Source of the DNA: an uncultured Fretibacterium sp.
GTDB lineage: Bacteria > Synergistota > Synergistia > Synergistales > Aminobacteriaceae
DNA: 36,605 bases
Direction of reading: 5' to 3'
NCBI GenBank assembly: GCA_947168585.1
Contig: CAMVMK010000020.1
Coordinates: forward strand, 1 to 36,605
The notes under the pieces are model-generated. The model searched no databases. It saw only the letters and a list, made by a program, of their open reading frames with translations, and was not told the origin of the DNA. Both the position numbers and the translations under genes were made by a program. This document shows positions 1-36,605 of this stretch, piece by piece (the first letter of the stretch is position 1; each line of letters starts with the position of its first letter).

Positions 1-11
1 TTAATTATTCA

Positions 12-1158
12 GTGTTTTTACTATATACATTTTTTAAGTTTTTTAGCTATAACCCTCAATATAAGAAAATAATGACTCTTTGACTTCTTCAATTTGCGAA
101 AATCTTCGCCTGTTTACCTCCTCTTTCTTGAGAAATTTGAAGAAAGCTTCTGCGGGCTGCATTATCATAAGGACAGTCTGGGCCTGAAAAAGACTGCCTA
201 AAGCCAATTTTCTATCAAGCAACTGTCGAAATTCTTTTGAAGTATACTGTATTCCTCTGTCTGAATGAAAAATTACAGACTTGGGATTTTTTCTTAAATT
301 CCATGCCTTTAATACAAGCCCGGTTACGAATTTTGTACTCTGAGTAGAGGTTACACTCCATGCTATAACTTTTCTTGCAAACAGGTCTATTATTACGCAA
401 AGATAAAATAAATCCTTAACTGTGTGAATAACTGTTATATCACTTACCCATACCATATTAGGTGTCGGCGGATTAAACCGGCGTTCAAGTATATTCTCAG
501 CATTTTTATTGCTATTAAAATTCTTCGCGCGGCGTATATTTCTATGAGTTGACATTTTAGGCAGCTGCATAGATTTTATAAGGCAGTACACTCTTCCCGC
601 ACGAATATTTACGCCATATTCAGCCTTGAGGCGTTGACGCATTTTTTTCACTCCGAGTCTTTTGTCAGAAGTATTGTAAAGTCGAAGAATTTTAGTCCTT
701 AAAGCCTGATTTTCAAGTTCTCTTTTAGACACAGGCGAATTAAAATGCTTATAATAAGAACTGCGGTTAACGTTCAAAACTCTACATAAAGTTTTAATTT
801 TATGCTCATGACGCAGCTTATGAACGGCCTCTAAGCGTTGTTTGAGTGAGGCGTTAATATGGCAATCGCTTTTTTTAATATTATCAAGCAAAGCATTACT
901 TTTTTGAAGTTCTTTGATTTGCTTTGCAATCATAACGGTTTGATCGTCAATTTTAACTTCCGGAAACAGCTTAATCCAGCTGGATATAGCGCTGTGCGAA
1001 ATGCCGTACTCTCGTACAAGCTGAGTTTGAGTTTTCCCGTTTTGATACATACTTACAAAACTTTTCTTAAATTCATCGTCATATTTAGAAAAATTATTTC
1101 TCATTTTGTGTCTCCTTTCTAATTTTCTTTTTTCGTGTCTATTTTATTAGGATAACAC
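12..1158 (-). mobile_element. IS3-family insertion sequence, damaged copy
   Basis: The element carries a fused OrfA/OrfB transposase of the IS150-like type. Its ends are tentative. The left edge reads GTGTTTTTACTATATACA, and the right edge read inward reads GTGTTATCC followed by AATAGACA, which gives a weak, gapped inverted repeat starting at the same GTGTT. I see no convincing short target duplication. The right end abuts, in frame, the interior of an AAA-ATPase pseudogene, so the element probably inserted into that gene or mediated a deletion there. The coding part lacks the usual C-terminal tail, so the copy is probably defective. The family call is firm and the exact ends are not. Confidence 0.7.
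43..1104 (-). pseudogene. IS3-family transposase, OrfA and OrfB fused in frame, with a locally frameshifted catalytic region
   Basis: This encodes a DDE transposase that would cut and join IS ends. The N-terminal ~100 residues are an OrfA-type helix-turn-helix (KYDDEFKK, then YGISHSAISSWIK). Next come the OrfB start (LRHEHKIKTLCRVLNVNRSSYY) and the rve core with VWVSDIT and HSDRGIQYTS. Normally OrfA and OrfB lie in different frames joined by -1 slippage. Here the A7G slip site survives near 865-871, and the usual OrfA tail (LKKAIAILTPHSNNA then stop) is still legible but out of frame, so a small upstream deletion has fused the halves. Between about 154 and 200 the protein is read in the wrong frame. 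The other frame gives RQSFSGPDCPYDNAA, the expected motif before the catalytic Glu, so two compensating indels flank it. The C-terminal RPH/LG/SP tail is absent. It starts at ATG after AAAGGAG. Probably inactive. Confidence 0.8.
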
Positions 1159-2119
1159 CTCAACGGAATGTTTATTGAACTCTTGAACGAAATATATAAA
1201 ATTCAAGAAGTTGTTGTCGTCCTTGTTGATGAATACGACAAGCCTATTCTTGATAATATAAATGAGCCGCAAAAGGCTAATAAGATGCGTGAAGTTCTGC
1301 GCTCGTTCTACACAACACTCAAAAGTTGCAATGAATATTTACGTTTTGTTTTATTAACAGGAATATCGAAATTCAGTAAAACTAGTGTTTTCTCCGCATT
1401 AAACAATCTTGCAGACATATCAATGTTGAAAAGATACGGTGATATAGTAGGATATACACAGGAAGAACTTGACGAAAATTTCATTGAATATTTAGATACA
1501 TCATCGAAATCAATGAAACTGACGCGCAATGAATTACGAGAGAAAATTAAATGTTGTTATAATGGATTTTGTTTTGACGATAAAACCCGACTTTAAGCTG
1601 TTAAACTTTTTAATCGATGATAAATTCGGTGTTATTACCCTTGATTATCCCAACGAAGAAGTCAGAAAATCAATAATCCGAATGTACCTCGATGAAATTT
1701 ATCGCATCAAGCGATATATCACGCTAGGTACACAACTTTGGAGATCATTAGAAAGCGGCGATATTGAAGATACAGTAGAATTATTTAACACCGCGATTTC
1801 TGCTGTTCCTTATGACGATTTTCCGAACCTCTGGTATCGTTCGTTATTCTTAATGCTGTTACGGGGCGCAGGGATAATTTCTTACGCTGAAGTTCATACA
1901 TTCAAGGGTAGAGCCGACTTAGTTATAAGTTTCAATAACTTGCTTGTTGTCCTTGAGTTCAAATTCGCTTCAAAAACTTCAGAAGTTGATAAAATGAAAG
2001 CTGAGGGATTAAATCAAATTAAAGACAGGGAATATTCTAAATCTTATGATACGGAGGGGCGCAAGGTCGTTACGGCAGTTCTTGTTGCTGACGATCAGGA
2101 GCGCAAAATTATTTTATGA
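1159..2119 (+). pseudogene. AAA-ATPase-like / PD-(D/E)XK nuclease protein, remnant
   Basis: This is the remnant of the common ~500-residue family with an N-terminal AAA-ATPase-like domain and a C-terminal PD-(D/E)XK domain; the family's role is poorly known. Three lesions are visible. The 5' part with the Walker A region is gone where the IS begins. A frameshift near 1595 separates the Walker B part (VLVDEYDKPIL, then LLTGISKFSKTSVFSALNNL and YGDIVGYTQEEL) from the rest. After LLNFLIDDKFG the text jumps directly to VITLDYPNEEV, skipping a stretch of perhaps 75 residues normally found there; the shared FG suggests deletion between short repeats. The nuclease end is intact, with FKGRADLVI and VVLEFKFA. 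The reading frame continues upstream to the IS edge without a start codon. Non-functional as it stands. Confidence 0.8.
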
Positions 2120-2514
2120 GTGAAAAAAATTTATTTTCAATGCCATACGATGACGCATTCAGAACGTTAATGAATGACTGTGGAAAACTATTAATTCCAC
2201 TAATTAATTAGGCATTCGGAAAAAATTACACTGGAGATGAAAAAATTATTCAGCACCCGAACGAACATTTCTTAAATCAGCAGGACGGAAAATCTGATAA
2301 ACGTGTTACGGACAGTTCATTTTCAATAATCGACAGCGAGGACAACGAAACATTCTTTATTATCGAAACTCAATCAACTCCTGATAACACAATGATTATC
2401 AGAATTTTTTAGTACGTAACGCAGGTAGCACTTGATGCCTCGACACTCAAAATAATAAGTTGACCGTTACGATACCGCACGCTTCAGTTATTTTCTTGAG
2501 AAGTAACCGCAACG
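2116..2514 (+). pseudogene. Rpn/YhgA-like PD-(D/E)XK nuclease-family gene, broken
   Basis: Reading from ATG gives MSEKNLFSMPYDDAFRTLMN, then NEHFLNQQDGKSDKRVTDSSF and IIETQSTPDNTMIIRIF, which I recognise as the N-terminal part of the Rpn/YhgA-like putative transposase/nuclease family. Two in-frame TAG codons (2209-2211 and 2410-2412) stand where the family has Glu, so both fit a GAG to TAG change. After STLK the frame shifts, and the expected KLTVTIPHASVIFLRSNRN is readable in another frame. It then runs directly into the tail of a DNA methyltransferase gene, so the 3' part is lost. Its start overlaps the end of the upstream pseudogene. Dead gene; the function of the intact family is uncertain. 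Confidence 0.75.
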
Positions 2515-2850
2515 ACTCTCGAAAATGATTTCGTACTTGACCCTGCAGCCAGAGGATATTCAGTCTTAAAGGCGTATATCGAATGCAAAAAAAATTTTAT
2601 CGGAGGAGATATTATTACAGCAGCTATTAAAAAGCAAAAATAAAATTTTGTTTCGTTAATTTATGGAGGAGTCCGGCAAAAAAATAATTTCAATTTTTAT
2701 TTTTAATTTATTTGTGAGAGTTTGCAGTGAGAAGTTAAAATTAAAAATTTTTGAGTGGAAAAATGAGTGGAAAAAATAATTTTCCGACTTGCGCCGGGAA
2801 TTTTCTTTAAGAGAATTATATCACAAAAATAAAATTTTGTTTCTTGATTA
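2515..2850 (+). repeat. Displaced copy of the 3' end and terminator of the downstream DNA methyltransferase gene
   Basis: Positions 2515-2644 match 3496-3626 at roughly 94% by eye, and 2781-2850 match 3627-3697. Between the two blocks this copy has about 137 extra AT-rich bases, including two adjacent copies of GAGTGGAAAAA. The fragment encodes TLENDFVLDPAARGYSVL and continues to DIITAAIKKQK and stop, so it is the last 42 codons of a methyltransferase. The matching tail of the intact gene has one extra T and stops five residues earlier. It looks like what remains of a tandem paralogue, or the displaced end left by an insertion. Confidence 0.85.
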
Positions 2851-2931
2851 AACGTACAAGTCAGGCGGAAAAATCTATAATATATAATATATAATAAAAA
2901 ACATGAATAAGAAAGTAAATAGTGAGATATT

Positions 2932-3612
2932 ATGAGCATTTTCAAAAATATTGACTGTAAAATTAAAATTAACTCAAAAAATCGTATTGAAGGCCTCGAA
3001 CTCTTAGAAGCCATTAATGATTCTTGTGTAGCTGTAACATTTTTTGATCCTCAATACCGCGGCGTTTTAGATAAACTAAAATACGGCAACGAGGGCGTAT
3101 CACGAGGAAAAGCGCGTTCAAGTCTTCCACAAATGGACGAAGAAAAAATTATAAAATTTATTTTTGAAATCAATCGCATATTAAAACCGAGCGGGCATTT
3201 ATTTTTATGGGTCGATAAGTTTCATTTATGTCAAGGCGTTTTAGAGTGGTTCATTGATACAGAATTGAATTTAGTTGACATGATAGTCTGGGATAAAGGT
3301 AAAATCGGAATGGGCTACCGAACGCGGCGAAAATCTGAATACTTAATCGTATTTCAAAAATCGCCCGTTAAAGCTAAAGCATGTTGGACTGATCACGCTA
3401 TCCCGGACGTTTGGCAGGAAAAATTAGAAAGTTCCGAAAAAATTCACACACATGCTAAACCTGTTGAACTTCAAAAAAGACTTATAGCCGCGACAACTCT
3501 CGAAAATGATTTCGTCCTTGACCCTGCAGCCGGAGGATATTCAGTCTTAAAGGCGTGTATCGAATGCGAAAGAAATTTCATCGGAGGAGATATTATTTAC
3601 GGCAGCTATTAA
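2932..3612 (+). CDS. Orphan site-specific DNA methyltransferase, beta-class N4C/N6A type
   Basis: The protein would transfer a methyl group from SAM to an exocyclic amino group of adenine or cytosine in a short DNA site. Motif IV comes first (FFDPQYRG, residues 37-44; DPQY in place of DPPY), and the SAM-binding motif I comes near the C-terminus (FVLDPAAGGYSVL, about 194-206). That order is the beta-class arrangement. At 226 residues it is a compact catalytic domain without an obvious target-recognition insert. No restriction endonuclease is nearby, so it may be regulatory, phage-derived or protective. The upstream region holds overlapping TATAAT-like hexamers around 2876-2890 but no clear -35. 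The last codons differ from the displaced copy upstream by a one-base insertion, replacing TAAIKKQK with YGSY. Confidence 0.85.
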   Translation: MSIFKNIDCKIKINSKNRIEGLELLEAINDSCVAVTFFDPQYRGVLDKLKYGNEGVSRGKARSSLPQMDEEKIIKFIFEINRILKPSGHLFLWVDKFHLCQGVLEWFIDTELNLVDMIVWDKGKIGMGYRTRRKSEYLIVFQKSPVKAKACWTDHAIPDVWQEKLESSEKIHTHAKPVELQKRLIAATTLENDFVLDPAAGGYSVLKACIECERNFIGGDIIYGSY

Positions 3613-3626
3613 AAAGCAAAAATAAA

Positions 3627-3646
3627 TTCCCGACTCTCGCCGGGAA
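3627..3646. terminator. Bidirectional terminator between the methyltransferase gene and rmuC
   Basis: TTCCCG and CGGGAA form a six-pair stem around an eight-base loop between two converging genes. Read on the minus strand it is followed by TTTATTTTTG, which suits rmuC; on the plus strand ATTTTCTT follows. A similar but weaker stem occurs in the displaced copy near 2781-2800. Confidence 0.6.
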
Positions 3647-3694
3647 ATTTTCTTAAGAGAATTATATCATAAAAAATAAAATTTTGTTTATTGA

Positions 3695-5089
3695 TTAATC
3701 TTCTCCATACGAAATTTCTTCTATCATCAAAGTTTTATCAGACTCTGTTGTATTGAGTTCGCCAACATCTTTCATTTTTTTTATGATTTGTCCGGTGCGT
3801 TTTTTGAGATCATCAGTGCTTTTTATAGCGGCATTAAGTTTTTTCGCTGTAGCATCAATAAGTTCATTAAACTTATTAAATTGCGCTTTGACGGCTTTAA
3901 GTATTTCGCCGATTTCCGCGGTCTTTTTATTGAGAGCAAGATTATTAAATCCTACTCTAAGACTGTTCAAAAGTGCCGTAATTGTCGTAGGCCCTGAAAT
4001 AACTATATGACACTCATTTTGGCAAAATTCAGCCAGTCCGTTAATTCGGAGAACTTCAGCATATAATGATTCCGTCGGTAAAAACATAATTGCAAAATCT
4101 GTTGTAACCGGAGGAAGTATATACTTCTCACTGATTTTTTTCGCTTCGGATTTAATACGGTTTTCCAGCTCTTTTGCGCAGTTATCAACATCTTCTTTTG
4201 AGCCTTTAATTGAAGCATCTACGAGTTTGTTGTAAATATCGAGCGGGAATTTAGAATCAATCGGGAGATATATTACTTCATTGTCATTTTCTTTAGCCGG
4301 AATTTTAATAGCAAATTCGATTATCTCGTTTGAATTTTTATCGAGTTTGATATTTCTACCATATTGCGTCTTCTCCATAGTATTTTCGAGTATGCTGCCA
4401 AGCTGAATTTCTCCCCAAGTCCCTCTGGTTTTGACGTTTGTTAAAGTTCTGTTCAAGTTAGCAATGCCGTCTGACATTTTTCCAAGCTCGCCGAGACTTT
4501 TATAAAGCTGCGAGAGTTGAGTCGTAACTTTTTCAAAAGATTCATCAAGACGTTTATTCAATGAAGCATCAAGTTTATCATTTACATCTTTTTGAATATT
4601 GCTGAGTTTTTCCTGCGTTAGTAAATGAATTTTTTCAAGACTGGCTGAAAGATTATCATTAATTTTCTTTTGGCCTTCAGCATTTTCTTTTACTGTTTCT
4701 GCAAGCCTTCCGCTTATATTTTTAAGAGTTTCACTTACTTCACTTTTGAAAGAATCCATGCGGGTCTCTAAAATTCCCTGCATACGTTCTATATTTTCAG
4801 AAATTATGTTATTTGAATTTTTTTGAGCCTCAGAATCTTTGCGAATCATATCAGCAAAATTTTTATTAATATTATCGCTCATATTTCGATTAGACTCGCT
4901 GATTGCAACTTTTATATCAGCCAATGAATTATTCTGATTATACGCAGCATTGTTAATGCTTTGAAGCAGTCTTTCATCATAATCTTTTAATGTTTCTTTC
5001 AAAGTTACATCGGCAGCAGGCTTGCGAAATAACAGAGTAACAAGCAAAGCTATGACTATAACAAGCAAAATAATTGTAAGTATTTCCAT
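3695..5089 (-). CDS. rmuC: DNA recombination protein RmuC
   Basis: RmuC proteins are membrane-tethered, coiled-coil proteins with a core related to restriction-endonuclease folds. They are linked to limiting recombination and inversions at short inverted repeats, though the biochemistry is not settled. Visible here are an N-terminal membrane segment (residues ~3-21), a long coiled coil to about residue 210 rich in K, N, E and S, and the conserved RmuC block starting at TRGTWGEIQLGSILE, followed by LPIDSKFPLDIY and PTESLYAEVLR. At 464 residues it is a normal family length. It begins at ATG after an AAAGG-like site, stands alone between two terminators, and is the gene immediately after the liv operon on the same strand. 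Confidence 0.93.
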   Translation of the reverse strand: MEILTIILLVIVIALLVTLLFRKPAADVTLKETLKDYDERLLQSINNAAYNQNNSLADIKVAISESNRNMSDNINKNFADMIRKDSEAQKNSNNIISENIERMQGILETRMDSFKSEVSETLKNISGRLAETVKENAEGQKKINDNLSASLEKIHLLTQEKLSNIQKDVNDKLDASLNKRLDESFEKVTTQLSQLYKSLGELGKMSDGIANLNRTLTNVKTRGTWGEIQLGSILENTMEKTQYGRNIKLDKNSNEIIEFAIKIPAKENDNEVIYLPIDSKFPLDIYNKLVDASIKGSKEDVDNCAKELENRIKSEAKKISEKYILPPVTTDFAIMFLPTESLYAEVLRINGLAEFCQNECHIVISGPTTITALLNSLRVGFNNLALNKKTAEIGEILKAVKAQFNKFNELIDATAKKLNAAIKSTDDLKKRTGQIIKKMKDVGELNTTESDKTLMIEEISYGED

Positions 5090-5123
5090 ACCTTTTACCT
5101 TTCTTAAATTTAACGTAATAAAA

Positions 5124-5159
5124 AATGAGAGATTAAAAAATAATTCCTAATCCCTCATT
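5124..5159 (-). terminator. Terminator after livF, built from the heptamer repeat
   Basis: On the minus strand AATGAGGGATTA pairs with TAATCTCTCATT (one mismatch), and TTTTTTATTACG follows. This is a good intrinsic terminator ending the liv operon before rmuC. The adjoining TAATTCCTAATCCCTCATTCC belongs to the intergenic heptamer family described elsewhere. Confidence 0.7.
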
Positions 5160-5172
5160 CCTAATTAAAATT

Positions 5173-5889
5173 TTAGCCGCCTAAATATGCTTTTCTGACA
5201 GCTTCAGACTCTAAAAGTTCTTTGCCTGTTCCTGTTGTTACAATTTTTCCGGTCTCCATGACGTAGCCGCGGTTGGCTATGCTTAAAGCCATTTGGGCGT
5301 TCTGTTCGACTAATAAAATCGTTGCGCCTGTCTTGTGTAAATCCGCAATAATTTCAAAAATCTGCTCAACTAAAATCGGAGCAAGTCCCATTGAAGGCTC
5401 GTCAAGCATTAATAATTTAGGTCTGCTCATCAAGGCTCGTCCCATTGCAAGCATCTGCTGCTCACCGCCTGAAAGAGTTCCGGCTGTCTGCTTCATTCGT
5501 TCTTTTAAGCGCGGAAATAACGAATAAACTTTCTCTAAATCATCGTTTATATCGTTTTGATTATTTTGGATAAATGCCCCCATTTCTAAATTTTCCTGAA
5601 CCGTCATTTGAGCGAAAACTCTGCGGCCTTCAGGAACTTGAGCCAATCCCTTATAAACTATTTTATGAGGCGGAACTTTAGCTAAACTCTCGCCTAAAAA
5701 TGCTATGCTTCCTGTTGAAGGGTGCAGAAGTCCCGAAATAGTGTTGAGAGTTGTTGATTTTCCTGCACCGTTAGCACCGATTAAAGTTACTATTTCGCCG
5801 TCAAAAACTTCAAAGGAAATGCCTTTAATAGCGTGAATACTTCCGTAATATACATTAATATTTTCAACGTTTAAGACACTTTCAGCCAT
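5173..5889 (-). CDS. livF: Branched-chain amino acid/amide ABC transporter ATP-binding protein LivF
   Basis: This is one of the two ATPases that drive the LivHM permease. Walker A is GANGAGKST (about residues 38-46), the Q-loop region is VPEGRRVFAQMTVQENLEMG, the signature is LSGGEQQMLAMGRAL and Walker B is LLMLDEPSMGL. The 238-residue length is typical. I place the start at the ATG that opens MAESVLNVENINVYYG, because a GGGGGAGAG site lies just upstream and the gap to the livG stop is one base. A longer frame opening 27 bases earlier has no ribosome site. Last gene of its operon. Confidence 0.95.
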   Translation of the reverse strand: MAESVLNVENINVYYGSIHAIKGISFEVFDGEIVTLIGANGAGKSTTLNTISGLLHPSTGSIAFLGESLAKVPPHKIVYKGLAQVPEGRRVFAQMTVQENLEMGAFIQNNQNDINDDLEKVYSLFPRLKERMKQTAGTLSGGEQQMLAMGRALMSRPKLLMLDEPSMGLAPILVEQIFEIIADLHKTGATILLVEQNAQMALSIANRGYVMETGKIVTTGTGKELLESEAVRKAYLGG

Positions 5890-5890
5890 T

Positions 5891-6796
5891 TTAAGCACTC
5901 TCCCCCCGATTTTCAACTCTGGATTTAATTACATTATCCTCGACATGAGAATTTATATTTTCTTTACTTCTTCCGAGATAGGCTTCAATAACAGCCGGAT
6001 TATTTTGAATTTCATCGGGCGTGCCTTTTGCAATAACGTGGCCGAAACTTAAAACGCAAATTCCCTCGCAGACGTTCATAACGAGGCTCATATCATGCTC
6101 AATCAAAATTATTGCGATCTGGAACATCTCGTGAATTTTTCGGATATTGTCCATTAAGTCGGCAGTTTCAGACGGGTTCATTCCTGCAGCAGGCTCGTCA
6201 AGCAATAATAATGACGGATTTGTCGCTAAAGCACGGACTATTTCAAGTCTTCTTTGAGCTCCGTAAGGCAAACTGCCTGCCCTTGCGTCAGCCATATCCT
6301 GCATATCAAAAATTGATAATAATTTCAATGCCCTTCTATGAGCAGCAAGTTCTTCACGGCGGTAATTAGGCAGTCTTAAAATTGCGCTTAACATGTTGTA
6401 TTTCATGTCGTTATTCATTGCGGCTTTTACGTTGTCAACAACGCTTAAGTTCTTGAATAATCTAATATTCTGAAACGTTCTTGCAATTCCGGCCTTATTA
6501 ATCTGCATTGTATCCATTCCGTGAGTATCGCGGCCGTTTAGTAAAATCGTTCCTGTCGTTGGCTGATAAACTTTCGTCAATAAATTAAAAACTGTAGTTT
6601 TTCCTGCGCCGTTAGGACCGATTAAACCTACAATTTCGGTGCGTCCGACTGTGAGATTAAAATCTTCAACGGCTTTGATACCGCCCAAAGTTATGCCTAA
6701 ATTCACGCATTTAAGAGCAGGATCTCTTGCTGCATCGCGTTCAGGCAAAATAGTAGTTGACGGTACTGTTACATATTTAGTTTTATTTTTCGCCAT
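5891..6796 (-). CDS. livG: Branched-chain amino acid/amide ABC transporter ATP-binding protein LivG
   Basis: This is the second ATPase of the liv transporter. Walker A is GPNGAGKTT (residues 60-68). TFQNIRLFKNLSVVDNV is characteristic of LivG, LPYGAQRRLEIVRAL replaces the LSGGQ signature as usual in LivG, and LLLLDEPAAGMNPSE is Walker B. At 301 residues it is longer than the usual ~255, owing to an extra ~28 N-terminal residues and a ~25-residue polar C-terminal tail (SKENINSHVEDNVIKSRVE). The start is close behind livM with a three-base gap, so translation is probably coupled. Confidence 0.95.
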   Translation of the reverse strand: MAKNKTKYVTVPSTTILPERDAARDPALKCVNLGITLGGIKAVEDFNLTVGRTEIVGLIGPNGAGKTTVFNLLTKVYQPTTGTILLNGRDTHGMDTMQINKAGIARTFQNIRLFKNLSVVDNVKAAMNNDMKYNMLSAILRLPNYRREELAAHRRALKLLSIFDMQDMADARAGSLPYGAQRRLEIVRALATNPSLLLLDEPAAGMNPSETADLMDNIRKIHEMFQIAIILIEHDMSLVMNVCEGICVLSFGHVIAKGTPDEIQNNPAVIEAYLGRSKENINSHVEDNVIKSRVENRGESA

Positions 6797-6799
6797 GAT

Positions 6800-7861
6800 T
6801 TATTCAGCCTCCTCTTTGCGTTTGAAAGGATTTAAGCGCGAGAGAAAATTTTGAATTTCAGCGTTGTTAGTTGCAAGCATCATTACAATTAAAATAATTG
6901 CATACAATAACATTCTATAATCCGAGAATTGGCGCAGTTTTTCAGGCAAAATTGTAAGCACAGCCGCCGCTATAATTCCGCCGAGCATATTTCCTTGACC
7001 GCCTAAAACTACGAAAACTAAAATCAAAATCGAAGTATTAAAATCAAATTTATTTGCAACAATCGTTGAGTAATTCATAGCGAATAAAGCTCCTGCCGCG
7101 CCTGCGAGTGCTGCCGAAGTTACAAATGCCATCATTTTATATTTAGTAATGTCGAGGCCGATACTTTCTGCCGCTATTCTGTCGTCTCTAATTGCCATGA
7201 AAGCACGTCCCGAACGTGAATTTACGAGATTAAACACTATCATTAACGCAATCATTACTAAAATAAATCCGGCAGCGAAAGTCGCAATTTTTTGTATTCC
7301 GCTGATACCCATAGGGCCTTTAATTATTAATCTTCCGCCTTTTAATAATCTCGTTGTATCCGTGAGCATACTAAAATGAATACCGCCGCTGTCTACGCCC
7401 ATGTAAAAATTATTTAGTATGCTTTTAATAATTTCACCGAACGCAAGCGTTACTATTGCAAGATAATCGCCCTTCAATCTTAGAACAGGAATACCAATTA
7501 AAAATCCTGCAAATGCCGCGAAAATTGCCGCGACTATCATAGCTATTGCAAGTCTTACAGGCGCAAAAGGAATTAAACTTTGCAGTAAAATCGCCGTTGC
7601 AACGCCGGAAAATGCTCCTATTGACATAAAACCCGCGTGGCCTAAAGATAATTCGCCGGAAATTCCTACAACTAAATTCAATGAAATTGACATTACCATA
7701 TAAGCACAAATCGGCACTAACATTCCGCGCATTGACGAACTTAAAAATTTAGTGCTGCTCATAGTTTGGCAAATTATATAAGCTAAAATTACTATACCGT
7801 AAGTTAAATAAATTCTGCGTGCCTCGACACGTTTAAGATTAATTATTCTCTTCATTGTCAT
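6800..7861 (-). CDS. livM: Branched-chain amino acid/amide ABC transporter permease LivM
   Basis: This is an inner-membrane permease of about ten hydrophobic segments that forms the channel with LivH. LivM hallmarks are present: LVVGISGELSLGHAGFMSIGA near residue 65, LKGDYLAIVTLAFGEI near 130, and VVLGGQGNMLGGIIAAAVLTILPE toward the end. The 353 residues fit the family, and the short charged C-terminal tail (NPFKRKEEAE) is cytoplasmic. The start is ATG; a copy of the heptamer repeat upstream supplies AGGAG-type sequence about 15 bases before it, and the better spaced start could be the second Met, two codons in. Confidence 0.95.
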   Translation of the reverse strand: MTMKRIINLKRVEARRIYLTYGIVILAYIICQTMSSTKFLSSSMRGMLVPICAYMVMSISLNLVVGISGELSLGHAGFMSIGAFSGVATAILLQSLIPFAPVRLAIAMIVAAIFAAFAGFLIGIPVLRLKGDYLAIVTLAFGEIIKSILNNFYMGVDSGGIHFSMLTDTTRLLKGGRLIIKGPMGISGIQKIATFAAGFILVMIALMIVFNLVNSRSGRAFMAIRDDRIAAESIGLDITKYKMMAFVTSAALAGAAGALFAMNYSTIVANKFDFNTSILILVFVVLGGQGNMLGGIIAAAVLTILPEKLRQFSDYRMLLYAIILIVMMLATNNAEIQNFLSRLNPFKRKEEAE

Positions 7862-7874
7862 AATATTTCTTTTT

Positions 7875-7906
7875 CACTCCTAACTCCTCACTCCTAATTC
7901 CTAATT
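7875..7906 (-). repeat. Intergenic heptamer repeat, four units, upstream of livM
   Basis: On the minus strand this reads as GGAATTA, GGAGTGA and GGAGTTA units in tandem, all pointing the same way, in the gap between livH and livM. No opposing arm is present, so it is not a terminator hairpin. It may serve as a purine-rich ribosome-entry region for livM. Confidence 0.7.
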
Positions 7907-7912
7907 GCCTTT

Positions 7913-8794
7913 CTAAACTTTCTCTTGGGTATATTTGCCGAGCAGCCCCGAAGGCTTAACGAGTAAAACTACTATCAAAACCCCGAAGACTACCGCGTCC
8001 GAGAGTTGGCTCGATATATAAGCCTTTGCGAAAATTTCTATAATTCCTAACATTATTCCGCCTAAAAATGCTCCGGGAATTGAGCCTATTCCGCCGAAAA
8101 CTGCCGCAGTAAATGCTTTTATTCCAGGCAATGATCCTGTAGTAGGCATTAAAGTCGGATAAGCTGAGCACAACAAAGCTCCTGCTATTGCTGCAAGTCC
8201 TGAACCTATCGCAAAAGTTAATGAAATAGTTGCATTTACATTTATACCCATTAACTGAGCCGCTCCCTTATCTTCTGAACATGCACGCATGGCCTTGCCG
8301 AGTTTAGTTTTGCTGATGAAGAGCGATAACACTACCATTATTATTAAACAAGTTGCAATAGTTAAAGCCGTAACATGAGAAACTGAAAGAGCTCCGTCAA
8401 ATAATTTGAATGCTCCGCGACCTATAATAGACGGGAAAACTTTTGGATTTGACGACCATAATAAAAGCGCGGTATTCTGCAGAAAATAACTCATACCGAT
8501 TGCCGTGATTAATACAGCCAAAGACGGAGCCTGCCTCAAAGGTTTATAAGCAAGACGCTCAACTATAATACCAAGAAAAGTGCAGAGTAACATTGCAAGA
8601 ATTACACCTAAAAAAGGATTTAATTCGTAGCGCGATATAGCATAAAAACAGACGTAAGCCCCTACCATTATTACATCGCCGTGAGCAAAATTCAGCATTT
8701 TCGCAATGCCGTATACCATTGTATAGCCTAATGCGATAATAGCGTAAATACTGCCGAGACTTATTCCGCTGATTAAAAAATTCAAAAATATCAT
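7913..8794 (-). CDS. livH: Branched-chain amino acid/amide ABC transporter permease LivH
   Basis: This is an inner-membrane permease that partners LivM. It opens with the LivH signature FLISGISLGSIYAIIALGYT, then MVYGIAKMLNFAHGDVIMVGAY. ACSEDKGAAQLMGINV marks the coupling region contacted by the ATPases, and KAFTAAVFGGIGSIPGAFLGG lies near the C-terminus. The 293 residues and about eight hydrophobic segments match the family. The start is ATG behind AAAGGAGC, separated from livJ by 170 bases that hold an attenuator-like hairpin and a heptamer repeat. Confidence 0.95.
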   Translation of the reverse strand: MIFLNFLISGISLGSIYAIIALGYTMVYGIAKMLNFAHGDVIMVGAYVCFYAISRYELNPFLGVILAMLLCTFLGIIVERLAYKPLRQAPSLAVLITAIGMSYFLQNTALLLWSSNPKVFPSIIGRGAFKLFDGALSVSHVTALTIATCLIIMVVLSLFISKTKLGKAMRACSEDKGAAQLMGINVNATISLTFAIGSGLAAIAGALLCSAYPTLMPTTGSLPGIKAFTAAVFGGIGSIPGAFLGGIMLGIIEIFAKAYISSQLSDAVVFGVLIVVLLVKPSGLLGKYTQEKV

Positions 8795-8825
8795 TGAAAT
8801 TTTATAGCTCCTTTATATTAAAAAA

Positions 8826-8860
8826 CAGTCTGAGATTTTAAGGCCGCGTTTCCCAGACTG
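8826..8860 (-). terminator. Attenuator-like terminator between livJ and livH
   Basis: On the minus strand CAGTCTG and CAGACTG make a seven-pair stem, followed at once by TTTTTTAATAT. It sits between the binding-protein gene and the first permease gene, where partial termination would give more LivJ than permease, as is common for solute-binding proteins. The loop is about 20 bases. Confidence 0.65.
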
Positions 8861-8871
8861 CTTTAATTAGT

Positions 8872-8960
8872 AAGGAGTGAGAAGTGAGGAATGAGGAGTT
8901 TTTTTATTTCTAATTCCGAATTAGTTTTAACTCCTACTTCCTAACTCCTAACTCCTAATT
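8872..8960. repeat. Inverted pair of heptamer-repeat arms downstream of livJ
   Basis: A purine arm (8872-8899, GGAGTGA-type units) faces a pyrimidine arm (8929-8960, CTCCTAA-type units). On the minus strand the arms pair over about 28 positions with a handful of mismatches, forming a long hairpin just after the livJ stop. With the next hairpin it makes two potential 3' structures for the livJ message. Confidence 0.75.
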
Positions 8961-8964
8961 GTAA

Positions 8965-10083
8965 TTAGTCAAGTCCGACGTAAGCACCGTCTTTAATGAT
9001 CATACCTTTGGGGTCTTTTGTAACTTCGCCCTTGGCACTCCACTTGACATTTTCGCCGGTTAAACCGTTGAATGTCATCGTTGTGAATTGTTCAATCATC
9101 TTAGAGCAAAGAGTTTCAGCGTCCATATCGGGAGTAGCCTTTGCAAGTTCGAGAGCCTCTTTGTAAGCATAAACGCAGTCATAACCGTCTGCCGCGAACT
9201 GGTTAGGAATTTCGTTGTGTTTTGCTTTGTAAGCCTCAACAAATTTCTGAGTTCTTTCGTCTTTAGCATCAGCGTTGAACGGTGTTAAAAGCATAACGCC
9301 TTCAGCGAGTGATTTGTCAAAGCCTTCCATCGTTAAAATTCCGTCCATTCCGTCAATTCCGAACCATTTAGGAGCGTAGCCCATGGCGGCGGCCTGAGCA
9401 AAAATTAAACTCGCGGGCTGGTAATACATCGGAAGGAAAACGAGTTCCGCGCCTTTGTTCTTAGCGTCTGTAAGCTGAACGGAAAAATCTGTGTCGTTGC
9501 CGTCTGCAAAAGTCATATCGCTGACGATTTCAAGACCGTATTTAGGAGCGTTCTCTATAAAAGTATCATAAACGCCTTTTGAATAAACGTCGTCATTTTT
9601 CCAAATAATAGCGATTTTCTTTCCTAAACCTTTTTGGCCGATATACTGTGCGCTTGCTGTGCCCTGATTGGGGTCAACGAAGCACATCTGGAAGACATTG
9701 TCTTTGCCTTCAGTTACAGCTGCTGATGAAGCTGACGGAGTAAGAGCAAAAATTCTGTCCGCAAAATTTTCGGCTGCTGTAGCTTCTGCTGGTTTTGAAG
9801 TTACTGAGCCTAAAGAAATCTGCATTCCCCAGTCCTTGAGAGCGTTGTAAGCGTTAACGGCCTTTTCAGCGTCGTGAGTGTCGTCCTCGTAACGGAGTTC
9901 AAACTGAATACCGCCCATAGCGTTAATCTCAGCTACTGCGATTTCTGCGCCGTATTTAGCAGCGTTTCCGTAGATAGCCGCGCCGCCCGTGAGAGGGCCT
10001 GTGCCTCCGATTTTGAAAGCAGCACCGAATGCGCATGAAGCCATAGCCAAAATAAGAACTGCGGATATTAAAATCTTTTTCAT
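8965..10083 (-). CDS. livJ: Branched-chain amino acid/amide ABC transporter substrate-binding protein LivJ-like
   Basis: This is an extracytoplasmic binding protein (periplasmic-binding fold type I) that delivers substrate to LivHM. The signal peptide is MKKILISAVLILAMASCAFG with cleavage near residue 20. The mature part begins with AFKIGGTGPLTGGAAIYGNA, and ISLGSVTSKPAEATAAENF and LTPSASSAAVTEG follow the family pattern. At 372 residues from this start it has normal length. I choose the internal ATG because GGGAGGAAAT lies just upstream and the signal peptide begins here; eight extra upstream codons lack a site. First gene of the operon. The substrate could be leucine-type amino acids or short amides. 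Confidence 0.93.
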   Translation of the reverse strand: MKKILISAVLILAMASCAFGAAFKIGGTGPLTGGAAIYGNAAKYGAEIAVAEINAMGGIQFELRYEDDTHDAEKAVNAYNALKDWGMQISLGSVTSKPAEATAAENFADRIFALTPSASSAAVTEGKDNVFQMCFVDPNQGTASAQYIGQKGLGKKIAIIWKNDDVYSKGVYDTFIENAPKYGLEIVSDMTFADGNDTDFSVQLTDAKNKGAELVFLPMYYQPASLIFAQAAAMGYAPKWFGIDGMDGILTMEGFDKSLAEGVMLLTPFNADAKDERTQKFVEAYKAKHNEIPNQFAADGYDCVYAYKEALELAKATPDMDAETLCSKMIEQFTTMTFNGLTGENVKWSAKGEVTKDPKGMIIKDGAYVGLD

Positions 10084-10132
10084 AATGTTTAATTTCCTCC
10101 CTAACAATGAAAATTAATTTACGGCCTGAAAA

Positions 10133-10138
10133 ATTTTA
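10133..10138 (-). promoter_or_regulatory. Candidate -10 element for the liv operon
   Basis: On the minus strand TGATAAAAT, an extended -10, lies about 50 bases upstream of the livJ start. The -35 region is poor (TTTTCT-like). The HU promoter in this window has the same TGATAAAAT, which supports the reading. Confidence 0.45.
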
Positions 10139-10151
10139 TCACATATTTTAC

Positions 10152-10209
10152 TTGAGAAAAAATAGATTTAATGTCGGGGTATCGCTTATAATGGCATGTG
10201 AAAAATAAA
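10152..10209 (+). repeat. 58-bp perfect direct repeat, left copy
   Basis: This is identical, base for base, to 10942-10999, which is the last 19 codons plus the stop of the methyltransferase gene lying between the copies. Similarity continues weakly on both sides (GAAAAATTTTAT before; ATGCAAAA and an AGGAG site after). In frame it still reads LRKNRFNVGVSLIMACEK and stop, so it is a displaced gene end. It contains TATAAT at 10187-10192 and may also promote the downstream gene. Confidence 0.95.
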
Positions 10210-10246
10210 TTCATGCAAAACTTAGGAGGCTCGAAAAAAATTAGTC

Positions 10247-10998
10247 ATGGAAAAAATTATGTATGAAGAACTACGGCAGCAGCAAAATAAACACTGGTGG
10301 TTCAGGGGCAAACGAGAAATTATTATCGACTACGCTGAACATCAAGCGGCTTTCAAAAAAGACCCGCAAAATAAAATTCTTGACGTAGGGTGCGGAATGG
10401 GCTTTTTGCTCAGCGAGTTAGCGCATTGGGGCGAAGTTTACGGCATGGATCTTGCGCCTGAAGCCGTGAATTACTGCCGTTCTCTTTTCGATTCAAAGGG
10501 GGGGGGGTAAAAATTTCTGTAGGTTCGCTTCCTGACAGCGTTCCTTACGAAAATAATTTTTTCGATTTTATTTTTGCCGCAGACGTTATCGAACACGTTG
10601 AAAACGACATAGAAGCCCTAAAAACTCTCCGAAATTTATTAAAAACTAACGGAAAATTAATTATCACTGTCCCGGCTTTAATGAGCCTCTGGAGTCATCA
10701 CGATGAATTAAATCATCATTTCAGGCGCTACGAAGAAAAAGAACTTTTAGAAAAAGTCGACAAGTCCGGACTAAAAATCATAAATCATTCTTTTTTTAAC
10801 ACGCTGTTTTATCCTGTTACTAAAATTATCAGGATTTTCAAAAATAAATTTCACGATAATAAAACCGATCTCGATACCAGCTCTGTTACTCCTTTCTTAA
10901 ACGCAATTTTAGCGAAAATTTTTGCGTCGGAAAAATTTTATTTGAGAAAAAATAGATTTAATGTCGGGGTATCGCTTATAATGGCATGTGAAAAATAA
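10247..10998 (+). CDS. Class I SAM-dependent methyltransferase, interrupted at a G10 tract (likely phase-variable, OFF here)
   Basis: The start of the protein is MEKIMYEELRQQQNKHWWFRG, then the SAM-binding motif ILDVGCGMGFLLSEL (about residues 44-58) and EVYGMDLAPEAV. With ten G the frame hits TAA straight after SKGGG, at residue 87. With eleven (or eight) G it continues as VKISVGSLPDSV, FDFIFAADVIEHV (a typical motif of Methyltransf_11-type enzymes), LIITVPALMSLWSHHDE and on to CEK. That would be about 250 residues. The HWWF N-terminus resembles methyltransferases found with surface glycan or lipid genes; the acceptor is unknown. The gene sits between perfect 58-bp direct repeats. AGGAGG lies 17 bases before the ATG, which is far; no better start is seen. 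A sequencing error in the G run is the main alternative. Confidence 0.85.
10498..10507 (+). repeat. Poly-G tract (G10) inside the methyltransferase gene
   Basis: Ten consecutive G in an AT-rich gene, with a full reading frame restored by adding one or removing two. Mononucleotide G tracts of this length are classical slipped-strand switches, for example in Campylobacter and Neisseria surface genes. It is the longest G or C run I noticed in the window. Confidence 0.95.
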
Positions 10999-10999
10999 A
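10942..10999 (+). repeat. 58-bp perfect direct repeat, right copy
   Basis: This copy forms the 3' end of the methyltransferase gene and the sequence leading to the next gene. Both copies are followed, at a short distance, by ATGCAAAA, an AGGAG-type site and a start codon. The TATAAT at 10977-10982 could promote the downstream 72-residue gene. Recombination between the two copies would remove exactly the 790-bp methyltransferase unit. Confidence 0.95.
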
Positions 11000-11037
11000 A
11001 ATAAAATCCATGCAAAATTTATAGGAGTGAAAATTTT

Positions 11038-11256
11038 ATGCCCGATAACACAAAATCATTCAGCGACCTTTGGCGCGAAACTATTTACACTGCGCACGTA
11101 AATTTTTTAAGAAAAAGAAACTTATTTGAAGACTGGAAAAAATTTAAGGCCGGTAAAAAATTGCGTCAGGACGATTTCAGGCTCATGAGCGAGTTTATAA
11201 AAATCGCCGCCGCTAAACAGGAAAAATCTCAGCCTAAATCTGAAACTCAGGAATAA
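11038..11256 (+). CDS. Small uncharacterised protein, 72 residues
   Basis: I do not recognise this protein. It is highly charged, begins MPDNTKSFSDLWRETIYTAH and ends in a disordered tail (AAAKQEKSQPKSETQE); the middle is likely two or three helices. It has no signal peptide, membrane segment or cysteine cluster. ATAGGAGTG lies ten bases before the ATG, and the stop is only six bases before the AddB-like gene, so the two are almost certainly co-transcribed. A role as accessory or regulator of that nuclease is an inference from position only. Confidence 0.7.
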   Translation: MPDNTKSFSDLWRETIYTAHVNFLRKRNLFEDWKKFKAGKKLRQDDFRLMSEFIKIAAAKQEKSQPKSETQE

Positions 11257-11262
11257 AATTTC

Positions 11263-14163
11263 ATGGGCATTAATATATTTGCCTACAATTACGTCTCTGA
11301 AATTTCGGGACTTCTTGAAAAAATCAAAAAAGATTTTCCCGGAGATTTTTCAGATTTATCCTGCGTCCGTTATGTCGTTCCGTCTCAAAATGACAAAATT
11401 TGGCAGCCAGATAAAAAAATTTCGAGCGAAGATTTATGGACTTGGGACGAAATTTATAAAGACGTTTGCACTGCCGGACGAGTAACCCGAAAAAGAGTTT
11501 TATCGCCGCCGGATCATTTATTGATTTTAGATTCGATCCTTAAAAGCGTCTTGGCCGAATATCCCGAAAAAGTTCAAGAACTTCCGGGCTTAACACGCGC
11601 GGGATTTTTAAGCATAATTTCACGGGACATACGCGAATTATTAAACGAAGCCGTAGAGGCTAAACAGCTTGAATTTAATCCCGAGAGCAATAACGCTTCG
11701 GAGTTTCTTTTGCCGCGTGTTTATGAAAAATATCTTGAGTATCTCAACAATTATAATTTGCTCGACAGCGCGGAAATTTATTCTGAAGCCCTTGAAGAAA
11801 TTAAAAAAAATCAATCTTGGGGACGCGAGTTTGTTTTAGTCTTCGTGGGATTTTTATCGTTCACCGGAGCACAGCATCAATTAGTCTCAGCACTTCAAGA
11901 CCGGTGTAAAAATGTTTTTATTTTGAAGCCTGAAACAAATTTATACGGTTTTCACGATGTTCATTATCAAATTTATAAAAAATATTCCGCGCCGTTAAAA
12001 TCTGTCGGACAAATTGAAGAACTTTGCGTTGCCGAACCCGGTTTAGAGCCGGAAGTTATAGCAAGAAAATTAGCTTTATCATCAGAAAAAAATTTTGACG
12101 ATATAGGCATCATGATTGAACGCGGAAGAGAAGCGGCCTTTGCTGAAGCCTTTGAACGTTACGGAGTTCCTTATGATTTTTCTTCGGGGATAAGAATAAA
12201 TTTAACTTTGCCCGGAAAAATTTTAAGCGCAGTCCGTCATCTTAATTCGCGCGGTTTTCCTGCTTACGAAACTGCAATGTTATTAACTCAGCCGTGTTTC
12301 GCAGGAAATAAATTCCCCGTAATGAGGGCTTATAAGGCAGGCTGTACAGGTCTTGACAGCTGGCAGGACTTTTTAACTTCAATGATTGAAAACGGCGGTG
12401 AAGAAATTTTCAAAACTGCTTTACTCGCTATAAAATCTATAAAAATTTTTCGCGATGTCATGGCTAAAGACTCGAAGCCTGAAAAAATTATGTCGGCTTT
12501 TTATGAATTTTTGACAACTGAAAATTTATGGCTCGATAGATTTTCTTCAAAAGATATTGCCGCTCTTCCTGAACTTGACGACACTATAAGAAATACAGCC
12601 AGCGCAATCGAAACTATAGGCACAAAAGTTTTGGCTCTTAATGAATTACTGCCGGACTTGGGAATAGTTCAAAACGATAAATTAAAAAATGATGAAGCTT
12701 ATGACTTCTTAGAACGCTGGTGCGCTAACACTGATACACGGCCGCCCGTGCAGATTTCTAACGCCGTGAGAATTTTTACGGGAACTCCGCCGGTCTTGTC
12801 AAAATTTCCTGTCTGGATAATGACGGGAGTAACTCAAAAAACTTGGTCGGCAAAAATAAATTCTTCCCCTCTGCTCGGCGAAGCTGAACGCGAAAAATTA
12901 AAGGCTCTTCCTAACGCTAAGGCTAAGGCGGATCAACATGAAGCTTTATTCAGGCGTTTAATTCAGGTCGGTGAACAGCGCACGATAATTTCACGTCCTG
13001 TTCTTGACGAAGAAGGCCGCCCGCTTTCTGAATCTCCGTTTTTTGAAAAATTCCGCGAAAACATGAAAGACACTTGGAAAATTATTCCGAGCGAACCTGA
13101 CAGCATAAAAATTTTGTTAGGCTCTGACGGTTTTATATTTGATGACATAGACCCGGCGGAAAAAATTTCGCGCAAACCTCCCGTAATTTTCAAAAAAGTT
13201 AATTTCGTAGGAGCAAGCGATATTCATAAATTATTAAGCTGTCCGTTCTTATGGTGGCAGGAAAAAGGAGCAAATTTATATCAGCGCGACACGGATATAA
13301 CTTCGCCTGTTGAATGGGGCGTTATGCTTCATAAATTTTGGGAAAGAGTCTGGCGACGTTATAGAACTGATGTTAAACAGATTTTTTATAAAATTGCTCT
13401 CGACGAGTGGAAAATTTTAACGGACTCTCAAGAATTAAACGATGACTATAAAAATTTTTCGCGCCTCGTTAAAGATTTCAGATTAAAACGAAAATTAGAC
13501 GGGATTAAATTCCGCGTTGAACGTTTAGCTAAAATTCAAAATGAAATTTTAGAAAATTTACACGCTGCAGGTTATGTCCATGAAAAAATTTTATTGGAAG
13601 AAGAAGCCTATCTTAACTCAGAAAAAAATAATATAAAATTTTTAGGACAGTGCGACAGAATTGAAATTTTACGCGACCCTAACGGCGGAAAAATTGCTTT
13701 CATTGCTGATTATAAAGAGGGCATCGGCGAACGTTCTGAAAATTCTATGACGAAAATTCAAAATTATGAATGGAACACAGAACAACGCGAAAAATTTGCC
13801 TGCGGTCTTCAGCTTTCAGTTTACGCGGCATTATTTACGGAAAATTACGACACTAAATTATGCGGCGTTTATATTTTAGGGCTCGAAGACGGGAAAATTT
13901 CAGGAAGCATATTAAATTCAGAAGACTATCCGGAAATTTGGGAAATTTTCTCGCAATATAAATCCTCAAAATTCAAACCCTCAATTAAAGATCGTGTCGA
14001 TGAGGGCGAATATGCTATGAGTTGCGCTGCAGAAGTTTTGAACGCGGGAAAATTTGCGCCGGAATATCAATCGGATTCTTGTAAATTTTGCAAGATTAAA
14101 AGTCTTTGCAGAATGGGCGAGTTCAGAGGCGAAATTTTAGAAGACGACAGCAGCGAAGATTAA
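11263..14163 (+). CDS. AddB-like PD-(D/E)XK exonuclease with a 4Fe-4S cluster motif
   Basis: This belongs to the RecB/AddB nuclease superfamily (PDDEXK_1), which resects DNA ends for repair. The first ~550 residues are an AddB-like helicase-fold region without a canonical Walker A, so it is not an active motor by itself. The nuclease domain has His690 (GVMLHKFWERVW), Asp798 (FLGQCDRIEI), Asp816 and Lys818 (IADYKEG). Cys660 (LLSCPFLWW) plus Cys940, Cys943 and Cys949 give the C...CxxCx5C pattern of the AddB iron-sulfur cluster. At 966 residues it is shorter than typical AddB (about 1,160). An addA helicase partner would be expected next, but the following gene is an unrelated convergent one. 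ATG start; no strong AGGAG before it, so coupling to the small upstream gene is likely. Confidence 0.85.
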   Translation: MGINIFAYNYVSEISGLLEKIKKDFPGDFSDLSCVRYVVPSQNDKIWQPDKKISSEDLWTWDEIYKDVCTAGRVTRKRVLSPPDHLLILDSILKSVLAEYPEKVQELPGLTRAGFLSIISRDIRELLNEAVEAKQLEFNPESNNASEFLLPRVYEKYLEYLNNYNLLDSAEIYSEALEEIKKNQSWGREFVLVFVGFLSFTGAQHQLVSALQDRCKNVFILKPETNLYGFHDVHYQIYKKYSAPLKSVGQIEELCVAEPGLEPEVIARKLALSSEKNFDDIGIMIERGREAAFAEAFERYGVPYDFSSGIRINLTLPGKILSAVRHLNSRGFPAYETAMLLTQPCFAGNKFPVMRAYKAGCTGLDSWQDFLTSMIENGGEEIFKTALLAIKSIKIFRDVMAKDSKPEKIMSAFYEFLTTENLWLDRFSSKDIAALPELDDTIRNTASAIETIGTKVLALNELLPDLGIVQNDKLKNDEAYDFLERWCANTDTRPPVQISNAVRIFTGTPPVLSKFPVWIMTGVTQKTWSAKINSSPLLGEAEREKLKALPNAKAKADQHEALFRRLIQVGEQRTIISRPVLDEEGRPLSESPFFEKFRENMKDTWKIIPSEPDSIKILLGSDGFIFDDIDPAEKISRKPPVIFKKVNFVGASDIHKLLSCPFLWWQEKGANLYQRDTDITSPVEWGVMLHKFWERVWRRYRTDVKQIFYKIALDEWKILTDSQELNDDYKNFSRLVKDFRLKRKLDGIKFRVERLAKIQNEILENLHAAGYVHEKILLEEEAYLNSEKNNIKFLGQCDRIEILRDPNGGKIAFIADYKEGIGERSENSMTKIQNYEWNTEQREKFACGLQLSVYAALFTENYDTKLCGVYILGLEDGKISGSILNSEDYPEIWEIFSQYKSSKFKPSIKDRVDEGEYAMSCAAEVLNAGKFAPEYQSDSCKFCKIKSLCRMGEFRGEILEDDSSED

Positions 14164-15509
14164 GCCGGTGAGTTTAACTCCGCTGCTCCTTTTAGAATTT
14201 CTATAATCTCATCATCAAAATTCATAATTGCCCAAGCAAGTGCCGTAACGCCTTTTTTATCAGGAATATTAACATCGGCTCCATGATTAACTAAAATTTT
14301 TATCGTTTCAAGCTGAATTTCTCTGCGCAGAACGTTAAATAAAACTGCAAGAGAATATAAATCCGCGCCCTTTTCTGAACAAATTGCTCCTGTCCTTATC
14401 AAAGATGATATAAAAATCTCCGGGCTTCTGTCCCGGTCGTTCACCGCCCACGTTAAAGGCGTAAAGCCCGATTTATCACGAATATTCGGGTCTGCTCCGT
14501 TTTCTAATAAAATCTCAACAACTCCGTCTTCAACATTGCTGTCAATCACAGCCAAAGTCAAAGGCGTACGCCCGTCCAAGTCGCGAAAATTCGGGTCTGC
14601 TCCGTGAACTAATAAAGAATTAACCATTGAAAGCCCCGTTAAAACAGCGTACATTAAAGGCGTGCGGCCTTTTGAGTCTATGAAGTTCGGGTCAGCTCCG
14701 TTTTGCAGTAAAAGTTCAAGACATTCCGGCGATTCCATTGAGATTGCTACGTTAACATTCGCCGTAAAAATCGGCGGTAAATCTTCATCATCTTCTTCAT
14801 CGTGAGATAAATCTAAAATTTCGTTGACGTTCGCTCCGTTCTCAATAAAAAATTTAATCATTTTCAGAGCTTTTTCACCCGATTTTTGAATATTTAATAT
14901 CGCAAGTGAAAGCGGACTTTGTTTCATAGTGCAGGGCTGATTTACGTCCGCACCGTGATTAATTAAAATCTGAGCTAATTTCAAATCATTAGTTTCTATT
15001 GCCGTCAGCATTGCTTCACGATAATCTGCTCCGGCTAACATTAAAGTTTCTACGATGCTGTAGTCCGGCTCTGCTTCCATATCTAACATAAAAACAGCGT
15101 AAGTTAAAGTATTATAACCGTTTCCGACCCGCATATTAACGTCCGCTCCGAGTTCAACGAGGCATCTTACAAGTTCACCTTTATTAGCAGAAATCGCGCA
15201 TAAAAGCGGCGTTCTGTTCCGGCTGTCTTTGCTGTCAACATTTGCGCCGTAAACGTCAACTAAAAGTTTCAACATTCTAATATCTTCCATAATCATAGCT
15301 GCCATAAACGCGGGAAAATTTTGGGCTTTATGGTTGAGTAAAACTTTTATTGCACCGTAATTTTTTTCCATTACGGCAACGAATAAAGGAGCCACTGTAA
15401 CTCCCTGATATTTTGCACGGCGGTTTACGCTCGCACCGTGTTTTATCGCGTTTTCAATGTCATATTCACTGCCCCGTGCGCAAAGATAAAGAAATTCTCT
15501 TTGATTCAT
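14160..15509 (-). CDS. Ankyrin-repeat protein
   Basis: The whole 449-residue protein is built from about eleven ankyrin repeats. Their hallmark turns recur (GASVN, GANVD, GADVN, GADPN, with GRTPL or GYNTL helices between), from about residue 25 to the end. There is no signal peptide, membrane segment or extra domain, so it should be a cytoplasmic binding scaffold of unknown partner. Some repeats are degenerate or have an acidic insertion (HDEEDDEDLPP near 240). It starts three bases after the tlyA stop and probably shares its transcript. Its stop overlaps the stop of the convergent AddB-like gene by four bases, leaving no room for a terminator. Confidence 0.88.
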   Translation of the reverse strand: MNQREFLYLCARGSEYDIENAIKHGASVNRRAKYQGVTVAPLFVAVMEKNYGAIKVLLNHKAQNFPAFMAAMIMEDIRMLKLLVDVYGANVDSKDSRNRTPLLCAISANKGELVRCLVELGADVNMRVGNGYNTLTYAVFMLDMEAEPDYSIVETLMLAGADYREAMLTAIETNDLKLAQILINHGADVNQPCTMKQSPLSLAILNIQKSGEKALKMIKFFIENGANVNEILDLSHDEEDDEDLPPIFTANVNVAISMESPECLELLLQNGADPNFIDSKGRTPLMYAVLTGLSMVNSLLVHGADPNFRDLDGRTPLTLAVIDSNVEDGVVEILLENGADPNIRDKSGFTPLTWAVNDRDRSPEIFISSLIRTGAICSEKGADLYSLAVLFNVLRREIQLETIKILVNHGADVNIPDKKGVTALAWAIMNFDDEIIEILKGAAELNSPA

Positions 15510-15512
15510 TTT

Positions 15513-16328
15513 TTAATTCTTATTCCCTTCAAAATTTTCGTGAGCCTTATCTACTATATCATTAATATCAAAATTAAAATTTATTTCCTCGTGAGTCAAG
15601 TAACAAAGAAATTCCGTATTGCCCTCCGCGCCGCGAATAGGCGAATGAGTTAATCCTGCTATAAAAAATTTTGTTTCGTTTTTAATAAAATCCGTTATAT
15701 TTTCTAAGACTTCGGCATGAATTTTTTTGTCGCGGATTACGCCGCCGGAAATTTTTTCGCGTCCTGCTTCAAATTGAGGTTTAATTAAAACTACGGCTTG
15801 GCCTTTATCTTCTAAAATTTCATCAATGACCGGCAGAATTAATTTTAACGATATAAAAGAAACATCGCAGCTTGCAAAATTAATTTCGTCAGGGAAATTT
15901 TCCCGTGTTAAATATCTTGCGTTAGTTCTGTCCATGACGACTACTCTATTATCATTGGCGAGCCTCCAAATTAATTGGCCGTAGCCTACATCAATCGCAT
16001 AAACTTTTTTTGCTCCGTTTTCTAATAAAACATCAGTGAAGCCGCCTGTTGAAGCACCGAAATCAGCGCAGATTTTATCTTTTACATCAAGATTAAAAAC
16101 TTCAAAGGCCCGCAGTAATTTTTTCGCGCCCCGTCCTGCCCAGCGTGAAATCTCGTCTAAAGTTATATTTAATTCCGGCGTTCTTTCAAACATTGCTCCG
16201 GCCTTAGTTACGACTTGATCATTAACTCTGACTTTTCCGGCCATAATTAAAGCCTGAGCTTTATTCCGTGTATCAACAAGGCCAAGTTCAGGCAATAATT
16301 TATCTAAACGTTCCTTAATTTTTTTCAT
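15513..16328 (-). CDS. tlyA: TlyA family rRNA (cytidine-2'-O)-methyltransferase
   Basis: The TlyA family (often annotated hemolysin A) methylates ribose 2'-O of rRNA, 23S C1920 and in some species 16S C1409. An S4 RNA-binding domain fills residues ~3-60 (RLDKLLPELGLVDTRNKAQALIMAGKV begins it). It is followed by an FtsJ-type SAM domain with GRGAKKLLRAFE, DFGASTGGFTDVLL, CDVSFISLKL, LIKPQFEAGR and GNTEFLCYL, which carry the K-D-K-E catalytic set. The 271 residues are normal. The N-terminus lacks a clear extension, as in TlyA type I. It lies between the tRNA gene and the ankyrin gene. Confidence 0.93.
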   Translation of the reverse strand: MKKIKERLDKLLPELGLVDTRNKAQALIMAGKVRVNDQVVTKAGAMFERTPELNITLDEISRWAGRGAKKLLRAFEVFNLDVKDKICADFGASTGGFTDVLLENGAKKVYAIDVGYGQLIWRLANDNRVVVMDRTNARYLTRENFPDEINFASCDVSFISLKLILPVIDEILEDKGQAVVLIKPQFEAGREKISGGVIRDKKIHAEVLENITDFIKNETKFFIAGLTHSPIRGAEGNTEFLCYLTHEEINFNFDINDIVDKAHENFEGNKN

Positions 16329-16520
16329 GTTTTAATTTTATACTGAATCTTACTAAAAAATAAAGCCGGATTAAAATCAGACTTAAAAAATAAAAGTAAT
16401 CCAACCCAAAATAACGATGTTAAATCTGCGTCCGTCAGCTTAAGTACAGGTGAAGTTTGGAGGCATAACTTGAGAATAGCGAGCGATTTTATGTAAGTTA
16501 AAAGGTACATTTCAAAAAAT

Positions 16521-16597
16521 TGGTGGGCCCACCTGGACTCGAACCAGGAACCTTCCGGTTATGAGCCGGTGGCTCTAACCACTTGAGCTATAGGCCC
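16521..16597 (-). tRNA. tRNA with CAU anticodon (Ile2 or elongator Met)
   Basis: The cloverleaf folds cleanly. The acceptor GGGCCTA pairs with TGGGCCC, the D-arm contains GTGGTTAGAG, the anticodon loop is CTCATAA in a CCGG stem, the T-arm is CCTGG-TTCGAGT-CCAGG, and CCA is encoded. CAU is shared by initiator Met, elongator Met and lysidine-modified Ile2. The A:T closing pair and body resemble Ile2 or elongator Met rather than initiator. I favour Ile2 slightly; a tRNA isotype model would decide. Confidence 0.93.
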
Positions 16598-16613
16598 GAT
16601 GTAAACTTGAAGC

Positions 16614-16642
16614 ATTTTACACGAGTGTTTAATTTGCGTCAA
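16614..16642 (-). promoter_or_regulatory. Promoter of the tRNA gene
   Basis: On the minus strand TTGACG, a 17-base spacer and TAAAAT end 16 bases before the tRNA. Spacing and hexamers are close to the sigma-70 consensus. Confidence 0.75.
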
Positions 16643-16912
16643 GTGAAAATTTTTTTATGAAGTCTTACGAACGAATCAAAAATTTTTTTTGAGAGGCTCG
16701 CGAATATTGATGATTAAAAAAAGGAAGCGCGGTTTTGTAGTAATAAATGTAATAATAAAAAATAATTTCCCTTGCTTATAACCGTGAAAATTTTTTCATG
16801 TAAGGATTATAACACAAAAATTTTTCATATATATTATAATTTGATTAACTATGCCATAATTTTTTATGGAAAATTTTAATTCAATAATTTTAGAAAGGAA
16901 GTTTGTAGACAC
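16643..16912 (+). promoter_or_regulatory. AT-rich leader and probable promoter region of the pts operon
   Basis: No gene is visible here. A TATAAT at 16835-16840 is the best -10 candidate, without a good -35. TGAAAATTTTTTCA at about 16786-16799 is a near-palindrome between two similar CTTATAAC/GATTATAAC words and could be an operator or weak hairpin. A ribosome site AAAGGAAG precedes the ptsH start. Confidence 0.35.
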
Positions 16913-17170
16913 ATGAAAGAATTTACTTACGTCATAACCGATCCGGTAGGTATCCACGCACGCCCCGCAGGACTTTTAGTCAAAGAAGCTAAGAATTTCA
17001 AGAGTACCGCGACTTTCATCAAAGGCGACAAAAGCGCAAAAGCTACTGCCCTCATGAAACTCATGGGAATGGGAATCAAACAGGGCGATGAAGTTACTGT
17101 CCGCGTTGAAGGCGAAGACGAGGAAGCCTGTGCCGCTGCTATCGAAAAATTCCTCAAGGAGAATTTTTAA
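16913..17170 (+). CDS. ptsH: Phosphocarrier protein HPr, with Ala at position 46
   Basis: HPr takes phosphate from enzyme I and passes it to sugar-specific EIIA proteins. The active site is GIHARPAG with His15. In Gram-positive HPr, Ser46 is the target of HPr kinase; here the matching stretch reads KATALMKLMGMG and residue 46 is Ala, so this regulatory phosphorylation cannot occur. Length (85 residues) is typical. The stop overlaps the ptsI start by one base (TAATG). No PTS permease is in the window, so HPr may also act on other targets. Confidence 0.95.
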   Translation: MKEFTYVITDPVGIHARPAGLLVKEAKNFKSTATFIKGDKSAKATALMKLMGMGIKQGDEVTVRVEGEDEEACAAAIEKFLKENF

Positions 17171-18888
17171 TGCAGGTCTTCAAAGGCACGAAAATCGTAA
17201 ACGGGATCGCTATCGGCAAAATCAAAATCTACAAAGCTCCCGTCTATGAAATTAATGAAGAACTCGTCAGCGACATAGCCGCAGAACTTGAAAGATTCGA
17301 GTCCGCACGCGTAAAAGTTCAGGAAGAACAAAACGCCCTCTACGAAAAAGAAATGGCCGAAGGACACGACGAAACCGCCGGAATTTTTGAAGCCCACGCC
17401 ATGATGCTCGATGACGAAGATTTAATCGACTCATGCAAAGAAATGATGGCCGAAGGACATACCGCAGAGTTCGCAGTCCGGGACGGTTTTGAAGCCGCCG
17501 CTGAAATTTTTAGAAATATGGACGACGAATATTTTAAGGCAAGAAGCGCGGACGTTATCGATCTCAAAAATTCTATGCTCGATGTTTTATTCGGTGCTGA
17601 CAGCGCAAATTTACAAGGCACTGAACCCGCTATCTTAGTCGCTGAAGATTTAGCTCCGTCAGAAACTGTAAAACTCGACAAATCTTTACTGCTTGGCCTC
17701 GTTACCCGTCAGGGAAGTTCAAACAGCCACACAGCAATTTTAGCCCGCAGTATGAACTGGCCTACGTTAATTCAATGCCACGAAATAGCCGATGACTGGG
17801 ACGGAAAATTTGCAATCCTTGACGGCTATAACTCCTGCATTTATATCGAACCCGAACAGAAAATTATTGACGAACTTACAGCAAAGCAGAACGAAGACAA
17901 AGCCAAAGAAGCTAAACTTCAGGAGCTTAAAGGCAAGCCGACTGAAACTAAAGACGGTTACAAAGTAAGACTTTACGCGAATATCGGCGGCCCTAAAGAT
18001 ATTAATTCCGTCATTGAAAACGATGCTGAAGGTGTCGGACTTTTCAGAAGTGAATTTGTCTATCTCGACAGCAAAACTGACCCGACCGAAGAAGAACAGT
18101 TCCAAGCCTATAAAAAAGTTCTTGAAGCTCTCTCGCCGCGTTTGATTGTAATTAGAACTTGCGACATCGGCGCAGATAAGACTATTGACTACATGAATCT
18201 TGACAAAGAAGAAAATCCGGCGTTAGGATTTAGAGCGATTAGAATTTGTCTGACGCGCAAGGACTTTTTCAAACGTCAGCTTAGAGCTTTGCTTCGGGCT
18301 TCAGCATTTGGAAATTTAGGTATAATGTTCCCGATGATTATAAGCAAGTGGGAAGTTCAAGAAGCTAAAGCAATTCTTGACGAATGCAAAAAAGAACTTG
18401 AGTCCGAAGGTGTTAAAATCGGAAAGTATGAAATCGGAATTATGATTGAAACTCCGGCGGCAGCGTTATGTGCTGATGATTTAGCTGAAGAAGTTGACTT
18501 TTTCTCGCTCGGTACTAACGACTTGACGCAATACACCTGCGCTATCGACAGACAGAGCGCAAATCTTGAAAAATTTGCAGACACTCATCACCCTGCTGTC
18601 TTGAGATTAATCCGCGAGACTATCGAGGCCGGACACCGCCACAATACTTGGGTCGGAATTTGCGGCGAACTCGGTGCAGACCCCGAACTCACGGAAGAAT
18701 TTTTGAAGTGGGGCGTTGATGAACTTTCTGTAAATCCTAAGAGCGTTTTGCCCTTAAGAGATAGAATTAGAAACACGGATCTTTCAAAATTTAAGAAAGA
18801 GAACGATAATAAGCAAACTCAATCCTCAGCGGCGAGACCCGTCTTAGACGCTAAACCGAAAGGATTTTTTGGGAGGTTATTTAGCTAA
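17170..18888 (+). CDS. ptsI: Phosphoenolpyruvate-protein phosphotransferase (enzyme I)
   Basis: Enzyme I starts the PTS chain by autophosphorylating from PEP and passing phosphate to HPr. The phosphohistidine site is SSNSHTAILARS with His187. The PEP-binding barrel shows GVGLFRSEFVY, GFRAIRICL, FFSLGTNDLTQYT and the Cys498 motif GICGELGADPE. At 572 residues it is full length, with a short charged tail (KENDNKQTQSSAARP). It is translationally coupled to ptsH, and the ROK kinase gene follows after one base. Confidence 0.96.
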   Translation: MQVFKGTKIVNGIAIGKIKIYKAPVYEINEELVSDIAAELERFESARVKVQEEQNALYEKEMAEGHDETAGIFEAHAMMLDDEDLIDSCKEMMAEGHTAEFAVRDGFEAAAEIFRNMDDEYFKARSADVIDLKNSMLDVLFGADSANLQGTEPAILVAEDLAPSETVKLDKSLLLGLVTRQGSSNSHTAILARSMNWPTLIQCHEIADDWDGKFAILDGYNSCIYIEPEQKIIDELTAKQNEDKAKEAKLQELKGKPTETKDGYKVRLYANIGGPKDINSVIENDAEGVGLFRSEFVYLDSKTDPTEEEQFQAYKKVLEALSPRLIVIRTCDIGADKTIDYMNLDKEENPALGFRAIRICLTRKDFFKRQLRALLRASAFGNLGIMFPMIISKWEVQEAKAILDECKKELESEGVKIGKYEIGIMIETPAAALCADDLAEEVDFFSLGTNDLTQYTCAIDRQSANLEKFADTHHPAVLRLIRETIEAGHRHNTWVGICGELGADPELTEEFLKWGVDELSVNPKSVLPLRDRIRNTDLSKFKKENDNKQTQSSAARPVLDAKPKGFFGRLFS

Positions 18889-18889
18889 C

Positions 18890-19792
18890 ATGTTATATGG
18901 AGCATTAGATGCCGGCGGTACTAAATTTATTTGCGCTGTCGGCAACGAAAACGGACAAGTTTTAGATCAGGTCGTTATCCCGACTTCAACGCCTGATGAA
19001 ACAATGCCGAAAGTTATTGAATATTTCAAGGCTAAAATTGACCCGTCATTACCCGATGATGAAAAAATTCAAGCACTCGGAATTTCATGCTTCGGCCCTG
19101 TCGATGTCAGAGAAGGCTCGAAAACTTACGGAAATATCCTCAATACCCCGAAAATCGCGTGGCGTGATTTCCCGATGTTAAAGACCTTAAAAGAAGCTCT
19201 CGGCGATATTCCTATGGGTTTTGACTTGAACGTAAACTGCGCGCTTTTGGGCGAGGCCACTTGGGGAAGCGCAAAAGGACTTCTTGACGCTGTTTATCTC
19301 AAAATCGGAATGGGCGTAGGAATGGGAGCGATTTCAGGCGGAAAACCTGTTCACGGAATGTTACACCCCGAAGCAGGGCATTTAATTATGTCCCGTGTTC
19401 CCGGCGATGATTATAAAGGCCATTGCCCTTCGCACGGAGCATGTTTTGAAGGTATGGCCGGCGGTCTTGCTATTGAAGAACGCTGGGGAAAACCCGCAAA
19501 AGAACTCGGCGACCGTCCTGAAGTCTGGGAACTTGAAGCGAAATATATTGCTCAAGCTATCACGGATATTTTATTGACTTTAAGCCCTCAGAAAATTATT
19601 TTAGGCGGCGGCATTATGAACCAGTCTCAGTTATTGCCGTTAGTCCGTAAATATGTTCTTGAGTGCGTCAATGACTATATCGACACTAAAGAATTAAGAA
19701 ATATTAATTCTTTCATAGCACCGGCAGCCTTAAACGGTAATCAGGGCGTTATGGGAGCAATTCAGTTAGCATCAATCGCAGCTGCTGAATAA
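18890..19792 (+). CDS. ROK-family sugar kinase, probably fructokinase
   Basis: ROK kinases phosphorylate free hexoses with ATP. The N-terminal phosphate motif is GALDAGGTKFICAVGNENG, the sugar-binding segment is LNVNCALLGEATWGSAKG, and the zinc motif is HPEAGHLI followed by CPSHGACFEGMAGG. The CPxHGxCxEG form and the RWG that follows resemble ROK fructokinases (YdhR/GmuE type) more than glucokinases with CxCGxxGC. At 300 residues it has normal length. I take the ATG just after the ptsI stop; GGGAGG lies 13 bases upstream inside ptsI. A longer TTG frame adds seven non-conserved residues. The operon with ptsHI suggests it feeds fructose 6-phosphate into glycolysis. Confidence 0.85.
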   Translation: MLYGALDAGGTKFICAVGNENGQVLDQVVIPTSTPDETMPKVIEYFKAKIDPSLPDDEKIQALGISCFGPVDVREGSKTYGNILNTPKIAWRDFPMLKTLKEALGDIPMGFDLNVNCALLGEATWGSAKGLLDAVYLKIGMGVGMGAISGGKPVHGMLHPEAGHLIMSRVPGDDYKGHCPSHGACFEGMAGGLAIEERWGKPAKELGDRPEVWELEAKYIAQAITDILLTLSPQKIILGGGIMNQSQLLPLVRKYVLECVNDYIDTKELRNINSFIAPAALNGNQGVMGAIQLASIAAAE

Positions 19793-19805
19793 GAAAATTA
19801 AAAAA

Positions 19806-19823
19806 CACTCCTAACTCCTAATT
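19806..19823 (-). repeat. Short heptamer repeat between the ROK kinase gene and cheW
   Basis: Two CTCCTAA units followed by TT, the same family as the other intergenic repeats; a single arm without a partner. Confidence 0.6.
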
Positions 19824-19846
19824 AATAAAAAGAGAGGCAGATTTTC

Positions 19847-20380
19847 TTGGCAGAAATTCAGAAATTAGATCCGACTCAAAAGCAAGAAGTTAGTCAGGAT
19901 TTTAGAGATTTAGATGTAGAAGCACTCGGCGAAGAACATATTAACTTAGTTTTCACGCTCGGACGCGAAAATTTCGGTGTTGATGTCAATATCGTCCGCG
20001 AAATTGTCAGAGTTCCGTCGTTTATTACAAGAGTTCCTAATGCTCCGATGTATATTCGCGGAGTTATTAATCTTAGAGGAACTATCGTGCCGGTTTTCGA
20101 TATGCAGTTAAAAATCGGAATGGCCGGAAGCCCTTTGACAGACGAGGCTCGAATTGTCGTTATAGCGATTAATGATGTAACTTTCGGAATGATAGTAAAT
20201 TCAGTGCGTGAAGTTTTGACAATTTACGATGCCCAGCTTGAAGTCGCTACGAAATTATCTTCAGCGATTGACAGGCGTTATGTCTTATGGGTTGCAAAAC
20301 CTGCTGACGATAGATTAATTCTTTTGCTTGATGTTTCCAGCCTGTTTGAACTTGATCAAATTTTAGAGGACAGCGAGTAA
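19847..20380 (+). CDS. cheW: Chemotaxis coupling protein CheW
   Basis: CheW links chemoreceptors to the CheA kinase. After a ~30-residue polar N-terminus comes the CheW fold: INLVFTLGRENFGVDVNIVREIVRVP, then ITRVPNAPMYIRGVINLRGTIVPVFDM (about residues 65-92) and IVVIAINDVTFGMIVNSVREVL. At 177 residues it is within the family range. The start is TTG with AGAGAGG nine bases upstream. No cheA, receptor or flagellar gene is near, so it is a separate chemosensory component here. Confidence 0.95.
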   Translation: MAEIQKLDPTQKQEVSQDFRDLDVEALGEEHINLVFTLGRENFGVDVNIVREIVRVPSFITRVPNAPMYIRGVINLRGTIVPVFDMQLKIGMAGSPLTDEARIVVIAINDVTFGMIVNSVREVLTIYDAQLEVATKLSSAIDRRYVLWVAKPADDRLILLLDVSSLFELDQILEDSE

Positions 20381-20387
20381 ATTTTTT

Positions 20388-22331
20388 ATGTTTCGTAAGT
20401 TGTTTATCACGGCAGCTGCAACAATAATGGCTGCTTTAATTTTTTGCGCCTGCGCTTATGCTGACGCTTCTTTATATATAGGCTCAAGGAGTGCCGGATC
20501 TGTAAAATCTATCGAAAACAATTCCGGGCTTTTTGTTTCTATTGAAGATGTCGGGAGGCTGCTCGGATTTTCGTCATCAAGGAAAGGCGAAGAGCTTTTT
20601 CTTCAGCGCGGCAATGTTCAATTAAGAGTTGTAGATAATTCTGCGGCGGCGTGGTACGGATTTTCAATAGTTCCGTTATATTCTGCTCCTTTCAAACAAG
20701 ACGGAAAAACTTGGGTCGACTCGGCAAGTGCTGCTGCTTTATTTCAAAGAGTTGCAGGGAGCGGCCAAGATAACAGACTTAGAATTAATAAATCTTCCGG
20801 CTATACAGTTACGGCAAATAACGCAAGAAATGAAATAGATTTCGGAAGTTTTGAAGAGCCTGAACCGACACCGATCCCGACTCCGGCACCTGCTCCGATA
20901 GTTGCAAAAGTTCCTGAGCCTGAAATAAAACTACCGGAAGTTAAACCCGTTCAGCCAGCAAAAATTCAAGAGCCTCAAGTTCAGACTCCAGCCCCTGCGC
21001 AAGTTCAAGCCCCGAAAAATCCTGAGCCTGAAATAAATTTAGCGGCTATGCTTGAAAAAAAATCTACAGCGAAATCTCAGCCGAAACTTGAAACTTTCAA
21101 ATTAGGCGATTCACGCGGCGACGAGTCCGAAACTTACAGCGGAGTAATTCAAGGAGTTCGATGGACTTCTCACGACGGAGCGCAGAAAAAAATCCGTGCT
21201 GTTATTCTTGTTGACGATGATGCAGAGCCTTCTGTCTTTATGCAGCACAGACAGCTTCACGCTTTATTCTCGTCAAGTTTAGAAAAAGCCGATGATTTAG
21301 CTTCACCGTTCGGAAATGTTAAGACGGAATTTAAGAAAAACGCACGCGGAATTGATTTCGTTTTCGATTTCGATAAGCTGACAAAAGCCGAAAAAATAGT
21401 CTTGACTAATCCTAAGAGAATAGTTTTCGATTTCTTTTTGCCTGCTAATGTCGCTATAGTTCAATCAGCACCGGCTAAAACTCAGGTTCAAGCCTCACAG
21501 CCTAAGCCTGCAGCACCGGTTATAACTCCGCCCGCACCTGCGATAACTCAGCAGAAAGATAAAAAAGCAGAGAAAGAACAGCCCGCGAAAACTTTGATTT
21601 TAATTCCTACAACACCTGCAGCAACAACACCGGCTCGAAATAATATAAAAATTTCGGGACGAAAAACTATCGTTGTTGACCCGGGACACGGCGGAAAAGA
21701 CCCCGGAGCATCCGATAACGGAGTAGTTGAGAAAAATGTAAATTTAGGTATCGGCCTCGAACTTGAAAAAGCTCTTAAGGCCCGCGGTTATAATGTCATA
21801 ATGACGCGCAGGACTGACGTTTATTTGAAACTTCAGGAGCGCACAGACATAGCTAACGATGCCAACGCTGATTTATTTGTAAGTATCCACGTAAACGCCC
21901 TGCCTAATAAAAAAACTATGACGGGCTTCGAGATTTATATTATGGCTTTGCCTACAGATAAAGACGCTATGAACTTGGCCAAGATCGAAAATAGAGAATA
22001 TGTCGAGGGCAAAGGCTTAGACACTGAAAACGTCGACAGGCGCACGGAAATGTTGTTAAGGATTTTGGGCGATATGCAGCAAAATAATAAAATCAGCGAG
22101 AGCACAGAATTTGCCGCCGCTCTTTATAACGCCGGAGTAAGAAGTAATCTGCCGATGAGAAGAGTTGCTCAAGCTCCTTTCTTTGTATTGAGGGGCGCAG
22201 GAATGCCTGCAGTTTTGCTTGAAACTGGTTTTGTTACTAACGCTGCTGAAGCTAAAACTTTGACAACTCAGGCGTATCAGCAGAAAATTGCTTTAGCTAT
22301 GACCGAAGGAATTATTAATTATATTAGATAA
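20388..22331 (+). CDS. N-acetylmuramoyl-L-alanine amidase, secreted (AmiC-like)
   Basis: This zinc amidase cleaves the bond between MurNAc and L-Ala in peptidoglycan. It has a signal peptide (cleavage after CAYA, near residue 25), then a copper-amine-oxidase-N-like domain (about 28-140, with LFVSIEDVGRLLGF), and a Pro/Ala/Gln-rich linker with EPEIKLPEVKPVQPAKIQEP. An AMIN-type beta domain follows (about 245-350), then a second Pro-rich linker, then the Amidase_3 domain from residue ~422. The zinc and catalytic residues are His434 (DPGHGG), Glu448 (EKNVNL), His501 (SIHVNA) and Glu612 (LLETGF). At 647 residues it is long because of the linkers. ATG eight bases after the cheW stop. Confidence 0.94.
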   Translation: MFRKLFITAAATIMAALIFCACAYADASLYIGSRSAGSVKSIENNSGLFVSIEDVGRLLGFSSSRKGEELFLQRGNVQLRVVDNSAAAWYGFSIVPLYSAPFKQDGKTWVDSASAAALFQRVAGSGQDNRLRINKSSGYTVTANNARNEIDFGSFEEPEPTPIPTPAPAPIVAKVPEPEIKLPEVKPVQPAKIQEPQVQTPAPAQVQAPKNPEPEINLAAMLEKKSTAKSQPKLETFKLGDSRGDESETYSGVIQGVRWTSHDGAQKKIRAVILVDDDAEPSVFMQHRQLHALFSSSLEKADDLASPFGNVKTEFKKNARGIDFVFDFDKLTKAEKIVLTNPKRIVFDFFLPANVAIVQSAPAKTQVQASQPKPAAPVITPPAPAITQQKDKKAEKEQPAKTLILIPTTPAATTPARNNIKISGRKTIVVDPGHGGKDPGASDNGVVEKNVNLGIGLELEKALKARGYNVIMTRRTDVYLKLQERTDIANDANADLFVSIHVNALPNKKTMTGFEIYIMALPTDKDAMNLAKIENREYVEGKGLDTENVDRRTEMLLRILGDMQQNNKISESTEFAAALYNAGVRSNLPMRRVAQAPFFVLRGAGMPAVLLETGFVTNAAEAKTLTTQAYQQKIALAMTEGIINYIR

Positions 22332-22356
22332 AAATTTTAGGAAGGAGTGAAAAATT

Positions 22357-23139
22357 TTGCCGACAGTAAGACGGGGAAGCGGATCATCATCGGACGAACG
22401 CGATTTAAGTTCACGCGGAAGAGTTCCAGCACCGCGCCGCAGACAAATTCAACAGGCAGCAATGGCCGCGAAAAAAGCCCAGCATCGTCCTAAACCTAAT
22501 CCGAATATAAACGAGGATAAACCTACGCCGATTTTATTAAAAATTTTATCGTGGCTCGGAATAATTTTATTATGCTTTGTTTTAGGCTATCTTGGGACTT
22601 CGTGGTTTGTGGAAGTTTTGAACAGAAAATTATTATTGAAGCCTGAAAACAGAATCGAAAATCAAGAAGACTTAAATAATTTTAACGAAGCAGAACAGGA
22701 AAGAGTTTTGAATGAAACTCTAAACTCAGCCGGTGAAGATGTTAAACAGGTTTCATTAAATCTTTACCACGTAAAAAACGACACGATAGCAGAAACGCGG
22801 CAGAATTTTATATCAAAAGTCCCGGAAGATAATATCCGCGAAGTTGTTACTTCTGTTATTAATTTAAGCGGAATGCCTCAAGCTGAAAAAATAAAACTGC
22901 TCCATGTGTTCAGAGTGCAAGATACAGCATTTTTGGATATGTCGGGGCAGTTTGCCTCATCAATAGAATCAGCGGGGCAGAGAAAAAGTCTTTTATTATT
23001 GACGAGCATAGTCAGGACAGTGCAGGAAAATTTTTCGCCTCTCTCGCAGGTTAGATTTTTAATTGACTCTAAACCTCCGAAATCGGGCGGCGTTGTAGAT
23101 TTGTCAGCCCCTTGGAAAATGCCCTCGAAAAACAGTTAG
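22357..23139 (+). CDS. GerMN-like domain membrane protein
   Basis: A basic cytoplasmic N-terminus rich in R, K and P (residues 1-55) is followed by one membrane segment (about 59-82, ILSWLGIILLCFVLGYLG) and an extracytoplasmic domain. That domain (KQVSLNLYHVKNDTIAETRQ at about 130, ending QVRFLIDSKPP) resembles the GerMN fold found beside amidases; the similarity is loose. Start TTG with AAGGAG at about eight bases. It directly follows the amidase gene, so a role in the same cell-wall process is plausible. The stop codon lies inside a heptamer repeat. Confidence 0.7.
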   Translation: MPTVRRGSGSSSDERDLSSRGRVPAPRRRQIQQAAMAAKKAQHRPKPNPNINEDKPTPILLKILSWLGIILLCFVLGYLGTSWFVEVLNRKLLLKPENRIENQEDLNNFNEAEQERVLNETLNSAGEDVKQVSLNLYHVKNDTIAETRQNFISKVPEDNIREVVTSVINLSGMPQAEKIKLLHVFRVQDTAFLDMSGQFASSIESAGQRKSLLLLTSIVRTVQENFSPLSQVRFLIDSKPPKSGGVVDLSAPWKMPSKNS

Positions 23140-23157
23140 GAGTGAGGAGTTAGGAAT
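23129..23157 (+). repeat. Heptamer repeat overlapping the GerMN-like gene end and serving as the rdgB ribosome site
   Basis: It opens with AAAAACAGTTAGGAG, the same 15 bases that open the 120-bp inverted element at 32964, and continues with GGAGTGA and GGAGTTA units. AGGAAT ends six bases before the rdgB ATG, so the purine units lie exactly where a Shine-Dalgarno sequence belongs. Confidence 0.75.
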
Positions 23158-23162
23158 TTTTT

Positions 23163-23774
23163 ATGAAAGATTTAATTATCGCTACGGGCAATAAAGGAAA
23201 ATTTCAGGAGTTTGAATATTTATTCGAGACTTATTCGCCTGCAAAAAATTTCGCTGAAAATTTAATTTTTGCTCCCGACATTGCAAAGTTAATCGCCATG
23301 CCTGGCGGCAGACAGGTAGAAGAAACCGGAAAAACTTACGCCGAAAACGCAATGTTAAAGGCTCGGGCTTGGGCTGAAAAATCCGGGCTTCCGTGCCTTG
23401 CTGACGACAGCGGACTCGAAGTTGAAGCTCTTGACGGCAGGCCGGGAATTTTCTCAGCAAGAGTTGCTGAAGGCCAAGAAGTAAAATGGATTTTGAACGA
23501 ACTTAAAAATATAGAAAAATTAGAAGACCGCCGGGCAAAATTCGCTGCGTCATTAGCTTTGTGTGTGCCGGACGAATTTATTTTAATTACTGAAGGATTT
23601 TGTAACGGTGTAATTATAAAAGAAGCGAGAGGCTCGGGCGGTTTTGGTTACGATCCTGTATTTGTGCCGGACGGTTATGAAAAAACTTTCGCGGAACTTG
23701 ATTCAAAAATTAAAAATTCAATCTCTCACAGAACTAACGCTTTTCTGAATTTAATTCAAAAAGTTAAAGGATAA
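23163..23774 (+). CDS. rdgB: XTP/dITP diphosphatase (non-canonical purine NTP pyrophosphatase)
   Basis: RdgB/HAM1 removes XTP, dITP and related bases from the nucleotide pool, protecting DNA. The family motifs are all there: ATGNKGKFQEF at the N-terminus, LADDSGLEVEALDGRPGIFSAR (about 79-100), GSGGFGYDPVFVP (about 159-171) and SHRTNAF at the end. At 203 residues it is normal. ATG start, with the ribosome site provided by the heptamer repeat. Last gene of the plus-strand group before the convergent sugar operon. Confidence 0.96.
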   Translation: MKDLIIATGNKGKFQEFEYLFETYSPAKNFAENLIFAPDIAKLIAMPGGRQVEETGKTYAENAMLKARAWAEKSGLPCLADDSGLEVEALDGRPGIFSARVAEGQEVKWILNELKNIEKLEDRRAKFAASLALCVPDEFILITEGFCNGVIIKEARGSGGFGYDPVFVPDGYEKTFAELDSKIKNSISHRTNAFLNLIQKVKG

Positions 23775-23798
23775 AAACACACAAAACACACAAAAAAG

Positions 23799-23820
23799 CC
23801 CGTCCTCGATTGAAGACGGG
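23799..23820. terminator. Bidirectional terminator between rdgB and rbsB
   Basis: CCCGTC and GACGGG frame a ten-base loop. On the minus strand the stem is followed by CTTTTTTGTG, a strong terminator for the sugar operon; on the plus strand TTAAAAATTTT follows, so it is weaker for rdgB. Confidence 0.85.
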
Positions 23821-23845
23821 TTAAAAATTTTAATCTCGATTAATT

Positions 23846-24784
23846 TTATTTGAATTGAGCAACGTTTTCTTTTGTTACAGTTGAAACACCTGTATCAACG
23901 ACTGCGCCGCCTAAATCTTTGCCGTTCTCAAGGTCAACGACAGCGTTAATAGCAAGTTCGCCCATTACGTTCGGATTCTGAGCCGCAAAAGCTAAAAGTT
24001 CGCCGCTTTCAACGTGAGCAATATTCGAGTCTGATTTGTCCCAGCCTACGCAATAAATATTCATGCCGTTGTTGATAGCGTCTTTTACAGCGGCTGCCGC
24101 GCCGTTTGTCGCACCGTCATTCGTTCCGTAGATAGCTACAACGCCGTTATTGATGAGGGTGTTAGCAAGTTCCTGAGCCTTTGAGTTATCGCCGTCTGAA
24201 TACTGGCGTTCGCCCATTACGAATTTTGTTCCTTTGAAGACTGAAGCAAATCCGTCATAGCGATCCTGGCATGACTGAACACCGGCCTGAGCGTCAACGA
24301 TTCCGATTGTTCCTTCGGTTACGCCTTTTTCAGCAAAGAGTTTAGCAAGATATTCGCCTATCTGTTTTCCGCCTGCGAAGTTGTCGGTTGCGTAGGTTGC
24401 TGAGGCTTTGAGGGTTGCAGGAGCGTCAACGTAAATAATTTTAATTCCTGCATCGAGGGCTTCCTGAAGAGCGCGGTTAGCTGAAGTTCCGTCATTGCAA
24501 GCGATGATGATGTAATTTACACCGTCTGCTACAGCGTTCTGAATTTTCTCGATCTGCTGCTGATTGTCTTTCGTTTCAGGAGCAAGCCAGACCATTTCAA
24601 TTTCGTTGCCTTCTTTGTTGAGGGCTTCGACACGAGCCTGAGCGGCGTTACGGAGTCTGACCCAGTGAACGTCCATTTGATCCATCGTGATGAGACCGAT
24701 TTTCGTTTTGACACCTGCGAAAGCCATTCCGCAAACACCGAGCACTAACGAGAGAACGAGAACTGCTGATAAAACTTTTTTCAT
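23846..24784 (-). CDS. rbsB: Sugar ABC transporter substrate-binding protein, RbsB family
   Basis: This is an extracytoplasmic binding protein (Peripla_BP_4) for a pentose or hexose. The signal peptide is MKKVLSAVLVLSLVLGVCGMAFA. Motifs are KIGLITMDQMDVHWVRLRNA, then GVNYIIIACNDGTSANRALQ, ATDNFAGGKQIGEYLA and VAIYGTNDGATNGAAAAVKD, all in family order. 312 residues from this ATG, chosen because AATAGGAGGC precedes it; an extension of 13 codons has neither signal nor site. It is the last gene of the operon, unusual for a binding protein that is normally needed in excess. The sugar cannot be named from sequence. Confidence 0.93.
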   Translation of the reverse strand: MKKVLSAVLVLSLVLGVCGMAFAGVKTKIGLITMDQMDVHWVRLRNAAQARVEALNKEGNEIEMVWLAPETKDNQQQIEKIQNAVADGVNYIIIACNDGTSANRALQEALDAGIKIIYVDAPATLKASATYATDNFAGGKQIGEYLAKLFAEKGVTEGTIGIVDAQAGVQSCQDRYDGFASVFKGTKFVMGERQYSDGDNSKAQELANTLINNGVVAIYGTNDGATNGAAAAVKDAINNGMNIYCVGWDKSDSNIAHVESGELLAFAAQNPNVMGELAINAVVDLENGKDLGGAVVDTGVSTVTKENVAQFK

Positions 24785-24820
24785 AATAAAAATGCCTCCT
24801 ATTAAAATTTTATTTATTTG

Positions 24821-24840
24821 CAAAATCCTTAAGGACTTTG
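24821..24840 (-). promoter_or_regulatory. Small hairpin between rbsC and rbsB
   Basis: On the minus strand CAAAGTCC-TTAA-GGATTTTG forms an eight-pair stem with one mismatch and no U run. It could stabilise or set a processing point for the rbsB message, which would help this promoter-distal gene to be expressed more. Confidence 0.4.
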
Positions 24841-24850
24841 AAACCTGATT

Positions 24851-25849
24851 TTATTTTGCGTTTTTCTTTTTGCCGATCACGCCGCTTCTGCGCATAATGT
24901 CAAATAAAACGCAGGCAACAACGATAACGCCGATAATTATATTTCTCATAGCTACAGGGACGTTAGCGAGAGTTAAACCGTTTTGAAGAATTGCCCAGAC
25001 CGAAGCACCCGCTATAACTCCGACTAAAAGCCCCGAACCGCCTAATGTCGAGATACCGCCGATAACTGCCGCCGCAACGCCGTACATTTCGTAACTCATT
25101 CCGGCCTGCATTGAGCCCATTCCTGCCGCAGCCATCGTGATTAATCCGGCCATGAAAGAGCAGAAAGCTGAAATCGTGTAAGCTATTGTCGTAGTCTTGA
25201 AAACGTCAACACCTGAAAGTCTCGCAGCATCAACATTCGAGCCGATAGCGTAAATATGCCGTCCTGTCGCCGTATACGTCATTATATAGTGGAAAATAAA
25301 CCAAATTACGAGACAAATTATAACACCGTAATATAAATATCCGACACGTCCGTAATAAAAAGTATCACGGAATAAATCTTTAAGTCCGCCCGTTCCGATG
25401 TCGCCGGTGTTGTAGTTGTTATTAACGAGCTGAGCAATGCCGCGGCAGATTGTCATAGTTCCGAGTGTGCCGATGAAGGGCGGGAGCTTGAATTTTCCTA
25501 CTAAAAGACCGTTGCAAAGTCCGACAGCAAGGCACGCGATTAAGTCAATAATAATAGCTAAAATTACGTTCATGCCGTTGCATACGAGAGTAGCCGAAAT
25601 CATTGCGGACATTCCAAGCACTGAACCGATTGAAAGGTCGATGTTTCCCGTAATGCAGACGATACCTTGACCAATGCCGACAAGTAAATACGGGCAGATT
25701 GAACGTGCTAAGGACATTAAATTATTTTGACGCACGAAATTCGGGTTCATAAGCCAGAAAATTACCATTAAGACGATAACTCCGGCAAAAGCCGTTACGA
25801 CAGAAGCAACGCCGGGTTTTGAAAGAAAGCTGCGTTTTTTAGTTTCCAT
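24851..25849 (-). CDS. rbsC: Sugar ABC transporter permease, RbsC family
   Basis: This inner-membrane permease forms the sugar channel. At 332 residues and about ten membrane segments it fits the RbsC/BPD_transp_2 family. Recognised blocks are GQGIVCITGNIDLSIGSVLG (about 60-79), LVGKFKLPPFIGTLGTMTICRGIAQL, GRHIYAIGSNVDAARLSGVDV (the ATPase-coupling loop), and AAAVIGGISTLGGSGLLVG. The start is ATG after AAAGGG. It lies between the ATPase and binding-protein genes. Confidence 0.95.
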   Translation of the reverse strand: METKKRSFLSKPGVASVVTAFAGVIVLMVIFWLMNPNFVRQNNLMSLARSICPYLLVGIGQGIVCITGNIDLSIGSVLGMSAMISATLVCNGMNVILAIIIDLIACLAVGLCNGLLVGKFKLPPFIGTLGTMTICRGIAQLVNNNYNTGDIGTGGLKDLFRDTFYYGRVGYLYYGVIICLVIWFIFHYIMTYTATGRHIYAIGSNVDAARLSGVDVFKTTTIAYTISAFCSFMAGLITMAAAGMGSMQAGMSYEMYGVAAAVIGGISTLGGSGLLVGVIAGASVWAILQNGLTLANVPVAMRNIIIGVIVVACVLFDIMRRSGVIGKKKNAK

Positions 25850-25906
25850 TTTTAATTTTTTCCCTTTCTAAAAATTTTCAATATATTCGGAGAAGTTTTC
25901 TATTTT

Positions 25907-25934
25907 CTACTTCCTACTTCCTAACTCCTACTTG
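25907..25934 (-). repeat. Heptamer repeat between rbsA and rbsC
   Basis: Pyrimidine form on the plus strand (CTACTTC, CTACTTC, CTAACTC, CTACTTG); on the minus strand, the coding direction, it reads as purine units just after the rbsA stop. A single arm. Confidence 0.65.
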
Positions 25935-25939
25935 CTTTT

Positions 25940-27454
25940 TTAAGCTGCGTTATCGCCGAAGCGTGTAGCATAAGTCATAATTTCTTCTTCGGAAGTGTTG
26001 CGGGGATCGACTTCACCTGTAATTTTTCCGTTGCACATTACAATAATTCTGTCTGAAATTCCCATTACTTCCGGCAATTCTGATGAGACTATGACAACTC
26101 CTACGCCCTGCTTTTTAAGTTCGTTGATGATTTCGTAAATTTCAACTTTAGCGGCAACGTCAATTCCGCGAGTAGGTTCATCGAAAATTATTACTCTTGA
26201 TTGACGAGCGAGCCATTTCGCAACAACAACTTTCTGCTGATTTCCGCCCGATAAACTTCCGGCCTCGATGTCGGGGTGAGCCATTTTAATTGTTAATGAA
26301 CTCTTGCCCTTTTCAATCATTTCATTTTCAACACGTTTGTTAATTTTTTTCGTTACGCTTCCAAGCGTAATAATATCAAGGTTAGGAAGAGCGATATTAT
26401 CTCTGATTGAAAGTTTCGTGCAAAGACCCTCTTTTTTGCGGTCTTCGGGAGCTAAAACTATTCCTTGACGGATTGCCGCGCCCGGGTTATGAATTTCAAG
26501 AGGTTTCCCGTCAAGCAGAATTTCTCCGCTGTCTTTGGGGTCTGCTCCGAAAATCGCGCGCATTGTTTCAGTTCGTCCTGCTCCGACAAGTCCTGAAAAT
26601 CCTAATACTTCTCCCTCGAATACCTCGAAAGAAACATCTCTAACAAGTTTGCCAGCGTTAAGGTGTTTGACTTCGAGAATTTTTTTGCCTTTCGCAACTG
26701 TCTCGCGGGGAAATTGATTTTTAACTTCATGACCTACCATATTCGCAATAATTTGATCCATCGTGAAGTCTTCAAATTTTCCCTCAGTTATATATTTTCC
26801 ATCGCGCATTATAGTAACGTCATCGACAATATGATGAAGTTCCTGAAGTCTGTGGCTTATATAGACAATCGCTGTGCCCATAGCTTTAAGTTCGCGGACG
26901 ATCCTGAACATTTCTGTAATTTCGGCGTTTGAAAGTGAAGACGACGGCTCATCCATAACTAAAACTCTTGCGTTAATTAAAAGAGCCTTAGCTATTTCGA
27001 CCATCTGCTGGCGGCCTACGGTTAAATTTCCGACTGACTCGTCCGGGTCTAAATCATGAATACCGAGTTTAGCTAATTCAGCAACGGCCTGACGGTTCAT
27101 TTCTGCGTTATCAAGTCTTCCGCCTTTTGTGATTTCGCGGCCTAAAAACATATTCGCGGCTACGCTTAAATGCTGGCACATATTTAACTCCTGATGAATT
27201 ATCGCTATGCCTAACGCTTGAGCCTGCTTAGTGTTCAAATCGCCCTCGATTTTATTTCCGAAAATCGTAATATCGCCGGAGTCGCGGGTATAAACGCCCG
27301 ATAAAATTTTCATGAGCGTTGATTTTCCTGCTCCGTTCTCGCCTAAGAGAGCCATTACGCGCCCGGGCAGCAAATGAAGATGAACATCATCGAGAGCCTT
27401 AACGCCGGGAAATGTTTTCGTAATATGCTCCATTGTAACGACATAATCGCTCAA
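25940..27454 (-). CDS. rbsA: Sugar ABC transporter ATP-binding protein, RbsA family
   Basis: This is the double ATPase of a CUT2-type sugar importer. The first domain has GENGAGKSTLMKILSG (about 37-52), the family's TVGRQQMVEIAKALL and VLVMDEPSSSLSNAE. The second domain has the expected degenerate P-loop GLVGAGRTETMRAIFG, then LSGGNQQKVVVAKWLA and IIFDEPTRGIDVAAK. 504 residues is full length. ATG start 28 bases after the lyxose isomerase gene. Confidence 0.96.
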   Translation of the reverse strand: MSDYVVTMEHITKTFPGVKALDDVHLHLLPGRVMALLGENGAGKSTLMKILSGVYTRDSGDITIFGNKIEGDLNTKQAQALGIAIIHQELNMCQHLSVAANMFLGREITKGGRLDNAEMNRQAVAELAKLGIHDLDPDESVGNLTVGRQQMVEIAKALLINARVLVMDEPSSSLSNAEITEMFRIVRELKAMGTAIVYISHRLQELHHIVDDVTIMRDGKYITEGKFEDFTMDQIIANMVGHEVKNQFPRETVAKGKKILEVKHLNAGKLVRDVSFEVFEGEVLGFSGLVGAGRTETMRAIFGADPKDSGEILLDGKPLEIHNPGAAIRQGIVLAPEDRKKEGLCTKLSIRDNIALPNLDIITLGSVTKKINKRVENEMIEKGKSSLTIKMAHPDIEAGSLSGGNQQKVVVAKWLARQSRVIIFDEPTRGIDVAAKVEIYEIINELKKQGVGVVIVSSELPEVMGISDRIIVMCNGKITGEVDPRNTSEEEIMTYATRFGDNAA

Positions 27455-27482
27455 AATTTTTTCACTCCTTAAATTTTAATTT

Positions 27483-28169
27483 TTAATCTTTTGCCGGAGG
27501 GTATTCCGTGCAGAGCAGTCTATAAGGCGGCTCGTCTTCTTCAATCGTCGGGAAGCGTCCGAGAGGCTCGTAAAATCTGTTATCGGTGTTGTCATCGTTG
27601 CACATTGAAACTTCTCCGATAATTGCGTAGCCTGTGCCGGGCTGGATTCTGAACTCGTGATAGTAATAAGGATAGAGCGACAAAGATTCGCCGGGCTTCA
27701 AAATAACTTCAGAGCCTGCTTTTACGAAATATTGACGGCCGTCCTGGAAAATTTTAACGTCGGTGTCTTCGAGGTCTTCGGTTTCACGGTTAGCGTTCCA
27801 AAGTTTGAAGACGATATTTCCGCCTCCGCGGTTGATGATGTCTTCCATTTTGTTCCAGTGAAAATGGTTAGGAGAGACTTGGCCTTCTTTGAGCATCATA
27901 ATTTTTTCAGCGTAAGTTTTCGTATATTTCGGGTTATGAACGTTGCCGTTGCGGATCGTGATTAAATAAAGACCTTTTGTCTCGAAATGTCCTTCGCCGT
28001 AGTCCGTGATGTCCCAGCCGAGAGCATTATCGCGGATTTCGTCATATTCGTGGCCTTTAGTCTTCCATTCTTCGGGCGTAAAACTCAAGAACGGAGGAAG
28101 AGCAAAGCAGTGTTTCTTGAGGAGGCCCTCAAATTCTTTGATGCAGTTGTTAATTTCAGAACGTTTCAA
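27483..28169 (-). CDS. D-lyxose ketol-isomerase (D-lyxose/D-mannose isomerase family)
   Basis: This is a cupin metalloenzyme that interconverts D-lyxose and D-xylulose, and in many members D-mannose and D-fructose. Metal ligands are visible as His102, His104 and Glu109 in NHFHWNKMED and His171 in YPYYYHEF, the double-stranded beta-helix pattern. Other family marks are ALGWDITDYGEGHFETKGL and PGTGYAIIGEVSMCNDD. 228 residues matches the DUF1498 family. It starts with ATG after GAGGTG. In this operon it probably opens an aldose into a ketose for the kinase. Confidence 0.9.
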   Translation of the reverse strand: MKRSEINNCIKEFEGLLKKHCFALPPFLSFTPEEWKTKGHEYDEIRDNALGWDITDYGEGHFETKGLYLITIRNGNVHNPKYTKTYAEKIMMLKEGQVSPNHFHWNKMEDIINRGGGNIVFKLWNANRETEDLEDTDVKIFQDGRQYFVKAGSEVILKPGESLSLYPYYYHEFRIQPGTGYAIIGEVSMCNDDNTDNRFYEPLGRFPTIEEDEPPYRLLCTEYPPAKD

Positions 28170-28197
28170 AATAAAATCACCTCAAAATTAAAATTTA

Positions 28198-28231
28198 GTA
28201 ATGGGGAGTTAGGTTTGAGGAGCGGAGTGTT
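28198..28231 (-). repeat. Heptamer repeat between the DUF4432 gene and the lyxose isomerase gene
   Basis: GGGGAGTTAGG, TTGAGGAG and CGGAGTG units on the plus strand, that is the pyrimidine form in the coding direction. A divergent member of the family. Confidence 0.5.
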
Positions 28232-28253
28232 AAAAAAATTAAAAATTAAAAAA

Positions 28254-29303
28254 TTAATACCTTGTTTCAAAAATTTTTACAGCCGCTTTAATTTCTTCAT
28301 CACCGTCAAGTACAGTGAACTTCAAAATATTTTTTTCTTTAGCGAACGGTGCGATTTTATAAACTTTATCGCCGTACCATTTGCGCCCGTGAACGAGAGA
28401 GTTAGCAGGCTCAAGGCCGACAACATAATCACCGCTTGCTATTGATTTCCATTGCATGAAGTGAGGAAGAAAATTTTTATTCCATGAAATTTTTAAGCCT
28501 AATTTTAATTCAGGATTTACGGCTAAAACTTCTGTATCGTTATTCGAGTCTGATTTTAATTCATGAATGAAAACATATTCAGGCTCGTTGTCTTTAGGGG
28601 CTTCCATTAAATTATATCTGTCTTCATGGCCTTTAGCGTTGTCATCTCGTGCTGTAACTTTTGAAGTCGGGATATAAAATTTCGTATTTTCGTCCAAGAA
28701 CGGCCAGCCCATATTAATATGATAGAGCAGCATTAACGGCTCATCGCGGAAAGCTTCATTTTCAAATTCGTCAGTGAGTGTGAAAGATTTTTCGCCGTAA
28801 ATTGTCTCGATACTGCGCCGCAAAACTAAATTTTCTCCGAATAAAGCAGCCTCGCGCATTTCGCCGGAAATTTTTACGTGATATTTATCTCCGTCCCAAA
28901 AAGCATCGCTCGATAAATGTTCCGCCGGAGTAGTTCTAATTCTTCCGTGCATGGGATAATCTGCTCCATCAATATTGCAGGGTGCGCCGATATTTTCAAG
29001 ACCGGCCGTGAAAAATAATCCACCCATGATACTGCGCTGAGCTTCAAGGCCGTTAGTGTCGTAGTGGCCAAGTCCTTGAAGTCCGGGTTTCGATAAAAAA
29101 CTCATGTTCACGCCCGCGTAAGAAAATTCGCTGACATCGAGGCATTTATCCGCTAAAACTCTCATAGAAATTTTGCCGTTCTTAACGTCATAAGCCTTGA
29201 GATTTTTGCTGCGTCCTTCGGCGTAAATTATCGGGCGGACATAAGCGGCCTGCTGAAGGCTTCCTGAATATTTCATTAAATCTTTTTTATTCGAGATTTG
29301 CAT
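28254..29303 (-). CDS. DUF4432 aldose 1-epimerase-like protein
   Basis: This belongs to the galactose-mutarotase-like superfamily (DUF4432), members of which accompany uncommon-sugar catabolic genes; the precise reaction is not established. Motifs are YSGSLQQAAYVRPIIYAEGRSKN near the N-terminus, VLADKCLDVSEFSYAGVNMSFLS (about 47-69), GGLFFTAGLENIG and DYPMHGRIRTTPAEH, and LLYHINMGWPFLDE (about 186-199). The 349 residues fit. The start overlaps the previous gene by 17 bases, so translation is coupled. It may anomerise or act on the transported sugar. Confidence 0.85.
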   Translation of the reverse strand: MQISNKKDLMKYSGSLQQAAYVRPIIYAEGRSKNLKAYDVKNGKISMRVLADKCLDVSEFSYAGVNMSFLSKPGLQGLGHYDTNGLEAQRSIMGGLFFTAGLENIGAPCNIDGADYPMHGRIRTTPAEHLSSDAFWDGDKYHVKISGEMREAALFGENLVLRRSIETIYGEKSFTLTDEFENEAFRDEPLMLLYHINMGWPFLDENTKFYIPTSKVTARDDNAKGHEDRYNLMEAPKDNEPEYVFIHELKSDSNNDTEVLAVNPELKLGLKISWNKNFLPHFMQWKSIASGDYVVGLEPANSLVHGRKWYGDKVYKIAPFAKEKNILKFTVLDGDEEIKAAVKIFETRY

Positions 29304-29859
29304 GATATTGCCATAAATCTTTCATGTTAATATTTTTCTCTTCGATCATCATTTTAGCGATAATATCTCCGAGAAGTAATAAACTCTGGTCAAAAATTGT
29401 CGTCATAGGTTGACACGAATCGATTTCGTCATCGAGATAAAATTTCGTTCTCACGGGTATTCTTACCATGAAGTCCGCAATGTCTTTCATTTCGCTGTTA
29501 GCGTTTGAGCCTATATGAACGATTTTGCAGTCGACAGCAGCGCGGGCTTTTTTAGCAATTCCGAGAGGAAATAACGAGCCTCCCGACCCTGAGCCGACGA
29601 TTAATAAATCATTTTTCGTTATAGCCGGTTCAGTGATGTCGCCGACGCAGTGAGCTTTAATGCCTAAATGGGCAAATCTTTTGCAGATACATTCGAGAGC
29701 CATCATAACGCGCCCTACTCCGACAAAGAAAACTTGATCGGCTTTTTGAATTTCGTTATAAAGTCTTTCAATCTGTTCGGGCTTAATTGCCGCTAAAGTT
29801 TTATCAAGTTCGGCGATAACGTCCGTCCTTGCGTTCAAATATCTTTCTGAAAAATTCAT
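29287..29859 (-). CDS. hxlB: 6-phospho-3-hexuloisomerase family (SIS domain)
   Basis: This is a SIS-domain sugar-phosphate isomerase; the named family interconverts D-arabino-hex-3-ulose 6-phosphate and fructose 6-phosphate. Motifs are VFFVGVGRVMMALECICKRFAHLGI (about 48-72), DLLIVGSGSGGSLFPLGIA (about 101-119) and the characteristic end MKDLWQYHANLE. The 190 residues are typical. No 3-hexulose-6-phosphate synthase is present, so formaldehyde fixation is not indicated, and it may act on another 3-keto or 2-keto sugar phosphate. The ATG overlaps the stop of the upstream gene (TAATG). Confidence 0.85.
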   Translation of the reverse strand: MNFSERYLNARTDVIAELDKTLAAIKPEQIERLYNEIQKADQVFFVGVGRVMMALECICKRFAHLGIKAHCVGDITEPAITKNDLLIVGSGSGGSLFPLGIAKKARAAVDCKIVHIGSNANSEMKDIADFMVRIPVRTKFYLDDEIDSCQPMTTIFDQSLLLLGDIIAKMMIEEKNINMKDLWQYHANLE

Positions 29860-30548
29860 TAAATTAAATTCCTCCGTATTTGATTTAATTTTTCAAAACT
29901 TCCCTCTAAGTCATCGCGCTGAAGACAAGTGCTGCCGGTTACGAAAATATCAGCAAGACCGCCGCCCCAATCTTCAAGATTTTTGGGCGAAATTCGTCCG
30001 TCAAGTTCGATTTTTGTTTTTAATCCGCGCTCATCAATCATTTTCCGTAAATCTTTAATTTTTCTTTCAGCGTAGACTGTCTGTTTTTCGCCTTTAACGA
30101 AAGCATAGCCCGGGTTAATTAACATTAATAAAACTGCGTCGCATTTCTCTAAAACATATTCAAGAGTTGAAAGAGGCGTTGAAGGTTTCAAAGCTACTCC
30201 GGCTCTAACGCCTTTAGAGTGAATGCGGTTTAACATTCCGTCTATGTGAGGCTGAGTTTCAGCGTGAAAAATGAGCTGCTGGACTCCAATATCCAACAGC
30301 TCATCAACAAAATAATCCTGTTCAGTTACCATTACGTGGCAGTCAAAAGCTAAATCAGTTTTTGCTCTTAACTGTCTTACCGTATCGAGGCCGAGCGGCA
30401 TACTCGGGCTGAAATGACCGTCAAGAATATCAACATGAAGCATATTAATTCCGCATTTTTCTACGGTTTTAACTTGGCTTTCAAGGTTGCACATATCGAG
30501 GCATATTAAAGACGGCGAGATGATACATTTTTCTTCCCAGATTGACAT
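29859..30548 (-). CDS. Ribulose-phosphate 3-epimerase family protein, candidate D-allulose-6-phosphate 3-epimerase
   Basis: This TIM-barrel epimerase binds a metal through His38 and Asp40 (MLHVDILDGHF), His71 (FDCHVMV) and a later Asp (IELDGRIS, where Rpe usually has VDGG). VTGSTCLQ is the phosphate-binding end, where Rpe has AGSA. The IELDGR and VTGST variants and the operon content favour a hexulose-6-phosphate epimerase such as AlsE (allulose 6-phosphate to fructose 6-phosphate) over housekeeping Rpe. That is inference. 229 residues; 12 bases after the kinase gene. Confidence 0.8.
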   Translation of the reverse strand: MSIWEEKCIISPSLICLDMCNLESQVKTVEKCGINMLHVDILDGHFSPSMPLGLDTVRQLRAKTDLAFDCHVMVTEQDYFVDELLDIGVQQLIFHAETQPHIDGMLNRIHSKGVRAGVALKPSTPLSTLEYVLEKCDAVLLMLINPGYAFVKGEKQTVYAERKIKDLRKMIDERGLKTKIELDGRISPKNLEDWGGGLADIFVTGSTCLQRDDLEGSFEKLNQIRRNLI

Positions 30549-30560
30549 TTTTTTACACCG

Positions 30561-31505
30561 TTAATTATTTTCTTTTATAAAATCTTCGATTTGAGAGCGT
30601 GTCGGAATTGATTCGATTGCTCCTTTGCTTTGAACGCAGATACAGCCCGAAATATTTCCGTAATTCATAGCGTCTTTTAATTTAGCTTCGTCAATGTCGG
30701 AAATTTTTTCTACGTCTTCGAGCCTTAATTTTGAAAGGAACGCGCCCCAAAAAGCATCTCCGCACCCCGTAGCGTCAACAGCGTGGACTTTTCGGCCTTT
30801 AACGTTGACTGTTCCGTCCTTAAAATATGCTCTTGCGCCGTCTGCCCCAAGCGTCTCAACGATGACGGAAATATCATAATATTTCATTAAGTTCGGAAGA
30901 TTTTTTTCTCCGCCCATCATTTCAATTTCTTCGCCTGAAAGTTTTAATAAATCTACGAATTTCAAAATTTCTTTCACGGCATTAACGCAGGCGTTTACGT
31001 CATTGTTCCACATTAAATCTCTATAATTTATATCGAAGCTGACGAGTTTTTTATTTTCATGAGCGAGCCTCATAGCTTTTACAGTCGCGTCTTTTTCGGG
31101 CTGAGCTGAAAGAGAACATGAACCGGCATGAATGATTATAGAATTTTTAATATCTTCTTCTTTAACGTCTGACTCAGAGAGCATCATATCCGCGCCGGGC
31201 TTGCGTGCAAAAGTGAAAACTCTTTCGCCGTTCTCTGACAAAGTTACGAAAGCCATCGTTGTAACGGCCTCTTTACATAAATCTTTGCAGACAGCTTCAA
31301 CGTTATATTTTGCAAGAGTGTCCATTAAAAAATGTCCGAAATTATCATCGCCGACCTTGCAGCACATTGAAGCCTTAAGACCGTTTTTAGCCGCCGCAAT
31401 AGCGACATTGGCCGGTGCTCCTCCTGCTTTTCTGATATAACTCGCCTGTTCGCTGCCAGGGATAAAATCAATTACCATCTCTCCGATAGAGTATAAATCA
31501 TTCAT
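30561..31505 (-). CDS. PfkB-family sugar kinase (fructokinase-like)
   Basis: This is a ribokinase/PfkB-fold kinase that phosphorylates a ketose, giving the 6-phosphate substrate for the downstream enzymes. The N-terminal signature is KAGGAPANVAIAAAKNG (about 26-42), the fructokinase-like stretch is TFARKPGADMML, and the catalytic motif is DATGCGDAFWGAFL (about 243-256) with Asp249 region and GCGD in place of GAGD. 314 residues. First gene of the operon; ATG behind a GGGGGA site about 12 bases off. Fructose, allulose or another ketohexose is possible. Confidence 0.88.
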   Translation of the reverse strand: MNDLYSIGEMVIDFIPGSEQASYIRKAGGAPANVAIAAAKNGLKASMCCKVGDDNFGHFLMDTLAKYNVEAVCKDLCKEAVTTMAFVTLSENGERVFTFARKPGADMMLSESDVKEEDIKNSIIIHAGSCSLSAQPEKDATVKAMRLAHENKKLVSFDINYRDLMWNNDVNACVNAVKEILKFVDLLKLSGEEIEMMGGEKNLPNLMKYYDISVIVETLGADGARAYFKDGTVNVKGRKVHAVDATGCGDAFWGAFLSKLRLEDVEKISDIDEAKLKDAMNYGNISGCICVQSKGAIESIPTRSQIEDFIKENN

Positions 31506-31565
31506 GAAAGTAAAATCCCCCGAATAAATTTATTTTTCAATTTTGAAAATTTGTGTGATAAGTGA

Positions 31566-31594
31566 ATTATATAACATTAAATAACGCTATGCAA
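31566..31594 (-). promoter_or_regulatory. Promoter of the sugar operon
   Basis: On the minus strand TTGCAT, a 17-base spacer and TATAAT stand about 60 bases upstream of the kinase start. Good hexamers and ideal spacing. No obvious operator palindrome was seen in the leader. Confidence 0.75.
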
Positions 31595-31619
31595 AAGGAT
31601 TAAAGAAAAATAAAACCGC

Positions 31620-31647
31620 TTGCATAATTTACAAAAGCTGATAAAAT
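31620..31647 (+). promoter_or_regulatory. Promoter of the HU gene
   Basis: TTGCAT, a 16-base spacer and TAAAAT, preceded by TG (extended -10). The ATG is about 30 bases further with TTAGGAGG before it. The -35 hexamer equals that of the divergent sugar operon. Confidence 0.75.
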
Positions 31648-31678
31648 GCTGAAAAAAGTTTTTTAGGAGGTGTAAACA

Positions 31679-31966
31679 ATGACAAAAGCAGAACTTATCG
31701 AAGCAATCACTAATAAACTTGATATGCGCAAAAAAGACGTAGCTCCTGTTGTTGACGCAGTTTTCGCAGAAATTCAGGGTGCTCTTGCGAACGGCGACAA
31801 ATGCACGTTCGTAGGTTTCGGAGTCTTTGAGGTAAGAGAAAGAGCTGCCAGAGAAGGCCGCAATCCTCAGGATCCTTCAAAGGTCGTTCTCATTCCGGCG
31901 AAGAAAGTACCTGTATTCAGACCCGGCAAAGAACTCAAAGAAAAAGTTCTTAACGCGAAAATCTAA
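31679..31966 (+). CDS. hup: HU family DNA-binding protein
   Basis: HU is a dimeric nucleoid protein that bends DNA. The family pattern is complete: MTKAELIEAITNKLDMRKKD, FVGFGVFEVRERAAREGRNPQ (the signature arm start, about 44-64), IPAKKVPVFRPGKELKEKV. Length 95 residues is slightly above the common 90. It starts with ATG behind TTTAGGAGGTG and stands alone between a promoter and a terminator. Confidence 0.96.
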   Translation: MTKAELIEAITNKLDMRKKDVAPVVDAVFAEIQGALANGDKCTFVGFGVFEVRERAAREGRNPQDPSKVVLIPAKKVPVFRPGKELKEKVLNAKI

Positions 31967-32006
31967 TTTTTCAGACGTTAAATTTTAATTTCAATTAGAA
32001 ATTAGG

Positions 32007-32057
32007 AGTGAGGAGTTAGGAATGAAAAAAATAAATTTCTAATTCCTCGCTTTTTTT
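32007..32057 (+). terminator. Terminator after HU made of the heptamer repeat
   Basis: AGTGAGGAGTTAGGAAT pairs with ATTTCTAATTCCTCGCT over 17 positions (three G-U pairs, no mismatch) and seven T follow. This is the clearest case in which the repeat arms form a rho-independent terminator. Confidence 0.85.
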
Positions 32058-32081
32058 ATAGAAAGAAAGGGAAAATTTTTC

Positions 32082-32963
32082 ATGGATTTCAAAGAATTAA
32101 CTTGGGAAGATAAAAACATTTACTCGCAGTTTTATAAAAAATCTCCCGTGCATTACGCTGAATATTCTTTCTTAAATTTATTTGCATGGCGGCACGCTTA
32201 CCCGATTGAGTTTGCAATTTCTGACGAAAATTTATGCTGGCTTAAAAGCGGCGGGCCTATACCGGGATTTTTCGGGCCTGCAGGAGATTGGAACATCGTC
32301 AAAGATTGGGACAACGTTCTGAAAAATTTTAAGGCCGGTGATGTTATTTACGATGTCCCGGAGCAGGTTAAAAATATTTTAGAAAAGCGTGAAAATTTAC
32401 GTTTCACTGAAGACCGGGATCAGCATGAATATGTTTACGCCGTTAAAGATTTAATAGCCTTGAAAGGCAAAGCGTTTGCTCACAAAAGAAATAGAGTCCG
32501 GGCTTTCTTAGACGGCTACGAATGGGATTATTATGAATTAAAGCCGGAATTTTTTGATGAGTTAATGAATTTTCAGGAATGTTGGAGAGTTCATAGAGAA
32601 GAAAATTTGAACGAAGAAGAAATTAAATCTCTCGACAGCGAAGATATTGCAATTCAAAACGTCCTCGAAAAATGGAATGATTTTAATTTGATGGGCGGAA
32701 TTTTGAAAGTTGACGATAAAATCATAGCTTATACTATCGCCGTTGAACTTGACGAAAAAAATCTTGATGTAATGTTTGAAAAGGCTTTCCCTGAATATAC
32801 CGGAAGTTATCAGGCAATAAATTTTTTATTTCAGAAAAATCAAGGCGCGAAATACGAATTTGCTAACCGTGAAGAAGACATGGGCGAACTTGGTTTAAGA
32901 GAAGCGAAAATGTCTTATAATCCTACTATGATGCTTAAAAAATTTATCATGGAGATTTTATAA
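32082..32963 (+). CDS. DUF2156 / phosphatidylglycerol lysyltransferase C-terminal-like acyltransferase
   Basis: This has the GNAT-like fold related to the aminoacyl-transferring domain of MprF and FemX-type enzymes, but is soluble and lacks the MprF membrane domain. Blocks are HYAEYSFLNLFAWRHAYPIEF near residue 25, KAFAHKRNRVRAFL (about 129-142), and the end with GSYQAINFLFQKN, ANREEDMGELGLREAKMSYNP. 293 residues matches stand-alone DUF2156 proteins. The acceptor is unknown. A GAAAGGG stretch lies upstream of the ATG. No membrane segment. Confidence 0.85.
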   Translation: MDFKELTWEDKNIYSQFYKKSPVHYAEYSFLNLFAWRHAYPIEFAISDENLCWLKSGGPIPGFFGPAGDWNIVKDWDNVLKNFKAGDVIYDVPEQVKNILEKRENLRFTEDRDQHEYVYAVKDLIALKGKAFAHKRNRVRAFLDGYEWDYYELKPEFFDELMNFQECWRVHREENLNEEEIKSLDSEDIAIQNVLEKWNDFNLMGGILKVDDKIIAYTIAVELDEKNLDVMFEKAFPEYTGSYQAINFLFQKNQGAKYEFANREEDMGELGLREAKMSYNPTMMLKKFIMEIL

Positions 32964-33086
32964 AAAACAGTTAGGAGGTGTAAAAAGCAAGTAGGAATTA
33001 GGAATTAGGAAGTAGGAACTGAAAAAGACGTGTAGAAATCTTTTTCTCACTCCTCACCCCCTCACTCCTAACTCCTCACTGTTTTT
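32964..33086. repeat. 120-bp inverted heptamer-repeat element before the TerB_N gene
   Basis: It begins AAAAACAGTTAGGAGG and ends in the near reverse complement CTCCTCACTGTTTTT (15 of 17 positions match). Between them are GGAATTA and GGAAGTA units, an inner stem GAAAAAGA/TCTTTTTC with an 11-base loop, and the opposing CTCACTC and CTAACTC units. The long hairpin could terminate the DUF2156 message. Confidence 0.8.
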
Positions 33087-33089
33087 ATC

Positions 33090-34952
33090 ATGCTTTATTT
33101 AGTAATCGGAATTTTTGTCGTTGTAGCTGTAAGTGCTTTCTTCCGCCAACAGTCGCAAAATAAGCCGGACGAACAGCCCAAAGACGCTGCTCCCGTTGAT
33201 CCGAGTTCTTTAGATTTGCCGGACGATAACGAAGAGCAGACAACTACAGCAGCAACGCCCGTAACTGATTCAGGACATCCCGGAAGCGCGACATATTCTG
33301 CTCATGCTCCGGCCGGAGAAGAGTCGCCTTATTCAGTATCGACTGAACAGAAAGAAAAACCTAAGGCTCAAGTTAATTTGCTCCGTTGGGCAGGACGTTT
33401 GGGAAATATTCAGCTTGATAATATAACCGTTCCGAGCCCTGTAGCTTACTGGTCGAACGGTGAAGCCTCAACGCCTGAACCGTCATGTATAGATATAACT
33501 TTGCCGATAGATTTTCCCAAGCAGGGCAGCGATCTTCCTGTTGACGGTGCTGAAAGTTATGCGGCAATGACACCGTTACAGCGCGGAATTTATTTGACTT
33601 GGCTCGCAGGTTCGAGAATTCAGCCGCCTCTCCATATGTGCTACCCGAGTATTTGGCTTTACGGAATAGAACGCAGGACTTTAATTGATAAACTTGACTT
33701 AGGGCTTTGCATTAACGAATCTTTCAGATTATTACCTTTATTGCGGTGGGATATAGTCAGCGAAAATTTAATAAATTTTGTAACATGGCTCGCAATTAAA
33801 GTCTGGCTTCCTGATGAAGATTTATTAGCTTTATGCCGCCGCCTTAATAAAGTCCCGGAGGGTCTTTTAGGAATTTTGCTGAACTCTTACGCTAATTCTT
33901 TACTGCCGCTCCCGTCGGCTGTAGCTTTTACTTTAATGAGGACTTGCGAAAAACTGCACCGTGAGAGCGAGCCTCAAGTTTTGGACACGAGCGAGGCTCT
34001 TCAGACTTTCACTCCGATTTATAAAGATATTTGCAAGGGCGGATTAGTTTTGACGAAGCCTCAAAATAATTTGAAAATCTCTTACACTCCGACTAACCCG
34101 ACTATAGATTTAGAAAAATTAAAAACTAATGACACCGTTGAAGTTCCGAATTTCTTTGAAAATTTAGAAGTTTTTAAGCCTCTTCTTGACGCTTGGGAAG
34201 TATTTTTGACGGCGTATAAAACTCCCGAACCTGAAATTAATTTAGCAGACATTGGACAGCGTCCTGACTTTGAGGGTTTCATAAAAACGTTAAGACCCGA
34301 AGGCAGCGACCTGCCGTTATTGACAACTCTTGAAAAAGTCGGCAAGCTGATGGGCTTCGATACTAAAACTTCAAAATTAAACGGCAAAGAACGTAAATCT
34401 ATCGTTGATACGGCTCAGGTTGAGGGCTGGCAGATTTTGCATGATTTAGGAATTTCAGGCCGCGAATATACTTGGGACGATAAAATTTTATTTGTTGAAC
34501 TTCCTCCCGGAACGAATTTAACGCAGAATTACAGAGTTGCCGCTTTTATTTTAGAATTTATCTGCGCTGCAGTAGCTGTCGATGAAGAAAGAGTTTTTGA
34601 ACCTTTGAGACAAAGATTAAATGATTTCTTTCAGCTCACAGAAGACGATAATTTAAGACTTGAAGCCCAAAAACTTTTGGATATGCCTACTCAATACGGT
34701 ATAGATTTTTACGGCGAATTTATCTGCGCTTGGTTTTCAGAAGAAGAACGCAAAAAAATTAAATATTTAGTGATTGAAGTTTTAAGTTTTATGGCTGAAT
34801 TTGCGAATAATCCTGAAGTTAATTCGATTTTGTGCGAATTTTTGAAACTCCGCGAAGATGAAGAAACTCCGCCCGAAGAATTAGTGAAAGCTAACGGCGA
34901 CAGAGGCAGCGAAATATTAAAAATTATGGGAATGATTTTCAAGAATAATTGA
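33090..34952 (+). CDS. TerB_N domain protein, membrane-anchored
   Basis: The protein has one N-terminal membrane segment (residues 1-18, MLYLVIGIFVVVAVSAFF) and a disordered acidic, Pro/Thr-rich region (about 22-95). The TerB_N signature follows: YAAMTPLQRGIYLTWLAGSR (about 154-173) and YPSIWLYGIERRTLID (about 180-195). The middle and C-terminal helical parts (NLTQNYRVAAFILEFICAA, and LLDMPTQYGIDFYGEFICAWF) may hold a TerB/TerB-C-like part, but I am less sure of that. TerB_N proteins are linked with tellurite-resistance-type stress systems; no other ter gene is present. The start lacks a Shine-Dalgarno sequence, because a pyrimidine repeat arm precedes it; it is set by the membrane segment. 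Confidence 0.8.
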   Translation: MLYLVIGIFVVVAVSAFFRQQSQNKPDEQPKDAAPVDPSSLDLPDDNEEQTTTAATPVTDSGHPGSATYSAHAPAGEESPYSVSTEQKEKPKAQVNLLRWAGRLGNIQLDNITVPSPVAYWSNGEASTPEPSCIDITLPIDFPKQGSDLPVDGAESYAAMTPLQRGIYLTWLAGSRIQPPLHMCYPSIWLYGIERRTLIDKLDLGLCINESFRLLPLLRWDIVSENLINFVTWLAIKVWLPDEDLLALCRRLNKVPEGLLGILLNSYANSLLPLPSAVAFTLMRTCEKLHRESEPQVLDTSEALQTFTPIYKDICKGGLVLTKPQNNLKISYTPTNPTIDLEKLKTNDTVEVPNFFENLEVFKPLLDAWEVFLTAYKTPEPEINLADIGQRPDFEGFIKTLRPEGSDLPLLTTLEKVGKLMGFDTKTSKLNGKERKSIVDTAQVEGWQILHDLGISGREYTWDDKILFVELPPGTNLTQNYRVAAFILEFICAAVAVDEERVFEPLRQRLNDFFQLTEDDNLRLEAQKLLDMPTQYGIDFYGEFICAWFSEEERKKIKYLVIEVLSFMAEFANNPEVNSILCEFLKLREDEETPPEELVKANGDRGSEILKIMGMIFKNN

Positions 34953-35003
34953 AGTTATGCTAAAAACACTTGATTTAATTTTCTTTTAGAAAGATATTTG
35001 CTT

Positions 35004-35066
35004 TGAGGTGAGGGGTTAGGGGTGAGGGGTTAGTTTTTTTCGTTCCTACTTCCTAACTCCTAATTA
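35004..35066. repeat. Inverted heptamer repeat between the TerB_N gene and dut
   Basis: The plus strand has GGTGAGGGGTTAGGGG units then seven T, then TTCCTACTTCCTAACTCC. The arms pair over about 18 positions with G-U pairs and two mismatches. It lies between convergent genes and could terminate either. The G-rich variant GGGGTTA is seen only here. Confidence 0.75.
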
Positions 35067-35500
35067 ATTCCCGTTGAACCGAAGCCGCCTGAGCCTCTTT
35101 TAGTTTCGTCAAGGGCTTTAACTTCTTCAAATTTAGCCTGCACTACAGGCACGAAAACCATTTGAGCAATTCTATCGCCGAAACGCAGAGTAAAAGGATC
35201 TTCGCCCTCATTTTTTAACAAAACTTTAATTTCTCCGCGATAATCCGAGTCAATAGTTCCGGGACTGTTCGGGATAGTAATTTTTTTATCGAGAGAAAGT
35301 CCGCTTCTTGGCCTAATTTGAGCTTCGTAGCCTTCGGGAATTGCTAACTTTATTCCGGTCGGGATTAAAGCCTGTTCGCCGGGTTTAATCATGCAGTACA
35401 TAGTCGAACATAAATCTACTCCAGCCGAGCCCGGAGTAGCATATTCAGGAATTGTAATGGTGTTGCTCTCGCGCCAAATTTTTACGTTAATAGTCTGCAA
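35060..35500 (-). CDS. dut: dUTP diphosphatase
   Basis: This is a trimeric enzyme that hydrolyses dUTP to dUMP and limits uracil in DNA. All five motifs are visible: AGVDLCST, PRSGLSL, NSPGTIDSDYRGEIKV, RFGDRIAQMVF and KRGSGGFGSTG. 146 residues is standard. The start codon is TTG with AAAGGAG about 11 bases upstream. It follows pnp on the same strand. Confidence 0.97.
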   Translation of the reverse strand: MQTINVKIWRESNTITIPEYATPGSAGVDLCSTMYCMIKPGEQALIPTGIKLAIPEGYEAQIRPRSGLSLDKKITIPNSPGTIDSDYRGEIKVLLKNEGEDPFTLRFGDRIAQMVFVPVVQAKFEEVKALDETKRGSGGFGSTGIN

Positions 35501-35525
35501 AATAATTTTTTCTCCTTTTAATTTT

Positions 35526-35580
35526 GTGAGAAATTAGGAAGTTTTTTCACATCTAACTCCTAACTCCTCACTCCTAACTT
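35526..35580 (-). repeat. Heptamer repeat between pnp and dut
   Basis: On the minus strand GGAGTGA, GGAGTTA and GGAGTTA are followed by a stem TTAGGAGTT/AACTTCCTAA and loop. It falls at the very end of pnp and upstream of dut. Confidence 0.7.
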
Positions 35581-35583
35581 TTA

Positions 35584-36605
35584 TTACCGTCCTCTTCTGT
35601 CGCCGCGTCCGCGTCTTTCGCGGGCATTTTCAAAATCGTTTCTGCTCGATCTGTTTGAAGAATATCCGCGCTCCATGTAACCGCCGATTTTATTTTTGAG
35701 GTCTTTGGCGTTTACTCTGTCTTTCATGGAGAAGCCGCGCCCTTTATCGCGTGAAGAAAGGCTCGTTATTAAATTTTCGCGTTCTCTTTCGTCAGGTAAA
35801 GCGTAGGCAAAACCTGCTTCTCTAACTTTTTCTTCATTGGCCATAACTCTGCGCCGTGATAAATTAACGCGCCCTGTGTCTTCAATGTCTTTGACCATAA
35901 CTAAAACTCTATCGCCGACCTTGAAAACGTCTTCAGTATGAGGCACTCGTGCTGAACTTATTTCGCTTACGTGTAACATTCCCTCTTTGCCGGGCAGACA
36001 TTCAACGAAAGCACCGAAACTTGTTATTCTTGTTACTGTTCCGTAATAAATATCGCCTGCAGTCAAGTCGCGGATTATAGCCATGACCATAGCGTGGGCA
36101 TCTTCAACTTTAGCCATAGTTGCGCCCGCGATTGTAACAATTCCGTTATCGTCAATTTCGAGTCTAACGTCAGCCGTTTGAGTTATGCTGCGTACAACTT
36201 TACCGCCCGTGCCGATGACTTCGCGGATTTTATCCGGGTCGATAGCAAACGTGATAATTCTTGGCGCGTTCGGTGAAAGTTTATTAGGAACAGGAATAAC
36301 CGACTCCATTTCCTCAAGGATTTGCATTCTTGCGCGTCTTGCCTGGCCTAATGCTTCCTCTAAAATTTCGCGCGTAATTCCTCCGGCTTTGTTGTCCATT
36401 TGAAGAGCTGTAACGCCTGCTCTTGTTCCTGCGACTTTGAAATCCATATCGCCGTAATGATCTTCGAGGCCTTGAATATCCGTGAGAATTTGAACTTTGT
36501 CGCCTTCTTTTATTAAGCCCATAGCGATACCGGCAACGTGGCATCTTACAGGAACACCGGCGTGCATCATTGAGAGCGAGCCTCCGCAGATACTTGCCTG
36601 AGAAC
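35584..36605 (-). CDS. pnp: Polyribonucleotide nucleotidyltransferase, C-terminal part
   Basis: PNPase is a 3' to 5' phosphorolytic RNase of the degradosome type. The window ends inside the gene: its frame continues past the edge as GSQASICGGSLS, then MMHAGVPVRCHVAGIAMGLI, so the 5' part is missing. Visible are the end of the second RNase PH domain (GLEDHYGDMDFKVAGT, the catalytic Asp pair), a KH domain with VIGTGGKVVRSITQTADV, an S1 domain with YGTVTRITSFGAFVECLPGKEGMLHVSEI, and a basic, disordered RG-rich tail (RSSRNDFENARERRGRGDRR) that may bind RNA. Confidence 0.96.
   Translation of the reverse strand, partial: SQASICGGSLSMMHAGVPVRCHVAGIAMGLIKEGDKVQILTDIQGLEDHYGDMDFKVAGTRAGVTALQMDNKAGGITREILEEALGQARRARMQILEEMESVIPVPNKLSPNAPRIITFAIDPDKIREVIGTGGKVVRSITQTADVRLEIDDNGIVTIAGATMAKVEDAHAMVMAIIRDLTAGDIYYGTVTRITSFGAFVECLPGKEGMLHVSEISSARVPHTEDVFKVGDRVLVMVKDIEDTGRVNLSRRRVMANEEKVREAGFAYALPDERERENLITSLSSRDKGRGFSMKDRVNAKDLKNKIGGYMERGYSSNRSSRNDFENARERRGRGDRRGR

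Follow-up and report, generated by a model that had tools for sequence, protein, structure and literature searches.

A poly-G tract that splits a SAM methyltransferase gene is one of about 60 putative phase-variation tracts in a rumen Synergistaceae genome

The window (the whole 36,605-nt, or 36.6-kb, stretch of DNA analyzed here) is contig C20 of a 2.35-Mb MAG that is 94% complete and divided over 110 contigs. This MAG represents a rumen member of the Synergistaceae. Where relatives with the neighboring gene have names, they are MAGs assigned to Synergistales/Synergistaceae, and most of them come from the rumen of goats, sheep, and deer. A methyltransferase gene in the window is broken by a run of ten G residues (Table 1). 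It stands alone, outside any glycan cluster, and is flanked by a branched-chain amino-acid transport cluster to its left and by an AddB/PD-(D/E)XK-type (DNA-repair-type) gene to its right. A scan of the + strand gave no sigma-70-like promoter for this gene above the scan threshold. The gene is bracketed by two copies of a 65-bp direct repeat, the upstream one being left over from the 3' end of that same gene. Given this arrangement, recombination between the copies could delete the methyltransferase, which would provide a second, irreversible route to its loss. Elsewhere, the window encodes a 449-aa ankyrin-repeat protein (14160-15509, - strand) and carries short degenerate heptamer arrays of the TAACTCC, CTCACTC, and GGTTAGG type in intergenic positions (7874-7904, 8928-8958, 25907-25933, 33046-33080, 35007-35033, and 35553-35579), of which the array at ~8925-8966 matches many sites in related species.

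Table 1. Features in and around the split methyltransferase gene (window coordinates).
Feature	Position	Strand	Basis
65-bp direct repeat copy 1, 5' of methyltransferase gene	10145..10209	+	matches the gene's 3' end; protein residues 144-163
AGGAGG, possible ribosome-binding site, 17 nt 5' of ATG 10247 (wider than usual)	10224..10229	+	sequence only
Methyltransferase 5' half, 87 aa, SAM motif I DVGCGMG	10247..10510	+	Pfam Methyltransf_31/25/11 N-terminal parts
G10 homopolymer tract	10498..10507	+	read directly; 3 G8 matches vs 0.15 expected
Methyltransferase 3' half, 163 codons, other frame	10507..10998	+	Pfam Methyltransf_23/11 C-terminal parts; shuffles
TA dinucleotide directly 3' of G10	10508..10509	+	common to 57/59 tracts of at least 8 in the genome
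65-bp direct repeat copy 2, 98% identical, true 3' end of methyltransferase gene	10935..10999	+	repeat comparison

The tract is the sole G-run of at least five on the + strand of the window, where the longest C-run measures 6, and shuffling predicted 0.15 matches of G8 or longer where three were observed. The frame that opens at ATG 10247 comprises 87 codons and is closed by TAA 10508-10510, immediately 3' of the tract. Two bases out of register with it, positions 10507-10998 provide 163 stop-free codons, and a stop-free result never arose in 20,000 base shuffles of this stretch. Apart from the break at the tract, the ~250 codons of the gene contain no further stop or frameshift. An earlier sequence-only reading had put a G10 at exactly this place, with a frame stop at residue 87 and an open downstream frame of 163 codons, and had calculated that one G more or two fewer would restore about 250 residues; all of this was borne out, the arithmetic following from the two-base offset. 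With the frames read directly, the length of the tract decides whether the gene is open in full or truncated. The tract lies inside one gene and is longer than the working threshold of PhasomeIt (G/C of at least 7, PMC6321876).

That reading had also claimed methyltransferase motifs on both sides of the tract, in agreement with the Pfam profiles: Methyltransf_11, 23, and 31 scored above the Pfam cut-off in one or both halves, and the halves divide the same profiles between them, for example Methyltransf_11 (1-39, then 53-95) and Methyltransf_31 (2-51, then 61-126). The hallmarks of class I SAM methyltransferases, SAM-binding motif I (DVGCGMG) and the Rossmann-fold elements that come after it, are distributed over both sides, and the break falls past motif I and ahead of the FDFIFAADVIEH strand. 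Alignments to the homologues L054 and L055-L057 run through the tract and include both halves, which rules out a chimeric join at the G10 and points to one gene. The split locus is thus read as a single class I SAM methyltransferase gene that is out of frame in the assembly. No NCBIfam equivalog for the methyltransferase scored above cut-off, and comparison with the PDB returned weak matches alone, such as 3mgg and WbdD. The only near homologue, in genome G033, is a decayed copy of ~60% identity that is frameshifted and shortened and has GGATGGGGGTAAAAC (G5) at the tract site; most species of the genus do not have the gene. A search of viral contigs yielded no match that would indicate a viral origin and no second allele, and among the relatives no second intact allele of the tract was found.

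The genome as a whole contains more such tracts than expected by chance, with 9 runs of exactly G7, 16 of exactly G8, and 44 of at least G9. Fifty-nine tracts of at least 8 were read, with lengths of 8 (15 tracts), 9 (30), 10 (6), 11 (7), and 13 (1). Counts thus climb from G7 (9) through G8 (16) to G9 (30), an increase with length that chance growth does not produce. Of the 38 tracts that we classed as coding, 15 keep the reading frame and the remaining 23 disrupt it, an in-frame share compatible with the one third expected by chance (p = 0.49). At least nine non-coding tracts are located inside promoter spacers of the form TTGACA-N6..10-Gn-TAAAAT, with a total spacing of 15-21 nt, which is what phase variation of the promoter type predicts; these intergenic spacer tracts are apparent phase-variable promoters. 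The intergenic tracts of L021, L034, L037, L038, L046, L084, and L091 sit precisely between TTGACA and TAAAAT. Promoter-spacer phase variation is known from Neisseria (porA, opc type), and the likeness concerns the sibling tracts, whereas the methyltransferase tract is coding. Surface-glycan or methyl-transfer genes account for roughly half of the genes with coding tracts (~20/38, counted by Pfam with two close paralogues added on sequence identity). They comprise the split gene itself, three FkbM-type methyltransferases, members of DUF268 and of Methyltransf_11, 12, and 24, glycosyltransferases of GT2, GT11, and GT1, DUF4422 members, glycerophosphotransferases, one acyltransferase, and one MatE/MurJ-like flippase. 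Long G-tracts are a genus-wide feature, and the number of at least G9 ranges from 2 per genome (in G020, which is 100% complete) to 56 (in G026). Other families of the order have few instances of the G9TA form.

Tract lengths at sibling loci differ between species. The flippase L087 has G8 in its own genome, G7 in G007, and G11 in G009 at the same site, which is interrupted in G013 (GGGAGGAG) and G020 (GGGGGGAGG). Similarly, the methyltransferase L088 has G8 here, G10 in both G063 and G008, and GGCGGAG in G024, while L044 (G9 versus G8) and L027 (G9 versus G7) also vary between species. Within the genome itself, paralogue pairs differ as well (G8/G9 and G10/G9). These differences provide comparative support for slippage at the sibling loci. 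Since relatives that have no tract mostly carry Gly-Gly codons at the tract site, the tracts seem to be born from native glycine codons by purification of these codons, and to grow or shrink later. The length data also bear on whether the G10 consensus could simply be a sequencing or assembly error in a gene that is in fact intact and invariable. Homopolymers are error-prone, the MAG is fragmented, and the downstream frame is entirely open, all of which would fit such an error. However, errors alone would leave most coding tracts in frame, which fewer than half of them are; independently assembled species differ in length at the same site; and instability would be expected of a tract of this length anyway. 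We therefore regard an error as improbable.

The tracts share a sequence context. In the tract loci read from this genome (L001-L052 and L082-L100), with flank statistics based on the stretches extracted around the tracts, TA directly follows 57 of the 59 tracts of at least 8, as compared to 4-9% of short G-runs (G1-G5), and the TA share jumps abruptly between G6 and G8. Because the frames downstream of coding tracts occupy all three codon registers (18/13/7), the rule is a feature at the DNA level, and this spread rules out a codon effect (Gly-Val or Gly-Tyr). Background composition is ruled out by the short G-runs, and selection for a nearby stop is unlikely, with TAC and TAT making up about one third of cases and TAG being absent. 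Promoter function would cover the intergenic minority only. Insertion of G-tracts at TA in the manner of a mobile element was rejected, given Gly-Gly in most relatives and no target duplication seen; some tract sites do resemble a pure G insertion ahead of TA.

In three congeners (G032, G061, and G017), TA follows just about half of the tracts. There, a GTAAWT-type motif in relaxed form is found ~17 nt 5' of 27/46, 10/23, and 15/22 tracts, respectively (loci L101-L140, L141-L160, and L161-L180), as compared to 2/59 in the present genome. The motif is partly palindromic ([AC]GTAAWTnTAC-like) and occurs at both coding and intergenic sites in these three genomes. It is not a general genome motif, its strict form occurring just ~4-32 times per genome. 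In G009 and G014 the upstream flanks are T-rich and the downstream flank is mostly TA; loci of G026 were excluded from the TA comparison because they were drawn from a TA-only list. For Campylobacter tract flanks, 50 kb of phage NCTC12673 contained no tract, and the papers searched print no such flanks. The context rule appears to be unreported, no description having been found in a literature of which our coverage is incomplete. We entertain, as a tentative idea that is rather unlikely to hold, that slippage is not merely passive and that a cis context particular to each species governs where tracts are born or become hypermutable, this context being the 3' TA in the present species and the GTAAWT-type element ~17 nt upstream in congeners. 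If true, mutability would be steered to chosen genes, either by a factor that reads the sequence or by a replication step that depends on context.

Taken together, the ~60 tracts of non-random size, the chance-like in-frame share, and the length differences between orthologues support the view that the tracts act as switches. For the set, slipped-strand phase variation is well supported by these comparative data, and we infer the same for the methyltransferase gene from the set. It is thus highly likely that the methyltransferase tract is a contingency locus switched by slipped-strand mispairing and part of a genome-wide repertoire. Mispairing at the G-run during replication would alter tract length. 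One of three length classes would yield the full-length class I SAM methyltransferase, while in most other length states the product would end after ~87 residues with an incomplete catalytic domain; the assembled G10 consensus would represent the OFF state. The tract would be one of ~60 poly-G elements, in coding regions and promoter spacers, that mainly vary surface-glycan synthesis or modification, and the methyl acceptor would probably be a surface sugar or lipid. The gene anatomy, the genome-wide excess of tracts, the interspecies lengths at sibling loci, and the gene classes are direct observations; from them we infer the mechanism (slippage), its reversibility at the methyltransferase gene, and the nature of the substrate. 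Of the two proposals made from sequence at the outset, the slipped-strand switch gained from the genome-wide tracts, their 15/38 in-frame share, and the orthologue lengths, and it predicts within-population variation at this gene; the surface glycan or lipid target fits the gene classes of the coding tract set and is putative for the methyltransferase itself.

That the gene is a dead pseudogene with an incidental G-run would accord with the frameshifted and shortened homologue in G033 and with the absence of the gene from most species of the genus, but ~250 codons otherwise free of stops and frameshifts, and the place of the tract in a class that spans the genome and shares one context, make this very unlikely. 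Least likely of all is action at the RNA level at a fixed DNA length, with transcriptional slippage or ribosomal frameshifting yielding some full-length protein: homopolymers can provoke polymerase or ribosome slippage and both frames are preserved, but DNA length varies between orthologues and paralogues, and some sibling tracts are non-coding promoter spacers. Several observations count against the switch itself. Both mutS (G000:C32:13126-15660) and mutL (G000:C25:14946-16412) are present, and mismatch repair lowers slippage. Loss of mismatch repair is thereby ruled out as the cause of the tracts, which persist despite these genes; phase-variable species with mismatch repair do exist. This differs from Campylobacter, which to our knowledge is without the MutS/MutL pathway. 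Also against the switch are the location of the methyltransferase gene outside a glycan cluster, the TA rule, which simple slippage does not predict, and the decay of the only near homologue, with G5 at the site.

The poly-G switch is of a type that is already well known. In the Campylobacter phasome, poly-G phase variation has tract lengths that peak at 9-10 (PMC6321876), and the likeness extends to coding poly-G of 7-13 with this peak and tens of loci per genome (PMC6321876, PMC8437040). Methyltransferases and other surface-modifying enzymes are targeted in both, with in-frame and out-of-frame states mixed; phase-variable examples in Campylobacter include the cj1426 capsule heptose methyltransferase, UbiE_3, and other SAM methyltransferases (PMC6321876, PMC8437040). 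In contrast, the host here belongs to the Synergistota and a gut-commensal setting, and its substrate and switching are putative, as read from sequence. The strict TA 3' of the tract is described here for the present genome. Helicobacter canadensis likewise carries poly-G in methyltransferase, glycosyltransferase, and hypothetical genes and in putative promoters, and has tracts close to gene 3' ends (PMC2823697), as do a few loci here (L018, L043, and L051); its length ranges come from read data, whereas those reported here are differences between species and paralogues (PMC2823697). For phase variation in Synergistaceae or Synergistota, the literature, incompletely covered, gave chance co-mentions only.

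With ~60 such runs in its genome, many of them in cell-surface sugar genes, this bacterium very probably employs them for random on/off switching in a Campylobacter-like manner. If the flanking rule is functional, bacterial control over where hypermutable tracts arise becomes testable. According to a 2025 review, large numbers of phase-variable loci per genome seem confined to pathogens, perhaps because of database bias (PMC11868660), and a rumen commensal lineage of another phylum with ~60 tracts bears directly on this question. As the tracts center on glycan and methyl-transfer genes, a large cell-to-cell diversity of surfaces is predicted in the rumen, plausibly directed against phages or the host.
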